A stretch of DNA of 64,000 bases, taken from assembly GCA_018660265.1 (NCBI GenBank), contig JABJKS010000085.1, positions 62,001-126,000 on the forward strand, written 5' to 3'. The notes beneath the pieces are model-generated. The model saw only the letters and a list, made by a program, of their open reading frames with translations. It made no database searches and had not been told where the DNA came from. This DNA comes from Rhodospirillaceae bacterium (GTDB lineage: Bacteria > Pseudomonadota > Alphaproteobacteria > GCA-2731375). Of the stretch, positions 1 to 64,000 are shown piece after piece; positions within the stretch are counted from its first letter, which is position 1, and each line of letters starts with the position of its first letter. A program made the position numbers and the translations under genes.

Positions 1-72
1 GCTCTAGGATTTGTCGATTGCAGATGGCTGTCGCCGGGTGATAGCGTTAGGAAACCAATTGGGAGATATGTT

Positions 73-1269
73 GTGAGTGAAACTTCAATTTCGCAGGACC
101 CCATAGACGACACAGCATCCAATAAGGGTCCGACGGCGGCCGAGCACGCAGCCGGGATGGCTGATTATCTGCGGGCGGGCGAACGCCTGGCCGATGAAAT
201 CAACAGCCGCGGCCCGGTACGCTTTGATGCCAACGGCAACCTGCATCCGGATATTTTGGCGGCTTATTGGAAAAACGGCTTCTATGTGTTCGAAGGCGTC
301 ATCGATCCGGGCGAAATTGCTGAACTGCGGGCTGATGCGGACAATATGCTGGCCCGCGCGCCGGTGAACCGGGAGGCGGATGTGGATGCCATGGGTCGAC
401 CCGCGTTGGGCCGGGATTTCGCAGTGGAGCCTTACACGTTTGTTCGACCCCTTTCGGACCCGTGGGGCGGCACGTCCAAACTGGGTGGGCGGCACCCTAG
501 TCAAATGACCCAGCCCCGCGCCGATGCGAATGCCCCCGAAGACGTCCCCTATCTGTTGCGTAGTATGTGCCAGACCATGCCATCGGGCCTGCGCCTGTAT
601 GGCCACCCGCATTTGCTGGCCATTGCCGCAGGGGTCAACGGGGATGATTTCGTGCCCTTCAACGATGCCATATTCGTCAAACAACCAGGCCTGGGCGGGT
701 CTGTTGCCTGGCATCAGGATGGGGTAACCCACTGGGACGCGGCGAACTGGGATGAAGGCATTCACGGTTTTAATTTTCAGGTTCAGCTCTATCAAACGAC
801 GCCGGCCAACTGCCTTTGGGTCATCCCCGCCACTCACAAGGCGGGACGCGCCGACATCAAGGGTATGGTCGCGGCCAACGACGGCAGCGAAAGATTGCCG
901 GGTGCCGTGCCTTTGATCTGCAAGGCTGGCGATGTCACCATGGTCAACCGGCAGATGGTCCATGGTTCCTTCGCCAATACGTCGCCAGACCTGCGCATCT
1001 CCATCACGTTTGGTTTTCACCGGCGCACATCAGTATTGGGTCAGACCGGGGCATTGAGTGTGGGAAAAGGCGATTACTATGATGCGCAACGGATATTTGA
1101 TCGATCCGCCGTCATCGCCGTCGCCATTGACGCCCGCCAGCAGACGCACCCGGACGAGGCGTCTTATCACTACCAACCTTTTGCGGGCCTGGAGGATGAC
1201 TTTCGTTTGAACGACGCCACCTTCGAGCGGGTTATCAAGGACTACAACGCAAAGGATCTGGCTATTTGA
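73..1269 (+). CDS. Phytanoyl-CoA dioxygenase (PhyH) family protein
   Basis: A 398-residue protein of the Fe(II)/2-oxoglutarate dioxygenase family that includes phytanoyl-CoA hydroxylase. The iron facial triad is visible as H214-x-D216 (in AWHQDGVTHW) and distal H297 (MVHGSF), with R308 (DLRIS) placed to bind 2-oxoglutarate. Such enzymes hydroxylate a carbon next to a CoA or carboxyl group; the substrate cannot be read here. The GTG start at 73 is preceded by GGGAG at 61-65, while the nearby ATG at 68 runs into TGA after two codons. It stands alone on the plus strand, followed by a dispersed repeat and then the AraC gene on the other strand. Family assignment is firm; the reaction is inference. 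Confidence 0.9.
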   Translation: MSETSISQDPIDDTASNKGPTAAEHAAGMADYLRAGERLADEINSRGPVRFDANGNLHPDILAAYWKNGFYVFEGVIDPGEIAELRADADNMLARAPVNREADVDAMGRPALGRDFAVEPYTFVRPLSDPWGGTSKLGGRHPSQMTQPRADANAPEDVPYLLRSMCQTMPSGLRLYGHPHLLAIAAGVNGDDFVPFNDAIFVKQPGLGGSVAWHQDGVTHWDAANWDEGIHGFNFQVQLYQTTPANCLWVIPATHKAGRADIKGMVAANDGSERLPGAVPLICKAGDVTMVNRQMVHGSFANTSPDLRISITFGFHRRTSVLGQTGALSVGKGDYYDAQRIFDRSAVIAVAIDARQQTHPDEASYHYQPFAGLEDDFRLNDATFERVIKDYNAKDLAI

Positions 1270-1275
1270 TATAGC

Positions 1276-1393
1276 TAATTAGAGCAATTTTCAATTAGCA
1301 TGGATCGCCGCCGTCGCTTAATCGCCGAGACTTAAGTAATTGGTTCAATTGCTCGATTCTTAAGAGTCCGAGCGCATTCAGAATTAATGCGCT
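1276..1393 (-). repeat. Dispersed intergenic repeat, copy A
   Basis: AT-rich stretch between two genes. Read on the minus strand it aligns with 51525-51619 on the plus strand. Both begin AGCGCATT, share GCAATTGAACCAATTAC, and contain a CTTAAG-centred palindrome. It overlaps the last codons of the AraC gene. The sequence CGATTCTTAAGAGTC (1354-1368) recurs at 61838-61852. It has no coding potential; a small mobile or REP-like element is the likely explanation. Confidence 0.65.
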
Positions 1394-2172
1394 CTGGCGG
1401 CGACCTTCGACGGCGACATCCCCATCACCTTGGCGAAGGCGGCGGAAAAGGCCGAAGCACTGCGATAGCCGTGCTGGGCTGCGACACGCGAAATAGGCTC
1501 CCCCCGCGACAACGCCTCCAATGCATTATGAAAACGGATGCGCTGGCGCCATAGATTGAAGCTCATACCCAGATCATGCTCAAACAACCGCGCCAGGGTA
1601 CGGGTGGATGCGCCTGCTACGGAAGACCAATCATCAAGGGTTCGGCGGTCAGAAGGATCAGCCAGCAGTTCCGCGCATAGCCGCTGCAATCTTGGGTCCT
1701 TTGGCAGTGGCACATTCAGGGATAATTCGTTGGCGCGGTCAATTTCCAGTTCGATCATTTGCGCGATCAGGCCGCCGCGACTGTCAGGTTCATAAACGAT
1801 GGGTTCTTCGTTCAAGGCCAGGATCAACTCCCGCAGCAGGCCGGATACGGCAACAACTGCCATGGTGCGCAGTTGCGGTGTACCAACGGGGGCATCGATA
1901 TACAAAGTGCGCATATCAACATCGCCATGCATATTGATAGAATGGTCGGTGCCGGCGGGAATATAGACGGCCCCATCGGGCGGTACGATCCACGCCTCCC
2001 CCTCCGTGCGTAAATGCATGATCCCGGAGATGCCGTATAAAAGCTGGTCCCTCTCGTGGCTATGGAGTGGAATGACAAAACCGTCGACGAAGCTTTTGGC
2101 CATCACCCCAATGGCCTGGGGCAGGTCCTGATAGTCGTCGGGGTCGGTACTGCGTTTGTGTTGCGCAATCAT
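1384..2172 (-). CDS. AraC family transcriptional regulator
   Basis: A 262-residue regulator. The N-terminal half is a cupin-like sensor domain (PLHSHERDQLLYGISG followed by VPPDGAVYIPAGTDHSI). The C-terminal roughly 100 residues form the AraC/XylS double helix-turn-helix (STRTLARLFEHDLGMSFNLW, then ISRVAAQHGYRSASAFSAAF). The start is placed at the ATG at 2172, because the 30 residues of the open frame upstream do not resemble the family. It is divergent from an MFS transporter and amidohydrolase, and the shared 121-bp gap holds an inverted repeat (2218-2247). The ordinary inference is control of that transporter operon and of itself; the ligand is unknown. Confidence 0.9.
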   Translation of the reverse strand: MIAQHKRSTDPDDYQDLPQAIGVMAKSFVDGFVIPLHSHERDQLLYGISGIMHLRTEGEAWIVPPDGAVYIPAGTDHSINMHGDVDMRTLYIDAPVGTPQLRTMAVVAVSGLLRELILALNEEPIVYEPDSRGGLIAQMIELEIDRANELSLNVPLPKDPRLQRLCAELLADPSDRRTLDDWSSVAGASTRTLARLFEHDLGMSFNLWRQRIRFHNALEALSRGEPISRVAAQHGYRSASAFSAAFAKVMGMSPSKVAARAH

Positions 2173-2217
2173 GATGTGATTATCTCTAAATAGAGCTATT
2201 GGCAGATATTCGACGAA

Positions 2218-2247
2218 ACTTGGCATGACATCGCAATTCAGCCAAGT
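2218..2247. promoter_or_regulatory. Inverted repeat between araC-type gene and MFS gene
   Basis: Perfect 7-bp arms ACTTGGC (2218-2224) and GCCAAGT (2241-2247), centres 23 bp apart, about two helical turns. It lies in the divergent promoter region between the AraC regulator and the transporter, so it is a candidate operator. No footprint evidence exists in the sequence itself. Confidence 0.4.
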
Positions 2248-2293
2248 ATAAAATACCGTCAATTATTATTCAGACGTAGGGGACAAGAGCGCC

Positions 2294-3553
2294 ATGAACA
2301 GGGACCAATTATATTTTCTGCTGTTGAATATCGGCCACTACATGGACCATCTATTCACCTTGATCTTCGCCACGGTCGCGGCCCTGGTGCTCTACCGGGA
2401 ATGGGGCATCGGCTATGCCGAGCTGCTGCTGTACGCCACGCCGGGCTTTTTCGCCTTTGGTCTGTTCTCCCTGCCCGCCGGCTGGCTGGCCGATCGGTGG
2501 AGCCGGGACGGCATGATGACGGTGTTTTTCATCGGTATTGGTGCCGTCGCCATTCTGACCTCCTTCTCAACCACGCCCCTGCAAATTGGCACGGGCCTGT
2601 TTGTGATCGGCATGTTTGCCGCCATCTACCATCCCGTTGGTCTGGCCATCGTCACCATGAAGTGGAAAAACACAGGCATGCGGATTGCCATGAATGGCGT
2701 CTGGGGTAATCTTGGTGTCGCCTCTGCCGCGTTAATCGCCGGTTATCTGATCGACCACGGTGGCTGGCGCATGGCGTTTGTTTTGCCAGGCATCTTCTCA
2801 ATTATCATGGGGCTGGCCTATATGGCCCTGCGGTGGGAGGGTATAAAGGAAGATCAAAGGGCACCGGCACCCAGCGGAGCCGTCGTAGCCGATACCTCCG
2901 CCGCTAACCGGGCCTTGCTTATCCGCGTCTCGGCGATTGTTTTTCTGACGACCGCCGTCACCTCCGTCATATTTCAATCAACCACCTTTGCCCTGCCGAA
3001 AATTTTTGATGAACGATTGACCGGCTTGGCGGCACAACTCTCGGGCTGGATTGAAAGCGTGGCACAACCAGGTCAAAGCGATGTTGCAACCATGGTCGGC
3101 ATCATGGCCTTCACGGTCTTCGCCGTCGCCTCCATGGCGCAGCTAGTGGTCGGCAAGATGCTTGACCGGCACGGCCCACGAAAAGTGTTCATGACGGTCG
3201 CCACCATACAGATCATCTTTTTCTTTGTGATGCCCGGCCTGACGAACGGTTTGGCCTTTGCCGTCGCTCTGGGCTTCATGCTGGGTGCCTTTGGCCAGAT
3301 CCCCATCAACGATTTTATGATCGGAAAAATGGCTTCGGGTGCCCATCGGGCCCGTATCTACGGCGTTCGCTATGTCGTTAGCTTCACAGCCCTGGCGACG
3401 AGTTTACCTTTGATCGCTTTCGTCTATGATACCTGGGGGTTCGATACATTGTTCTATATTCTCTCGGCCACGGCCCTGGTGGTCCTAACCGCCGCGATGT
3501 GTCTACCGAAAACCCTGCCCACGCCCGCTGCCGCACCGGCAGCAGCGGCGTAA
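2294..3553 (+). CDS. MFS transporter
   Basis: A 419-residue protein with about twelve hydrophobic segments and the layout of the major facilitator superfamily: a conserved first helix (NIGHYMDHLFTLIFATVAAL), a loop after helix 2 with GWLADRWSRD (motif-A like), and a central hydrophilic loop around residues 190-205. It acts in the inner membrane. The ATG at 2294 has AGGGGA upstream at 2278-2283. The next gene, an N-acyl-D-amino-acid deacylase-like enzyme, follows directly, so the transporter probably imports its substrate (inference from the operon). The divergent AraC gene is the likely regulator. The transported solute cannot be read from the sequence. Confidence 0.9.
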   Translation: MNRDQLYFLLLNIGHYMDHLFTLIFATVAALVLYREWGIGYAELLLYATPGFFAFGLFSLPAGWLADRWSRDGMMTVFFIGIGAVAILTSFSTTPLQIGTGLFVIGMFAAIYHPVGLAIVTMKWKNTGMRIAMNGVWGNLGVASAALIAGYLIDHGGWRMAFVLPGIFSIIMGLAYMALRWEGIKEDQRAPAPSGAVVADTSAANRALLIRVSAIVFLTTAVTSVIFQSTTFALPKIFDERLTGLAAQLSGWIESVAQPGQSDVATMVGIMAFTVFAVASMAQLVVGKMLDRHGPRKVFMTVATIQIIFFFVMPGLTNGLAFAVALGFMLGAFGQIPINDFMIGKMASGAHRARIYGVRYVVSFTALATSLPLIAFVYDTWGFDTLFYILSATALVVLTAAMCLPKTLPTPAAAPAAAA

Positions 3554-3580
3554 ATGCCAACAAAAAAGGTTCAGGAAAAC

Positions 3581-5299
3581 ATGTCCTCTGCCCCCCATGC
3601 ACCAGACTTGGTTATTCGCAACGGCACGATTATCGATGGTTCGGGGGATGAGGCCTATAGTGCCGACCTTGCCATCGGGGGCGGAAAAATTACCGCTATT
3701 GGCCAGAACCTGCCAAAAGGTGGTGAAGAAATCGATGCCACTGGCCGGATCGTCACGCCGGGCTTTGTCGATGTGCATACCCATTACGACGCCCAGGTTA
3801 CCTGGTCGAACCGTATCAATCCATCATCCTGGAACGGTGTCTCCACCGTCATGATCGGCAATTGCGGCGTCGGCTTTGCCCCGTGCAAACCGGACCAGCG
3901 GGACAAGTTGGTGGAGTTGATGGAGGGGGTGGAGGATATTCCCGAACCTGTGTTGAGCGAGGGTCTGCCCTGGAACTGGGAGACATTTGGCGATTATATG
4001 GATGCCCTGGACGGCAAACCGTTCGATCTGGATGTGGTCGCCCAGGTACCCCATGCCGCCCTGCGGGTTTATGTCATGGGTGATCGGGGCGTCGCGCGGG
4101 AAGCGGCCACTGCCGAAGACCGGGCGGAGATGGCCCGCCTGGCGGCTGAGGGGATTGCGGCGGGTGCCCTTGGTTTCTCGACCTCGCGCACCATCAACCA
4201 TCGCACCGTTGCCGGTGCCTACACCCCCACCTTAGGTGCAGCGGAACAGGAATTGCTCGAAATTTCCAAGGCCGTCGGCGACACCGGCATGGGATGGCTG
4301 CAGGTAATCACGGACTTCGATGACCCGGTGGCGGAAATGGCGATATTGCGGCGAATGGCGAAAACCTCCCGCCGGCCTATGACCATCACCGTGCTGCAGC
4401 GTGATAAACGGCCAGAGCTTTGGCGCGACACCATGGCCGATATCGCGGAGGCCAATGCTGCCGGCGCACAGATTTTCGGCCAGGTTCTCACCCGTCCCAC
4501 CGGCGTTATGCTGGGCTTTGAGATATCCCTTAACCCCTTTATGGCCTGCCCTGCCTGGCGCGAAATTGCCGACCTGCCCCATACTGAAAAGATCGCCCAT
4601 CTGCAGCAACCGGAATTCCGTGCACGCATTTTGGCGGAGCGTCAGGAAGATCATTTGATGCGTACCAGGGTCACCCAATGGGACCGCATCTTTCCCCTTG
4701 GTGACCCGCCAGACTATGAACCGGCCGCCGACAAATCCGTTGCCGCCCGCGCGGCCCGTGAAGGCCGCAGCGCGGAGGAAGTCGGATACGATCTGTTGTT
4801 GGAGAATGATGGCAAGACGATCCTGTATCGCCCCCTGTCCAACTATGCCTACGGCGATCTGGAAACCGTGTCCGACATGATGCAACATCCCAATTCCCTG
4901 ATCGGACTGGGGGATGGTGGGGCCCATGTGGGGGTGCTGACCGATGCCTCGGCCTTTACCTATATGCTGACCCATTGGACACGAGACCGGGTGCGGGGGG
5001 AAAAGCTGTCGCTGCCGTGGGCCATCAAACGGTTAAGCCACGACAACGCTGCGGCCATCGGCCTGAACGATCGGGGCCTGTTGGCAGTTGGCAAAAAAGC
5101 GGACATCAATGTCATTGATTACGACAACTTGAAAATCCGTCCACCCGAAGTGCTGTATGACTTGCCCAGCGGCGGCAAGCGCATGGTACAGCGCACAGTG
5201 GGTTATGATGCCAACATCGTCACAGGGCAGATCGTCTATCGCCACGGCGAGCCGACGGACGCCCTGCCCGGACGTCTCGTCAGAGGCGCCCGGACATAA
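3581..5299 (+). CDS. D-aminoacylase / N-acyl-D-amino-acid deacylase family amidohydrolase
   Basis: A 572-residue metal-dependent amidohydrolase. The N-terminal beta-domain begins LVIRNGTIIDGSGDEAYSAD. The metal motif is GFVDVHTHYDAQ, and GALGFSTSR and GDGGAHVGVLTD follow at the places expected for D-aminoacylases and dihydropyrimidinase relatives. The family hydrolyses N-acyl-D-amino acids or related cyclic amides. The start is set at ATG 3581, behind AGGA at 3573-3576, instead of an in-frame ATG at 3554 that overlaps the end of the transporter gene. It sits in an operon with the MFS gene. The exact amide substrate is not determinable. Confidence 0.87.
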   Translation: MSSAPHAPDLVIRNGTIIDGSGDEAYSADLAIGGGKITAIGQNLPKGGEEIDATGRIVTPGFVDVHTHYDAQVTWSNRINPSSWNGVSTVMIGNCGVGFAPCKPDQRDKLVELMEGVEDIPEPVLSEGLPWNWETFGDYMDALDGKPFDLDVVAQVPHAALRVYVMGDRGVAREAATAEDRAEMARLAAEGIAAGALGFSTSRTINHRTVAGAYTPTLGAAEQELLEISKAVGDTGMGWLQVITDFDDPVAEMAILRRMAKTSRRPMTITVLQRDKRPELWRDTMADIAEANAAGAQIFGQVLTRPTGVMLGFEISLNPFMACPAWREIADLPHTEKIAHLQQPEFRARILAERQEDHLMRTRVTQWDRIFPLGDPPDYEPAADKSVAARAAREGRSAEEVGYDLLLENDGKTILYRPLSNYAYGDLETVSDMMQHPNSLIGLGDGGAHVGVLTDASAFTYMLTHWTRDRVRGEKLSLPWAIKRLSHDNAAAIGLNDRGLLAVGKKADINVIDYDNLKIRPPEVLYDLPSGGKRMVQRTVGYDANIVTGQIVYRHGEPTDALPGRLVRGART

Positions 5300-5323
5300 C
5301 GTCTATATTCTGAAAGCGTTTTT

Positions 5324-6535
5324 CTAGTACAGATCCCGAATGGTACGTCGGGCCAGTTGTGACATGTGCACTTCATCCGGGCCATCAGCGACCTGGCAGA
5401 ACCGCGCCATCATATAAATATGAGCTAACGGCGTGTCCTGGGTAAAGCCTGCCCCGCCATGGGCCTGAATGGCCCGGTTGGCAACATCCAAGGTCATTTG
5501 CGGCGCGATGATCTTGACCATGGAGATATAGTCCCGCGCTTCCTTGGGGCCATATTTATCCATCTTGTCGGCAGCGGTGAGAACCAGCATGCGACATTGT
5601 TCGATCTCACATCTTGATCGCGCGATGTCATGCTGGATCGAGGTTTTTTGCGACAGCTTTTCACCGAAAGCTTCGCGCTCCTCAACCCGGCGGCACATCA
5701 GTTCCAGACAACGGGAGGCCATGCCGACGAACATCATGGCATATTGGAAGCGTCCAGGCCCGAGGCGGCCCTGCGCAATCTCAAATCCACGCCCCTCACC
5801 TAGGAGCAGATTTTCCGCCGGTACCCGAACATTATCGTAGAGCACCTGGGCGTGGCCACCTGGGGAATGCACCCCGCCAAAGACGCTGACCGGCCGTTCC
5901 AGAATAACGCCAGGCGTATCCTTGGGCACCAGGATCATGGAGAATTGTCTGTGTCGCACGGCCTCCGGATCCGTCTTGCCCATGACCACGAAAACTTTAC
6001 ACAGCGGGTTATAGGCGTTCGAGGTAAACCACTTGCGCCCGTTGATGACATATTCATCGCCGTCACGCAGAATTGTGGTTTCCAGGTTGCCCGCATCAGA
6101 CGATGCCACTGCCGGTTCCGTCATCGAAAAGGCAGAGCGGATTTCGCCGGCCAGCAAGGGCCGCAGCCATTTATCCTGTTGCTCCGGCGTGCCGAAGCGG
6201 GCCAGAACTTCCATATTGCCGCGATCAGGGGCGGAGCAGTTAAATATTTCCTGAGCCCAGGGCACCCGCGCCATACGTTCCATGATCGGGGCAAATTCAA
6301 GGTTGGTGAGGCCAGGGCTGAATTCGTCATATTCCTTGTTCAGGAACCAGTTCCAAATCCCGGCTGCCTTGGCCTTTTCCTTCAGCCCCGCATGCCATGG
6401 CGGGTACTTCCACAGGTTTTCAGGATTGTCCACCCAGTCCCAGTATTCCAGTTCGCGGGGGTAGATATGCTCTTTCATGAACATCTCTACCTGGGCAATC
6501 ATCTCGCCAACCTGATCGCTGTATTCCAAATCCAT
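5324..6535 (-). CDS. Acyl-CoA dehydrogenase (ACAD10/11-like)
   Basis: A 403-residue flavoprotein with the full acyl-CoA dehydrogenase layout: N-terminal helical domain, middle beta-domain (SMTEPAVASSDAGN, ITEP-like FAD/substrate motif) and C-terminal helical domain ending in QAHGGAGFTQDTPLAHIY. The segment ADGPDEVHMSQLARR near the C-terminus resembles ACAD10/11-type enzymes, whose base near this site is Asp; the usual EGT motif is absent. It would oxidise an acyl-CoA at C2-C3 and pass electrons to ETF. It is convergent with the amidohydrolase, leaving 24 bp between the stops. Family firm, subgroup inferred. Confidence 0.92.
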   Translation of the reverse strand: MDLEYSDQVGEMIAQVEMFMKEHIYPRELEYWDWVDNPENLWKYPPWHAGLKEKAKAAGIWNWFLNKEYDEFSPGLTNLEFAPIMERMARVPWAQEIFNCSAPDRGNMEVLARFGTPEQQDKWLRPLLAGEIRSAFSMTEPAVASSDAGNLETTILRDGDEYVINGRKWFTSNAYNPLCKVFVVMGKTDPEAVRHRQFSMILVPKDTPGVILERPVSVFGGVHSPGGHAQVLYDNVRVPAENLLLGEGRGFEIAQGRLGPGRFQYAMMFVGMASRCLELMCRRVEEREAFGEKLSQKTSIQHDIARSRCEIEQCRMLVLTAADKMDKYGPKEARDYISMVKIIAPQMTLDVANRAIQAHGGAGFTQDTPLAHIYMMARFCQVADGPDEVHMSQLARRTIRDLY

Positions 6536-7044
6536 GACCTAATCTCCCACTCGATTAATATTTCCTGATGCCATGGTCGGAAAGATCACGGGGTTAAGTC
6601 AACACTTCATTGGTGGAATGAGGAACACGGATTTTTGGCAATTCCGCCCGCATGCTATGTGGAAACCGGTCGCACGAACAACGCCACAGTGATAGCAAAG
6701 AAATCGGCGAAGCTAAAGTTGAACGCGACATTGGCGTATTTCCAGATACGACTACCCATATACCGCCGCTGTGGCAGGCGATGGCCAGGCCATTTAGTGG
6801 AACATATTTCGACACCTAATCGTCACCTGCTAGAGAACGTTCCACCGCAAATTCGCCACTGCCAAGCCGGCGGCAGGGCGGGCCAAATCCAAAAACGAAC
6901 TATAGGAGCACCCGAAATTGCAAGTTAATTGCAAGATAATTGTAAGATGATTGCAAGCAAGCCTATCTCGACCGTGACATACTAATGGATATTCTAATGT
7001 CACTAAGCCCCTAGAAGGGCTGAGCTTGGAAAGAGATCAGTAAA
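6536..7044. other. Intergenic region, no gene seen except a repeat array
   Basis: About 510 bp between the acyl-CoA dehydrogenase (leftward) and the secreted VPxxA protein (rightward). Open frames of 73 to 97 codons occur on both strands, but none has a good SD site or a recognisable protein. The right part holds four tandem 11-bp repeats (6916-6959), followed by an AT-rich stretch likely to contain the promoter of the 7045 gene. Confidence 0.6.
6916..6959 (+). repeat. Four tandem 11-bp direct repeats
   Basis: Back-to-back units AATTGCAAGTT, AATTGCAAGAT, AATTGTAAGAT and GATTGCAAGCA. The 11-bp period equals about one helical turn, so the units present the same DNA face. They lie 86 bp upstream of the start of the secreted anchor protein and look like a binding array for a regulator. 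Confidence 0.75.
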
Positions 7045-7758
7045 ATGCAATCAAGAAACATTATACAAGCATTCTTCTTGGCCAGCGTTAGCGCTGTTTT
7101 ACTAATAAGCGCCAGCGCAAATGCAGCCATCGTTTACAGCAACGATTTTGAGACAAATAGTGATGGCTTTAACGTCTCTGATAGAAATACCTTCTCCTCC
7201 TCGACATTTCTGGGCAGGCAAGGCGGCTCCTATACAGCTGTACTTACACTAAACGGACTAACAGCCGGTGCCGAATATGATCTGGCCTTCGATCTCTTTA
7301 TTGGCGGCACTTGGGATGGCAGTCTCAGTTTCGGCCCGGATTATTTCATTTTGAACTCCAGCTCCTCAGGAGACTTGGTGAATGCCACTTTCCGCAACGG
7401 ATTTCCGATAGGCGCGGACGATTCAGGGCAGACTTATTCGGACGCAACGCCACTTGGTGGAGCCACATTATTTGGATCACGCGAAGGGGCGGATGTGATA
7501 GCGGGCGAACCGACTTACTTTTTCGGCCACGGCGCGGGCAATCCAATGCTGTCGTTCATCGCGGGTGGCACCACCGAGTTCCTTACCTTTCGTTCGGTAG
7601 ATTATCAAGGGATCGGCGACGAATTTTTTGCGCTCGATAACGTTGTAGTGAGCACTGATACCGTCACCCCCACTGTCCCCGTCCCTGCCGCCCTGCCCCT
7701 CCTGACAACAGCCCTTATCGGTCTGGGATTCGCGGGTTATCGGCGACGCAAGACCTAA
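7045..7758 (+). CDS. Secreted protein with VPxxA/PEP-CTERM-type C-terminal sorting signal
   Basis: A 237-residue exported protein. Residues 1-27 form a Sec signal peptide ending ASANA. The body is rich in Gly, Ser, Thr and Phe and probably forms a beta-sandwich (YSNDFETNSDGFNVSD). The C-terminus has VPVPAALPLL, a hydrophobic helix and the basic tail YRRRKT. That tripartite end is the alphaproteobacterial VPxxA variant of PEP-CTERM signals processed by exosortases, which implies anchoring or release at the outer envelope, often with exopolysaccharide. No exosortase gene lies in this window. The function of the body is unknown. Confidence 0.82.
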   Translation: MQSRNIIQAFFLASVSAVLLISASANAAIVYSNDFETNSDGFNVSDRNTFSSSTFLGRQGGSYTAVLTLNGLTAGAEYDLAFDLFIGGTWDGSLSFGPDYFILNSSSSGDLVNATFRNGFPIGADDSGQTYSDATPLGGATLFGSREGADVIAGEPTYFFGHGAGNPMLSFIAGGTTEFLTFRSVDYQGIGDEFFALDNVVVSTDTVTPTVPVPAALPLLTTALIGLGFAGYRRRKT

Positions 7759-7796
7759 ACTTCAAGCGGCCCGCCCCACTATTCCGAAGGGCGTGC

Positions 7797-8531
7797 TTAA
7801 TCCAGGCAGGCGGTGCGCAATGCGTCGCGCGCCGCATCATCCAGCCCGACAACGTCCCGCAAATAGGCCTCGATCGTGCCGCAGCGATCCTCAATCGATG
7901 CAAAGGCCGCGTGCAGATATTCCTCTCGGGCCGAGAAAATATTGGCAACGGTTTCGGCATCCATGCCCGGTCGTTCCCGGCCGCCACGATCCCAATATTG
8001 GTTGGTCAGCAAATAATCCTCGAACACCGTGTCACGCGGCACGCCGAGGGCTGTCAGCACCATGGCCGCCGCCGTGCCCGCACGATCCTTGCCGGCGGTG
8101 CAATGGACGATCATGCGATTGCCTGCACTGAGGCGCTGGATCAAAGTGGCGTAGGCCTTGGCATAGAGAAAGGGATAGTTCTGATAATTCTCCATCAGAT
8201 AAGTCCGCGCCATTTCCGCCGTGACATCCGATGGCTCAAACGAATCCAGAAACGAAACGCTGGGCCTCTCATCCAGCCCCAGAGCCAGCACCTCCACCTG
8301 ATCATGGCCTAGAAAGCGGGAGGGTTCCTCCGCCCTTTCATCGCCATAGCGCAGGTCCACGGCGGCATTGATGCCCAGGGCGCAAACCTTATCCATGTCC
8401 GCATCAGTCAACGAGGCAAGGGTGTCGGAGCGGAAAAAAGTCCCCCATTTAACGCTTTCACCCGTGGAAGTTTGATAACCGCCCAGATCGCGGAAATTGG
8501 AAAGTCCTGTCAGTTCAATTCGTCTTTGCAT
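7797..8531 (-). CDS. Tyrosine-protein phosphatase (Y_phosphatase3 / MptpB-like)
   Basis: A 244-residue phosphatase. The P-loop HCTAGKDRAG gives catalytic C144 and R150, and the extra Lys/Asp in the loop is typical of the MptpB-like group that can act on phospho-Tyr, phospho-Ser/Thr and phosphoinositides. The N-terminal SNFRDLGGY motif also belongs to this family. ATG at 8531 is chosen because GGAG lies about 11 bases upstream; a TTG eight codons earlier is the alternative. It follows a reductase gene on the same strand and may be co-transcribed with it. Substrate unknown. Confidence 0.87.
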   Translation of the reverse strand: MQRRIELTGLSNFRDLGGYQTSTGESVKWGTFFRSDTLASLTDADMDKVCALGINAAVDLRYGDERAEEPSRFLGHDQVEVLALGLDERPSVSFLDSFEPSDVTAEMARTYLMENYQNYPFLYAKAYATLIQRLSAGNRMIVHCTAGKDRAGTAAAMVLTALGVPRDTVFEDYLLTNQYWDRGGRERPGMDAETVANIFSAREEYLHAAFASIEDRCGTIEAYLRDVVGLDDAARDALRTACLD

Positions 8532-8565
8532 TAGAAACGCGTTCTCCAGTCTCAAAATTTTCTAT

Positions 8566-9582
8566 TCAGACGACACCAAGTTCGATCAAACTTTCCGCCG
8601 TATCGACAATGCTGTCTTCGACCTTTCGGGGCTGCCAGTTCAAATCCCGCCGAATGGCGCTGTTGTCGAATTCCTGTCGCTCACCCAAACGCGGGGCCAT
8701 GCGCCGCACCGCAGGATCGAACAGGGCAACGCAACGCAGCAGCCAATCGGGCAACCGCCGGGTCGACACGCGATAGCCCCGTTGCCCAACCGTTTGGTTT
8801 AGCGCCTGCGCGATCTCCGCCACCCAGCGAAACTCTGTCGTACATAAATATCGATTGCCAGCTGCCTGTGGGGACGTCATAGCCGCCAAATGGGCCGCGG
8901 CGACATCGCGCACATCAACAATGGTAAAGCCCAGATTTGGGCAGCCCGGCACTTCCCGCGCCACCAGCTTGCGGATCAGTTCAATCGAGGCGCTGCCGTC
9001 AGGATCGATCAGGGGGCCTAGGACAACGCAGGGATTGATCGCCACCAATTCCATGCCGTGATCCACTGGCAAACCGGCTACGAAGTCCCAGGCCGCCCGT
9101 TCAGCGATGGTCTTGGAAGAGGCATAGGCACCGGTGCCGTCGCCCAAAATACTCCAATCCGCCTCTGTAAAGCTGGACTTTCCGCCATGGCCACTGTTGA
9201 TCGCAGCATTGGAAGAGGTCATGACCACGCGCCGGACCCCCGCCCGCGATGCCGCCGCCAACACCCGCAGAGTACCATCCCGCGCCGGGGCGATCAGCTC
9301 TTCATGATTTTTCGGCTCCACAATCGGGACAGGGGAGGCAACATGCATGACATATTGGCAATCGGTCATTGCCGCATCCCAGCCCGCATCCGAAGTCAGG
9401 TCCGCTGCAACGAAGCTGAGGTTCGATACCTCAGTATGACGCGCCAGAGCGGCGCGCAAAGGCTCCACCCGCGCCATATCACGCAACGTGCCGCGCACCT
9501 CATAACCTTCATCCAACAGCAAGGCGATCACATGCAGTGCGATATAACCAGACGCACCTGTGACCGTAACAGTTTCCCTCAC
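8566..9582 (-). CDS. NAD(P)-dependent epimerase/reductase, dihydroflavonol reductase-like
   Basis: A 338-residue extended short-chain dehydrogenase. The Rossmann nucleotide motif TGASGYIALHV is at residues 8-18, and the catalytic pair appears as YASSKTIAE (YxxxK), with an upstream TSSNAAIN serine motif. Length and motifs match dihydroflavonol 4-reductase/cinnamoyl-CoA reductase-like bacterial enzymes, which reduce aldehydes, ketones or CoA thioesters. It lies between the UGSC selenoprotein gene and the phosphatase, all leftward with short gaps (9 bp to the former), so it may belong to that transcript. Substrate unknown. Confidence 0.87.
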   Translation of the reverse strand: MRETVTVTGASGYIALHVIALLLDEGYEVRGTLRDMARVEPLRAALARHTEVSNLSFVAADLTSDAGWDAAMTDCQYVMHVASPVPIVEPKNHEELIAPARDGTLRVLAAASRAGVRRVVMTSSNAAINSGHGGKSSFTEADWSILGDGTGAYASSKTIAERAAWDFVAGLPVDHGMELVAINPCVVLGPLIDPDGSASIELIRKLVAREVPGCPNLGFTIVDVRDVAAAHLAAMTSPQAAGNRYLCTTEFRWVAEIAQALNQTVGQRGYRVSTRRLPDWLLRCVALFDPAVRRMAPRLGERQEFDNSAIRRDLNWQPRKVEDSIVDTAESLIELGVV

Positions 9583-9591
9583 AAACCGGTC

Positions 9592-10122
9592 CTAATCGGT
9601 CAACTGTTCAGTTAGTGCGGCGACAATACTATCCACGTGCTGCTCAGCCAAAGTATGAAGCTCCGCATCGGTGCGATCCTGGATCGGGTGTGGCACCCAG
9701 ATATAGGCGGGATCAAAACCCAACGCCTCGGACTGCACCGCCGCCGCCTCAATAAATTCGGTGGTGGCAACGCCAACGACAGGAATACCGCGACTTTCAA
9801 GGTTCAACATATCATGCGTACAGCAAGATGTGCAGCTGCCTCAATCAGCCTGGCCTTCAACAACCACGTCCACTTCTTCAACGATGGCCTGCTGGATCGC
9901 CATGGGCGCGGTGCGCGCCACGGTCGGTTTGCGATAGCGTTTGACCTCTATACCCCGACCCTCAATCAGGGAGGCGACCTTTTCCAAAAAGACGTCGCCC
10001 CGGGCTTTGGAAATATCCAGAACACCGACGGTCAAACCGTCCAGCGATGTGGGCCGGGCCAGTCGCGGACGTTCCGCAGCCTCCCGCTCTCCCGTTGGAT
10101 CCAATAGATTATCTAAACTCAT
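9592..10122 (-). CDS. UGSC family selenoprotein (in-frame TGA = selenocysteine)
   Basis: Read as one 176-codon gene with an in-frame TGA at 9841-9843. The frame gives EGQAD-U-GSCTSCCTHDMLN, so the TGA stands exactly where the UGSC family has Sec (or Cys), followed by Gly-Ser-Cys. The 93 residues before and 82 after form one continuous Rossmann-like protein (LDGLTVGVLDISKARGDVF, later RGIPVVGVATTEF) with no frameshift. From family knowledge, UGSC proteins are predicted redox selenoproteins reported mainly from marine bacteria; the reaction is unknown. Its ATG overlaps the stop of the upstream thioredoxin-fusion gene (ATGA), implying translational coupling. Conventional gene callers would break it into two small genes. 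The selAB/selC/selD machinery is not in this window. Confidence 0.9.
9805..9843 (-). promoter_or_regulatory. Candidate bacterial SECIS region after the Sec codon
   Basis: Immediately 3' of the TGA the mRNA can fold as GCAGC pairing with GCUGU around a 10-base loop, or alternatively as UGCACA pairing with UGU-AC-GCA around UCUUGC. Bacterial SECIS hairpins lie within about 40 bases after the UGA and bind SelB. I cannot decide by eye which fold is real or whether the apical loop has the needed G. Confidence 0.45.
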
Positions 10123-11549
10123 GATTTTATCTCCTTTGTGACAGGGCGGCTGGATTCAGGCGTGCCCGGGGTCCAGCCCGCAATGATACCGGAAAACTTG
10201 CCCGCGCCGCCACCGGCCCGGACGATTAACAAGCCTGTGGGCACCAGCTTTGAAACAGTCTTGCCCGCCAACTTCGGGTTGACGCCTTCCGCCATGCCAT
10301 GGGTGCCCCGCATGACGCTTTCTGCCGGCACGACCATGCGCGCCATCAACTCCTTATGCAGGCGCGCCTTATCCCAGCCCCCCTCCATCAATGTGTTTTC
10401 ATGTTCAGGGCAAACCACCAACAGGCAATCGGGGCCGGGGAATTTGTTGACGTTGTCCACCGCCCGTAAAGACGTGGCGAATGTTTCCACCAGTTCTTCG
10501 GGACTGCGCGCCTTGTCATCGATGACCCCTTGCAGGCCAAAGCCGGCAAAGACCGTGACCGCATTAGTGCCCGCGGGCAGGCCACGATCCACCACCAGCG
10601 GCTCCCACGCGGAGCCGTCTTCATCTTCGCAAAAACAATAGGTCAACTTGCCCGGATTGCCCAAGGTCGCACGGTCGACGCCCTGCGGCTTGCCGCCGCC
10701 GATGTTGCGCACCGCCAATTGCACGGCACGGCCAATCGTCGCGTTAGCCCGGTTGCCTTGACCCAGGGCATTGCCCTTGCCGTTCATGCCGATTTGCTGC
10801 GCGATGGGCCCGTTGACGATGACCACGGGGCCGACAAAGCGCGTCGTCGCCAGGGTTCCGTGCAGGCAATAATCTTCCTCCAGCACCGCCTCAATCGCAG
10901 CCAGGACCACGGGCATATATTCGGGCCGGCAACCGGCCATGACCGCATTGATGGCCACCTTCTCCACCGTGCAGGTATCCAGGTTCGATGGCATAGGCCC
11001 CAATACCTCGTCCGCCGCTCTGGTGGTGCCTTCCAGCATCGCCAATACACGTTCCTGGGTGGGCGGCACCACGGGCAGGCCATCGCTCCAGCCTCGCTCA
11101 TAACAAGCTTCAATCGCATCCTCCCTGGCACCAAGGGGGATAAGACGGGAAACCATGGGCGTGTCACCATGGCGAATGCGCAATTCGGCCAGACGGTCCT
11201 GTTCCTGGTTCAGGGCGCCACAGCCGGGCTTGAAGGCGGGCAGGTCAGCGCCGAGATCAGATGCGCCGGTCAGGCTTTCCCATGCCGCGCGGTCCCAGCC
11301 ATAAGTACGCTCCACCTCCTGGCCAGCTTCAAATCGCACCAAGGTCGGCACGATTTCAATCTCCAGGTCATAAGAGATATCCAGCGCAGTATCATCCGTC
11401 ACGCCGTCCATACCGTCGGGAAAAGCCGGATCATCCTGGCTGTAGACCGTCAGATCCGCCTGCTTCAACAGCTGTTGAAGCACTGGAGCGACCATGACAC
11501 AAGTCGGGCAATCCCGCTTTACCACCGCTACCAATCCGTTCTTTTGCAT
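10119..11549 (-). CDS. Thioredoxin-domain fusion protein linked to UGSC selenoprotein
   Basis: A 476-residue protein. Residues 1 to about 105 are thioredoxin-like, with redox motif C14-P-T-C17 and a probable cis-proline in VPT (residue 68). The remaining roughly 330 residues form a separate domain (ERGWSDGLPVVPPT, VEKVAINAVMAGCRPEYMPV, NIGGGKPQGVDRATLGNPGK) that I recognise only as a domain found beside UGSC proteins; its reaction is unknown. ATG 11549 has GGAG about 8 bases upstream, and the 21 residues of open frame before it look spurious. The stop overlaps the selenoprotein ATG. The coupled pair suggests the dithiol domain reduces the selenocysteine partner (inference). A glutathione transferase gene is divergent. 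Confidence 0.8.
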   Translation of the reverse strand: MQKNGLVAVVKRDCPTCVMVAPVLQQLLKQADLTVYSQDDPAFPDGMDGVTDDTALDISYDLEIEIVPTLVRFEAGQEVERTYGWDRAAWESLTGASDLGADLPAFKPGCGALNQEQDRLAELRIRHGDTPMVSRLIPLGAREDAIEACYERGWSDGLPVVPPTQERVLAMLEGTTRAADEVLGPMPSNLDTCTVEKVAINAVMAGCRPEYMPVVLAAIEAVLEEDYCLHGTLATTRFVGPVVIVNGPIAQQIGMNGKGNALGQGNRANATIGRAVQLAVRNIGGGKPQGVDRATLGNPGKLTYCFCEDEDGSAWEPLVVDRGLPAGTNAVTVFAGFGLQGVIDDKARSPEELVETFATSLRAVDNVNKFPGPDCLLVVCPEHENTLMEGGWDKARLHKELMARMVVPAESVMRGTHGMAEGVNPKLAGKTVSKLVPTGLLIVRAGGGAGKFSGIIAGWTPGTPESSRPVTKEIKS

Positions 11550-11669
11550 CACGCACTCCGCTTTCAGTTCAGACGTATCATATAAATATTTTTTCGATAG
11601 ACCTAATCGCAATTTGCCTGCACTCTTCTATCCGAATGAACAGCAAGTTCAAAATTGGGGAGCGACAGC

Positions 11670-12302
11670 ATGAAACTCTATTATGATCCAAGAACCGTGA
11701 ATTGCCGCAAAGTTGTGGCTGGTTTCAAACTCATGGGTATCGATTTCGAGACGGCGGACATCGATTATTTCGCCCAAGGGCACCTGGCACCCGAGTATAT
11801 GGCGATCAACCCGAATGCATCCCTGCCGGCTCTGGTCGATGGGGATCTTAAATTATGGGAATCCAATGCCATCCTGCAATATGCTGCCGATAAGGCAGGG
11901 GCCGCATCTGCCTATCCCGCCGACCTGAAGGTCCGCGCCGACATTAACCGTTGGCTGTTGTGGGAGGCTAATTTGTGGTTTCCCAGCACCTATGTGTATC
12001 TGGTGGAAAACGTGGTCAAGCCGATCCTGGGCGCAGAGCCTGACCAGGCCATCCTGGATGGGGAAGCGGAACGCTTTAACAAGCTGGCAGGCATCCTGGA
12101 TGCCCAACTGGCAGGCCGCGATTGGGTCAGCACGCCCGACCCCAGCATTGCCGACATCGCCCTGGCCGCTCCCATGCACCTGCACAGGCATCAGAAACTG
12201 CCGCTTGAAAACTACGGCAACATCCGCGCCTGGATTGCCCGTATGGAAGAGCTGCCGGCGTGGAAAAGCACGGACGTCGCGCCCTTGCTAGGGCTAAGCT
12301 AA
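11670..12302 (+). CDS. Glutathione S-transferase family protein
   Basis: A 210-residue protein with the GST layout: an N-terminal thioredoxin-fold domain (MKLYYDPRTVNCRKVVAGFK, NPNASLPALVDGDLKLWESNAI, the latter giving the cis-Pro and Glu-Ser glutathione contacts) and an all-helical C-terminal domain with SIADIALAAPMH near residues 165-180, the usual N-capping box. ATG 11670 follows GGGGAG at good spacing; a TTG at 11655 is the alternative. It transcribes away from the thioredoxin-fusion/UGSC operon, sharing a 120-bp promoter region, so a joint redox or detoxification role is possible. The substrate is not readable. Confidence 0.9.
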   Translation: MKLYYDPRTVNCRKVVAGFKLMGIDFETADIDYFAQGHLAPEYMAINPNASLPALVDGDLKLWESNAILQYAADKAGAASAYPADLKVRADINRWLLWEANLWFPSTYVYLVENVVKPILGAEPDQAILDGEAERFNKLAGILDAQLAGRDWVSTPDPSIADIALAAPMHLHRHQKLPLENYGNIRAWIARMEELPAWKSTDVAPLLGLS

Positions 12303-12350
12303 GCCTCGAATAGACTTAGAGCGCTTCCAAAGTCGCCTTGCGGTTGCGGC

Positions 12351-13139
12351 CTATGGGTCGCGACCGCCGAGGCTTTGGATTTTGTCCTGCATGCGGCGCA
12401 TGCCTTTCAGCCAGCGCTCCAGATCATTGTTCTTGCCGTCCATCCAGGTTTGGGCAATCTCGTCCGTCAGGATCAGGAAACGTTCTTCCTCTACTGCCGT
12501 GGCGACCTGTTCGGCAACCTCCTCCGGCTCCTTGATGGGACCGGCGGCGGTGGTGGCAAAGGGCTTGTCCGTATCACCCAGCATGGGTGTGCGCACCCCA
12601 AGGGGGGCCAGTAACGAGACCCGGATGCCTTCATGGTGGTGGGTAACGGAAAGATATTCCGCCAAACCCACGACCGCGTGCTTTGACACGGTGTAGGGTA
12701 GATTGCCGTGGGACATCAAAATCCCGGCCATGGACGCAGTGTGCATGATATAGCCAGCCCCCCGTTCAATCATCCCCGGCAACACAGCGCGCACGGCATA
12801 GACGTGAGACATCAGGTTGACATTCCACTGGTCCTGCCAGACAGAAAGATCCGTATTCATGATCTCGCGGCCCGAGTTAATACCGGCGTTATTAAACAGA
12901 ATATCAACGGGGCCAAAGTGTTCTTCCGTGGCTTTGATCATGGCATTGATCTCCGCCTCGTCGCCAACGTTACAGCCGATACCCAGACCACCGAACTCCG
13001 CTGCCACCGAATTTGCGCCTTCGCCGTTCAGATCGACGACAACGACCTTGGCACCGCGTTCGGCGAAATTCCGGCAACACGCCGCACCAATGCCGGATGC
13101 GCCACCTGTTACGATTGTTACTTTATCCTTGAATTGCAT
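12351..13139 (-). CDS. SDR family NAD(P)-dependent oxidoreductase
   Basis: A 262-residue classical short-chain dehydrogenase. The cofactor motif TGGASGIGAACC is near residues 11-22, with NNAG at about 86-89, the catalytic Ser in HTASMAG, and YTVSKHA giving YxxxK. Asp in VVVDLNGEG after beta-2 favours NAD. Such enzymes oxidise or reduce alcohols and ketones. It is followed on the same strand by a gene order reading cupin (13417-13148) then SDR, separated by 8 bp, so the two form a likely operon. Substrate unknown. Confidence 0.9.
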   Translation of the reverse strand: MQFKDKVTIVTGGASGIGAACCRNFAERGAKVVVVDLNGEGANSVAAEFGGLGIGCNVGDEAEINAMIKATEEHFGPVDILFNNAGINSGREIMNTDLSVWQDQWNVNLMSHVYAVRAVLPGMIERGAGYIMHTASMAGILMSHGNLPYTVSKHAVVGLAEYLSVTHHHEGIRVSLLAPLGVRTPMLGDTDKPFATTAAGPIKEPEEVAEQVATAVEEERFLILTDEIAQTWMDGKNNDLERWLKGMRRMQDKIQSLGGRDP

Positions 13140-13147
13140 TTTCCACC

Positions 13148-13417
13148 CTATTTACGACCGACCAGAAAGCGCACACCGTCGGGACCAACCTGTTCTGTAT
13201 GGGGGATGTTAGCGTCCAAGGCAAAAGTATCACCCGCCTCGCAGGTCTCTACCCGGCCATCTTCCAAAGTGACGGAAATTTTGCCCGACAACACCATGAT
13301 GGACGCGCCGAAATCATGGGTGTGCGTATCTTCATGATAGTTGGCGGCCATCTCCTTGATGACGCCTTCCCCATAGCCATTCTGCTGTAACTGTTCACGA
13401 AACGCTGCTTCGTTCAT
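13148..13417 (-). CDS. Small cupin domain protein
   Basis: An 89-residue single-domain cupin. Motif 1 is read around NYHEDTHTHDFGASIMVLSGKISV and motif 2 around GDTFALDANIPHTEQVGPDG, with His residues able to bind one metal. ATG 13417 is chosen because GGGGAGCAGG precedes it; the 26 residues of upstream frame are rejected. It is the first gene of a two-gene unit with the SDR. Small cupins may be isomerases, dioxygenases or ligand sensors; nothing here decides. Confidence 0.82.
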   Translation of the reverse strand: MNEAAFREQLQQNGYGEGVIKEMAANYHEDTHTHDFGASIMVLSGKISVTLEDGRVETCEAGDTFALDANIPHTEQVGPDGVRFLVGRK

Positions 13418-13531
13418 GATCCTGCTCCCCAAAAAATTCAAAACCAAAATAAATTCATTCAGCCCTAGCCTAACCCGCCCTGCTTGGGTGTACAATCGGT
13501 GGGTAGAGAATTAGCAATAAAGGGGATCATC

Positions 13532-14494
13532 ATGGAATTCGGCGTAAGCGCACCCATCCGCGGGCCATTGGCCAACCCGGCCAGCATTCGCACCTTGGCG
13601 GAAAAGGCCGAAGCTTTAGGCTTTGGCTATATCACCGTGTCGGATCATATCGTGGTTCCCACCGAGATTGAGTCTACCTACCCCTATTCAGAAACAGGGG
13701 ATTTTCCCTGGTCCGAGGGGGGCGATGTGGAATGTATGGAGCAGTTCACATTGTTGTCCTGGTTGGCGGGCATCACTACGAAGATCCGCCTGTTGACCTC
13801 CGTCACCGTGATCCCCCACCGCAATCCCCTGTTCATGGCCAAATCCCTGGCCACCCTGGATCAGCTGACCGGCGGGCGCGTCACCTTCGGTTGTGGTGCG
13901 GGTTGGTTGCGGGAAGAGTTTGAAGCACTGCAGCTGGCTCCCTACGAGGCCCGCGGCCAGGTTACCAACGAATACCTCGCCGCCATCAAGGCTGTCTGGA
14001 CCCAAGCCCGCCCGTCCTATAACGGCGACTTCGTCAAGTTTGATAAAATCGGCATGGATCCAAAACCAGTGCAAACGCCGCACCCGCCGATCTGGATCGG
14101 TGGCGAAAGTGCCCCTGCCCTGCGCCGCACCGTGGCCCTGGGCGATGTTTGGTATCCCTTCGGCACCAACCCTGCATTCCGCATGGATACCTTGGCGGCC
14201 TACAAAAAACGGGTGGCCCGACTGCACGGCCTGGCAGAAGAGGCCGGGCGCGACCCCACCTCCATCGGCCTGGCCTACAACTGCGCCTTCCATTCCGCAT
14301 CTGAGCAACAGCATGTGGATGGCGGCCGCCTGATAATGACCGGCAGTGGCCAACAGCGCGCCGAAGACATCAATACCTTCGCCGAAGTAGGCGTTACATC
14401 CATGATCGTCAACCTGGTCGACAACGACCTGAACGCCATGCTGGACCGCATGGAAGAATTCGCAACGAACGTCATGCCGCATGTGAAAGCTTAG
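13532..14494 (+). CDS. LLM class F420/FMN-dependent oxidoreductase
   Basis: A 320-residue luciferase-like monooxygenase family protein. The TIM-barrel motifs are EKAEALGFGYITVSDHIVVP at the N-terminus, HRNPLFMAKSLATLDQLTGGRVTFGCGAGW in the middle and PHPPIWIGGES near residue 180. The arrangement matches the subgroup annotated as F420-dependent, though FMN use cannot be excluded. ATG 13532 has AAGGGG upstream. It is divergent from the cupin/SDR pair. The compound oxidised is unknown. Confidence 0.88.
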   Translation: MEFGVSAPIRGPLANPASIRTLAEKAEALGFGYITVSDHIVVPTEIESTYPYSETGDFPWSEGGDVECMEQFTLLSWLAGITTKIRLLTSVTVIPHRNPLFMAKSLATLDQLTGGRVTFGCGAGWLREEFEALQLAPYEARGQVTNEYLAAIKAVWTQARPSYNGDFVKFDKIGMDPKPVQTPHPPIWIGGESAPALRRTVALGDVWYPFGTNPAFRMDTLAAYKKRVARLHGLAEEAGRDPTSIGLAYNCAFHSASEQQHVDGGRLIMTGSGQQRAEDINTFAEVGVTSMIVNLVDNDLNAMLDRMEEFATNVMPHVKA

Positions 14495-14527
14495 GATATG
14501 ATCAAATAAAGCAAGATCGGAAAGTAT

Positions 14528-15025
14528 TCAGGGCTTCCAATCGGTGGTAAAATCTAATGCTTCGATAACATCAAATATAGTCCCGCAGCTAATTCCCAAA
14601 TCTTTACACACGTCAGGTATTTTTCGATTTTTCCGTTGTTTACTGGGTGCTGAAACTTCGAATGTCACTATGCAGCGGTCCCCCATATCAGCGAAACCGT
14701 ATGAAATAAGGAATGGATCTTTGCCAACGGCTTCCTGTTCTGCCTCATCGAGGTCATGCGCGTAACCTCTCTCAGTGACCTCAGTAACGTGCGCTGGCTC
14801 CGCTTCTTCATCAAATAGAAGAGCCGCCTTGACATCCTCCGTTTTCAGCCAATCGACAAGCCTTCCATTGCCGGCGATAATTTCCTCGTACTGTTCGAGC
14901 GGAATTTTGATGAAGCCTGCCTCACCGCTAAATTGAAGCCATTCCCAAAATACCGGAAAACGATTGAGAGGATAGTATGTGTTGTCAGCACGGATGAGTG
15001 TGTCAGCATCGAAAAGGTAAATCAC
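14528..15025 (-). CDS. DUF4411 family protein, predicted PIN-like toxin
   Basis: A 165-residue protein. It starts MIYLFDADTLIRADNTYYPL, matching DUF4411, a PIN-like nuclease family; D6 and D8 are plausible metal ligands, with GDRCIVTFEVS later at the place of a second acidic cluster. It lies 9 bp downstream of an XRE-ImmA/IrrE gene on the same strand. That pairing has been predicted as a type II toxin-antitoxin-like module from genome context. If so, the product would be an RNase toxin in the cytoplasm. Base composition is more AT-rich than the flanking metabolic genes, fitting horizontal transfer. Function is inference from family and context. Confidence 0.78.
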   Translation of the reverse strand: MIYLFDADTLIRADNTYYPLNRFPVFWEWLQFSGEAGFIKIPLEQYEEIIAGNGRLVDWLKTEDVKAALLFDEEAEPAHVTEVTERGYAHDLDEAEQEAVGKDPFLISYGFADMGDRCIVTFEVSAPSKQRKNRKIPDVCKDLGISCGTIFDVIEALDFTTDWKP

Positions 15026-15034
15026 GACGCTTCC

Positions 15035-16198
15035 CTATGCCGCCCGACTACCATCAAATATCCGGTTGACAGCGGTGGGCTTTACGCCGAGTACGCGCCC
15101 AGCTTTCGTCGTAGTAAGCGCGCCACCTGCAACCAATCTCCTCACCACGGTCAGAAGACCGAGTCCAACGCGGTGCCGCCTAACAACATAATAGTCTGGA
15201 GCGCCTTTTGGTTTTTCATCCTCAATTTTCTGGGCGATGCGCTCGTCATCAAAAATAGCGCTGAGAGCATTATAAGTTCTTCGTTCGATTATATCGGACC
15301 GCAGCAGGTTGTAGGCCACCATTTTTCGGCTAAGATTTCGCTTGTTTGAAAAATCACCGATCTGATGTTTCAATTCATCCAGATCCGCATTATTCTGTGC
15401 GCCTATTTCAACCAACTCTTCCGGTCGTAACAGGAAATGTGCCGCTACAGAGTCACAAAATCGTTCGATTTCTACGGTGCCTTCCTGCCCGCTGATACCC
15501 GTCTGGCCAAGTGAGATATGTGCCAATTCATGCAATAGCGTAAATGACCAAGCCGCTCTTGAATCTTTTTCGTTAATAACGATAAACGGGGCAACATCAT
15601 CCGCCAGCGCAAAGCCACGAAAATTTTTCGCATCAATGTCTGTGTGAAAGGTGCCCAGATTTCCCATCAGAAGCACAAAGACGCCAGCCTTTTCAGCAGC
15701 CGCGCGCAAGGCGGCAAAGGCCCCATTTACTGTCTTCTCTTGTCGAAAATCATCGGACGTGAAGTCTAGCAATTCACGCAACGATTTTACGAGTGTTTCT
15801 ACGCCATCCTCCATAGAGGCCGATCCAACAAATGCGAGCGCCTCATCTTCCTCAGCCTCTTCGAGGGCCGCTCGCACCAGACCTTGACGAGCATATACGT
15901 CACGCAACAACGCATTTATTAATGCTTCAGAGCCCACCTCAGGCTCATCTGGAAGCGTCCGGAAATCTTGCCCCCTATCGCTCGATTTTGGTGGGTTTGG
16001 CAAATAAAATGTCAGAAGGGGTCGGCGATATTTTTCGGACATATTCGTAAGCTGGCGGCGGCTCGGGTCACGCTCGCCTGCTTCAAGCGCCCTTATCCTA
16101 TCGGGTCCGCTCATGCTAAGCTTTTTCGCGGCCTCTTCGCGAGAGAGCCCCGCTGTTTCTCGCGCCCAAACCAGAATTTGTGGATTTACCTTTGGCAT
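15035..16198 (-). CDS. XRE-family HTH plus ImmA/IrrE metallopeptidase domain protein
   Basis: A 387-residue two-domain protein. Residues 1 to about 65 are a Cro/XRE helix-turn-helix (LVWARETAGLSREEAAKKLS). The middle carries the ImmA/IrrE (DUF955) zinc motif HELAHISLGQTG, giving HExxH, followed by an acidic region that could supply the third ligand. A C-terminal segment (LLTVVRRLVAGGALTTTKAGRVLGVKPTAVNRIF) looks like a second helix-turn-helix. ATG 16198 is used instead of the upstream 16222 start. It is the probable antitoxin or autorepressor of the DUF4411 partner and is divergent from the CoA-transferase operon. Confidence 0.88.
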   Translation of the reverse strand: MPKVNPQILVWARETAGLSREEAAKKLSMSGPDRIRALEAGERDPSRRQLTNMSEKYRRPLLTFYLPNPPKSSDRGQDFRTLPDEPEVGSEALINALLRDVYARQGLVRAALEEAEEDEALAFVGSASMEDGVETLVKSLRELLDFTSDDFRQEKTVNGAFAALRAAAEKAGVFVLLMGNLGTFHTDIDAKNFRGFALADDVAPFIVINEKDSRAAWSFTLLHELAHISLGQTGISGQEGTVEIERFCDSVAAHFLLRPEELVEIGAQNNADLDELKHQIGDFSNKRNLSRKMVAYNLLRSDIIERRTYNALSAIFDDERIAQKIEDEKPKGAPDYYVVRRHRVGLGLLTVVRRLVAGGALTTTKAGRVLGVKPTAVNRIFDGSRAA

Positions 16199-16329
16199 TG
16201 TTCCATTTTGCAGAAATTTCAACCGACCTCAAGTCTACCCTATGCCAGTCGTGTCTGGTTGTTTTCGAGCTGATGCCATAGAATGCGCCCGCTAAAACCA
16301 AATCAAGTGTTTTTTGGGGGAGACGAACC

Positions 16330-17250
16330 ATCAACGGTGAGAAGCTGACGAGCATCCATGATGCCATTGCCGAATTCGTACAAGACGGCTGTAAGATCGT
16401 GCTGGGGGCGGCGTTGGAGAACGCTGTGCCTTTTGCCGCAACCCATGAATTGATCCGCCAGGGCCGGCGCGGGCTGAATATGATCGCGCCGATATCGGAT
16501 ATTTCCACCGATATGTTGATTGGCGCGGGCTGTGTGACGGAGGTGACGGGTGCCTGGGTCGGCAATGTATCGGGCGGTATGGGGCATAATTATCGCCGGG
16601 CCGCCGAACATGGCACACCCCATCCCATCAAGATCAACGACTATTCCAATTTCGCCATCGGTATGGCGTTTTTTGCTGGTGCCTATGGCCTGCCTTATGT
16701 GCCGTTGAAATCCATTTTGGGCTCGGACATTCTGAAATCCAACAAAAACATCAAACTGGACACAGATCCGTTTTCCGGCGAGCCGGTGGCCCTGGTTCCG
16801 GCCTTGAAGCCTGATGTAGCGTTTTTGGTGGTGCAACGGGCCGACCGGTTTGGCAATTCCCACATCTGGGGCTCCACCGGGTTAACCCAGGAGGCCTCCA
16901 TCGCGGCCAACAAAATCATCGTGCTGGCGGATGAGATTGTGGAGCCGGAGGTCATTGCCTCCGACCCATCGCGGGTACTGATCCCCGGCTTTGGCGTCGA
17001 TGCGGTCTGTCATGTGCCCGCCGCCTGCCACCCTGCGCCCCTGATTGGGAAATGGCAGCGGGACAATCAATTCTTCCACGACTACCACAAGGAAACCCGC
17101 GAACCGGCGGACTTTGACCGTTGGTGCGATGAATGGGTCCGCGACCTGCCTGACCATACAGCCTATCGGGCCAAGCTGGGCGGTCAGTTGGAAGAATTGC
17201 GAATCTTAGGCGATGCGCCATCAGCTCCCGCCAACTACGCGACGGAGTAA
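16330..17250 (+). CDS. CoA-transferase subunit A (IpdA/GctA-like), unusual ATC start
   Basis: Alpha subunit of a two-component family I CoA-transferase (motifs VALVPALKPDVAFLVVQRAD and DEIVEPEVIASDPSRVLIPG). No ATG, GTG or TTG begins the protein at the family's N-terminus. The frame from 16330 (ATC AAC GGT GAG AAG CTG) gives the expected lead helix TSIHDAIAEFVQDGCKIVLG and is preceded by GGGGGAG seven bases earlier, the ideal SD spacing. The first standard start, GTG at 16399, would remove about 23 residues of the fold. I therefore place the start at ATC 16330 (306 residues). Subunit B lies downstream beyond a MITE-like insertion, and the stop codon TAA is the left copy of its target duplication. 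Glutaconate, 3-oxoacid or IpdAB-like activity is possible. Confidence 0.78.
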   Translation: MNGEKLTSIHDAIAEFVQDGCKIVLGAALENAVPFAATHELIRQGRRGLNMIAPISDISTDMLIGAGCVTEVTGAWVGNVSGGMGHNYRRAAEHGTPHPIKINDYSNFAIGMAFFAGAYGLPYVPLKSILGSDILKSNKNIKLDTDPFSGEPVALVPALKPDVAFLVVQRADRFGNSHIWGSTGLTQEASIAANKIIVLADEIVEPEVIASDPSRVLIPGFGVDAVCHVPAACHPAPLIGKWQRDNQFFHDYHKETREPADFDRWCDEWVRDLPDHTAYRAKLGGQLEELRILGDAPSAPANYATE

Positions 17251-17508
17251 TACCACATTGCGGTGATAAAAACCCAAATAGACGCTTTACGAAGGCTTTC
17301 GGGTAGGAGCGTGTTGCGCCGTGGTGCGTGTACCACAAGCAGCGCGCGACACCGCCGAAAGCCTTCGTAAAGCGCCGAATTCGGTCGTTTCAGGGGCCCC
17401 TCGGCGGCGTCGTGAAAGCTTGACGGTACCAGCACCGCCGGCGCTTCCACTCCTACCCGAGGGACCCCTGAAACGATCTATATGGGTCTTTATCACCGCA
17501 ATGTGGTA
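17251..17508. mobile_element. MITE-like element with long terminal inverted repeats
   Basis: A 258-bp noncoding element. The outer arms match in the first 20 bases (TACCACATTGCGGTGATAAA) and in 30 of 32. Inside are two more inverted repeats: CGCTTTACGAAGGCTTTCGG (17283-17302) paired perfectly with 17355-17374, and TCGTTTCAGGGGCCCCTCGG (17385-17404) paired 19/20 with 17457-17476, so the transcript could fold like a cloverleaf. TAA flanks both ends (17248-17250 and 17509-17511), fitting a 3-bp target duplication. It has no transposase, so a nonautonomous element is inferred. It separates the SD of the next gene from its start codon. Confidence 0.82.
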
Positions 17509-17518
17509 TAAGATCATC

Positions 17519-18280
17519 ATGCACGAATATTCAACACAGGAACTGATGATCATCGCCGCGGCCCGGCAAATAGCCGATGGCGAACGTATTTTCGTCGGCA
17601 TGCGCCTGCCCATCACAGCCTATGGCGTGGCCCGGTTGACCCACGCCCCGAATGCCGTCGGCCTGTTCGAAAGCGGCGTCGCGCGATATGAACCCGCCGA
17701 CGGGATGCTCTACACCATGTGCGACGGCCCCAATCAACTGGGTGCTGCCTGGACCACGGGGCTGATCCAGATCATGGGCCTGTTAAGTGGCGGGCGGGTC
17801 CATGCGGGTTTCATTGGCGGGGCGGAGGTGGATAAATTCGGCAACATCAATACCTCCTACATCGGTGACATTGACAATCCCAAAGTTAAATTGCCCGGAT
17901 CAGGCGGTGCGCCGGACATCGCGGCCATGGCGGAGAGGTTGGTAATTATCATCAACCATCAAAAACACCGCCTGGTGGAGAAGGTGGATTTCATCACCTC
18001 GCCCGGCTTCCTCGACGGCGGCGATGCCCGAAAAAAAGCCGGCCTACCGGGGGGTGGTCCGGCCATGCTGATCACCGACCGGGCCACATTGCAGCCCTAT
18101 GGCCCGGACAACGAATTTCATCTGGCATCGATCCATCCCGGCCACACCTTGGAAGAGGTGGTGGGGAATACCGGGTGGGACCTGAAATCCATGCCAAACG
18201 TCACGGAAACCCCACCGCCCACTGAGGCGGAAATGGACGCCCTGCACCATATCGACAAGGAAGGCTTCTGGCGCAGCTAG
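17519..18280 (+). CDS. CoA-transferase subunit B
   Basis: The 253-residue beta subunit partner of the gene ending at 17250. GLFESGVARYEP carries E51, in the position of the glutamate that forms the glutamyl-CoA intermediate in glutaconate CoA-transferase. GGAEVDKFGNINTSYIGD and GSGGAPDIAAMAERLV are family signatures. ATG 17519 is the first codon of the homologous region; the open frame running upstream through the MITE-like element is not protein-like. Removing the element and one TAA leaves GGAG-TAAGATCATC-ATG, a normal coupled start, so the insertion seems to have separated the gene from its SD. Expression may be low or depend on RNA folding. Confidence 0.87.
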   Translation: MHEYSTQELMIIAAARQIADGERIFVGMRLPITAYGVARLTHAPNAVGLFESGVARYEPADGMLYTMCDGPNQLGAAWTTGLIQIMGLLSGGRVHAGFIGGAEVDKFGNINTSYIGDIDNPKVKLPGSGGAPDIAAMAERLVIIINHQKHRLVEKVDFITSPGFLDGGDARKKAGLPGGGPAMLITDRATLQPYGPDNEFHLASIHPGHTLEEVVGNTGWDLKSMPNVTETPPPTEAEMDALHHIDKEGFWRS

Positions 18281-18449
18281 CGCGAACGTGTTTTCAGAAG
18301 GGCCCCTAATTCTGCACAAAGGTGGGGCTTAGCATTTAGCATAAGACAATCTTAATACTTCACGACTATTCAAAACGGACTATGCACTCTGGGCTGCATG
18401 ACATGACCTCAGTGCATAATAAATTTTTGAAACTGTCCGGGTATTTGGC

Positions 18450-18779
18450 ATGGGTGACCATGAAAATGCTGGCCGTGCTTTGTGGCCTGCAATCCTTTTA
18501 TTGATCGTGAGCGTATTTTCAATCTCGGCTGCGATGACCATTCCGCCTGCCCAAGCGCGACAGGTCGCCGTGGTCTTCTCACCCACGGCAAATGCGGGCG
18601 ATGTTGCAACTGCCATAGCGCAGTCGGGAAGCCTGTTCGTACGCGCCGGTGCCTTTGACAATGTCGTCATCGTGCAGTTGGCGGACAACAAACACTACAC
18701 AGAACTTTACCTACATGGTGCCTGGCTAGTGTTGGATCCTGTTGCTGCTGGCGGGTGTGCGATCAACAATAATTTTTGA
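18450..18779 (+). CDS. Small membrane-anchored or secreted hypothetical protein
   Basis: A 109-residue protein. Residues 11-34 form one hydrophobic helix ([19 protein letters not shown]) followed by PPAQA, which may be a signal peptidase site. The remaining roughly 70 residues would be periplasmic ([20 protein letters not shown], a hydrophobic core and [20 protein letters not shown]). No family recognised. It ends 53 bp before the chemoreceptor start on the same strand, so the two may be co-expressed and this could be a periplasmic accessory. The single C-terminal Cys is of unknown role. Confidence 0.6.
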
Positions 18780-18832
18780 GAAAAGCGCCGAATATCAATC
18801 CCCACAAATCTTTCAACTATGGAGCCTTATTT

Positions 18833-20290
18833 ATGAATAGACTTGCTGAAATCCGTGCCACCGTGGCGCGTTGGTTTCTTATTTATCTATGGCTTCATCT
18901 GCCTCTGATCGGTGTCGTTGGTTATCTCCTCGATAGCGCAATTATACTGCCAATGGCCATCGCCTCGATTTGTATTGTTGCCACGACCGCTACTTGGTGG
19001 CGCGCGAAGGGTGCAGCTACGACACGCTACATGGCCGCCGTCGCCTTGATCGCCATGCCGTCGCTGCTGGTATTTCAATTCGCCGGCCATCCCTGGCAAA
19101 TCGACATGCATATGTATTTCTTTGCCGCCCTCGCCATGCTTGCGGCATTCTGTGATTGGCGGGTGATGCTGCTGGCAACCACGACCATAGCCGTGCATCA
19201 TTTGGCGCTAAATTTCCTACTGCCCATGGCGGTATTTCCCGCAGGCGGGGATTTCTTCCGCGTTATCCTGCATGCCATCGTCGTGGTCGTCGAAGCCGCC
19301 ACCTTGATCTGGATTTCATTCCGCATGGTCGTCGCCCTGCAAGAGGCAGAAAATGCCATCGAAGAAGCCGAAATCGCGCAAAAGGAAACCGCACTTATGG
19401 TCGAAAAGCAGCGCCAGACCGAAGCTGCTGCCGCTGATGACCGTCGTAATGCTGTCCATCAATTGGCAAAGGATCTGGAGACAAATGTTCTGGGTACCGT
19501 CCAGTCCGTGGATGATGCGGCCAATAACCTGACCCAATCGGCTGAAACTCTAAGCGGCACCGCTGACACCGCGGTCCAGGGCTCTAACAGTGTCACCAGC
19601 TCGGCTCAGGTCGCTGCCGAGGATGCCCAATCGGTCGCCGCTGCAGCCGAAGAATTAAGTCGATCAATCGACGAAATTTCCATGCAGGTCGGTAATTCGA
19701 GCAATGTCGCGCAAACAGCAGCGGACCAGGCTAAAGGCGTTATGGCAAAAGTTGGCGGTCTGGCCGAAGCGTCACAGCGGATTGGCGAAATCGTACATTT
19801 GATCAACGACATCGCAAGTCAGACCAACTTGCTGGCCCTGAACGCAACGATCGAGGCTGCCCGTGCGGGCGAAGCCGGTAAAGGCTTCGCCGTGGTAGCC
19901 TCCGAGGTGAAAGGCTTGGCGACGCAGACGGCCAACGCAACAGAGGAAATTTCAAACCAAATCACTGAAATCCAAAACTCCACCGGTGAAGCGGTTGATG
20001 CCATAAAAGAAATCAACGGTGTAATTGGCGAAATCAATGATATCAGTTCCACCGTGGCCACCGCGGTCTCCGAACAAGGTCAGGCGACCCAGGAAATTAG
20101 CCGTAGTGCGCAGTCATTGCTCAATAGCAACGATCAGGTTAACGACTCTATCAATGCGGTCGGCAAGAATATGGATGAGACCGGACAATTCGCCAAAGAC
20201 ATGCTTAAATCAACGCGTCAGATGTCGGAACGTTCACAGGAATTGCGACAGCATGTGGAGAAATTCCTGAAACAGGTTATCGCCGCATAA
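18833..20290 (+). CDS. Methyl-accepting chemotaxis protein with polytopic membrane sensor
   Basis: A 485-residue chemoreceptor. Residues 1-165 contain about six hydrophobic segments with almost no periplasmic domain, and a His-containing stretch ([20 protein letters not shown], then [17 protein letters not shown]) recurring in some alphaproteobacterial receptors, possibly for a cofactor or membrane signal. A coiled coil starts near residue 180. The signalling domain has the hairpin tip [23 protein letters not shown] 18833 follows GGAG at 8 bases. A clear terminator ends the gene. No che genes lie in the window, so the receptor must feed a distant pathway. Ligand unknown. Confidence 0.9.
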
Positions 20291-20311
20291 AACGATTACA
20301 ATAGGCAATAG

Positions 20312-20337
20312 AACGGCAGCCTTCGGGCTGCCGTTTT
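20312..20337 (+). terminator. Rho-independent terminator after the chemoreceptor gene
   Basis: The hairpin CGGCAGC-C-TTCG-G-GCTGCCG has a UUCG-type tetraloop and is followed by TTTT. It lies about 20 bp past the stop. Confidence 0.9.
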
Positions 20338-20365
20338 AGTTTCCGTTGTAGCCTTTTGACATTGC

Positions 20366-21046
20366 TCACTCCGGCGGCGGGAGAGCGATATCAAAGCGGC
20401 GTTGCAAAATATCGTCGATCAGTTCGAAGCAGGCACCATAGCGGACCACTTCCATAGTCTCTACATTCAGCAGGGTCGATGAGGCTTTGTAGGGATGATA
20501 TTTGCGCAGGCCGTAATCGATGATGATATCGGCAATGGCGGTAATCTCGGGCTCCATATCCTCGACCCGGAACTTGGTGCCTTGCAGGGACCGATTGGCG
20601 GACGAGCCGAACAGGGGATGGCCTGCCGCGAGACTAAGCTGGCTGATGGCGCCGTGGAATGGGCCCGCATTCATCAAAAGACAAATTGTGCCGTCTTTGG
20701 AACTGCCTTCGAGGCTTTTCGTCGTCAGCGCCGTCATCAGGGGGTGGGACAGATCGCACGGCGCGATGACGCCCAGGGGCAGGCCCGCATCCACGGTGAT
20801 GGCGGCGATCACATCGCGGGCCCGTTGATCGACCACGTGAATGGCTTCATGCACATCCTGATCGCCGATCATGGCGTTTAGTTTCGTCGCGGCCCGGCCC
20901 TTGGTTTCAAATATACGGGCCAGCGCCGCCTCCGCCCCGCCGATCAGGGAATAGCCCACATCCATGGGCAAAATAGCAATGCCTCCCTGTTGCAGTACCG
21001 CAAAGGCCCGTGCCGCATCGCCCGCAATATCAAATCGTCCCAGCAT
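20366..21046 (-). CDS. Sua5/YciO/YrdC family protein
   Basis: A 226-residue protein with the YrdC RNA-binding fold: AFAVLQQGGIAILPMDVGYSL at the N-terminus, ETKGRAATKLNAMIG (the KxR region), and LFGSSANRSLQGTKF, the SxN motif of the family. TsaC/Sua5 members make threonylcarbamoyl-AMP for tRNA t6A. This one departs from the core motif (P-TDT-Y-L becomes PMDVGYSL) and has a distinct C-terminus, so it may be a paralogue with another substrate, not the housekeeping enzyme. The ATG 21046 start is preferred over TTG 21064. It is convergent with the chemoreceptor gene. Confidence 0.75.
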   Translation of the reverse strand: MLGRFDIAGDAARAFAVLQQGGIAILPMDVGYSLIGGAEAALARIFETKGRAATKLNAMIGDQDVHEAIHVVDQRARDVIAAITVDAGLPLGVIAPCDLSHPLMTALTTKSLEGSSKDGTICLLMNAGPFHGAISQLSLAAGHPLFGSSANRSLQGTKFRVEDMEPEITAIADIIIDYGLRKYHPYKASSTLLNVETMEVVRYGACFELIDDILQRRFDIALPPPE

Positions 21047-21248
21047 AAAATATATTTCCCACAATAATTTCAGACAGATTGGTACAAATCACCGGCTCTG
21101 GAAACCATTGATTTTTCGATTTTTTGGGGGACAGAATTCCCGCTGCGTGAGGTATAGAGGGGCCTGTACCGCACCGGCGTTCTTGTATTAGACTAGCCCC
21201 CGATCAAGCGTTAGGGGCGCTGATAGCTTTACATTAAAAGGATGCCTG

Positions 21249-23765
21249 ATGGCGAACGACGGTGGCGGCGGCTCGAGCGATTGGTTCACGAAACAACTCT
21301 CTGATTTGAAGGGAGACATGGGCCAGTTGGAAGACAAATTGCGCCGTCCCGACGGCAAAGATAGTGGCGGCTCGGGACAAGGCGGCAGGGGTCGCGCATC
21401 AGCCTCGGCGGGAATTTCACAGCCGCCCACAATTGCACCGCCGCCGACCATCGCACCCGCCCCCACCATTGCCCCGCCGCAGGTAGAGGGGCGCACCGCA
21501 CCGGCCTATACGCCGCCCGCCTATAACCCACCCGCGACCACACCAACGCCGGCACAGGGCCCAGCACCGGCCCCAGCCCCACAGGCGCGCCAGGAAAGCC
21601 CCATTGCAGTACCCATTGAAGTACGGGCACCAAGTGCACCGGCGACAAAAACCAGGCCCACCCCCATAGCAACACCAGCAACGGAGCGGCGACCCCGCAC
21701 GACGGGTGGCGAGGGCGGCTATCGCCTGGGCGTCGATGTGGGCGGCACCTTCACGGATCTGTTGTTGATCGATGAAGGCAGCGGCCATGCCTTCACAGCC
21801 AAGGTGCCTTCAACGCCGGAGGATTCCTCCCAAGGGGTGTTGTTCGGCATCGAAAAAATCTGTGCCGAGGCCGGCCTGGACCCAACCACAATCGACCGCG
21901 TCATGCACGGCACCACCGTGGCCACCAATACGGTCCTGACGGGCAACGGTGCTTTAGTCGGGTTGATCACCACCAAGGGCTATAAACAAGTGCTGCAGAT
22001 TGCCCGGTCATATGTGCCCGGCGGCCTGGGCGGCTGGGTGATTTTCAACAAGAGCGACCCCCTGGCCCCGCTGGAACTGACCATAGAGGCGCATGAGCGC
22101 ATGAGCGCCCTGGGTGAGGTGGTCCAGCCCCTGGACGAAAAGGCCATGGCGGACGACATCGCCACGCTGAAAGACAGTGGGGTTGAGGCCCTGACCATTT
22201 CCCTGGTCAATGCCTATGCCAATGGCGAGCATGAACAACGCATCCGGACCATTGCGGAGCGGGTGCTGCCAGGCATTCCCGTCTCCATCTCGTCCGAAGT
22301 AATTCCAGAGATGTATGAGTACGAGCGGGCGGAGACCACGGTGGTCAATTCCTACATCCGCCCCGTCGTGGCGAAATATATCGAAAACCTGGAAAGGGAG
22401 TTGGATAGCCGTATGAATGGTGTCCAGCTGCATATTCTACGCTCTGACGGCGGCCTGGCTTCAGCTGAGGCGGCCAAGGCGGCGCCGGTCAATTTGTTGA
22501 TGAGTGGGCCTGCGGGTGGCGTCTCGGGCGCGATCTGGATCGCCAAGCAGGCGGGGTACGAGAACCTTTTGACATTCGATATGGGCGGCACCTCCACTGA
22601 TGTGGCCCTGATCGAAGGCGGCGTGGCGCGGACCCGGCGGGAAACCCGCGTGGCCGACGTTACCGTGCGCGCATCGTCCATCGATGTACGTACGGTTGGT
22701 GCGGGGGGCGGTTCCATCGCCTATGTGCCGGAGTTGACCAAAGCATTACGTGTGGGCCCGCAAAGTGCGGGTGCCGAACCGGGGCCCGCTGCCTATGGCA
22801 AGGGCGGGGAAGAACCCACCGTGACCGATGCCAATGTGGTCTTGGGCTATCTGCCATCGGGCGCGAAACTGGGCGGCGATATGCAGCTTGATTATGCTGC
22901 GTCCGAGCGCGCCATGAAAAAGGTCGCCGACGGCATGGGACTGGGCATCAAGGAAGCGGCCGAGGGCATCGTCAACATCGTCAACGAAAATATGTTCGGT
23001 GCCCTGCGTCTGGTTTCCGTGGAACAGGGCTATGACCCACGGGATTTTGCCCTGGTCGGGTTTGGTGGCGCGGGGCCCTTGCACGCCAACGCCCTGGGCA
23101 AATTGATGGGCAGTTGGCCCGTGATGATACCGCCCGGTCCCGGTGTGCTGTGCGCCTATGGCGATGCCACGACCCGGGTGCGTGATGAAGCCTCCCGCAC
23201 CTTCGTACGGCGTTTCGAGGAAACCTCGGATGGCGAGGTTCGCGGCATTTTGGAAGAGCTGGCGGAGATCGCGGCCCATGCCCTGGATAACGAAGGCGTC
23301 GCCCGGGCCGATCAGACAACCCTGTATCAGATCGATCTGCGTTACGCGGGCCAGGCCATGCAGTTGACCGTTGATATGACGCCTGAAGATTATGGCCGGG
23401 GCGGCCTGGTCGCCGCCGGGACGGAATTCAATGCCATTCACGAACAGATGTTCACCTTCTCGCTGGAAACCGGGCACGAACTTTATAACCTGCGCGCCCT
23501 GGTCCAAGGCCGGGAAAGCTCCGCCAAGGCGGAAACCCTGCAAACGGGGGGCGACGATCCATCTGCTGCCGCCTATATGGACACCTCTGTCTATGTCGAG
23601 GGCCGGGATCAACCCGCCAAGATCTATGACCGCAGCAAATTATTGGCGGGCAATCGGATCCCCGGCCCCGCCATCGTCACCGAAATGGACTCCACCACAT
23701 TGATCCTGCCCAATCATGAGGGCGAGGTTGATAACGTGGGTAATATTCTGATCCGGCCCATTTAA
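21249..23765 (+). CDS. Hydantoinase/oxoprolinase subunit A with proline-rich N-terminal extension
   Basis: An 838-residue protein. From about residue 160 it is a standard HyuA/5-oxoprolinase A subunit (YRLGVDVGGTFTDLLLIDEG phosphate motif, VMHGTTVATNTVLTG, LLTFDMGGTSTDVALIEGG), an ATP-dependent ring-opening enzyme of the ASKHA fold. Residues 1-45 are hydrophilic with a short helix (WFTKQLSDLKGDMGQLEDKL), and 50-155 are Pro/Ala/Thr-rich low complexity with repeated PPTIAP units; family members normally start at the phosphate motif. ATG 21249 has AAAAGGA upstream, so the extension is probably translated. Subunit B follows after 28 bp. Substrate could be hydantoin, oxoproline, acetone- or acetophenone-type compounds. 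Confidence 0.9.
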   Translation: MANDGGGGSSDWFTKQLSDLKGDMGQLEDKLRRPDGKDSGGSGQGGRGRASASAGISQPPTIAPPPTIAPAPTIAPPQVEGRTAPAYTPPAYNPPATTPTPAQGPAPAPAPQARQESPIAVPIEVRAPSAPATKTRPTPIATPATERRPRTTGGEGGYRLGVDVGGTFTDLLLIDEGSGHAFTAKVPSTPEDSSQGVLFGIEKICAEAGLDPTTIDRVMHGTTVATNTVLTGNGALVGLITTKGYKQVLQIARSYVPGGLGGWVIFNKSDPLAPLELTIEAHERMSALGEVVQPLDEKAMADDIATLKDSGVEALTISLVNAYANGEHEQRIRTIAERVLPGIPVSISSEVIPEMYEYERAETTVVNSYIRPVVAKYIENLERELDSRMNGVQLHILRSDGGLASAEAAKAAPVNLLMSGPAGGVSGAIWIAKQAGYENLLTFDMGGTSTDVALIEGGVARTRRETRVADVTVRASSIDVRTVGAGGGSIAYVPELTKALRVGPQSAGAEPGPAAYGKGGEEPTVTDANVVLGYLPSGAKLGGDMQLDYAASERAMKKVADGMGLGIKEAAEGIVNIVNENMFGALRLVSVEQGYDPRDFALVGFGGAGPLHANALGKLMGSWPVMIPPGPGVLCAYGDATTRVRDEASRTFVRRFEETSDGEVRGILEELAEIAAHALDNEGVARADQTTLYQIDLRYAGQAMQLTVDMTPEDYGRGGLVAAGTEFNAIHEQMFTFSLETGHELYNLRALVQGRESSAKAETLQTGGDDPSAAAYMDTSVYVEGRDQPAKIYDRSKLLAGNRIPGPAIVTEMDSTTLILPNHEGEVDNVGNILIRPI

Positions 23766-23793
23766 TCCAGATAACGCGATAAGGGGTAAGGCC

Positions 23794-25701
23794 ATGCCTG
23801 CCAAGATTATTCAGACCAACAACACACCATTTCGGAAAATCGATCTGGATCCCATCACCCTGGATATTGTCGAGAACGCCTTGCGCAATGCCCGTGATGA
23901 AATGGATGCGGTGTTGTTCCGCACCGCCATGTCGCCGGGTATTCGGGAGCAGCATGACGCCTTTCCCATGATCGCCAATCAGGACGGCAAGATGGTGGTG
24001 GGGCAGTTCGGCTCCTTCTTCCATGGCTTCCAGGAGGGCTATCACGGCACCATTGAGGAAGGCGATGTCTTCCTGACCAACGATCCATATTCGTGCAACG
24101 GCGCCATCAGCCATCTGAACGATTGGTTGACCATGATGCCCATCTATATCGATGGCCGCCTGGTGGCCTGGGGCGCCATGTTCGGGCATATGACCGATAT
24201 CGGCGGTAAGGTGCCGGGCAGTCTGCCCACCGATGCCGCGCAATTATTCGAAGAAGGCGTGCAGGTCCCGCCCGTGAAAATCTACCGCAAGGGGGTTCTC
24301 AACGAAGAAATTCTGGAATTAATCCTGCGCAACTGCCGCCTGCCGGAATGGAACCGATCAGACTTCAACGCGATTATCGCGGCCCTGCGCATGGCAGAGC
24401 GGCGCGTGGTGGAAAACTGCAAGCGTTTCGGCGTGGATGAATTCGTCACCGCCATGGACGAGATGCTGGATCGTAACAAGCGGGCCATGGGCACCATCCT
24501 GAAACAGGTGATCCCGGAGCAGAAACAGTATTTCGAAGATTACATCGACGACGACGGCGTCGGCATGGGCCCCTACAAAATCGCCTGCACCTTGTGGCGC
24601 GAAGGCGACATGGCGATCTTTGATTTCGAGGGCACGGACCCGCAATCCATATCCTCGGTCAACTTTTTATTGAACGAAGAAATGTTCAAGATGTTCCTGG
24701 GCGCATTCTTCATCAATCTGTTCGACCCGCAAATCCTGTTCAACGACGGCTTCTATGATCTGGTGGAGGTGCGCATCCCGCGCGGCACCATATTGAAACC
24801 AATTCGGCCTGCGGCGCTCAGCTGCCGGACCCATCTGCTGGGCCGCATCTTTGATATTATGAGCGGCCTGCTGGGACAAAGCTCCCCCGATGCCCTGTGC
24901 GCAGCGGGCTTTTCCGACAGCCCGCATTTCATGTACTCAGGCTATGACAAGAACGGCGAGTGGTATCAGCTATATCAAATCGGCTTTGGCGGTATTCCGG
25001 GCCGCCCCGCCGGTGACGGTGCCGACGGCCATTCCCTGTGGCCCGCCTTCACCAATGTGCCGAACGAATTTCTGGAGGCATATTTCCCCCTGCGTATCAC
25101 GCAGTATGAAACCATCGCGGATAGTGGCGGGGCCGGCCTGCACCGGGGCGGCAATGGCCTGTCCATCGGCTATCAGTTTTTGGAGCCGGGCAATATCTCC
25201 ATCCATGATGACCGCTGGCTGACCCACCCCTGGGGCGTCAACGGCGGCCACCCCGGCGCGCGCAGCACCAAGTTGATGGCCCGGGCCGACGGCACAGAGG
25301 AATGGATGGAGTCCAAATGCGACCGCATCCAGGTCAACGCCGGTGATACCTTATTCTTCAACACCTGGGGCGGCGGCGGCTGGGGCGACCCCCTGGCGCG
25401 AGACCCTGCCCTGGTGGCCCTGGATACCAAACGGGGCCTGGTCACAACCGAAGGTGCGAAACGCTATGGCGTCGTCCTCAGCGTTGACGCGCAGGTTGAT
25501 CAGCGCGGCACAGACGACCTGCGCCGCCGCATGGCAGCGGACCGCGGCAATGTAGAGCTGTTCGACCGTGGCGGCACAATCGAGGAATTGAAAGCCCGCT
25601 GCAAAGCGGACACCACGTTCGAGCCGCCCCGCAACCCGGTCTTCCAGAAATGGATGGGCCGCCAGGAGGCGCCCCGAAAACTGGCGGAAGCGGCGGAATA
25701 G
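23794..25701 (+). CDS. Hydantoinase B/oxoprolinase family protein
   Basis: A 635-residue subunit B of the hydantoinase/oxoprolinase/acetone-acetophenone carboxylase group. Recognisable parts are PITLDIVENALRNARDEMD at the N-terminus, GDVFLTNDPYSCNGAISHLND, SGGAGLHRGGNG and the glycine-rich end WGGGGWGDPLARDP that typifies the family. It partners the HyuA subunit 28 bp upstream, with AAGG before its ATG. Together they would perform ATP-driven hydrolysis or carboxylation; the usual gamma subunit of acetone carboxylases is absent, favouring a hydrolase. Exact substrate unknown. Confidence 0.92.
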   Translation: MPAKIIQTNNTPFRKIDLDPITLDIVENALRNARDEMDAVLFRTAMSPGIREQHDAFPMIANQDGKMVVGQFGSFFHGFQEGYHGTIEEGDVFLTNDPYSCNGAISHLNDWLTMMPIYIDGRLVAWGAMFGHMTDIGGKVPGSLPTDAAQLFEEGVQVPPVKIYRKGVLNEEILELILRNCRLPEWNRSDFNAIIAALRMAERRVVENCKRFGVDEFVTAMDEMLDRNKRAMGTILKQVIPEQKQYFEDYIDDDGVGMGPYKIACTLWREGDMAIFDFEGTDPQSISSVNFLLNEEMFKMFLGAFFINLFDPQILFNDGFYDLVEVRIPRGTILKPIRPAALSCRTHLLGRIFDIMSGLLGQSSPDALCAAGFSDSPHFMYSGYDKNGEWYQLYQIGFGGIPGRPAGDGADGHSLWPAFTNVPNEFLEAYFPLRITQYETIADSGGAGLHRGGNGLSIGYQFLEPGNISIHDDRWLTHPWGVNGGHPGARSTKLMARADGTEEWMESKCDRIQVNAGDTLFFNTWGGGGWGDPLARDPALVALDTKRGLVTTEGAKRYGVVLSVDAQVDQRGTDDLRRRMAADRGNVELFDRGGTIEELKARCKADTTFEPPRNPVFQKWMGRQEAPRKLAEAAE

Positions 25702-26032
25702 CGACAACGCAAGGCTTAAAGCCAATTTTCATGCAATTTAAATTTGCATAGGGTATATTTTTCACACTGAAATTATTGGATTTAGAATCCATGGGTTTCA
25801 GACACCAAGCGCGTTTTGGCCCCGAGGTTACTTGTATTCGAGCAATTCTCGAATGGAGCGGCAGGGCGAGGCGCTATCTTTTGCCAAACTTCCATATTTC
25901 AAATTCCCATAATAGGGGATTGAGCCAGATATTTTAAAGCAGGGTCCGAGCGGCATCGCCGTTTCGGACCCTTTTGCGTTTCTGGCCGGAGCTTGGCACT
26001 CACCCACAACATTCATCAAGGATGACGAACAG
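25702..26032. other. Intergenic region with candidate promoter and small-RNA-like terminator
   Basis: About 330 bp with no convincing gene. Up to 25800 it is AT-rich (TTTAAATTTGCATAGGGTATATTT). ATTCGAG-CAATT-CTCGAAT (25831-25849) can form a small hairpin, and a strong terminator hairpin sits at 25942-25975, 58 bp before the next ATG. This could be a short noncoding RNA or an attenuated leader. Confidence 0.5.
25942..25975 (+). terminator. Terminator hairpin upstream of the 26033 gene
   Basis: Arms GGGTCCGA (25942-25949) and TCGGACCC (25964-25971) are followed by TTTT. It is too far from the hyuB stop to be an obvious operon terminator, so it may end a small RNA or act as an attenuator. Confidence 0.7.
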
Positions 26033-27373
26033 ATGTCTATCTTCAATGACGACTATTCCTACCAAACACACAAGGACGGCGACGGGGACCCCTTCGACGA
26101 CGACTACCTGATGCAGATCAACAACCACAAAGCACCCATCACCGCCGACGATCTGTATGAAGACTACTCCAACCCCGTCACCCGCCGGCGCAACAGGACA
26201 CGGGCACCGGAGATGTTCAAATATATCGACGATACCATGACCTATCAGAACCGCGCCCTCGACGACGGCGATGATTTCAAGAAACTGGCACAAAATATGG
26301 GCATGTCCTACGACGTGGCCCGGAAGTACAACGCCGCCGATCCAGCGGAGAGGGAGCGGATCAAGGGGGAGGTGAACACCGCCCTGGACTGGGAGGCAAA
26401 GGCAACCGGGGCCCAGCGGGCCACACAGCGAAAGGCGGCGGAAAAATACAGCGCCTACAGACTGGCTAGCAACGCCCCGCGCCTTGGCCTTGATTACACC
26501 GACATGGGCGGCCTGACGCCATACGAAGCATCATCCTTCTTCAACGGCACGCCCGAAGACCGCAAAGCCATTGCCGCCCTGATCAGCGAGGACATGCGGC
26601 TCTGGCGTCCCAAAATTCAGGCAAACAGCCTAGCACAAGCTGCGCCCAGCGCAGGCAGACCGAGCAAAGAGGAAACGAATCTCGAAAGAAGTAAGGAAAA
26701 TTTTGACGACACGGATATTCCGACCGACGCCTCCAAAGCGCCAAAGATCCCCGCATACCGCCACTGGGTGGTACAAACCAAGGACTGGGAGCAATGGCAC
26801 GAGACCATCCGCACCAAAGGGTTAGGTGCCGGGCAGACAGAGGCTTATATGCAGATCTTCGCCGCCGAAGGTGGCATCCAACATGATGGCAGCACCACGG
26901 CTGGAATCATGCAAAAGACCTTGGATAGACTCGAGCCCGAAGATCGCAAGGCTTTGAACATTCCAGCCGGCACCACGCCCCGGCAACTGACACCTGAACA
27001 ACGGCTTGCGGCCTACAAGAATTTTTTTGACGATATAATTGAAATAGATGGAAAGCAGGGTGGTGCCTGGGCCTTGGATACGATTGGCGACCCCCAAGCA
27101 GCAGCAGCCCTGGCCGATGCTCTATTCCGTGAGGGCAGGCCCGAAGGAACAAAGATCATACAAAGGGCGATCAACAAAATTCTTCCGGGCCAAGTCAAAG
27201 TGGACGCGCATCCGGGCAAGGATACATTTGCGGCCTACAAATCGCTGGTGCGTGATCCCGGTACGCGGCGGTGGCTCCTTGATAACATCGCCGATGGGCG
27301 CACGGCGAGCCGACCGAGTTCCGCCAACCTAAAGGGTGAGAAGGCGCGCGCCGATCATTTCCGGTTTCGGTAA
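26033..27373 (+). CDS. Orphan protein with possible GH108/muramidase-like C-terminal domain
   Basis: A 446-residue acidic protein without signal peptide. Residues 1-50 are very Asp/Tyr-rich (DDYSYQTHKDGDGDPFDDDY). The middle is helical. From about residue 265 the sequence EAYMQIFAAEGGIQHDG, then STTAGIMQKTLDRL, and ALADALFREGRPEGTKIIQRAI resembles the GH108 endolysin layout (catalytic Glu of an EGG motif followed by a peptidoglycan-binding repeat), but the match is loose. AAGGA precedes the ATG. It could be a cell-wall hydrolase or toxin-like effector; no holin or immunity gene is recognised beside it. Function uncertain. Confidence 0.6.
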   Translation: MSIFNDDYSYQTHKDGDGDPFDDDYLMQINNHKAPITADDLYEDYSNPVTRRRNRTRAPEMFKYIDDTMTYQNRALDDGDDFKKLAQNMGMSYDVARKYNAADPAERERIKGEVNTALDWEAKATGAQRATQRKAAEKYSAYRLASNAPRLGLDYTDMGGLTPYEASSFFNGTPEDRKAIAALISEDMRLWRPKIQANSLAQAAPSAGRPSKEETNLERSKENFDDTDIPTDASKAPKIPAYRHWVVQTKDWEQWHETIRTKGLGAGQTEAYMQIFAAEGGIQHDGSTTAGIMQKTLDRLEPEDRKALNIPAGTTPRQLTPEQRLAAYKNFFDDIIEIDGKQGGAWALDTIGDPQAAAALADALFREGRPEGTKIIQRAINKILPGQVKVDAHPGKDTFAAYKSLVRDPGTRRWLLDNIADGRTASRPSSANLKGEKARADHFRFR

Positions 27374-27502
27374 AACCGGCTCTACCGCATCGCTACATTT
27401 CACGACCCTCGCCGCTATCTCGACCTTCGAGGGGTCCTTCACCCCCGATGGCTGGGATAGCGGCACTGCCCCGTACTGAAAACTGGGCAGTAAAGATACC
27501 TT

Positions 27503-27554
27503 ATTTCCAGCACAATTCGGGGTCACAATTCGGGATTTCCAGCACAATTCGGGG
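27503..27554. repeat. Direct repeat of ATTTCCAGCACAATTCGGG
   Basis: ATTTCCAGCACAATTCGGG occurs at 27503-27521 and 27535-27553, a 32-bp spacing, with a shorter CACAATTCGGG between them. Just upstream GCCGCTATC (27412-27420) and GATAGCGGC (27456-27464) form an inverted repeat. This looks like the scar or end of a small mobile element. Confidence 0.6.
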
Positions 27555-27625
27555 GCAGCGTGGCTTTTTTATGGTATAAAGCAATATAACATTCAAGCTA
27601 TACGATAAAACAAAGACCATTACGA

Positions 27626-28711
27626 ATGACCATGCCGCCAATACCAAGGAAACCGTTTCTTGCAAAAAGACTGATCCTTTGTTTGTGCGTCTTGGCGGCG
27701 TTGACCGGAGGCGCGATCGCCAATCCGGTCTACCAAGTAGTGCCTGAAGCCTATTATCCCGATACCGAACTTGGCGACATTTCCGAGACACGAACACATG
27801 GGGCCTTTGGCGAGAGGATACCGGCTCACGTCAAAAAAATAATTACCCTGCTCCAGAAAAAAAGAGGAGCGCAAACCTCGGTCTTGCAGTCCATGTGGCT
27901 CAAGGGAGCGGATAATCAGGAATACCTAATAGTGAATTGGAACCGGTTCTCCCTCGGCCTGGAAATACACCGTATTGATCGTTTGCCGAACAACAAATTC
28001 ATTGCGAAATTCCTTCGTCAAATTGAAGGAGAATCCATTAGTATTCGCGAACCTAGTGGCAGAACCGTGTTCCCAGGTGAACCTCCGGTCGTTGTCATTG
28101 ATATTGGCCTAGGCGGAAGCAACATCGAGAATTACTTTATCAGCCTTATTCAAATGACGCGCAATTCCGTGGATATCGTACCTTCATATTTGGGACGACC
28201 GGTTGATTTGTCGGATATCGACGGAGATGGCACTTATGAACTGGTGGTGATTGATAACCGATGGTCTGGTTTCTTCTCTGGATGCGGTGCCTGTGGGCCG
28301 CATATCCCCACCTTTTTCAGCCGCAAAAATGGCAAATTTGCACCGGCCTGCAATGCTCATAGGGCCATCTACCGCGCCGAAATCGACAAATATCGGAGGT
28401 TCCTTGACAAGGCCAGGTCGCTTTATGAAAAGGCGGAGATATTAGCGAATATGGCACTGCGTTATGCCCAGCTTGGCGAGTTTGATAGGGCGGACAGGTC
28501 TTATGCAATGATGATGGCAGCGTTGCAGAGGGGCAGCACTGCAAGCTCCGAGTTTGAAAGACAATTGGTCAAGAAAAGCAAGAACCATATTGGCACCGCG
28601 ATCAGACAAGCTCGTGGTTTCGCGGACACCCCTTGTCCCTTGAGCGCAACAGACACCTCCGGCGCGCACCCCGGCTTAGACGCCCGCATTAATAGTTTCA
28701 GGATGAAGTGA
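27626..28711 (+). CDS. Secreted hypothetical protein with DGDG calcium-type motif
   Basis: A 361-residue exported protein. Residues 1-33 are a Sec signal peptide (KRLILCLCVLAALTGGAIA then NP). The body has DLSDIDGDGTYELVVIDNRW, an FG-GAP/calcium-loop-like motif, next to a Cys cluster (SGCGACGPH). The C-terminal third is helical and TPR-like (LYEKAEILANMALRYAQLGE, FDRADRSYAMMMAAL). No specific family recognised. The SD site is weak. It would act in the periplasm or at the envelope; function unknown. It stands alone behind the repeat at 27.5 kb. Confidence 0.7.
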   Translation: MTMPPIPRKPFLAKRLILCLCVLAALTGGAIANPVYQVVPEAYYPDTELGDISETRTHGAFGERIPAHVKKIITLLQKKRGAQTSVLQSMWLKGADNQEYLIVNWNRFSLGLEIHRIDRLPNNKFIAKFLRQIEGESISIREPSGRTVFPGEPPVVVIDIGLGGSNIENYFISLIQMTRNSVDIVPSYLGRPVDLSDIDGDGTYELVVIDNRWSGFFSGCGACGPHIPTFFSRKNGKFAPACNAHRAIYRAEIDKYRRFLDKARSLYEKAEILANMALRYAQLGEFDRADRSYAMMMAALQRGSTASSEFERQLVKKSKNHIGTAIRQARGFADTPCPLSATDTSGAHPGLDARINSFRMK

Positions 28712-28920
28712 ACGAGGCAGCAGGTCTTGGTTTTTGCAAGTCGGGAGTATCCTTTCGGTGCGCGACTTCTTCCGAGTACCTCATTCCTATACATACACGA
28801 AATCAAATTGTCCTAACGCGGCCCGGCAGTTGCCCGACAAGGCAAATAGCACTGGCACAGGAGCATTGGTCCGGGATACAGTCCCGGCAACAAGAAATTA
28901 ATATTGGGGGACGAAACGAG

Positions 28921-30006
28921 ATGAAAGCGAAAGCTGCGGTGATGCGGGAGGCGCATGCGCCTTTGACGATTGAAGAGATTGAGGTCGACAAACCGGCCCG
29001 GCGCGAGGTGTTGGTGCGTACGGTGTTCGCGGGCGTCTGCCATTCGGATCTGCATTTCATCGAAGGGCTGTACCCCATCCCCTGCCCCTGTGTTCTGGGC
29101 CATGAAAGTGCCGGTGTCATCGAAGCTGTGGGCGAAGACGTCACCTATGTGAAGCCGGGCGATCATGTCATCACCTGCCTGTCCACATTCTGTGGCGAGT
29201 GTGAATTCTGCCTGACCGGGCGCATGTCGCTGTGTCAAAGCCCCATGGTGCAACGCGCCAAGGACGGCCCGCAACGCCTGTCCCAGAATGGCGAAGTGGT
29301 GGGCCAGTTCGCCAACCTGTCGTCCTATGCGGAATATATCCTGACCCATGAACATTCCGTCGTGAAAGTACGCGAAGACATGCCCCTGGACCGCGCCGCC
29401 CTGATCGGTTGCGGCGTAATGACCGGCGTGGGTGCGGTATTCCACACGGCAAAGGTCGAGCCGGGCTCCACCGTAGCCGTGTTCGGTTGCGGCGGCATCG
29501 GCCTCTCTGCCATTAACGGTGCGGCCATCGCGGGTGCGGGCCAGATCATCGCCATCGACATGCTCGGCTCCAAATTGAACCTGGCCAAGGAGTTCGGTGC
29601 GACGGATGTGGTCAACCCGGCGGACGGCGATGTGGTCAAGCAGATCCGTTCCCTGACCGACGGCGGTGTGCACTATTCCTTTGAAGCTGTCGGCCTGAAG
29701 GCCACGGCGGAGCAATCTTTTCGGGCCCTGCGCCGGGGCGGCACGGCAACCATCATCGGCATGGTACCGGTTGGCACGAACGTGGAATTGCACGGACCTG
29801 AGTTTCTGCAGGAGAAAAAGATCCAAGGGTCATCCATGGGTTCGAACCGTTTTCGCGTGGACATGCCCCGGTTGGTGGAATTCTATATGCGCGGCGATCT
29901 AAAGCTGGATCAAATGATCTCCGGTCGGATCAAGCTGGAACAGATCAACGACGCCATGGCCGAATTGAAGACCGGCGAAGTGGCGCGGAACGTCATCGCG
30001 TTTTAA
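28921..30006 (+). CDS. Zinc-dependent alcohol dehydrogenase
   Basis: A 361-residue medium-chain zinc alcohol dehydrogenase. The catalytic zinc site is C40-H41 plus H61-E62 in LGHESAGV, and the structural zinc Cys set is C91, C94, C97 and C105. The nucleotide fold has VAVFGCGGIG near residue 190. The class III-like look (aryl/benzyl alcohol or S-hydroxymethyl-glutathione type) suggests oxidation of primary or aromatic alcohols. ATG 28921 is preceded by GGGGGA; an in-frame extension to 28708 lacks family similarity and is rejected. It is a single-gene unit followed by a hairpin. Substrate unknown. Confidence 0.92.
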   Translation: MKAKAAVMREAHAPLTIEEIEVDKPARREVLVRTVFAGVCHSDLHFIEGLYPIPCPCVLGHESAGVIEAVGEDVTYVKPGDHVITCLSTFCGECEFCLTGRMSLCQSPMVQRAKDGPQRLSQNGEVVGQFANLSSYAEYILTHEHSVVKVREDMPLDRAALIGCGVMTGVGAVFHTAKVEPGSTVAVFGCGGIGLSAINGAAIAGAGQIIAIDMLGSKLNLAKEFGATDVVNPADGDVVKQIRSLTDGGVHYSFEAVGLKATAEQSFRALRRGGTATIIGMVPVGTNVELHGPEFLQEKKIQGSSMGSNRFRVDMPRLVEFYMRGDLKLDQMISGRIKLEQINDAMAELKTGEVARNVIAF

Positions 30007-30017
30007 GGAAGCGTATT

Positions 30018-30044
30018 CAGGGTGTCGTCGCTGGCGGCACCCTG
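30018..30044 (+). terminator. Hairpin after the alcohol dehydrogenase gene
   Basis: CAGGGTG (30018-30024) pairs with CACCCTG (30038-30044). No strong U-run follows, so termination is only likely. Confidence 0.45.
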
Positions 30045-30066
30045 ATTGCGTCTTAGTCGTGCACAG

Positions 30067-30137
30067 TCTGGATTACCGGATCATGTGTGGTAATGACGAT
30101 TTCATTTGTCATGCCCGTGCTTGACACGGGTATCCAG
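30067..30137. repeat. REP-like palindromic intergenic repeat
   Basis: Starts CTGGATTACCGG and ends ACACGGGTATCCAG. The outer CTGGAT/ATCCAG and the inner ATGAC/GTCAT pairs make one large palindrome, with CCCGTG-CTTGA-CACGGG inside. Sequences of this style recur between genes in many alphaproteobacteria. Confidence 0.55.
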
Positions 30138-30148
30138 AGCGCCAATTT

Positions 30149-30868
30149 TTAAGCCGCTTCCAGCTGATAATCCCATAGGCTGAAATTCAGGCTTTGCCGG
30201 GCATCCGCCGTCTCACCCCAGATGTCCGTGGCCTGAAAGCGCACTGTATAAACATGCTGCAAGGCGTCGGTCTTTTCATGATCGTGGTCGTGGCTGTGTG
30301 CATGACTGTCTGGGAACACCTTGGCACCCCGGTCATGCTCAATCGTACCAATGGTGCCACGGATATAGTTTGGCAGATGGCTGTGGCCCTGCAGTTCGAT
30401 GTCCAGGGCCTTTACCCTGTCACCTGTCTGAAAGCGTGGCCCTTCGGCCTCTACCTTGGCGATGGCGGCGATGCGCGCCTCTAATTCGGCGCGGCCAACC
30501 ATGCCTTTGACGTCCAGCATTTTTTCCAGGCCGGCCAGCCAATAATGATAATAGTTCGCCCCATCCGCCTCACAGGCGGCAAGGAATTTGTTGTAGTTGC
30601 GCAGGCTCTCATCATCAGGCGCGGGTTCCTGTGGGGCAGCATCTGACGAATGGTCGGGGAAATGATCTGGGGATTGGATTTCATGGCCCAGATAATCATC
30701 CCAATCAGGCCAGGTATATTGCCCGGTCTGATACAGGTTCATGACGATGGCAAAGGCGTGGGCCTGCCAGGCTTCGTGAAAGACCGGGCCTTGAACGTCA
30801 CCGGGCTGGGCCGCACCACCTTGTCGCGCCGGCATCTTCAGATCGGGAACGCCCAGTAGCTTACGCAC
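30149..30868 (-). CDS. Nitrile hydratase activator fused to a His-rich beta-like domain
   Basis: A 239-residue protein. Residues about 28-110 look like nitrile hydratase accessory/activator proteins (PVFHEAWQAHAFAIVMNLYQ, TGQYTWPDWDDYLGHEI). Residues 145-239 repeat the SH3-like C-terminal domain of the beta subunit (FQTGDRVKALDI, LPNYIRGTIGTIEHD, VYTVRFQATDIWGE). A His-rich loop, DSHAHSHDHDHEKTD, replaces the usual short loop. It starts GTG, overlapping the TAG of the upstream gene by one base (TAGTG); ATG 30835 is the alternative. It is last in a four-gene coupled operon. The likely job is loading cobalt into the alpha subunit, with the His loop as metal reservoir (inference). Confidence 0.75.
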   Translation of the reverse strand: MRKLLGVPDLKMPARQGGAAQPGDVQGPVFHEAWQAHAFAIVMNLYQTGQYTWPDWDDYLGHEIQSPDHFPDHSSDAAPQEPAPDDESLRNYNKFLAACEADGANYYHYWLAGLEKMLDVKGMVGRAELEARIAAIAKVEAEGPRFQTGDRVKALDIELQGHSHLPNYIRGTIGTIEHDRGAKVFPDSHAHSHDHDHEKTDALQHVYTVRFQATDIWGETADARQSLNFSLWDYQLEAA

Positions 30869-31224
30869 TATGCCATTTTCTCCAAATAATCATCCCACAA
30901 GTCGATATACAGGCTGTCCTGGGCCGGCGCGTCGGCCCCCCAAAGCTCCTGCGCCGTGAACTTGACGGAATACAAATGTTGGGGCTGCTTGCCGCCGCCA
31001 TGGGCCAGACTGTCGGCGAATTGAAAAATACCGTGATCTGCCGCGACAACGCCTTGCTTACCACGAATGTATCGGGGCAGACGGGTATGGCCCGTCGGGT
31101 TGACGTTACGGGCCTGGATGGCATCTCCGACTTTGAAGGAAGCTGCTACATCAGCATCCACATGCGCGGTGCGGGTCGCTTTATAGAGACCCCGCGCAAC
31201 CTCTTGTGTGATGACCCGGCTCAT
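30868..31224 (-). CDS. Nitrile hydratase beta-subunit C-terminal domain (split gene)
   Basis: A 118-residue protein matching only the SH3-like C-terminal domain of nitrile hydratase beta subunits (FKVGDAIQARNVNPTGHTRL, PRYIRGKQGVV, HLYSVKFTAQELWG, LYIDLWDDYLE). The N-terminal half is encoded by the gene just upstream, overlapping it by 4 bases (ATGA). A beta subunit split into two chains is known for thiocyanate hydrolase and for toyocamycin nitrile hydratase, so a functional split is more likely than decay. Confidence 0.87.
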   Translation of the reverse strand: MSRVITQEVARGLYKATRTAHVDADVAASFKVGDAIQARNVNPTGHTRLPRYIRGKQGVVAADHGIFQFADSLAHGGGKQPQHLYSVKFTAQELWGADAPAQDSLYIDLWDDYLEKMA

Positions 31225-31520
31225 GACAAATCCTTCATGCGCGCTTCAATTTCGCCGGCATCCAGGACGCCTTTCTCCACCAACATGGCAATGGTGCCTT
31301 CCAGCCAGCGTTCGTAATAGCTGATGGAGAGATATTCCACAGGGGGTATCTTCTCCATAGCATGGCGGAATTCGTCTAGATTGAAATGACCGCCTGCCAG
31401 GCCGATCCGCGCCAAAGCCAGCGCCTTGCCCTCCCACTCATCATGAAAGGTTGGTTCGTTCTCTTCCCGCACAATTGGTCCCAGGCCGTGCATGCCGCCG
31501 AGATCATGGATGCCGTTCAT
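31221..31520 (-). CDS. Nitrile hydratase beta-subunit N-terminal domain (split gene)
   Basis: A 99-residue protein starting [19 protein letters not shown], the hallmark N-terminus of nitrile hydratase beta subunits, followed by [20 protein letters not shown] and [13 protein letters not shown]. It stops where full-length beta subunits continue into the SH3-like domain, which is encoded by the next overlapping gene. Its own ATG overlaps the stop of the alpha gene. Both halves keep intact frames and motifs, so they should assemble with the alpha subunit. Confidence 0.88.
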
Positions 31521-32116
31521 GGTGCAACCTCCCCCCCGACGTCGAGGGCTCTGGTGACGCCAATCATGGAGTCCCTGGTGACCAGAGCCATCAGTTCATC
31601 CTCGCTCATGCCGTCCGTACCGGCGGGACGTTCGGGCAGCACCATATAGCGCAGCTCCGCATTACTGTCCCAGACCCGCACCTCAGCCTCCGCCGCGATG
31701 TTCGTGCCGAACTCCACCAACACGCCGCGCGGGTCGGAAGCAGCGCGGGCCCGATAGGGCGCTGATTTATACCAGACAGGCGGCAGGCCCATCGTGGCCC
31801 AGGGGAAGCAGGAACATAAGGTGCAGACAACGATGTTATGGACCGCCGCCGTATTCTCCACCACCACCATGTCTTCGCCCTGCACCGCCTCAAAGCCCAA
31901 CTCGACAATGGCATCGGTGGGATTGCTCAATAAACGATCCTTGAAGGCGGGATCACTCCAGGCGCGCGCGACGACGCGGGCACCATTTTGCGGGCCCAGG
32001 CGGTTTTCGAACAGGTCAATAATCTCGTCTATGGCCGGGGCCTCTACCAGGCCTTTTTCCAGCAATAGAGACTCCAATGCCCTGACCCGCAAAGCTACTT
32101 CATCATCTGACGTCAT
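31517..32116 (-). CDS. Nitrile hydratase / thiocyanate hydrolase-type metal subunit (alpha)
   Basis: A 199-residue subunit bearing the metal claw VCTLCSC (C98, C101, C103). In Co-type nitrile hydratases and thiocyanate hydrolase, two of these Cys are oxidised to sulfinate and sulfenate around a low-spin Co(III); the Thr variant is associated with cobalt, Ser with iron. The segment [20 protein letters not shown] follows as in the family. It converts nitriles to amides or thiocyanate to carbonyl sulfide. ATG 32116 with AAGGGG upstream is preferred to GTG 32125. First gene of the operon alpha, betaN, betaC, activator. An adenosine deaminase lies upstream on the same strand. Confidence 0.9.
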
Positions 32117-32171
32117 TCTCGCCACCCCTTTTGGAAACCAACATCCAGTCTAGCAATCAGTATCTGACTTG

Positions 32172-33185
32172 TCACGACTGCCAGGCGGGCGCCGCTTGAA
32201 AGGCGGTGGCCATGGCCGCGCGCTGTTCTGCCGTCTGCCAGGATGCCGCGACACCGTTCAGGATGAAGGTCTTGATTTGCGCCCGATCAAAGCCAAAGAC
32301 ATCGTGCAGAACGACAAATTCTTCGACCATGGAATTGTGGAACATGCCCGGATCATCCGTATTGACGGTCAGCATCAGACCCGCATCCCAGAACTGACGC
32401 ACCGGATGATCCTCTATTCCAGCCAGAGAACCGGTAGCGACGTTGGAGAGCGGACATAGTTCAATCGGAACCTGGGTTTCCGCCAGCAGGGCCATGACAC
32501 TTTCGTCCGCGTGCGCCGCGATGCCATGGCCAATGCGATCAACCTTCAAAGCCTCGACCGCACCGCGAATGGATTCCGGCCCCGCAGCTTCGCCGGCATG
32601 GGCGGATGTGCGCAGTCCCAAGGCGCGCGCGGCTTCATAGACTTCCGCAAATGGTTCGGGCGGATACAGATGTTCCGAGCCGCCGATGCCGATACCGATG
32701 ATACCGCAATCCATCACCTCTTTGATTTGCGACAAGGTATCGGCTGCCTGATCCGGGCCATGATCGCGGACCAGGTCGGCGATCAGGCGGACCTCTATCT
32801 CTCCCACCCGGTCAAGGCCGGCGCGAATGGCCTTGGCCAGGCCGATGGGCTTCAGGCCCTGATCCAGGAACCTGGTGGGGGAGAAGAAGATTTCGGCATA
32901 GCGGATATTTTGCCTGGCCAGGTCGCGGGCCACAGCCTCGGCAATGAAAGTGAAATCATCGTAGGAGCGGATGAAACCGTTTTTCCAGATCCAGGTGGCG
33001 ATGAAATCCGGGAAATCCTTGTAGGTCAGACGCGGGCGGAGGGCGGCGAGGTCCGGCACATCCGCATCACCGCCATATTTTTCCATCAACTGCCACAACG
33101 CAGACAGGGGTATCGCGCCCTCCAGGTGCAAGTGTAATTCCACTTTCGGCAGGGCCCCAAGCCAGGTCCGCAAATCATCCGTCAT
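32172..33185 (-). CDS. Adenosine deaminase family protein
   Basis: A 337-residue metal-dependent deaminase. The zinc motif HLHLEG (H18, H20) lies at the start, SAHAGEAAGPESI holds the next His and the catalytic Glu, IGHG follows, then CPLSN and NTDDPGMF supply the final Asp pair. All catalytic residues of adenosine/adenine deaminases are present. It hydrolyses adenosine (or adenine or a modified nucleoside) to the inosine-type product and ammonia in the cytosol. It lies 55 bp upstream of the nitrile hydratase operon on the same strand, which may be chance. Confidence 0.9.
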   Translation of the reverse strand: MTDDLRTWLGALPKVELHLHLEGAIPLSALWQLMEKYGGDADVPDLAALRPRLTYKDFPDFIATWIWKNGFIRSYDDFTFIAEAVARDLARQNIRYAEIFFSPTRFLDQGLKPIGLAKAIRAGLDRVGEIEVRLIADLVRDHGPDQAADTLSQIKEVMDCGIIGIGIGGSEHLYPPEPFAEVYEAARALGLRTSAHAGEAAGPESIRGAVEALKVDRIGHGIAAHADESVMALLAETQVPIELCPLSNVATGSLAGIEDHPVRQFWDAGLMLTVNTDDPGMFHNSMVEEFVVLHDVFGFDRAQIKTFILNGVAASWQTAEQRAAMATAFQAAPAWQS

Positions 33186-33300
33186 AATTATTTATCCCAT
33201 CGAATTGGCCAAAATTTGATCTGCCGGGCGATTTGCTATTCAATTCGCCCAGTCACTGGGCCATCGAGCGTATGCAAACGACAATCAGAGGAATGGTTAT

Positions 33301-34536
33301 ATGAAATTCGGCGTCTTTTATGAACTACAATTACCCCGTCCCTGGAAAGAGGGTGATGAACATCGGATGTTTAAGGAAGCGTTGGAACAGATCGTCCTGG
33401 CCGACAAATTGGGTATCGATCATGCCTGGGCTGTGGAACATCACTTTTTAGACGAATATTCCCATTGCTCCTCACCGGAGGTTTTGCTGGCCGCAGCCGC
33501 CGGGCAAACCAAAAACATTCGTCTCGGTCACGGCATCCGCCAGGTGATCCCGAACTACAACCACCCCGCCCGTACGGCAGAGGGTTTGGGCGCGTTGGAT
33601 CTGGTCTCTGACGGCCGGGTTGATTTCGGCATTGGTGAAGGTGCCACGCGGTTGGAGTTGGGGGGCTTTGACATTCCCGCCCGGCAAAAGCGCGCCATGG
33701 CGATTGAGGCAGCGGAACAGATCGCCAATATGATGGTGATGACGCCCTATCCCGGCTTTGAAGGTGAAGGTTTCTCCATGCCCTGCCGGAACATTCTGCC
33801 CAAGCCGTTGCAGACCCCCCATCCGCCCATGTGGATGGCGTGTACCAATCGCGACACCATCAAAATCGCCGCCTCCCTGGGTATTGGCGCCCTGGCCTTC
33901 TCGTTCCTGGATCGGGAGGAAGCAAAAACCTGGTCCGACATCTATTACGACATCATCAAGTCGGATGAGTGCGTGCCCATTGGCCACAGCGTGAATGCGA
34001 ACATTGCCATCGTCTCGAATTTCTCCCTGCATCATGACCGGGAAGAGGCCATGCGCCGGGGGCAGTTGAATTTCGAATTCTTCGCCTATGCCCTGAACGC
34101 CCTGGTGGCCCATGATACCGTGCCGGGACGCACCAACCTGTGGGACGAATATATCGCCCAGCATGGTTCCAAGACCGAAGAACTGATCGCCTCTGTTAAA
34201 CGGGCACGGACCTATGTCTCGGGCATCGGCACGCCAGAGGATTTGTCCAGCCATATCGCCGAGTTTGAAGAAGCCGGCGTGGACCAGATGATCTTCCTGC
34301 AACAGGCCGGGCGGAATCTGCATAGTGAGATATGTGAGTCACTGGAATTGTTCGCAGCCGAGGTCCAGCCAAAGTTCAAAGCCAAGCAGGCGGAAAAAGC
34401 AGAGAAGAAGTCGGCTGAACTTGCCCCCTATATCAAGGCGGCTTTGGCGCGGAAGAAATTTATGAAGCCTTTGGCCGATGATGAAGTTCCCGTGGTCAAA
34501 GCATCTGTCAAGTCAGCCCAAATAGCCGGAACCTAA
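33301..34536 (+). CDS. LLM class flavin-dependent oxidoreductase
   Basis: A 411-residue bacterial luciferase-like enzyme: MKFGVFYELQLPRPW, ADKLGIDHAWAVEHHFLDEY, and RVDFGIGEGATRLELGGFDI are the barrel strands carrying flavin contacts. It lacks the non-homologous insert of true luciferase and has a Lys-rich C-terminal tail (KAKQAEKAEKKSAELAPYIK). GAGGA lies 8 bases before the ATG. It differs from the LLM protein at 13.5 kb by length and motif. It may lead the cluster continuing into the truncated 2-hydroxyacid dehydrogenase and the CoA-transferase. Substrate unknown. Confidence 0.9.
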   Translation: MKFGVFYELQLPRPWKEGDEHRMFKEALEQIVLADKLGIDHAWAVEHHFLDEYSHCSSPEVLLAAAAGQTKNIRLGHGIRQVIPNYNHPARTAEGLGALDLVSDGRVDFGIGEGATRLELGGFDIPARQKRAMAIEAAEQIANMMVMTPYPGFEGEGFSMPCRNILPKPLQTPHPPMWMACTNRDTIKIAASLGIGALAFSFLDREEAKTWSDIYYDIIKSDECVPIGHSVNANIAIVSNFSLHHDREEAMRRGQLNFEFFAYALNALVAHDTVPGRTNLWDEYIAQHGSKTEELIASVKRARTYVSGIGTPEDLSSHIAEFEEAGVDQMIFLQQAGRNLHSEICESLELFAAEVQPKFKAKQAEKAEKKSAELAPYIKAALARKKFMKPLADDEVPVVKASVKSAQIAGT

Positions 34537-34575
34537 AGTATCCGAACCAGGTTAATTGGGGCAGGGTAAGCAGCC

Positions 34576-34764
34576 ATGAAAATTTCCATCCTGGATGATT
34601 ATCATGACACATTGCGCACCCTGCCCTGCTTCGCCAAGCTGGACGGCCACGATGTCGCGCGAGAAGAATACGAAATTCTTTTTTCAGACATCTTTGACCA
34701 AATCAACGCCTATGCGAAAGGTGCCCCCATCAACGTGATCAATCCCGACGTTCTGGCAACATGA
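34576..34764 (+). pseudogene. D-2-hydroxyacid dehydrogenase remnant with internal deletion
   Basis: A 62-codon open frame. The first 27 residues (MKISILDDYHDTLRTLPCFA to GHDV) match the very N-terminus of D-isomer 2-hydroxyacid dehydrogenases, and the last 30 (YEILFSDIFDQINAYAKGAP to VLA) match their C-terminus. About 250 residues, including the NAD fold and the catalytic Arg-Glu-His, are missing with the frame kept. The SD AGGG remains, and its stop overlaps the CoA-transferase start (ATGA). It is an almost clean internal deletion, perhaps retained as a translated leader for the next gene. Confidence 0.75.
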
Positions 34765-35963
34765 CCGAACCCCAACCCATGGCCGGTGTTCGGGTTCTGG
34801 ACCTGGCCACATTTATCGCTGCGCCGTTCACGGCGACAATCCTGGGCGAATTCGGGGCCGAAGTAATCAAGGTGGAACAGCCGGGCAGCGGCGATCCCAT
34901 GCGCAAGTTCGGCACCGCCACCGAACTGCCGGATAGTTCCTTGGCCTGGCTGTCCGAGGCGCGAAACAAACAATCCATTACGCTGAACTTGAAAGCGCCG
35001 CAGGGTGTCGATCTGTTCAAGCGTCTGGTGGCGCAGACAGATGTACTTTGCGAGAACTTCCGCCCCGGTACTTTGGAAAAATGGGGCCTAGGCTATGACG
35101 TCCTGCGCGCCATAAATCCAAAATTGGTTATGTTGCAGGTCAGTGGCTACGGCCAGGACGGCCCATACCGGGACCGGCCGGGCTTTGCCCGCATTGCCCA
35201 TGCGGTTGGCGGCCTGACCTATTTGGCGGGCATGCCCGGCGAAGCGCCTGTCACGCCGGGCTCTACGTCCTTGGCGGACTATATATCCGGATTGTTTGGC
35301 GCCATCGGCGTATTAATGGCCTTACGCAGCGTGGAACAAACGGGCCAGGGGCAAACAGTGGATGTGGCCCTGTTCGAAAGTATATTCAGGGTGCTGGACG
35401 AATTGGCACCGGTCTATGCGAAACACGGCACGGTGCGGGAGCGGGAGGGTCTGGGCACCCGCAATGTATGCCCGCACGGCCATTTCCCCACCAAAGACGG
35501 CGAATGGGTTGCCGTTGCGTGTACATCGGACAAAATCTGGGACCGTATGGCGCGCAACGTTCTGGATCGCCCCGATCTGGCGGACAGCCATCCAACGACG
35601 GCCGATCGGGTTGCCGACAGGGACCTGATTGATGGCGCGGTGCGGAATTTCACCCTTGCGAATCCCTCAGCCGAAGTGGTGGCAATCTGCGCCGGGGGAG
35701 AGGTTCCCTGCGCCACGATCAACTCCATCGCCGATATTTTTGCCGATCCCCAATTTGATGCCCGCGGTACCCTGCATCGTATGCAACACGCTCTTTTAGG
35801 TGAGGTTGTGGTGCCTGACGTCCTGCCAAGGTTATCGGGAACGCCAGGAACCATAGAAAACCTGGGCCCTGCGCTTGGAAATTGGAACGATGAAGTCTAT
35901 GGCAAACGCCTTGGTCTATCGCCTTCAGAACGTGAGGAGCTGCAAAAAAATGGCGTAATTTAG
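34761..35963 (+). CDS. CaiB/BaiF family (class III) CoA-transferase
   Basis: A 400-residue family III CoA-transferase. The N-terminal VLDLATFIAAPFTATILGEF and FGAEVIKVEQPGSGDPMR are diagnostic, and catalytic D173 lies in SLADYISGLFG. Family members transfer CoA between carboxylates through an aspartyl anhydride. The ATG overlaps the stop of the shrunken 2-hydroxyacid dehydrogenase frame by four bases, so translation probably reinitiates from it. It follows an LLM oxidoreductase and precedes the atp operon. The acyl substrate cannot be inferred. Confidence 0.92.
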   Translation: MTEPQPMAGVRVLDLATFIAAPFTATILGEFGAEVIKVEQPGSGDPMRKFGTATELPDSSLAWLSEARNKQSITLNLKAPQGVDLFKRLVAQTDVLCENFRPGTLEKWGLGYDVLRAINPKLVMLQVSGYGQDGPYRDRPGFARIAHAVGGLTYLAGMPGEAPVTPGSTSLADYISGLFGAIGVLMALRSVEQTGQGQTVDVALFESIFRVLDELAPVYAKHGTVREREGLGTRNVCPHGHFPTKDGEWVAVACTSDKIWDRMARNVLDRPDLADSHPTTADRVADRDLIDGAVRNFTLANPSAEVVAICAGGEVPCATINSIADIFADPQFDARGTLHRMQHALLGEVVVPDVLPRLSGTPGTIENLGPALGNWNDEVYGKRLGLSPSEREELQKNGVI

Positions 35964-36089
35964 ACCCTGCGACACCTTGAAGCGTCGTAGCCGCTTGCCA
36001 GGACTGAATGGCTATGCTACGAAACGCCGCGTCTTACGATGGAGCTGTCCAAAAGACTATTTCGTCGTAAATTTAGCCTTATGTTTTCA

Positions 36090-36117
36090 AGGACTTAGGC
36101 AGTATTGGCTAAGTCCT
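36090..36117 (+). promoter_or_regulatory. Hairpin in the atp operon leader
   Basis: AGGACTTAG (36090-36098) pairs perfectly with CTAAGTCCT (36109-36117) around a 10-base loop, 55 bp before the atpH start. There is no U-run, so a leader structure or a weak terminator for the upstream gene are both possible. Confidence 0.5.
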
Positions 36118-36171
36118 GTTCGTTGTCGATTTCTTTCCGCGACTTCTTTTCGCAATGAGGACCCCGTAAAC

Positions 36172-36731
36172 GTGTCAGCCGAAGCAAGCGTCGTATCCGG
36201 CATAGCAGGACGGTACGCCACCGCACTGTTCGAACTCGCGCGCGATAATGGTGCGCTGGATCAGGTTGCCTCAGACCTTTCGGATCTGGGTAACATGATA
36301 GAGCAATCAGACGATTTGAACCGTTTGTTGCGCAGCCCAATTATTGCCGCCGAAGATCAGGCCAAAGGTATTGCCGCGGTACTGGATAAAGCCGGTGCCC
36401 AGACAATGGTCGCCAATTTCGTTGCCGTTGTGGCCAAGAACCGCCGCCTGTTCGCTTTACGCGACATGGTCCGGGCCTTCCGGTCCCTGTTGTCGGTCCA
36501 CCGTGGTGAAGTGGTGGCGGAGATAACTTCCGCCCACAGCCTGAACGATGAGCAATTGAACAAGATTAAAGCCGAATTATCCGCATCGATGAAAACCGAT
36601 GTGCAAGTTGAAACGGCAGTGGATGAAAGCATCCTGGGCGGCATGATCGTCAAGGTGGGATCGCGTATGGTCGATTCATCGCTGCGAACAAAAATTCAAA
36701 ATCTCAGATTTGCCATGAGGGGAGTTGAGTA

Positions 36732-36732
<1 letters not shown>
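36172..36732 (+). CDS. atpH: F1F0 ATP synthase subunit delta
   Basis: A 186-residue delta (OSCP) subunit, the stator link between F1 and the b-subunits. Motifs: [20 protein letters not shown] at the N-terminus, [18 protein letters not shown] in the middle and the C-terminal [24 protein letters not shown] signature. It starts with GTG at 36172; the longer open frame upstream has no family match. It is the first gene of atpHAGDC, the alphaproteobacterial F1 cluster in which F0 genes are located elsewhere. Its stop overlaps the atpA start (TAATGG). Confidence 0.95.
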
Positions 36733-38261
<1,529 letters not shown>

Positions 38262-38310
38262 TTCGCCACCTTTTGCACGAATAAGGTTAAACGTTAAGGG
38301 CGCCGTCTAA

Positions 38311-39207
38311 ATGGCAAACCTAAAAGAACTAAAAAACCGGATCACCTCCGTCACTTCGACGCAGAAGATCACCAAGGCCATGCAGATGGTGGCCGCGGCA
38401 AAATTGCGCCGGGCTCAGGAAGCAGCAGAACAATCCCGCCCCTATGCCCAACGCATGGAACGGATGATCGCATCCGTCGCATCCAACCTGCCAAGTCTGG
38501 ACAATGCCCCGCCCCTGGTGGCTGGTACCGGCAAGGAGGATGTGCATTTATTGGTGGTTGTGACAGCGGAACGCGGCTTGTGCGGTGCCTTCAACACGAA
38601 TGTCATCCGCGCTGTACGCAGACGTGCCGTTGAGCTGCGGGATCAGGGCAAAGAGGTGAAATTATTTTGTGTCGGTCGCAAGGGTGAAGAAAGCCTGCGC
38701 CGTGATATGGGCGATGACATCGTTGAATATGTTACGTTGCGGGAAGTAAAGAACATCTCCTTCGTTGATGCCCGGCCCATCGCCGAAAAACTGTCACAGA
38801 TGTTCACGGACGGAGAGTTCGACGTTTGCACGGTTTATTATAACGCCTTTAAGTCTGTAATCAGCCAAGTCGTCACAGCGCAACAGTTGATCCCGGTCAG
38901 CTTGCCCGACGAAGACGCTGTAGCCGATGAAGACGCGGTTGACCTGGGCGGCGCGATCTATGATTACGAGCCGGAGGAAGACGATCTTCTCGGCGTCTTG
39001 GTACCACGGAACATGTCCGTGCAGATTTACCGCTCCCTGCTGGAAAGTGGCGCGGCGGAACATGCTGCGCGGATGACCTCCATGGATAACGCCACGCGCA
39101 ACGCCGGCGACATGATTGACGGCCTGACCCTGACCTACAACCGTACGCGCCAGGCCATCATCACCAAGGAATTGATTGAAATCGTATCCGGTGCCGAGGC
39201 GCTGTAG
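38311..39207 (+). CDS. atpG: F1F0 ATP synthase subunit gamma
   Basis: A 298-residue central-shaft subunit. The N-terminal helix [20 protein letters not shown] and C-terminal helix [20 protein letters not shown] are the strongly conserved coiled-coil ends that rotate within alpha3beta3. The middle carries [12 protein letters not shown] and an acidic stretch ([14 protein letters not shown]) of a kind often seen in alphaproteobacteria. It lies 49 bp after atpA. Confidence 0.97.
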
Positions 39208-39271
39208 CGCCCGTCATTTGGATACTTACGCGAAAACAACTTTAAGTTACCCAAATCTAAGCTACGAATAG

Positions 39272-40711
<1,440 letters not shown>

Positions 40712-40751
40712 GTCGCTTCTCTTCAGTAACCTAATCTAAGGGACGAATACC

Positions 40752-41153
40752 ATGGCCGATAAGGTCGCATTCGAACTGGTTTCCCCGGACCGGCTGTTAA
40801 TGTCGGTGGAAGCCGACGCCGTGGCAATGCCGGGAATGGAGGGTGATTTCGGTGTACTGCCAGGTCATGCTCCTCTGATCTCTGCCCTGCGCGCAGGCGT
40901 CATTGAGGTCGAAGGTGCGGGCGATGCCCCTGACCGGATCTATATTGCCGGCGGGTTCGCAGAGGTCGCGGCTGACCGTCTGGTTGTTCTGGCCGAAGAG
41001 GCCGTCGTCGTGGCCGATATGGACCGGGCGGATCTGGACCAGCGTGTCCAGGACGCCAATGACGAATTGTCCAGCGCCGAAGAGGGCGAGGAACGCCGTC
41101 TGGCAGAAGGTAAAATTGCCGCCCTTCAGGAATTGTTGGGCGGCGCACGTTAG
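40752..41153 (+). CDS. atpC: F1F0 ATP synthase subunit epsilon
   Basis: A 133-residue epsilon subunit. The beta-sandwich starts FELVSPDRLLMSVEADAVAM and contains GDFGVLPGHAPLISALR and YIAGGFAEVAADRLVVLAEE; the C-terminal two helices are the regulatory arm. Last gene of the operon, followed within 30 bp by a strong terminator. Confidence 0.96.
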   Translation: MADKVAFELVSPDRLLMSVEADAVAMPGMEGDFGVLPGHAPLISALRAGVIEVEGAGDAPDRIYIAGGFAEVAADRLVVLAEEAVVVADMDRADLDQRVQDANDELSSAEEGEERRLAEGKIAALQELLGGAR

Positions 41154-41178
41154 GCCAGGGCTAAATTCCATGGAATTC

Positions 41179-41210
41179 AAGCCCGCCTGGAATTACCAAG
41201 GCGGGCTTTT
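41179..41210 (+). terminator. Rho-independent terminator of the atp operon
   Basis: AAGCCCGCCT (41179-41188) pairs with AGGCGGGCTT (41199-41208), and the right arm runs into TTTT. Confidence 0.92.
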
Positions 41211-41249
41211 CCATTTATGGGAACAGAATTAGATTTAGGGAAACGGACT

Positions 41250-42443
41250 ATGACGGTACGACGGGGACGCAATTTTCTACAAACACCGGGACCCACCAAT
41301 ATTCCCGACCGGATCTTAAACGCCATGCATCAACCGGCCTGGGAATATTCCGGCCCGGATTTTGCCGCCTTAGCCCGTGAATGCCTGACCGATATTCGCC
41401 CCATCTTTAAGACCGACGGCAAAGTTTTCATCTATGGCTCCAATGGCCATGGTGCCTGGGAAGCAGCCCTCTCCAACATTCTTTCCCCCGGCGACAAGGT
41501 TCTGGTGCCCGAAACCGGTCTGTTTTCCTTCGCCTGGTCGGCAATGGCAAAGGACCTGGGCGTCACCATCGAGACAATCCCCAGTGATTGGCGGCACGCC
41601 ATTGATGCCAATCAGGTGGAAGAATACCTGCGTGCCGATACCAAGGGTGAATATCGCGCCGTCCTAATGGTTCACACGGAAACCGCCACTGGCATCACTT
41701 CGGATATCCCCAGTGTGCGGAAAGCCATGGATGCCGCGGGTCACGATGCTTTGTTGGTGACCGATGTTATTGCCTCCCTCGCCTGTACCGACTTCCGCAT
41801 GGATGAATGGGGCGTCGATGTGGCCATTGGCGGTTCGCAAAAGGGCCTGATGTGCCCCATCGGCCTGGGCTTCAACGCCACCAACGATAAGGCCCGCGCG
41901 GTCGCCAAGGCGGGCGGCAGTCCCCGCGCCTATTGGGACTGGGAGGCACGATCCACGGCCCGACCGGAAGTCTATCGCTGGTTCGCGGGCACGGCGCCGG
42001 AGCATATGATTTTCGGTCTGCGGGAAGCCTTGGATATGCTGGCGGAGGAGGGCCTTGAAGCCACCTTCGCGCGCCACCGCCGCCTTGGGGACGCCACCCG
42101 TGCCGCCGTCTCTGCCTGGTCAACGGCGGGTGCTATGGAACTCAACGCCTTGGTGCCCGGGCAACGGGCCGAGTCCATCACCACAATCCGCATGGGCAAA
42201 GACTATGACGGCAAGGCCTTCCAGGGTTTGCTGCGGGAAAACTTCAACGTCGCGGTGGGTGGCGGCCTGGGCCAGCTAGAGGGCAAAGCCTTCCGCATTG
42301 GCCATATGGGTGATGTCAACGAACCCATGATCCTGGGCACCCTGGCCTCCATCGAAGCCGCCTTCCAAATCCTTGGCACCCCGTACGGCGAAGGCGCATT
42401 ACCAGCCGCCATCGCAAGCCTGGCAAAGGCGCACGGGACTTAA
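41250..42443 (+). CDS. Class V PLP aminotransferase, serine/alanine-glyoxylate type
   Basis: A 397-residue pyridoxal-phosphate aminotransferase. NFLQTPGPTNIPDRILNAM is the typical start of alanine/serine-glyoxylate aminotransferases, GSNGHGAWEAALSN binds the cofactor phosphate, and K198 in GGSQKGLMCP forms the Schiff base. Such enzymes interconvert serine or alanine and glyoxylate in photorespiratory-like or one-carbon serine pathways. ATG 41250 has AGGG nine bases upstream; an 11-codon upstream extension overlapping the terminator is rejected. Its 3' end overlaps the hydrolase on the other strand by 4 bases. Confidence 0.92.
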   Translation: MTVRRGRNFLQTPGPTNIPDRILNAMHQPAWEYSGPDFAALARECLTDIRPIFKTDGKVFIYGSNGHGAWEAALSNILSPGDKVLVPETGLFSFAWSAMAKDLGVTIETIPSDWRHAIDANQVEEYLRADTKGEYRAVLMVHTETATGITSDIPSVRKAMDAAGHDALLVTDVIASLACTDFRMDEWGVDVAIGGSQKGLMCPIGLGFNATNDKARAVAKAGGSPRAYWDWEARSTARPEVYRWFAGTAPEHMIFGLREALDMLAEEGLEATFARHRRLGDATRAAVSAWSTAGAMELNALVPGQRAESITTIRMGKDYDGKAFQGLLRENFNVAVGGGLGQLEGKAFRIGHMGDVNEPMILGTLASIEAAFQILGTPYGEGALPAAIASLAKAHGT

Positions 42444-43228
42444 ACCCCGTTTAAGAACCCCAGCAACGCTGCCGTAAAGCCTGCGGGCTGTTCCACGTTG
42501 GAGAGGTGGGAGGCGTCTGGGATTACCACCAGTTGGGCATTGGGGATACGTTCCGCCATGGCTTCAGACTGGGCCACGGTGGTGGAGGGATCATCCGCAC
42601 CGACAATGACAAGGGTTGGAATGTCTATGGTGTGCAGTTGCTCGAGATAGTCCAGGGTTTTGAGGGCGTGGCAGCAACCGGCAAAACCGCTGGGTGCCGT
42701 GGCCAGAAATTGCGCCCGAATGGCCTCGACCGATGATGGCTTGGTGGCCAGATAGGCACCCGTGAACCAACGGTCCATGGTTGGATCCGCCAAGGGGAAC
42801 ATTCCAGAAGACATGGACATGGTGATGCGTTCATCCCAGGTTGCCTGCGCCTCCACCGGCATTTGGGCCGATGTATCGCATAAGCTTAAACTTTTGAAAT
42901 GGCCAGCCTGACGCAGCGCGATATTCTGGCCGATCATCCCACCCATGGACAGACCGACCCAATGCACCTGGCTCAGGTCCAGGCCACCCATCAACGCGAT
43001 GGCATCATCGCCCAGTTGGTCCAGGCTGTAGGCCCCTTCTGGCGCGGCAGTGCCCCCGTGACCCCGGGTGTCATAACACAGCACTCTGAATTTTTCGGCC
43101 AGTTTTGGCAGCTGCGGTGCCCACATGATCGAGGATGAGCCCAAGGAATGGCTTAGTACCACAGCTGGCGCGCCTTCCGGGCCGAACAATTCATATTCGA
43201 TGGATATACCATTGGCTAGAAATTTCAT
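42440..43228 (-). CDS. Alpha/beta hydrolase, 3-oxoadipate enol-lactonase-like
   Basis: A 262-residue alpha/beta hydrolase. The nucleophile elbow is GLSMGGMIG, the oxyanion region LSHSLGSSSIMW, and the catalytic His lies in IPDASHLSNVEQP. The overall match is to 3-oxoadipate enol-lactonase (PcaD)-like enzymes of aromatic degradation, but related lactonases and esterases look the same. ATG 43228 has GGAGGG six bases upstream, inside the last codons of the cupin gene, so the two are coupled. No other pca genes are near, which lowers the specific call. Confidence 0.88.
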   Translation of the reverse strand: MKFLANGISIEYELFGPEGAPAVVLSHSLGSSSIMWAPQLPKLAEKFRVLCYDTRGHGGTAAPEGAYSLDQLGDDAIALMGGLDLSQVHWVGLSMGGMIGQNIALRQAGHFKSLSLCDTSAQMPVEAQATWDERITMSMSSGMFPLADPTMDRWFTGAYLATKPSSVEAIRAQFLATAPSGFAGCCHALKTLDYLEQLHTIDIPTLVIVGADDPSTTVAQSEAMAERIPNAQLVVIPDASHLSNVEQPAGFTAALLGFLNGV

Positions 43229-43231
43229 CAC

Positions 43232-43561
43232 TTACCCTCCATCTGATGTCGGAATAGGATGTGCTTTCATTTCCACTTCGATAAAGACCAGCTCTTCCGT
43301 GCCCGCATTGATCACATTGTGGGCCACCCCGGCCGGGCGGGCATAGGAAACGCCAAAGGTCAGTTGCGCCTGGCTCTCACTGCCGTCCGGCGCAATAAGT
43401 CGCAATGTACCATCCGTCATGGGCACCACCACATAATCCCATTGATGGACATGAGGTGTTGTCTCCGCCCCCGGCGCGAAACGATATTTGGTGACCCGCA
43501 CCCGGTCATTGTCTTCCTGCACAGTGGCAATCGCAGCCGCGCGTTCTGTTTCATCCGTCAT
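43232..43561 (-). CDS. Small cupin domain protein
   Basis: A 109-residue single cupin. Motif 1 reads around PGAETTPHVHQWDYVVVPMT, with His ligands, and motif 2 around GVSYARPAGVAHNVINAGTE. ATG 43561 follows AGGAGA. The much longer open frame on this strand that begins inside the divergent ThDP gene is a shadow. First gene of a coupled pair with the lactonase-like hydrolase. Its role may be sensing or isomerisation; unproven. Confidence 0.85.
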   Translation of the reverse strand: MTDETERAAAIATVQEDNDRVRVTKYRFAPGAETTPHVHQWDYVVVPMTDGTLRLIAPDGSESQAQLTFGVSYARPAGVAHNVINAGTEELVFIEVEMKAHPIPTSDGG

Positions 43562-43651
43562 CTGATCTCTCCTATTCAGGGCAAATCTACCACGAAATTT
43601 GTCCTCTGCGAGGCTCTTGTAGGGTTGGGTTCCATAGGGCACTGTCGGGCC

Positions 43652-45310
43652 ATGAATGATGTAACAGAACAGACTATGACCGGCGGCGATGTCCTGGTGG
43701 ATACCTTGATCAGCCATGGTGTGGATACGGCGTTTACCGTCACGGGGGAGAGCTTCCTGGCGGTGTTGGAGGCCCTGCGCCGCAAACGCAACCAAATCAG
43801 CCTGATCACCACCCGGGTTGAAGGTGGCGGCGCTTTCGCGGCGGAGGCCTTCGGCAAACTGACAGGACGGCCCGCCGCCTTGTTCGTCTCCCGCGGGCCA
43901 GGTGCCACCAATGCCGCCATTGGCATCCATACGGCGCGACAGGATTGCACCCCCATGGTGTTGTTCATTGGCCATGTGCGCAGCGCTTCCCAGGGGCGCG
44001 AGGCGTTTCAGGAGATTGACCAATGCGCCATGTTCGCCCCTATCGCCAAGGCTGTTCTGCAACCCAATAACGGCGATCAGGTAGCCGAAGTCACCGCCCG
44101 CGCCATTGGGCTATCCATGGCCGGGCGGCCAGGCCCGGTGGTTGTGGTACTGCCCAAGGATCTGACCGACGACCCGGTCCGCCAGACAGCCATTCCAGCG
44201 CCCAGCCAACGCACCGTCGTAGCGCCCGACCCAGACACGATTACCCAAGCCGCCAAGATGATAGCAGCCGCCAAGCGGCCCTTGTTGTTGTCCGGCGAAA
44301 TGGTTGCCCTGCAAGACGCCACCCCCGCCCTTGTCGCATTGGTGGAGGCCATGGGGGCCCCTATTATGAGCACCTACCGCCGGCAGGATACCTATCCCAA
44401 TGATCATGGGGCCTATGCCGGGCATATGGAGATCAACCGCCTGCCCTATCAACAACAAGCCCTGGCGGAGGCTGATTTGCTCATTGCCGTGGGCAGCCGC
44501 ATGGACGGCATCACGTCGGAAGATGGTGCCCTGCCCAGGGCGCATCAGTCATTCCTGCAGATTTATCCCGATGCGGAGGTTTTGGCCAATCGACAGCCTG
44601 ATCTTGCCGTACTGTCAGACCCTGGCCCCGCCTGCCTTGCCTTGGCAAAACAATTGGCGCCCCTTAAAGATACAAACTGGCGCGACGACCTGCATCAAGC
44701 CTATCTGAAAAGTTGCGAAGCAGGTGCAGTTGTCGTTCAGGGTGCCGTGGATTTATCCTATATCGCCGCCGAGGTGCAACGCCAGCTTCCTGGTGAAACC
44801 ACAATCCTGACGGACGCGGGCAGTTTCTCACGCTGGATCCACCGCTTTTACCGCTTTAACCGCTCCCATACCCAGGCAGGTCCCGTGTCAGGTGCCATGG
44901 GCTATGCGGTTCCCGGCGCTATTGGTGCTCGCCTGGCCCGCCCCAACTGCCCGGCAGTGGCCTTTGTCGGCGATGGCGGTTTTATGATGACCGGGCAGGA
45001 ACTGGTCACGGCGGTAGAACAAAATATCGATCTGGTGGTGGTGGTCTGCGACAATGGGGTTCATGGCTCCATTCTGGAAGGACAGCGCCAACGCTTTGGC
45101 CCTGATCATACCTATGGCACCCGCCTGCACAGCCCCGACTTTGCAGATTTGGCCCGGGCCTACGGCTGTGCCGCCTGGACCGTGCGCGAAACGGATGCAT
45201 TCGGTGCCGTCTTGGCGGCGGCAATAGCCCACCCTGGCCCCGCCCTGATCCACCTGTTGACGGATGATCGGGATATCGCACCGTTTGATAAAGGGCCGGA
45301 CGTCGTTTAG
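43652..45310 (+). CDS. Thiamine diphosphate-dependent enzyme, acetolactate synthase-like
   Basis: A 552-residue ThDP enzyme with three domains. The activating glutamate is in TTRVEGGGAFAAEAFGKLTG near residue 53, the middle domain has PAPSQRTVVAPDPDTITQ, and the cofactor metal site is GDGGFMMTGQELVTAVEQ leading to VVVVCDNG. The family covers acetolactate synthase, benzoylformate decarboxylase, oxalyl-CoA decarboxylase and others, with no small subunit here, so a catabolic decarboxylase or carboligase is more likely than branched-chain synthesis. ATG 43652 is the start of the family; 131 upstream codons of open frame are antisense to the cupin and rejected. Confidence 0.88.
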   Translation: MNDVTEQTMTGGDVLVDTLISHGVDTAFTVTGESFLAVLEALRRKRNQISLITTRVEGGGAFAAEAFGKLTGRPAALFVSRGPGATNAAIGIHTARQDCTPMVLFIGHVRSASQGREAFQEIDQCAMFAPIAKAVLQPNNGDQVAEVTARAIGLSMAGRPGPVVVVLPKDLTDDPVRQTAIPAPSQRTVVAPDPDTITQAAKMIAAAKRPLLLSGEMVALQDATPALVALVEAMGAPIMSTYRRQDTYPNDHGAYAGHMEINRLPYQQQALAEADLLIAVGSRMDGITSEDGALPRAHQSFLQIYPDAEVLANRQPDLAVLSDPGPACLALAKQLAPLKDTNWRDDLHQAYLKSCEAGAVVVQGAVDLSYIAAEVQRQLPGETTILTDAGSFSRWIHRFYRFNRSHTQAGPVSGAMGYAVPGAIGARLARPNCPAVAFVGDGGFMMTGQELVTAVEQNIDLVVVVCDNGVHGSILEGQRQRFGPDHTYGTRLHSPDFADLARAYGCAAWTVRETDAFGAVLAAAIAHPGPALIHLLTDDRDIAPFDKGPDVV

Positions 45311-45317
45311 GCAGGCC

Positions 45318-46484
45318 TTAAACCGACCTTGCACGCACCATCAGATGCAAACCCCAATACAATGGCACTGCCAAAATCAGGCATGCGGCCCCTAAGTACA
45401 AGGGTGCGGCAGCAGTATCTGCCGCATCCGCACTCCATCCGAACAGGCCCGGACCTAAGCCCATGCCGCCGTAAAAGAAGGTGTACATGATCGCATTACC
45501 CAGGGCCCGACGGCTTGGCGACATCAAGGCGATTGCCCGTCCCATGATGACGCCGGCTGGGGCTGCGGCAAATAGCCCAATAGCGGCACACAGCACATAT
45601 GGATAGTCGAGCATAGGCAGGGCGGTGGAGGCCGCTGCGGCCAGCACACAACATACCAATAAAACCATGCCCGGCCGGCCCGTACGATCCGAAACATAGC
45701 CGCCCAGTGGCAGGGCCGGCAGGGCGGCCCAGCTGGCCAGGCTTATAGCGCCCCCCGCTGTAGCGACGTCCATGCCCTTCTGGATCAACAGCGCCGGGCC
45801 GAATGACAAAAAGGAAAAATAGGCCAGGTTATAGACTGTCCAGAGCACCCCTGCGAAACAGACCAGAAACAGCTCCTGCCGGGAAATATGAAAGCCGGTT
45901 CCCGATGCTGTGCCACTGCTATCACCAGGCGGTGGTTTGTAAAACAACCCGACAACGGCCATGGCGAAAATACAGCCAAAGGCGGTGCCGTGCATGGCCG
46001 GCTGCCAACCCCAGGTTTCGGCAATGGGCCCAAGGCTAAGCAACGCAATCGCGGCCCCCACGGGCCAGCCGCACAACAGGATGGCCATGGCAGTGGCGAC
46101 GGATTTTATATCGAACCAATCGGCAACCATCTTGACCACGAAGATGCTTTGCACAACGGCACCGGCACCGCTTAACAACCGCCCCAACGCCAGCAGGAAA
46201 AAGCTGTCGGCAAGGCCTGCTATAACACCGCCCAGCGCCATGATGCCAAGACCGAACAGCACCATGGTCAAATCCTTGAACCGGCTGCCCAGGATGGCAC
46301 CGGGAATGGCAATGAACATACCCGGCAGCATATAAAAGCCAACCAAGGTGCCTAGCTGGGCAAAATCCAATCCGACATCGACGGCAATAGCGGGTGTCAT
46401 GGAGGCGATGGCCTGAAACTGAAATCCCATGACCAAACGCACAACCAATAAAAGGCCCAAAATGGCCCAGGGGTTGGCAAACAT
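45318..46484 (-). CDS. MFS transporter
   Basis: A 388-residue, 12-helix major facilitator protein (LLLVVRLVMGFQFQAIASMT at helix 1, GAILGSRFKDL in the loop after helix 2, GGYVSDRTGRPGMVLLV after helix 8). It is probably an exporter or importer of a small organic acid. It is convergent with the ThDP enzyme (7-bp gap), so no operon link can be drawn. Solute unknown. Confidence 0.9.
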   Translation of the reverse strand: MFANPWAILGLLLVVRLVMGFQFQAIASMTPAIAVDVGLDFAQLGTLVGFYMLPGMFIAIPGAILGSRFKDLTMVLFGLGIMALGGVIAGLADSFFLLALGRLLSGAGAVVQSIFVVKMVADWFDIKSVATAMAILLCGWPVGAAIALLSLGPIAETWGWQPAMHGTAFGCIFAMAVVGLFYKPPPGDSSGTASGTGFHISRQELFLVCFAGVLWTVYNLAYFSFLSFGPALLIQKGMDVATAGGAISLASWAALPALPLGGYVSDRTGRPGMVLLVCCVLAAAASTALPMLDYPYVLCAAIGLFAAAPAGVIMGRAIALMSPSRRALGNAIMYTFFYGGMGLGPGLFGWSADAADTAAAPLYLGAACLILAVPLYWGLHLMVRARSV

Positions 46485-46536
46485 CAGTTTGACCCGGCCA
46501 TCAGCGGTAATTTTTTATGGCTGGGCACAGGTCGGA

Positions 46537-47160
46537 TTATTTGGTTCCGGGTTTCTTGAAACTGACGGTGACATTCGGCAACCGTTTATCCAGCAGTTGC
46601 AAAACTTCTTCGGTGATGCTCAGACGCTGGTCAAAGACCAATACTGCCTTGCGGGCCAAGGTAATGGTGATTTTTCGGTCCGCCATCATTTCCGCCACAA
46701 CCTTGGCGATCTCCTGGCGCAGCTTACGTGTCGCCCCGGTCATGGCCCGGTTCAAGATGCCCCGGCTTTGTTCCGCCTTGCGCCGTAAATCCGATAGCTT
46801 GTTTTCCAGAAGCCGGCGTTTTTCATTCACCGCCTCGGGCGAGAGGATGGTGCTTTGTTGGCGTAATTTTGTTTCCTCGCCCTTTAAAGCTTCCTGTGCG
46901 GAGGTGATTTCCTGCTCAAAAGCTTTGCGCCTAGCCTCCATCGCTTGATTTATGCCCTTTGCCGCTGCCGCCCGGCGCAGCACCTGTTGCACATCCAACA
47001 CCGCAATCACCAGATCACCCATTTCGGCGGCAGTCTTAGCGGGTTGCCCAGCGCCTGCCTTCACCGCATCCGCTGCGACGGCACCGCCAGCCCCACCAAC
47101 CTGCGAGCCTGTCAAAAGCAAACCGACCATAACCATGGTGGCGGTATTCAAGCGTGCCAT
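46537..47160 (-). CDS. OmpH/Skp-like periplasmic protein
   Basis: A 207-residue exported protein. A signal peptide (TATMVMVGLLLTGSQVGGAG) is followed by a short beta segment (DLVIAVLDVQQVLRRAAAAK), then a long charged coiled coil (EARRKAFEQEITSAQEALKG through SDLRRKAEQSR) and a final beta segment. That is the layout of OmpH/Skp chaperones, which hold unfolded outer membrane proteins. ATG 47160 is chosen over an upstream start because the signal peptide then begins normally. It is not next to bamA, so it is probably a paralogue. Confidence 0.8.
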   Translation of the reverse strand: MARLNTATMVMVGLLLTGSQVGGAGGAVAADAVKAGAGQPAKTAAEMGDLVIAVLDVQQVLRRAAAAKGINQAMEARRKAFEQEITSAQEALKGEETKLRQQSTILSPEAVNEKRRLLENKLSDLRRKAEQSRGILNRAMTGATRKLRQEIAKVVAEMMADRKITITLARKAVLVFDQRLSITEEVLQLLDKRLPNVTVSFKKPGTK

Positions 47161-47372
47161 TATGCGATCAATCCTTAACTTTACGTCCAACATATGCCGC
47201 ATAGGCAAATCTGGGCGATACAACGACACCTTAACCTATTCCGAACCCACAGGGAATCTTCCTGGCCTACCAAATCGGCCGGAACGGAATTAGATTATGG
47301 GAAATGCTTCTGCCCGCCAGGAATTTGTTTTATACTTAAAACAGTTTCACAAAAGCCGAAGGGGCGACAGGC

Positions 47373-49733
47373 GTGAAAGCAAATATTATCGGCGGCGGTC
47401 CGGCCGGACTGTATTTTTCAATTTTGGCCAAAAAACGGCACCCCGACGATCAGATCACCGTTTACGAGCGTAACCGGGCAGATGACACATTCGGCTTTGG
47501 TGTCGTATTTTCCGATGAAACATTGGGCTTTTTCCGGGATGCGGATGGGGAAAGCTATGACGAAATCATCAACCATTTTGCCTATTGGGATGAAATCGAA
47601 ACCCACTATGGCGGTCGGGTTATCAGCTCCACCGGGCACGGCTTTTGCGGGATGAGCCGGGTTGGGCTGTTGCAGATCCTTCAACGCCGGGCCGAGGGGT
47701 TGGGCGTGGAAATCCATTATGAAACCGAAATTGCCGATCTGACCCCCTATCTTGATGCCGATTTGGTGATCGCAGCCGATGGCGTCAATTCATTGATCCG
47801 CGATACATATGCGGCATCCTTCAAACCCTCCATTACCTATCGCCCCAACCGTTTTGTCTGGCTGGGCACCAATGCGCCATTTGCAGCCTTTGCCTTCACC
47901 TTCAAGGAAAACCAGCACGGCATCTGGAATGCCCATGCCTACCAATACGAAGAAGGTCTGGCGACGCTGATTGTTGAAGCCACCGAAGATACCTGGCGCG
48001 CTTCGGGCCTGGATCAGGATGATCAGGCAGCGACAGCGGCCTATATGGCCGAATTGTACAAAGAAGAACTGGGCGGCCATAAAATCCTGACGAACCGCTC
48101 CAACTGGCGGGCCTTCCCGGTTATTCATTGTGAGAGCTGGGTGCATGAAAATGTCGTGCTGATGGGGGATGCGGCCCATACGGCGCATTTTTCCATCGGA
48201 TCAGGCACTAAATTGGCCATGGAAGACGCCATTGCACTGTTCGAGGCGGTGGAGGTGGATCGTAATGACATCGCAGGCGCGCCGAAGCGCTATGAGGCGG
48301 CCCGACGGGACGAGGTTGATCGGATCCAACACGCCGCCAATGTCTCCCTGACCTGGTTTGAAACCGTCGAACGTTTCTGGGGTATGGATCCGGTACAGTT
48401 TAATTTTTCCATGCTGACCCGTTCGAAACAGATCACCTATGAAAATCTATCTTTGCGCGATCCTGCCTTGGTCGAAGAGGTCCGAAACTGGTTCGCGACC
48501 CAGGCTGGCGTTGGGGCCGGTGTTGGGGCCGGTGTTGGGGCCGGTGTTGGGGCCGGCATCGCAGATAGCAATAAGCCGCCTGTGCCCATGTTCACGCCTT
48601 TCCAACTGCGGAATATGACGCTGGATAACCGGGTCGTGGTATCGCCCATGTGTCAGTATTCCGCCACCGGCGGCCTGCCCAATGACTGGCACATGGTGCA
48701 TTTAGGAGGCCGCTGCCTTGGCGGGGCCGGGTTGATCTTTACCGAGATGACGGCGGTGAGCGAAGCCGGCCGCATCAGTCCCGGCTGCACAGGCATGTAT
48801 ACAGACGACCATTGCCAGGCCTGGGCCCGCATCGTTGATTTCGTCCATGGCAACAGTGCGGCAAAGATCTGCCTGCAGTTGGGGCACGCCGGGCGCAAAG
48901 GTTCCACCCAGCTGGGCTGGGAAGCACCCGACCGTCCCCTGAAAAGCGGCAACTGGCCAATTATGTCCGCCTCTCCCCTGCCCTATTTTCCCGATAGCGC
49001 CATACCGAAGGAAATGAGCGCGCAGGATATGGACGAACTGGTCGCAGCCTATGAACAAGCGGCGGAATATGGTCTGAAGGCGGGCTTCGATATGCTGGAA
49101 ATCCATATGGCCCATGGCTATCTATTGGCCAGCTTCATCTCTCCGCTGAGCAATCAACGCCGGGACGCCTATAGCGGCAGTATCGAAAACCGCATGGCGT
49201 TTCCGTTGCGGATCTTCAACGCTGTGCGGGCCGTCTGGCCCGATGAAGCACCCATTTCCGTTCGCCTGTCCGCAACCGATTGGCATCCCGAAGGCCTTAG
49301 CCCCGAAGATCTGGTGGCGGCGGCCAAGATGCTAAAGGCGGCAGGCTGTGACCTGATCGATGTTTCGGCTGGTCAAACCATCCCTGATCAACAGCCCGTC
49401 TATGGCCGGATGTTTCAAACGCCATTCTCGGATCAGATCAGGAATGAAGCGAAAATCCCCACCATGGCCGTAGGCAACATCACCACCGCCGATCAGGTCA
49501 ACACTATTCTGGCGGCTGGACGCGCCGATCTGGTCGCCCTCGCCCGACCGCACCTCACCGACCCCCATTTCACACTGGAGGCGGCGGCCCGATATAATCA
49601 CGAAGCGCAAGCCTGGCCGGAACAATATGCCTCCGCCCAGCCCCAGGCCCATGCGGTCGCCTCCCGCCAGCGGGAGGACATCGAAGAACTCCGCCGTGCT
49701 GCCCGCCCGGCAAAACCGCAACCCACCAATTAG
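47373..49733 (+). CDS. Bifunctional salicylyl-CoA 5-hydroxylase / ene-reductase-type fusion
   Basis: A 786-residue fusion. Residues 1 to about 375 are an FAD aromatic hydroxylase (NIIGGGPAGLYFSILAKKR, then GDAAHTAHFSIGSGTKLAME). Residues 400-750 are an old-yellow-enzyme barrel (FTPFQLRNMTLDNRVVVSPM, CQYSATGGLPNDWHMVHLGG, FISPLSNQRRDAYSG). The pair is the known bifunctional salicylyl-CoA 5-hydroxylase/oxidoreductase family that makes gentisyl-CoA. The linker is AGVGAGVG repeated through a 12-bp DNA tandem repeat. GTG 47373 follows AAGGGG. No benzoate-CoA cluster is next to it. Overall family solid, exact substrate inferred. Confidence 0.9.
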   Translation: MKANIIGGGPAGLYFSILAKKRHPDDQITVYERNRADDTFGFGVVFSDETLGFFRDADGESYDEIINHFAYWDEIETHYGGRVISSTGHGFCGMSRVGLLQILQRRAEGLGVEIHYETEIADLTPYLDADLVIAADGVNSLIRDTYAASFKPSITYRPNRFVWLGTNAPFAAFAFTFKENQHGIWNAHAYQYEEGLATLIVEATEDTWRASGLDQDDQAATAAYMAELYKEELGGHKILTNRSNWRAFPVIHCESWVHENVVLMGDAAHTAHFSIGSGTKLAMEDAIALFEAVEVDRNDIAGAPKRYEAARRDEVDRIQHAANVSLTWFETVERFWGMDPVQFNFSMLTRSKQITYENLSLRDPALVEEVRNWFATQAGVGAGVGAGVGAGVGAGIADSNKPPVPMFTPFQLRNMTLDNRVVVSPMCQYSATGGLPNDWHMVHLGGRCLGGAGLIFTEMTAVSEAGRISPGCTGMYTDDHCQAWARIVDFVHGNSAAKICLQLGHAGRKGSTQLGWEAPDRPLKSGNWPIMSASPLPYFPDSAIPKEMSAQDMDELVAAYEQAAEYGLKAGFDMLEIHMAHGYLLASFISPLSNQRRDAYSGSIENRMAFPLRIFNAVRAVWPDEAPISVRLSATDWHPEGLSPEDLVAAAKMLKAAGCDLIDVSAGQTIPDQQPVYGRMFQTPFSDQIRNEAKIPTMAVGNITTADQVNTILAAGRADLVALARPHLTDPHFTLEAAARYNHEAQAWPEQYASAQPQAHAVASRQREDIEELRRAARPAKPQPTN
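48510..48557 (+). repeat. Four tandem 12-bp repeats in a coding linker
   Basis: GTTGGGGCCGGT is repeated four times (last unit ends GGC), coding for Val-Gly-Ala-Gly units between the FAD hydroxylase and ene-reductase domains. The frame is preserved. Length variation by slippage between strains is expected. Confidence 0.9.
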
Positions 49734-50842
49734 TCCAAGATATCGTTCAGGCGTTCCTTGGCATCGAGCATTTCGTTGAGCAGTTCGTAGACGACCTCTT
49801 TGACGGAAATCTCCTCGTGCATATCGCCAACGACCTGGCCCACGGGGTAGGTGAGGAATTCTTTGGCGCGGACCCGCTCAACCCGGGTGCGGCCTTCCTG
49901 CCACCACAGATAATTTTGCGTCGGGGCGGGCAAGGTGGCGGGTGCGCCGGGTTCGTCATAGGCTTCGGAAAATCTGTTACGCAATGTGCGGCATGGTTTG
50001 CCGGTTACCGACGTCGTCAAAATAGCGTCCGACGCATCGGCCTCGAACATCTTTTGCTTAATCTCTGGCGTCACCTCGGACTGCGCTGTTTTCAGCCACA
50101 ACGACCCGGCCCAGACCCCTTCACAGCCCAGCACCAACGCGGCGGCCAATTGCCGACCCCGGCCGACGCCGCCTGCCCCCAGTACGGGCATGGGGGCTAC
50201 CGCATCAACAATTGAAGGCCACAACACCATGGAGGAGACATCGCCCGTGTGCCCGCCCGCCTCTGTCCCCACGGCGACAACGAAATCACAGCCCGCCTGA
50301 CGATGGCGAAGCGCATGTTTCGGCTTGCCAGCCAGGGCACCGACTTTGATCCCCTGGGCATGGGCCCGCTCAACCAATTCAACGGGTTGTGAGCCAAGCG
50401 CGTTGACGATCAGTTTGATGGGATGCTTCAGGGCCGTTTCGATCATCGCCAGGCTTTCCTGGGGTGTGAAGTTGATGCCTTTGACAATCTCGCGCTTGAT
50501 CTCGGCCGCCTCCGCCTCGGGCAAGGGCGGCACGCCGGCCTCATCCAGCATGTTGCGGACGAAATCCACATGCTCTTTTGGCAGCAGCTGTTCGGGATCA
50601 AACTTCATATCGCTGCTGTCATCGAACCGCGACGGCATCAGCACATCGATGCCATAAGGCTTGCCGTCGATATGCTCATCGATCCAATTCAGTTCAGCCT
50701 CAACCCGCTCCGGGCTCATCCTGGCCATGCCAAGCACACCCATGCCGCCTGCTTTAGAGACCTCAACCACCACATCGCGGCAATGGGAAAAGGCAAAGAT
50801 CGGCACATCAATGCCGAACATCTCGCACATCTTACTTTTCAT
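49730..50842 (-). CDS. NAD(P)H-dependent flavin oxidoreductase / nitronate monooxygenase-like
   Basis: A 370-residue FMN TIM-barrel enzyme. FGIDVPIFAFSHCRDVVVEV begins it, GTEAGGHTGDVSSMVLWPSI carries the phosphate-binding glycines near residue 200, and PMPVLGAGGVGRGRQLAAAL follows. The match is to the 2-nitropropane dioxygenase/nitronate monooxygenase group, whose members detoxify alkyl nitronates or act as enoyl reductases. Its stop overlaps that of the salicylyl-CoA-type gene by four bases. Real substrate unknown. Confidence 0.87.
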   Translation of the reverse strand: MKSKMCEMFGIDVPIFAFSHCRDVVVEVSKAGGMGVLGMARMSPERVEAELNWIDEHIDGKPYGIDVLMPSRFDDSSDMKFDPEQLLPKEHVDFVRNMLDEAGVPPLPEAEAAEIKREIVKGINFTPQESLAMIETALKHPIKLIVNALGSQPVELVERAHAQGIKVGALAGKPKHALRHRQAGCDFVVAVGTEAGGHTGDVSSMVLWPSIVDAVAPMPVLGAGGVGRGRQLAAALVLGCEGVWAGSLWLKTAQSEVTPEIKQKMFEADASDAILTTSVTGKPCRTLRNRFSEAYDEPGAPATLPAPTQNYLWWQEGRTRVERVRAKEFLTYPVGQVVGDMHEEISVKEVVYELLNEMLDAKERLNDILD

Positions 50843-50905
50843 TTGAAATTTCCTGACTAGACTTCCTACGACACCCGACAGTATGCCGAATAAGGGGACT
50901 TAAGC

Positions 50906-51517
50906 ATGTCAAAAATCAAATCCAAAGAACATCTGCGGGAAATTTATCCACCCGCCGTGACGCGCGCCCTGGATAAGCAGATGACCGCCCTGGATGTCCA
51001 CTGCCGGCAATACATCTCGCTCTCACCCTTTGTCATCCTGGCCACCAAGGGTGATGACAGCCTTGGCGATGCCACACCCCGCGGGGGGGAGCCGGGGTTC
51101 GTCCATGTGGAAAGCGACGGTGCCATTCTGATCCCCGATTGGCCGGGCAACAACCGTTTGGATACTTTGGAAAACATAATCGACAACCCGGGCATCGGCT
51201 TGTTGTTCCTGATCCCCGGGGTTAAGGAAACCCTGCGTATCAACGGCACGGCGGACATTGTCATCGACGAAGTCACCCGGCATTTGTTCGAGACCAGGGG
51301 CAAGCACCCCAGATCCGTTATTCGCATTCACATCAATGAAGTCTATCTGCACTGTGCCAAGGCTCTTATGCGCTCGCACCTATGGGAAGAGACAGCCCGG
51401 ATTGACCGGGCCGAACTGCCTAGCATGGGACAGATGATCAATGATCAGACTGGCGCCAGCAAAGCGCCGCCAAGCCAGTCGGAAATGGAAAAACAATATG
51501 AAAAGATTTTGTATTAG
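50906..51517 (+). CDS. Pyridoxamine 5'-phosphate oxidase-fold protein (MSMEG_1061-type)
   Basis: A 203-residue FMN-binding split-barrel protein. Sequences LSPFVILATKGDDSLGDATP, AILIPDWPGNNRLDTLENII and IHINEVYLHCAKALMRSHLW fit the PPOX subfamily that uses FMN or F420 for reductions, not the vitamin B6 enzyme. AAGGGG precedes the ATG by 6 bases. It is divergent from the nitronate monooxygenase-like gene with 63 bp between, so shared regulation is possible. Substrate unknown. Confidence 0.83.
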   Translation: MSKIKSKEHLREIYPPAVTRALDKQMTALDVHCRQYISLSPFVILATKGDDSLGDATPRGGEPGFVHVESDGAILIPDWPGNNRLDTLENIIDNPGIGLLFLIPGVKETLRINGTADIVIDEVTRHLFETRGKHPRSVIRIHINEVYLHCAKALMRSHLWEETARIDRAELPSMGQMINDQTGASKAPPSQSEMEKQYEKILY

Positions 51518-51524
51518 CGCCTAA

Positions 51525-51619
51525 AGCGCATTTATTCTAAATGCACTCGAGTTCTTAAGAACCAGGCAATTGAACCAATTACCTAAGTCGCGATAGCGAA
51601 CCAGATTAATTGAAAATGG
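51525..51619 (+). repeat. Dispersed intergenic repeat, copy B
   Basis: Matches the minus strand of 1276-1393: AGCGCATTTATTCTAAATGC, a palindrome GTTCTTAAGAAC, GCAATTGAACCAATTAC and TTAATTGAAAATGG occur in the same order with small gaps. It sits between the convergent PPOX and DUF1178 genes. Confidence 0.65.
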
Positions 51620-51621
51620 CC

Positions 51622-52044
51622 CTAACTATCGGTGTTTTCGGTCCAGGGTATGGCGGTGAAATCGACACCTTCTTCGACCAGCTCCTTAGCCTCCGCCGTC
51701 GTGGCCTCACCGTAGATATCGCGCTTTTCGGTTTCGCCATAGTGGATCTTGCGGGCTTCTTCAGCGAATTCCTTGCCCACATAGTCGCAGTTTTCTTCCA
51801 CATGCTGTTTCATCTTCGCCAGCATATGCATCGCCTCCGCCGCGACGGCGCTTTCCTTGGCGGCCTTGGCCTGTTTTTTGGAGGTCGAGATATTGGGTGC
51901 CATCAAGGCCTTTTCCACCTGATCATCGCCACAGGTGGGGCATTGTACCTGACCATTTTTGCGCAGGCCATCAAACGCCTTTGAACCCTTGAACCAAGCC
52001 TCAAAGGTGTGTTTGTTTGCGCAGATTAAATCAAATACCATCAT
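51622..52044 (-). CDS. DUF1178 family protein
   Basis: A 140-residue protein beginning MMVFDLICANKHTFEAWFKG, the DUF1178 start, with Cys/His pairs (CANKH and CPTCGDDQ) that could bind zinc. Family knowledge: in many alphaproteobacteria it lies beside the comF-grxC-nitrilase cluster, found here 4 kb away. Start 52044 or 52041 is chosen behind GGGGAAC; longer starts upstream run into the divergent methyltransferase. Function not known. Confidence 0.88.
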   Translation of the reverse strand: MMVFDLICANKHTFEAWFKGSKAFDGLRKNGQVQCPTCGDDQVEKALMAPNISTSKKQAKAAKESAVAAEAMHMLAKMKQHVEENCDYVGKEFAEEARKIHYGETEKRDIYGEATTAEAKELVEEGVDFTAIPWTENTDS

Positions 52045-52088
52045 GTTCCCCATAAATGGCACCGTCGGGGCCATTGAGCAAGGCCGGA

Positions 52089-52646
52089 ATGACAAAAAGA
52101 CAACAAACAACCACCCCCCCTGAAAGCCTATCGAGCATCAGCCCGTGGATCGCCCGTTTTGCCGATCAAGTGCCCGCGAACGGCACGGTACTTGATCTGG
52201 CCTGCGGTCGAGGCCGGCATACTGCTTTTTTTCTGGAACAAGGCCACAAGGTGACCGCGCTCGATAAAGATACCTCGGCCCTTAACCACCTGAAAAACCG
52301 GGAAAACCTGGAGATTTTGACCTGTGATCTGGAAGATGGCAGCGCCTGGCCACTGGGGCCGCCGGAGTTGCGACAATTCAGCGCAATTGTGGTGGTCAAC
52401 TACCTTTATCGGCCTATTTTACCCCGGATTATCGACGCTATCGAACCGGGCGGCATCCTTCTCTACGATACATTCGCACTGGGCAATGAGGCTTTCGGTC
52501 GGCCCAAAAACCCCGATTTTCTGCTACATCCAGGGGAGTTGGAGGCGGCTGTTGAAGGCAAGTTGGAGGTGTTGGCCAGCTTTCACGGCCTTGTGGAAAT
52601 CCCCCAGCCTGCCATGCGGCAACAAATCTGTGCCCGGCGATCCTGA
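52089..52646 (+). CDS. Class I SAM-dependent methyltransferase
   Basis: A 185-residue methyltransferase. Motif I is VLDLACGRGRHTAFFLEQGH near residues 31-50, followed by ALDKD ending strand 2 and a hydrophobic QFSAIVVVNYLYRP motif. It is small and resembles tellurite-resistance/thiol-type methyltransferases, but the acceptor is undetermined. ATG 52089 is used because GGCCGG precedes it. Its stop lies only 39 bp before the monooxygenase ATG, in the gap carrying the palindromic promoter. Confidence 0.8.
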   Translation: MTKRQQTTTPPESLSSISPWIARFADQVPANGTVLDLACGRGRHTAFFLEQGHKVTALDKDTSALNHLKNRENLEILTCDLEDGSAWPLGPPELRQFSAIVVVNYLYRPILPRIIDAIEPGGILLYDTFALGNEAFGRPKNPDFLLHPGELEAAVEGKLEVLASFHGLVEIPQPAMRQQICARRS

Positions 52647-52650
52647 GCTA

Positions 52651-52685
52651 TGGACGAAAATTCTAATGCTTGTTAGAATTTGTCC
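52651..52685 (+). promoter_or_regulatory. Palindromic promoter abutting the monooxygenase start codon
   Basis: AAATTCTAA (52658-52666) and TTAGAATTT (52673-52681) are perfect inverted arms, flanked by GGAC (52652-52655) and GTCC (52682-52685). TGGACG (52651-52656) and TAGAAT (52674-52679) fit -35 and -10 boxes with a 17-bp spacer, placing the transcript start at or near the A of ATG 52686. No SD site is present, so a leaderless mRNA under an operator is likely. Confidence 0.6.
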
Positions 52686-54311
52686 ATGAAAAATCAAAGT
52701 AAAAACGAGTCTCTCCAGCACGAAGTGATCATCATTGGTGCCGGTGTCAGCGGAATTTATCAATTGTATCGGCTGCTGGACGAGGGCGTGAATGTCACCG
52801 TCCTAGAGGCCGGCGGCGGCCCTGGCGGCACCTGGTATTGGAACCGATATCCTGGCGCGCGTTTTGATTCGGAAAGTTATAGCTACGGCTATTCCTTCTC
52901 CAAAGAACTGTTGGATGAGTGGGATTGGAGCGAGCATTTCGCGGGCCAGCCGGAAACCCTGAGCTATCTGGAGCATGTGGTCAAAAAATTCGATCTGAAA
53001 AAGCATATGCAGTTCAATTGCAAGGTGGATTCAGCGCACTTTGACGACGAGAGCAATTCCTGGAAGGTCAATCTTAACGATGGTCGCGTCCTGACGACGC
53101 GCTATCTGTTGACCGCAATTGGCATGCTGTCCGCCCCGACCATGCCAATCATTGATGGCGTTGAAAACTTCAAAGGCGAAAGCTTTCACACCTACAATTG
53201 GCCCCACGATCCGGTTGACCTAAAAGGCAAAAGGGTCGGCGTACTGGGCACCGGTGCCACGGCGGTTCAGATTATCGCCGAAATCGCCGATAAGGTAGAT
53301 GAACTGACGGTCTTCCAACGGCGTCCGAATTGGTGCGCGCCACTCCATAACAGTAAAATCTCGGACGAGGATCAGGCAAAGATCCACGCCAGCTATGATG
53401 ATATTTTTGCCCGCTGCAAGGAAACGCCCGGCGGCTTTATCCACGGCCCGGACCGGCGCAAATTTGACGAGGTATCTGAAGAAGACCGTCTGGCGTTTTG
53501 GGAGGAATTATATAGCTCCCCCGGCTTTGGCGTCTGGATCGGCAATTTCCGCGATGTTCTGGTGGAAAAACACGCAAACGCGGCGTTTACCGAATTTATC
53601 GCCGACAAAATACGCTCCCGTGTAAACGATCCCGTAACAGCGGAGAAACTGATCCCCAAGGATCATGGTTTCGGCACCCGTCGCGTGCCGTTGGAAACAC
53701 GCTATTACGAAGCCTACAATCGGGACAATGTGCATCTGATCGACCTCAATGACACCCCGATTGAACGCATTACACCGGCTGGCATCAAATGTTCAGACAA
53801 GGAATACGAACTGGATGTGATCATCTATGCCACCGGCTTCGATGCGATCACCGGTGCCTTTGACCGGATTGAATTCACCGGCGTTGGCGGGCAAAAGTTG
53901 AGCGATAAATGGTATGAAGGCCCCATCACCTATCTGGGCCTGCAAACAGCAGGCTTCCCGAACCTGATTACCATTGCCGGGCCCCAGGGTGGTTCCGTTT
54001 CAACCAACTTCCCCCGCGGCATCGAAGAGGCTGTGGATTGGGCCACGGATCTGTTCAGGCATCTTCGCAGCCACGGCTATACCCGTGTGGAGCCAACCCA
54101 GGAAGCAGAGGAAGAGTGGGACGCCCACGTTAAAAAGACCTACGAATATTCCCTGCTGACCACGACCAAATCCTGGTTCACGGGCTATAACTCCAACGTT
54201 GAAAATCATGACAAGCTGCGATACCTGATCTACAACGGCGGCACGCCACGCTATCGCCAGCGCCTGCAACAGGTGGTGGCGGACGACTATCAGGGGTTTG
54301 CCCTGCGTTAG
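52686..54311 (+). CDS. Flavin-containing Baeyer-Villiger-type monooxygenase
   Basis: A 541-residue flavoprotein. FAD motif IIIGAGVSGIYQLYRLL, then WYWNRYPGARFDSESYSYGY, the Baeyer-Villiger fingerprint FKGESFHTYNWP (FxGxxxHxxxWP), and NADPH motif VGVLGTGATAVQ. It oxidises ketones to esters or lactones with O2 and NADPH. It is a clear paralogue of the gene at 58938-60596. ATG 52686 is used; TTG 52680 is in frame. It has no SD and starts directly after a palindromic promoter. Substrate range (steroid, cyclic or aryl ketone) unknown. Confidence 0.93.
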   Translation: MKNQSKNESLQHEVIIIGAGVSGIYQLYRLLDEGVNVTVLEAGGGPGGTWYWNRYPGARFDSESYSYGYSFSKELLDEWDWSEHFAGQPETLSYLEHVVKKFDLKKHMQFNCKVDSAHFDDESNSWKVNLNDGRVLTTRYLLTAIGMLSAPTMPIIDGVENFKGESFHTYNWPHDPVDLKGKRVGVLGTGATAVQIIAEIADKVDELTVFQRRPNWCAPLHNSKISDEDQAKIHASYDDIFARCKETPGGFIHGPDRRKFDEVSEEDRLAFWEELYSSPGFGVWIGNFRDVLVEKHANAAFTEFIADKIRSRVNDPVTAEKLIPKDHGFGTRRVPLETRYYEAYNRDNVHLIDLNDTPIERITPAGIKCSDKEYELDVIIYATGFDAITGAFDRIEFTGVGGQKLSDKWYEGPITYLGLQTAGFPNLITIAGPQGGSVSTNFPRGIEEAVDWATDLFRHLRSHGYTRVEPTQEAEEEWDAHVKKTYEYSLLTTTKSWFTGYNSNVENHDKLRYLIYNGGTPRYRQRLQQVVADDYQGFALR

Positions 54312-54325
54312 GTCTATCCCAGTGC

Positions 54326-55195
54326 CTAGCCCAGCACGTCCCCCAGGGGCGTTTGCCCGCTGCCCCGGGGCAGGGGTTGTTGCTGGCTTTCGTGGGGGGC
54401 CCAGCCGGTCAGGGTGATGATCTGAAATGTTGCCGGGATGCGGTCGTCATCGTCGCCGTAATTTTGATGATAGTGTCGGGCGGCAGCTTCAATCACCGCG
54501 CGGGGGGTGAAATGCCGTTGTCGTTCGGCCACGGCATTGCCTTCGCCCAGGCCCCGCAGCTCCGCCATCATGGCGAAGGGATTGGCATAGGACAGCACGA
54601 TCTGATCGGTATCCACCACCGGCAGGGCGAAGCCTGCCCGCTGCATTAAGGCACCTGCATCATGAGGATCAACGAAGGGGGAGACGCGGGGGGAAGCACC
54701 GCCCTTGGCCGCTATTTCACCGGCCATAAGCGATTGCCGCAATTCATCCAAAGTCCCGCCGCCCAGCATGGCGCACAGAAACAGGCCATCAGGCTTCAGG
54801 GCCCGGCGGATCTGGCTGAATGCGCCCGGCAGATCATTGACCCAGTGCAATGACAGATTGGAGATGATCAGATCGAACTGGCCATCGGCAAACGGCAACA
54901 CTTCCTCGTCCACCGCTAGGCGAATACCTTCGGCCTGGCCCAGCATGGCCGGGGACAGATCACATTGCACCAATTCTTCGATACCGCCTCGGCCCGCAAG
55001 GACGGAGGCCAATTGCCCGCCATGACAGCCCAGGTCCAGGGCCATTGGGAAGTCTCGTTTAATGTCTAACAGACAATCGCCGAGGCGGTCGGCGACTTCA
55101 CGCAACAGAAAATCATAAGCTTCAAGCCTGGGTGCTGCCCGGTCCCGATGGTGTCGCACGGCCAGGCGATCAAATACTTGCGGAACCCCCGGCAC
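54326..55195 (-). CDS. BioC/NDUFAF5-like SAM methyltransferase
   Basis: A 289-residue methyltransferase. VFDRLAVRHHRDRAAPRLEA followed by FLLREVADRL at the N-terminus, motif I ALDLGCHGGQLASVLAGRGG and the later ISNLSLHWVNDLPGAFSQIR fit the BioC/NDUFAF5-like group common in alphaproteobacteria, whose bacterial members may methylate malonyl-ACP or act on ubiquinone or complex I subunits. I set the start at GTG 55195, after the SDR stop, because the family begins here; an ORF reaching 55351 has a proline-rich lead without homology. C-terminal residues after WAPHESQQQPL vary. Confidence 0.82.
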   Translation of the reverse strand: MPGVPQVFDRLAVRHHRDRAAPRLEAYDFLLREVADRLGDCLLDIKRDFPMALDLGCHGGQLASVLAGRGGIEELVQCDLSPAMLGQAEGIRLAVDEEVLPFADGQFDLIISNLSLHWVNDLPGAFSQIRRALKPDGLFLCAMLGGGTLDELRQSLMAGEIAAKGGASPRVSPFVDPHDAGALMQRAGFALPVVDTDQIVLSYANPFAMMAELRGLGEGNAVAERQRHFTPRAVIEAAARHYHQNYGDDDDRIPATFQIITLTGWAPHESQQQPLPRGSGQTPLGDVLG

Positions 55196-55199
55196 GTCT

Positions 55200-55952
55200 C
55201 TATACCGCCGCCGCGCCGCCATCCACCGGCAGGATAACACCGGTGATCCAGCGCGCCTCGTCCGAAACCAGGAACAAGGCGGCGCGCGCCACCTCGATGG
55301 GCATGCCGTGGCCCAGGGGGGTGGCCTGGGCCAGGGGATGGGCGGCCACATCCCCCATCATGCGCTGCACCCGTTCCGATGCCACGACGCCAGGGGCCAC
55401 GGCGTTGACGCGGATTCTGTGCTCCGCCAATTCCTGGGCCAGGGATTTGGTCAGGGTCAGGACGCCGCCCTTGGCGGCTGTGTAGGCGTCGGCACCTTGG
55501 GTTGCCTTCATGGCACGGATGGAGGTGGTGTTGAGGATCGCACCGCCGCCCCGTTCGATCAGATGGGGAATGGCAAAGCGGCAGGTCAGGAAACTGCCGT
55601 AGAGATCAACCCCCATGGTGCGCCAGAATTCTTCCAGGGGAATATCGGTGACTTTGCCGTCATCCTGGGTGGCACCACCGGCATTGTTATAGACAATATC
55701 CAGGCCACCAAAAGCCGCGACGCACTGGGTCACGGCAGCTTGCGCATCATCGGGTTCAGCGATATCCGTGGCCACAAACATGGCCCGGCCGCCCTTGGCC
55801 TCAATCTCGGCCACAACGTCCGAGCCTGCCTCCACATCCCGGTCGGCAACCAAAACGGCAGCGCCCTCTTCGGCAAACAATAATGCAGAGGCGCGCCCGA
55901 TACCCCAGGCAGCGCCGGTGATCAATGCGACCTTATCCTCAAGACGTGCCAT
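55200..55952 (-). CDS. SDR family oxidoreductase
   Basis: A 250-residue classical short-chain dehydrogenase: ALITGAAWGIGRASALLFAE, NNAGG, and YTAAKGGVLTLTKSLAQELA (catalytic YxxxK). The Asp in VLVADRDVEAG favours NAD. It lies 4 bp before the methyltransferase on the same strand and is divergent from comF. In related genomes the methyltransferase usually faces comF directly, so this SDR may be an insertion into the cluster. Substrate unknown. ATG 55952 is the family start; 120 codons further upstream are antisense to comF. Confidence 0.9.
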   Translation of the reverse strand: MARLEDKVALITGAAWGIGRASALLFAEEGAAVLVADRDVEAGSDVVAEIEAKGGRAMFVATDIAEPDDAQAAVTQCVAAFGGLDIVYNNAGGATQDDGKVTDIPLEEFWRTMGVDLYGSFLTCRFAIPHLIERGGGAILNTTSIRAMKATQGADAYTAAKGGVLTLTKSLAQELAEHRIRVNAVAPGVVASERVQRMMGDVAAHPLAQATPLGHGMPIEVARAALFLVSDEARWITGVILPVDGGAAAV

Positions 55953-55985
55953 AATGCATACCTGTCTAATCCGCCCATATCCGTA

Positions 55986-56768
55986 ATGGAGCATTACAGT
56001 GCGATGGTAGAAATGCCAATGGCGAAAATCCGCAAACAGTTCGCCAATAGCGTCAGTGGCGGGGCCGGCGTGATGCTTGATGCGCTGTTGCCGCCGCAAT
56101 GCCTTTGCTGCGGCACGATGGTTGATCGCCAGGGCAACCTGTGTGCCGAATGCTGGTCTGGCATGGTCTTTTTGGAAGCCCCCTGTTGCCATGTCTGCGG
56201 CTTCCCCTTTCCCCATGATGAGGGGGCGGGCGTATTGTGCGCTGAATGCACCCGCCAACAACCCGATTATGACCGGGCCCGTGCCGTATTCGCCTATGAC
56301 GATAACAGCCGACAACTGCTATTGCGTCTGAAACATGGCGACCGCCTGGACGGCGTTCCGGCCTTTGGTCAATGGTTGGCCAGGGCGGGGACGGCGTTTT
56401 GGCCGGATACGGATTTGGTACTGCCCATCCCCCTGCATCCCTGGCGGCTGGTGCGCCGGCGCTACAACCAGGCGGCTTTGTTGGCTAGGGCGGTATCTCG
56501 CTTCTGTGATTTGCCCAGCCCGCCGAATTTGCTACAACGGAGCCGGTCAACGATCAGCCAGGGCGGACTTACCCGTAGGGGACGGGCCCGCAATGTCCGC
56601 GGCGCCTTTGCTGTTCGAAAGTCCGGGACCGGTATCCTGGCAGGCGCTCACATTGTTTTGATTGATGATGTGTTCACCACGGGGGCCACGGTATCGGCCT
56701 GTGCCAGATTGTTAAAGCGCCATGGTGCGGCACGGGTGGATGTACTGACCATGGCGCGGGTTTTATAG
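55986..56768 (+). CDS. comF: ComF family protein (phosphoribosyltransferase-like)
   Basis: A 260-residue ComF. The N-terminal zinc-ribbon-like Cys set is CLCCGTMVDRQGNLCAECW, then CCHVCG and CAEC. The C-terminal PRTase domain has the PRPP loop VLIDDVFTTGATV near residue 223. ComF is required for DNA uptake in competent species. ATG 55986 or 56004 are both possible. It is followed by grxC with 27 bp between, the usual alphaproteobacterial neighbour order. Confidence 0.9.
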   Translation: MEHYSAMVEMPMAKIRKQFANSVSGGAGVMLDALLPPQCLCCGTMVDRQGNLCAECWSGMVFLEAPCCHVCGFPFPHDEGAGVLCAECTRQQPDYDRARAVFAYDDNSRQLLLRLKHGDRLDGVPAFGQWLARAGTAFWPDTDLVLPIPLHPWRLVRRRYNQAALLARAVSRFCDLPSPPNLLQRSRSTISQGGLTRRGRARNVRGAFAVRKSGTGILAGAHIVLIDDVFTTGATVSACARLLKRHGAARVDVLTMARVL

Positions 56769-56795
56769 ATTTTAATTAGTGGGAAGATTGGGGAA

Positions 56796-57065
56796 ATGAG
56801 TATGCCGGAGATTACGATCTACACGACGGGCTTTTGCCCATTTTGCTATCACGCGAAAAAACTTTTGGACAGTAAAGGCGCCAATTATGACGAGATTGAC
56901 GTCAATAGTGTGCCCGGTGCCCGAAATGAGATGATGCAACGATCCATGGGTGGAAGCACGGTGCCGCAAATCTTTATCGGCGAACATCATGTGGGCGGTT
57001 GTGACGAACTGTATGCCCTGGAACAACAGCAGAAGCTGGACCCGCTATTGAGTGCAACCGGCTAA
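56796..57065 (+). CDS. grxC: Glutaredoxin 3
   Basis: An 89-residue glutaredoxin: C14-P-F-C17 active site in TTGFCPFCYHAKKLL, and the glutathione-binding TVPQIFIGEHHVGGCDEL with cis-Pro. It reduces disulfides and glutathionylated proteins in the cytosol. Second gene of a probable comF-grxC-nitrilase operon, 33 bp before the next start. Confidence 0.95.
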   Translation: MSMPEITIYTTGFCPFCYHAKKLLDSKGANYDEIDVNSVPGARNEMMQRSMGGSTVPQIFIGEHHVGGCDELYALEQQQKLDPLLSATG

Positions 57066-57098
57066 CACAACCGGTTAATGCAAATAAGGATTGGGACG

Positions 57099-57956
57099 AT
57101 GAGCGAATTTACCGCCGCCTGCGTACAGATAAATGCCTCCAACGATCTGGATGAAAATATTGCCACTCTGGGCCGGATGATCCGGGAAGCGCGGGCGGGA
57201 GGGGCTGATTTCATCACCACACCCGAATGCGCCGCGATGATTGAGGTGGGCCGGGAGAATATTCGCGCCAAGGCTTTCACCGAAGATGCCCACCCGGCCT
57301 TGGACGCCTTTCGTGGCTGGGCTGTGGAAACCGGGGCGTGGCTGTTGGCAGGGTCTCTCTCCGTTTTAGTGGAGGGGGAGGAGCGTTTGGCCAATCGCCA
57401 ATACCTGATCGACCCCGCCGGAAATATCGCGGCCAGCTATGACAAAATCCATATGTTCGACGTCGACCTGCCCAATGGCAAAAGTTTGCGTGAATCGAAC
57501 AACTATCGCCCCGGCAAGGATGCGTTTGTGACCCCCCTTCCCTGGTGTCAGCTTGGCCTAAGCATCTGCTATGATCTCCGGTTCCCTCATTTGTACCGGG
57601 ACCTGGCCAAGGCGGGCGCGGATGTCCTGGTAATACCATCGGCCTTTATGCAGGTCACAGGAGAGGCCCATTGGCATGTATTAATGCGGGCCCGGGCCAT
57701 TGAAACCGGTTGCTATGTCATTGCGGCGGCCCAGTGCGGTGAACATGTGGCCGGCCGCCTCAGCTATGGCCATTCCCTGATTGTCGCCCCGTGGGGTGAA
57801 ATCCTATCCGATGGCGGCAAGTCGGAAGGCGTCACCATGGCACAGATTGATCAGGCTGCCGTACATAAAGCCAGGGGACACATCCCAGCCCTGAAACATG
57901 ATCGGGACTATCAACTAAATATAGAAAAAAGAAAAATTTCCACTGCAGCAGAGTAA
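57099..57956 (+). CDS. Carbon-nitrogen hydrolase (nitrilase superfamily, Nit1-like)
   Basis: A 285-residue hydrolase with the catalytic triad E43 (TTPECAAM), K116 (YDKIHMFDVDLP) and C157 (SICYDLRFPHLY). Sequence and neighbour order match Nit1-like proteins, which hydrolyse deaminated glutathione in metabolite repair. That would fit its place after grxC. ATG 57099 follows AAGGA; a start at 57078 is less likely. An AT-rich gap follows the stop. Confidence 0.92.
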   Translation: MSEFTAACVQINASNDLDENIATLGRMIREARAGGADFITTPECAAMIEVGRENIRAKAFTEDAHPALDAFRGWAVETGAWLLAGSLSVLVEGEERLANRQYLIDPAGNIAASYDKIHMFDVDLPNGKSLRESNNYRPGKDAFVTPLPWCQLGLSICYDLRFPHLYRDLAKAGADVLVIPSAFMQVTGEAHWHVLMRARAIETGCYVIAAAQCGEHVAGRLSYGHSLIVAPWGEILSDGGKSEGVTMAQIDQAAVHKARGHIPALKHDRDYQLNIEKRKISTAAE

Positions 57957-58138
57957 AAATATATATTTTTATCTTCTTTAAATAGAAATCAAGCAGCAAA
58001 CGATAACATGTTGGAGCTATATCTACTCCTATTATAAATATTAGAGAAAACTATTCTTTTCTGATTTACAAATTTGCACAGGACATAAGTCATTTCGCGC
58101 ATTATTGTAGACTATTTCATTTAATAACTACGAACAGC

Positions 58139-58176
58139 TCCCGTGTTGTGCCAGTATTACTTGGCAAATTTCGGGA
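58139..58176 (+). promoter_or_regulatory. Concentric dyad upstream of the luxR-type gene
   Basis: TCCCG (58139-58143)/CGGGA (58172-58176) and TGCCA (58149-58153)/TGGCA (58162-58166) share the same centre at 58157.5, 13 bp before the start codon. The spacing suits a dimeric regulator; it is a candidate autoregulatory operator. Confidence 0.5.
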
Positions 58177-58188
58177 ACCTGGCTGAAC

Positions 58189-58941
58189 ATGACAACGTCG
58201 TTGAATCTAGCGAATTATCTTGACGATCTGAACAGTGCTGCAAGCGCTGAGGATTGCATGACCGCGACGCGTCAGTGTGTTGGTGAGCTTGGGTTTGAAA
58301 ATGTTGTTTTCATCTATACCAAAAAGCCACGAAATTCGAACGAAAATTTGCCCCCCCATCTACGACATTCCTCTATCCCCGTTGCCTGGGAAGAGCGGTA
58401 TCGCGAGATGGAATATCAAAATCAGTGTCCAATTTATCGCGAGACATTGCGCGGCGGCACGTTGCCGTTAGTCTGGCAGCAGGTTTGGGAACGGACAGAA
58501 AAAAACCCGATGCAAAAGCGCATGGTGGACGAGGCAGCCAGCTTTGGCGTGGTGCATGGCGTCGGCATTCCTATTAAGGATCGGAACGGAGACTATTGCA
58601 GCATCGGCATCTCTACCGGACAGCCGGGGCTGGAAATTACACGTATTATCGAGGCCAACCTGGCCCACCTTTTCCTATTAGCCCATCACCTGAACGCCAC
58701 CATGGTTGAGCGTTATGTTGGGCAGGTCGCAGATCACAAGCTCAACCCATTGACGAATAGAGAGCGGGACTGCCTCCACTGGGTCTCTATCGGGAAGAGC
58801 ACATGGGAAATATCCGAGATCCATGGCATCAGTGAAAACACCGTGAAATTTCACCTGCGCAATATCCTGAACAAGTTGGACGTCAACACCCGGGCCGCGG
58901 CGGTGGCAAAAGGCTTTCGAATGGGCCTGTTAAGCTACTAA
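58189..58941 (+). CDS. LuxR family regulator with autoinducer-binding domain (solo)
   Basis: A 250-residue LuxR-type protein. The N-terminal autoinducer domain shows VAWEERYREMEYQNQCPIY and LVWQQV, matching the invariant Trp57, Tyr61 and Trp85 of TraR, and HGVGIPI for Gly113. The conserved Asp that holds the acyl-homoserine lactone amide appears to be Cys. The C-terminal helix-turn-helix is LTNRERDCLHWVSIGKSTWE then ENTVKFHLRNILNKLDVNTR. No luxI is nearby. It ends overlapping the convergent monooxygenase by 3 bases, so that enzyme is a possible target. Confidence 0.9.
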   Translation: MTTSLNLANYLDDLNSAASAEDCMTATRQCVGELGFENVVFIYTKKPRNSNENLPPHLRHSSIPVAWEERYREMEYQNQCPIYRETLRGGTLPLVWQQVWERTEKNPMQKRMVDEAASFGVVHGVGIPIKDRNGDYCSIGISTGQPGLEITRIIEANLAHLFLLAHHLNATMVERYVGQVADHKLNPLTNRERDCLHWVSIGKSTWEISEIHGISENTVKFHLRNILNKLDVNTRAAAVAKGFRMGLLSY

Positions 58942-60596
58942 CCGGCAACTTTTTGCAGGGCAAATCCTTCATAACCATTGGCTGAAACCTCATCGCACCT
59001 GTCACGATATGCCGGTGCGCCCCCGGCATACAGCAAGAAGGTGCGCCGGTCCTTACCGGGTATGTTGCTGTTGATGCCCATGAACCACGAATCGACCTTG
59101 GTAAACAGCAGCTCGGCCGCGGTTTCGTAGACATGTTCGGTCCAGGCGTCCTCCGCCTCCAAAGTCGCGGCGATGCGCGTGATACCATTGGCTTGAATAT
59201 AACCAAACAGCTCCGCCACCCATTCCACGTTCTGTTCGATGCAACGGGGAATATTGCAAAAGGTCGCCGCATTATGCGGGCCCACCAAAGTCAGTAGATT
59301 TGGGAACCCTTCGATCTGAAGGCCCAAATAGGTTCGGGGTCCGTTGGCCCACTTATCCTTCAGCTTCCGGCCGCCCTCACCACGAATATCGATGCGGTCA
59401 AAAGCCCCGGTAACCGCATCAAACCCAGTGGCATAAATGATCATATCGAATTCGTATTCACCGTTCGCTGTCCGCAGACCTTTGGGGGTGATTTCCTCTA
59501 TCGCGCCCTCGTTCAGGTCAACAAGCTCCACGTTATCTTGGTTATAGACCTCGTAGTATCTGGTTTCCAACGGCACACGGCGGGTGCCGAAACCATGGTC
59601 GGTGGGGATCAGTTTCTCGGCTATTGCAGGATCATTGACCCTGGACCGGATTTTTTTCTTGATGAAGTCACTGACGGCGGTGTTGGCGGCCTCGTCCGTG
59701 AACATATCGCGGAAGTTTCCCATCCAGATGCCAAAGCCAGGTTCGCTATACAGCTTCTCTAAAAACGCCTCGCGTTCTTCAGCCGAAACCTCCAGGGCAT
59801 TGCGGTGATCCGCCTTATGGATAAAGCCGCCGTGTGAGGCGCGGCACCTGGCGAAAGTTTCAGGATAGCCGGCTCTGATCTTGGGCTGCTCCTCTGCCGT
59901 AATGGGGGAATTATGTAGCGGTGCGCAATAATTGGGAGAGCGCTGAAAGACAGTGAGATGGCCAACGGTCTTGGCCACTTCCTGGATGGTTTGGACACCC
60001 GTGGCACCGGTGCCAATAACCGCGACCCGCTTGCCGGAAAAATCAACCGGTTCGTGAGGCCACAGGCCTGTGTGAAACGCTTCTCCCTGAAAGCTTTCCA
60101 CCCCGGGAATATTTGGCATGGTCGGAGCGGACAAAGGCCCGATGGCCGAGATCAGGAACCGCGCACGGGCCCGCTCGCCACTCTCCAGCTCAAGCTCCCA
60201 GCAGGTTTCAGCTTCGTCATAGATCGCGGCCCTAACCCGCGCACCAAACTGAATATCCCGGTTAAGGTCAAACTTGTCGGCCACATAGTTGAGATAGCGC
60301 AGGGTCTCAGGCTGGGCGGAGAAATGCTCGCTCCATTCCCATTCATCCAATAGTTCCTCGGAAAATGAATAGCCATAGCTATAACTTTCCGAATCGAACC
60401 TCGCACCCGGATAACGGTTCCAATACCAGGTACCGCCAACGCCGGTACCTGCCTCAAACACGCGCACGGAAAGGCCGAGCTTTCTCAAAAGATGCAATTG
60501 ATACATTCCCGACATACCGGCACCGATGATCATGACATCATACTGCGCCGCTGCCACAGACGCAGCGGTTCCATTTTCGTTTGCTTCAACTGACAT
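58938..60596 (-). CDS. Flavin-containing Baeyer-Villiger-type monooxygenase, second paralogue
   Basis: A 552-residue enzyme with FAD motif MIIGAGMSGMYQLHLL, WYWNRYPGARFDSESYSYGY, fingerprint FQGEAFHTGLWP (FxGxxxHxxxWP) and VAVIGTGATGVQTIQEV for NADPH. It shares most landmark stretches with the gene at 52686-54311, so the pair came from duplication or joint transfer and may differ in ketone preference. Predicted NADPH-dependent conversion of ketones to esters. Its 3' end overlaps the luxR-type gene. No strong SD is seen before ATG 60596. Confidence 0.92.
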   Translation of the reverse strand: MSVEANENGTAASVAAAQYDVMIIGAGMSGMYQLHLLRKLGLSVRVFEAGTGVGGTWYWNRYPGARFDSESYSYGYSFSEELLDEWEWSEHFSAQPETLRYLNYVADKFDLNRDIQFGARVRAAIYDEAETCWELELESGERARARFLISAIGPLSAPTMPNIPGVESFQGEAFHTGLWPHEPVDFSGKRVAVIGTGATGVQTIQEVAKTVGHLTVFQRSPNYCAPLHNSPITAEEQPKIRAGYPETFARCRASHGGFIHKADHRNALEVSAEEREAFLEKLYSEPGFGIWMGNFRDMFTDEAANTAVSDFIKKKIRSRVNDPAIAEKLIPTDHGFGTRRVPLETRYYEVYNQDNVELVDLNEGAIEEITPKGLRTANGEYEFDMIIYATGFDAVTGAFDRIDIRGEGGRKLKDKWANGPRTYLGLQIEGFPNLLTLVGPHNAATFCNIPRCIEQNVEWVAELFGYIQANGITRIAATLEAEDAWTEHVYETAAELLFTKVDSWFMGINSNIPGKDRRTFLLYAGGAPAYRDRCDEVSANGYEGFALQKVAG

Positions 60597-60863
60597 TTAC
60601 TCGACCACTTTCAAATTGATTTGGCATCCTTACGAACGATTATCTTTGTCGCCCGGATACGCTTCATCCGTCAAGCACGGTGGCGCAATTGCCGATCAAT
60701 GGCGTTGATTTCGCCGCGTGGGAAATAATGGCCTTTAGCGCAACTTTATCGTGCCCACCCTAACGGGTAGGTGACCCCACGTCATGACTTTAGCATAATT
60801 GCACCAACAACACCGTGGCGCACGATCCGGGAAAATATGGCTGAACCTAATCTGGAGATACCA

Positions 60864-61058
60864 ATGGCGCTGCATGAAATTGATACCACAGAGTTTGAGA
60901 TGGATGATCTGGCAAACTTCAGCGTTGATGCGTCCAAGGAAACCTTGCAACAGATCGTCAGCCAATTTGCTGAGAAAATTCGCATCGCCGGTTATCAGGA
61001 ACCGGCCCATTTCATGGAAATTGCTGCCCTGATCTTGCGAGAGCAAAAGCGGCGATAG
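60864..61058 (+). CDS. Small acidic hypothetical protein
   Basis: A 64-residue protein MALHEIDTTEFEMDDLANFS followed by a helical region (ETLQQIVSQFAEKIRIAGYQ). GGAG lies 7 bases before ATG 60864; earlier ATGs at 60837 and 60771 are possible. No family recognised. It stands alone between the monooxygenase and the acetyltransferase gene. It could be a small regulatory or adaptor protein; no function assigned. Confidence 0.55.
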   Translation: MALHEIDTTEFEMDDLANFSVDASKETLQQIVSQFAEKIRIAGYQEPAHFMEIAALILREQKRR

Positions 61059-61066
61059 ATTGTCGG

Positions 61067-61666
61067 TTATTGTGCAGCTCGGCCCGTATTTAGATCCAGC
61101 AGCCGCTGTTTTAGATAAGCCACATGACGCGCCAGAAATTCTTCTCGCGACAGGTTGTAATAGCATACCGACCATTGGCGTAGCGTACGGTCATCCTCCC
61201 TATTAAAGCCGAACCGTTTGGTGATTTGTACGCTCGGCCCATCGAATTCTTTCGTGGCGGTATAAACGATATCAAAATCCCGCTCTAAAAATACGTACTC
61301 CAGGTTTCGTCGAATTATTTCCGATGCCAGACCTCCCGACCAATAGGGACGGTCCACCATGGTGGAAAGGTGGACGTCGTTGTCGAATTCTTCGATGTGG
61401 CGGAAGCCGCAATAGCCGACTAATAGTTCGGTCTGCCGGTCGAAGGCACCAAAAATACCAAAACCATGACGATCCCAATGTTTAGCGAATTCCTCGATAC
61501 GCGCCAATGCGCGTTCCGTCCCTTCATCCGCTGTGCGGGCCGGTGGGTCAAAAGTTATGGTTTCGGTGACATTAGAATCCCGCATGGCCGTGCCCAAGGC
61601 CGGTGCATCGGTGGGCAACAGCGGGCGTAAAATGGCGCGGTCTGTTTCAAGTGCAGGTGATGACAT
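61067..61666 (-). CDS. GNAT family N-acetyltransferase (RimJ/RimL-like)
   Basis: A 199-residue acetyltransferase. ALETDRAILRPLLPTDAPAL at the N-terminus, RPYWSGGLASEIIRRNLEYV carrying the acetyl-CoA loop, and VQITKRFGFNREDD near residue 150 fit the RimJ/RimL-like GNAT group that acetylates protein N-termini or small amines. It is convergent with the small acidic gene (8 bp apart). Substrate unknown. Confidence 0.88.
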   Translation of the reverse strand: MSSPALETDRAILRPLLPTDAPALGTAMRDSNVTETITFDPPARTADEGTERALARIEEFAKHWDRHGFGIFGAFDRQTELLVGYCGFRHIEEFDNDVHLSTMVDRPYWSGGLASEIIRRNLEYVFLERDFDIVYTATKEFDGPSVQITKRFGFNREDDRTLRQWSVCYYNLSREEFLARHVAYLKQRLLDLNTGRAAQ

Positions 61667-62071
61667 AATATGTTATGCTCGCTTTAGATATATATTATAT
61701 CATTATACGAACTTTAACGTGTATATCAACACATATCAGGAAGTTTCCCGTGAAAAACTTGGAAAAGCCATAGTCTTGGCGGGCCTAGCGGTGCGAGCGA
61801 AACAGAAGAGTCCTTCTGTTTGCTGTCTCGCGCACCACGATTCTTAAGAGTCTAGTGGTCTTTCGATCCTAGCGGATGGGAACCATCAAATAGAATCGGA
61901 CCACTAGGCCCGCACTCGATTGACGAGGTCTGATGCTGGGCGACCGCATAAGCGGCAACAAGCTTTTGTTACTTGAGATTTTAATGGCGCAATTGTTCCA
62001 GATCAGGGCTAATCTGGGTGGATTGTTTAGGTAGTTTTGTATGATTGCTATTGGAAATCGGGCGTACCTTA
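61667..62071. other. Intergenic region with nested repeats, no gene seen
   Basis: About 405 bp. Its middle contains the inverted-repeat element at 61779-61913 and a hairpin AAACAGAAG/CTTCTGTTT (61800-61822). ORFs here are short and unsupported. The right end carries the promoter of the PAS gene. Confidence 0.55.
61779..61913. repeat. Small inverted-repeat element
   Basis: GCGGGCCTAG (61779-61788) pairs with CTAGGCCCGC (61904-61913). Inside, CTAGTGGTC (61852-61860) pairs with GACCACTAG (61899-61907). CGATTCTTAAGAGTC (61838-61852) is identical to a piece of the repeat at 1354-1368. A MITE or REP-type element is inferred. Confidence 0.6.
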
Positions 62072-62647
62072 ATGAAAAGCCTTTCAAGCCGCTATTATTC
62101 GGGATACCGGACTGTTCCAGACCCCCTTGATCAGTATTTGCCCACTTTGGCGCAACCGGAATTTGAGGGCATCATCCAGGCAAGTATTGATCCCGGTAAA
62201 GTCATGCGCGACGACTTCATTTTGCCAGCGCATCAATGCATGTATCAATTTTGGCTGGACAACCTCGGCACGGCTGATTTGCCGCCCTCTGCAGCGATCG
62301 ATCCCCTGTCCTTCGTAGATGCTGTTGGCTCTATCCACCTCGTCCAACCCAATGCGGATTTCTCTGACTTTAAATACCGGGTCTATGCGACTTCTGTGGC
62401 AGAGATCGGCAATCTGGATATGACAGGCAAATGGTTTAGCGAAAGCAAGGTTGGGAATTGGAGTTATTATCGCCGTCAACTCGCCGCAGCGGCCCGCATG
62501 CGGGCCCCGATCTATGCGGAAAACAACGCCTCTTATGACATATCCGTATTGATTAAATGGTGCCGCCTTCTCCTCCCCATGCAAGACGAAGATGGCAGGG
62601 TAAATCGAATTTTAGTCGCCATCGTCGGGGTGAACCGGGACGGTTAG
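62072..62647 (+). CDS. PAS domain-containing protein (PAS_5-like)
   Basis: A 191-residue protein with one PAS-like domain: LPAHQCMYQFWLDNLGTADL, DAVGSIHLVQPNADFSDFKY and MRAPIYAENNASYDISVLIK with LVAIVGVNRDG at the end. This resembles the PAS_5 group found alone in many Rhodospirillales, where it is a predicted sensor without a fused output domain. ATG 62072 is chosen; a start at 62045 adds nine residues. Ligand and partner unknown. Confidence 0.75.
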   Translation: MKSLSSRYYSGYRTVPDPLDQYLPTLAQPEFEGIIQASIDPGKVMRDDFILPAHQCMYQFWLDNLGTADLPPSAAIDPLSFVDAVGSIHLVQPNADFSDFKYRVYATSVAEIGNLDMTGKWFSESKVGNWSYYRRQLAAAARMRAPIYAENNASYDISVLIKWCRLLLPMQDEDGRVNRILVAIVGVNRDG

Positions 62648-62698
62648 GATAGAACGGCAATAGAGCATTTCCGATATTCATCGGGTCGCATGACGACC

Positions 62699-63397
62699 TC
62701 AAGCCGCGGGCGGTTTCAATATGGCGAAATCGACGGCGGGAAACGTCCGGGCGATGACCTGGCGGGATTTCCAGATGAAGCCATCGGCGGGATCCACCCA
62801 GTACAAATTCTCAAATTCCCAATTTAGCGTGCGGGCACTGTTTCGTTCGCGGATCAAAATAGTATCAAAATCCAGCTCGACGATATTGACCTTTTGCGGG
62901 CCGAGGCTTTCAAAGACGGAATCCACGACCAGGCCATAATGAGGCCCGACGTCGAGGTCGATGTAGCGGGTATGGCGCACAGGCGCGACCAATTTGTGCA
63001 ACAGGCGGTCCACGGGGTCGATCTCATCAGACCGGGTATTCTTCAGGTTTTCCGGAAAACCAAAGGTTTTCACCACCCGCCCGCCCTGCAACGCCAGCAC
63101 CGAACGATCGATGCCGGAGATCCAATGCTGTTCCTGCCCTTGGGTCCGGGCCAACAGCAACAAAGCCTGCGGACCTTTACCAATGCGGGCCAGCATGGAG
63201 GCGTAGGGCAGGCCGGCAACGGTTTTACGCTGTAGGGGTATGTCGGGAGAACCGAGGATTTGAGCCTTCGCCACTTCGTAGGCATTGCCGACGATGGGTG
63301 ATGTGACACAACCCGATAGCCCCGCCATCACAGTCGAGGCACCGCCCAAAATAACGGCCCGGCGGCTCAGCCCCGTTGTGGTGAATTTTTCAGGCAT
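62699..63397 (-). CDS. YjbF-like lipoprotein
   Basis: A 232-residue lipoprotein. TTTGLSRRAVILGGASTVMA carries a twin-arginine-like export start and LSGC is a lipobox, so mature protein would begin at that Cys. The body (PYASMLARIGKGPQALLLLA, VVKTFGFPENLKNTRSDEID, LNWEFENLYWVDPADGFIWK) fits the YjbF/GfcB family linked to capsule or exopolysaccharide production in the periplasm. It follows glnS on the same strand with a 26-bp gap, but no polysaccharide genes lie in the window. Confidence 0.83.
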   Translation of the reverse strand: MPEKFTTTGLSRRAVILGGASTVMAGLSGCVTSPIVGNAYEVAKAQILGSPDIPLQRKTVAGLPYASMLARIGKGPQALLLLARTQGQEQHWISGIDRSVLALQGGRVVKTFGFPENLKNTRSDEIDPVDRLLHKLVAPVRHTRYIDLDVGPHYGLVVDSVFESLGPQKVNIVELDFDTILIRERNSARTLNWEFENLYWVDPADGFIWKSRQVIARTFPAVDFAILKPPAA

Positions 63398-63423
63398 GGT
63401 TGATCATATCCAGATCCACCTTG

Positions 63424-64000
63424 TTAAGACTTACCTTTGATTTTAGCCCAACTGTCGCGCAAACCAAGGGCGCGATTAAAAACCAGTGCGTCTTCCTTCG
63501 AAGAAAGATCGGCGCAGAAATAACCCATCCGCTCAAACTGTACGGTTTGTCCCACCGAAAGCTCCGCCAATGCAGGCTCCAACCAGACCTGGGGCAGAAC
63601 CTCCAGCGAATTGGGATTTATATCGTCCAGGAAATCATCGCCACCCGGTACTTCTTCGCTGTTGAACAGGCTCTCGTACAGACGGACTTCCGATGGCACG
63701 GCATGCTGGGCGGAAACCCAATGAATAGTGCCCTTGACCTTACGGCCATCGGGGGCATTGCCACCCTTTGTTTCGGGATCATAGCTACAGCGCAGCTCCA
63801 CCACCTCACCGCTTGCGTCCTTGATTACTTCATTGCAGGTGATGAAATAGGCATAGCGCAGGCGCACTTCACGACCCGGGCCAAGGCGGAAGAATTTCCG
63901 GGGCGGGTCCTCCATGAAGTCATCCCGCTCCACATAAATCTCCCGGCCAAAGGGGATTTCACGTGTGCCCATGTCCGGATTGCCTGGATGGTTCTGGGCC
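63424..64000 (-). CDS. glnS: Glutaminyl-tRNA synthetase, 3' part (gene continues past the window)
   Basis: The open frame runs off the right end: codons A-Q-N-H-P-G-N-P-D come before the internal methionine at 63972. The visible 192 codons match the C-terminal anticodon-binding beta-barrels of GlnRS: MGTREIPFGREIYVERDDFM, GRKVKGTIHWVSAQHAVPSE, QFERMGYFCADL and GLRDSWAKI. The catalytic HIGH and KMSKS parts lie outside. It charges tRNA-Gln with glutamine. Stop at 63424; no damage seen. Confidence 0.95.
   Translation of the reverse strand, partial: AQNHPGNPDMGTREIPFGREIYVERDDFMEDPPRKFFRLGPGREVRLRYAYFITCNEVIKDASGEVVELRCSYDPETKGGNAPDGRKVKGTIHWVSAQHAVPSEVRLYESLFNSEEVPGGDDFLDDINPNSLEVLPQVWLEPALAELSVGQTVQFERMGYFCADLSSKEDALVFNRALGLRDSWAKIKGKS

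Follow-up and report, generated by a model that had tools for sequence, protein, structure and literature searches.

The UGSC gene and its in-frame TGA

On the reverse strand of the window, by which we mean the whole stretch of 64,000 nucleotides that was analysed, a gene of the UGSC selenoprotein family occupies positions 9592-10122 (-) and encodes a protein of 176 amino acids whose residue 94 is read as selenocysteine (Sec). Translation gives a single internal TGA at 9841-9843 (-), the U of U-G-S-C, followed by a normal stop, and the Sec context is D-U-G-S-C-T-S-C-C-T-H-D, in which C97 is the invariant +3 cysteine of the UGSC protein. The first-pass annotation had joined two short open reading frames, 9841-10122 and 9592-9810, into one gene with an in-frame TGA and the motif U-G-S-C-T-S-C, and this proved correct: both lie in a common frame, which is open up to the TGA, and the second starts only at a late methionine. 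Ordinary annotation would split or truncate such a gene.

The family assignment also stands, since the joined product matched Pfam PF24696 (UGSC) with 146.6 bits (residues 6-171 on positions 2-171 of the 172 of the profile) and NCBIfam NF041046 (UGSC family (seleno)protein) with 139.1 bits, above the curated cut-offs of 25 and 125 bits, respectively. Moreover, the columns of the Sec/Cys-G-S-C motif are invariant or nearly so among 39 aligned UGSC sequences, and the homologues align through the TGA, an unrelated C-terminus being found in none. With its whole-length match, U-G-S-C motif and in-frame TGA the window protein shares what marks the family and nothing excludes membership; the gene adds a new member to an established selenoprotein family. 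In the Global Ocean Sampling (GOS) survey published in 2008, UGSC ranked with the most abundant selenoprotein families and was placed among redox families (PMC2398784), and the functions of such prokaryotic selenoproteins are largely uncharacterised according to a 2026 review (PMC13188914).

The codon at the Sec site was TGA in all 85 homologous genes compared (homologues from other genomes together with five of the copies in the window's own genome) and never TAA or TAG. This set was selected by closeness, and we therefore also searched 289 genomes drawn evenly from the same class. UGSC genes were found in 28 of these genomes, giving 76 matches of which 75 carried one TGA. The sole match without TGA is a natural cysteine form (N-C-G-S-C) that adjoins its own partner gene in a genome possessing SelA.

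Comparison of the window gene with ten close relatives gave dN/dS values of about 0.04-0.14 before the TGA and about 0.03-0.10 after it, one of the ten being saturated in the latter part. Judged from these values, purifying selection acts strongly on both halves, and the low ratio behind the TGA indicates that this segment is translated and selected.

Decoding of the TGA

The selA, selB, selD and tRNA-Sec genes that the first-pass annotation had proposed to look for are all present in the same genome, which encodes SelA with an adjoining SelB, SelD and a tRNA-Sec with anticodon TCA. Two SelD genes passed the cut-off, and one of these contains an in-frame TGA. In the class-wide sample, full-length SelA was detected in 27 of the 28 UGSC genomes and in 14 of the 261 others (Fisher p of about 1e-26, a value that ignores the relatedness of the genomes), and the single UGSC genome lacking it is only 77% complete. 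A SelB-like gene, recognised by eye as a translation factor, was seen shortly downstream of the UGSC gene in six loci, including L049:6577-8478.

Just behind the TGA a putative SECIS hairpin lies at 9809-9831 (-). It has a core stem of 7 bp (9823-9829 with 9811-9817), one outer pair and a loop of five nucleotides, UGUAC (9818-9822), the second base of which is G in 84 of 85 loci. In an alignment of 42 sequences, standard pairs fill 94.9% of the pair cells, and in versions of the hairpin slid along this alignment the paired share drops to 49% or less. Changes on both sides occur at three pairs (7 cells), more than in shuffles. In addition, in 76 of 85 loci the stretch of 42 bases that follows the TGA is more stably folded than its synonymous recodings by over one standard deviation, and the mean z is -2.1. 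The same bases encode conserved residues, so the evidence from pairing is supportive of the hairpin, not proof of it. A scan with Rfam around the UGSC gene returned only a chance snoRNA match and is not counted as a test for a bacterial SECIS.

In the window copy a G.U pair of the core stem has become a U.U mismatch through a synonymous change (TCG to TCT), and this hairpin, folded by itself, is no more stable than synonymous shuffles (z +0.09), so that the case for a SECIS depends on the family alignment. Despite the mismatch, the loop and the position are retained. The window also has a glutamine codon (CAG, 9850-9852) three residues before the Sec, where nearly all relatives have leucine. 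This substitution and the stem mismatch may reflect drift of the window copy or sequencing error.

Standard gene callers would give two short ORFs here, and together with the weakened hairpin this is what could be said for a true stop, produced by a nonsense mutation or separating two short genes. We consider such a stop extremely improbable and reject it, as it is contradicted by the TGA found in every one of the homologues and by the selection acting behind it; the six UGSC genes of this genome, each with its TGA, and the full Sec machinery also speak against it. Equally improbable is a decoding of the TGA as some other amino acid, through a reassigned code or readthrough not involving Sec. 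Readthrough is needed under either account and we found no support for this one, which we reject because the natural replacement at the site is cysteine, the genome has tRNA-Sec and SelB, UGSC and SelA strongly co-occur across genomes, and the partner gene is stopped by an ordinary TGA (10119-10121) about 280 bases upstream in the same operon, which argues against a simple reassignment of this codon. The TGA thus almost certainly encodes selenocysteine, as had been proposed from the letters alone; the machinery in the genome, the invariant TGA of the homologues and the selection on both sides agree in this.

A coupled partner and the paralogues

Directly upstream of the UGSC gene lies the gene of a partner protein of 476 amino acids, at 10119-11549 (-), with an ATG at 11549 and an open frame that would extend to 11612 from a TTG start. 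Its stop and the start of the UGSC gene share an ATGA overlap at 10119-10122 (-), found in most close homologous loci too, and a Shine-Dalgarno-like AAAGGAGA is located at 10130-10137. From this four-nucleotide overlap we regard the UGSC gene as translationally coupled to its partner.

The partner stands beside UGSC in 79 of the 85 loci. Among the other six, the sequence of L052 starts at a contig edge, little sequence is available upstream in L044, and in L045, L056, L064 and L065 the partner was not found next to UGSC despite some 4-6 kb of upstream sequence. A survey of the neighbours of the UGSC loci yielded no consistently conserved gene apart from the partner, and for this reason no substrate could be named. 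Elsewhere in the window, at 21249-25701 (+), a gene pair resembling hydantoinase A/B (5-oxoprolinase type) was recognised by eye.

Residues 1-96 of the partner are predicted to adopt a thioredoxin fold (Z 9.7, rmsd 1.8, 82 aligned), and the protein shares this fold and a CxxC with thioredoxin (TIGR01068). It differs from thioredoxin in its active site, CPTC (11499-11510), and in being fused to a long domain, containing a G-W-S-D-G-L-P motif, for which no convincing match was found in Pfam or NCBIfam. A sequence search of the PDB with the partner returned essentially thioredoxins. These also dominated the fold search with the whole model, next to a few class I fumarase chains with middling probability and large rmsd.

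Six UGSC genes are present in the genome of the window, and every one of them contains a single TGA. In two of the paralogues the UGSC and GWSDGLP parts are joined in one polypeptide, and a gene for a pyridine-nucleotide disulfide oxidoreductase lies two genes downstream of one of these fusions. The partners of several paralogues lack the thioredoxin domain. The adjacency, the overlap and these natural fusions make it very probable that UGSC and its partner act together. A fusion of UGSC to a domain called 'Unknown_1' was noted in the GOS paper (PMC2398784), and our guess is that this is the GWSDGLP domain.

Genes for an enoyl-CoA hydratase, a type III CoA-transferase, an alpha/beta hydrolase and a phosphonate-binding-like protein are found near the paralogues, which suggests catabolism and points to no single substrate. 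On contig C109 of the same genome, a UGSC paralogue is followed downstream by two consecutive GWSDGLP-type genes (361 and 325 aa; L112:5495-7833) and then by alpha/beta hydrolase and enoyl-CoA hydratase genes, and a gene for a phosphonate-type periplasmic binding protein (PF12974; L111:9104-9919) directly follows a UGSC-GWSDGLP fusion. We also observed six short proteins resembling PF07355 (GRDB) in this genome (L117-L122, on contigs C84, C51, C84, C31, C7 and C4, respectively), whose frame runs through one TGA in U-P-V/L-C, with the possible exception of L119. The UGSC genes, this PF07355-like set and the TGA-containing SelD make this a selenoprotein-rich genome.

Fold, probable relationship to GrdB and a proposed reaction

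The predicted model of the UGSC protein (pLDDT 94) has five strands alternating with helices and places U94 between a strand (86-92) and a helix (95-110). Structures similar to it have flavodoxin-like and other Rossmann-like folds, in contrast to the thioredoxin-like fold that the GOS paper expected for UGSC (PMC2398784). The top row of the fold search was 8s7v_H, a component of the methyl-coenzyme M reductase activation complex (Z 12.2, rmsd 2.6, 126 aligned). As it stands only slightly above unrelated rows, we draw no function from it. Nothing convincing was retrieved when the PDB was searched with the UGSC sequence.

Scanned singly, 32 of 39 UGSC proteins matched the model of glycine reductase selenoprotein B (GrdB, TIGR01917), with a best E of 3.7e-5, residues of about 77-170 aligning with profile positions 330-420, which lie towards the C-terminus of that model. 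The window protein itself reached 22.8 bits, far under the cut-off of 602.2, and gave no match at 1e-3 in a search with PF07355. When the profile of UGSC was compared with that of the PF07355-like proteins of its own genome, Sec fell on Sec and the +3 cysteine on cysteine, in a weak alignment (probability 15.5%, E 0.0017). UGSC differs from GrdB in being short, in having a different partner and in scoring far under the cut-offs of the GrdB families. Taken together, these comparisons indicate that UGSC is probably a distant relative of GrdB that resembles its Sec-bearing end.

We propose that SelB decodes the UGA of the UGSC gene as selenocysteine, aided by the hairpin just downstream, and that the product would form one enzyme system with its coupled upstream partner, as the adjacency, overlap and fusions suggest. 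In the flavodoxin-like model, U94 would follow a beta strand and open a helix, aligned by weak homology with the Sec of GrdB-type proteins. By analogy, the selenolate would most probably attack a substrate that sits between the UGSC protein and the GWSDGLP domain, and Cys97 would resolve the adduct, leaving an Se-S bond with the Sec. The thioredoxin domain of the partner, through its CPTC, may then re-reduce this bond with electrons from thioredoxin reductase. The formation and re-reduction of the Se-S bond are modelled on the chemistry of glycine and proline reductases, and the production of UGSC together with a partner bearing a thioredoxin domain is what suggests a reductase driven by thioredoxin.

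The same selenoprotein might instead be a thiol peroxidase or a general disulfide or antioxidant reductase, without a GrdB-like action on a carbon compound. A U-x-x-C placed where a helix begins is a common redox motif, the partner carries a thioredoxin domain, and the GOS paper counted UGSC among the redox families (PMC2398784). However, the model of UGSC is flavodoxin-like rather than thioredoxin-like and its homology, though weak, is to GrdB, whereas the large GWSDGLP domain and the enoyl-CoA hydratase, type III CoA-transferase and hydrolase genes near the paralogues look like substrate metabolism. On balance we find such a peroxidase or disulfide reductase rather unlikely. For the GrdB-like character of the chemistry, taken by itself, we would put the odds at about even. 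The reading that we prefer as a whole, a UGSC protein decoded with Sec that works with its partner as one system with GrdB-like chemistry fed by thioredoxin, is given a probability of roughly 0.55. Counting against it are the low scores of the GrdB comparisons, the mismatch and poor folding of the window hairpin, the four loci in which no partner adjoins UGSC and the paralogues whose partners lack the thioredoxin domain.

To what had been described before for this gene the present analysis adds the conservation of the partner, the five other UGSC genes of the genome and the probable relationship to GrdB. The merit of following up this locus lies in the system, in which a constant partner carrying a thioredoxin domain and a probable link to GrdB are now attached to a functionally uncharacterised family. 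We are tempted to suggest, though tentatively, that UGSC and the protein with the thioredoxin and GWSDGLP domains make up a hitherto unrecognised two-part and sometimes fused selenoenzyme, coupled to thioredoxin and related to GrdB, that has expanded into several paralogues per genome, each perhaps with its own organic substrate. The partner, the fusions, the probable GrdB link and the expansion of paralogues offer a testable route to the reaction of UGSC.
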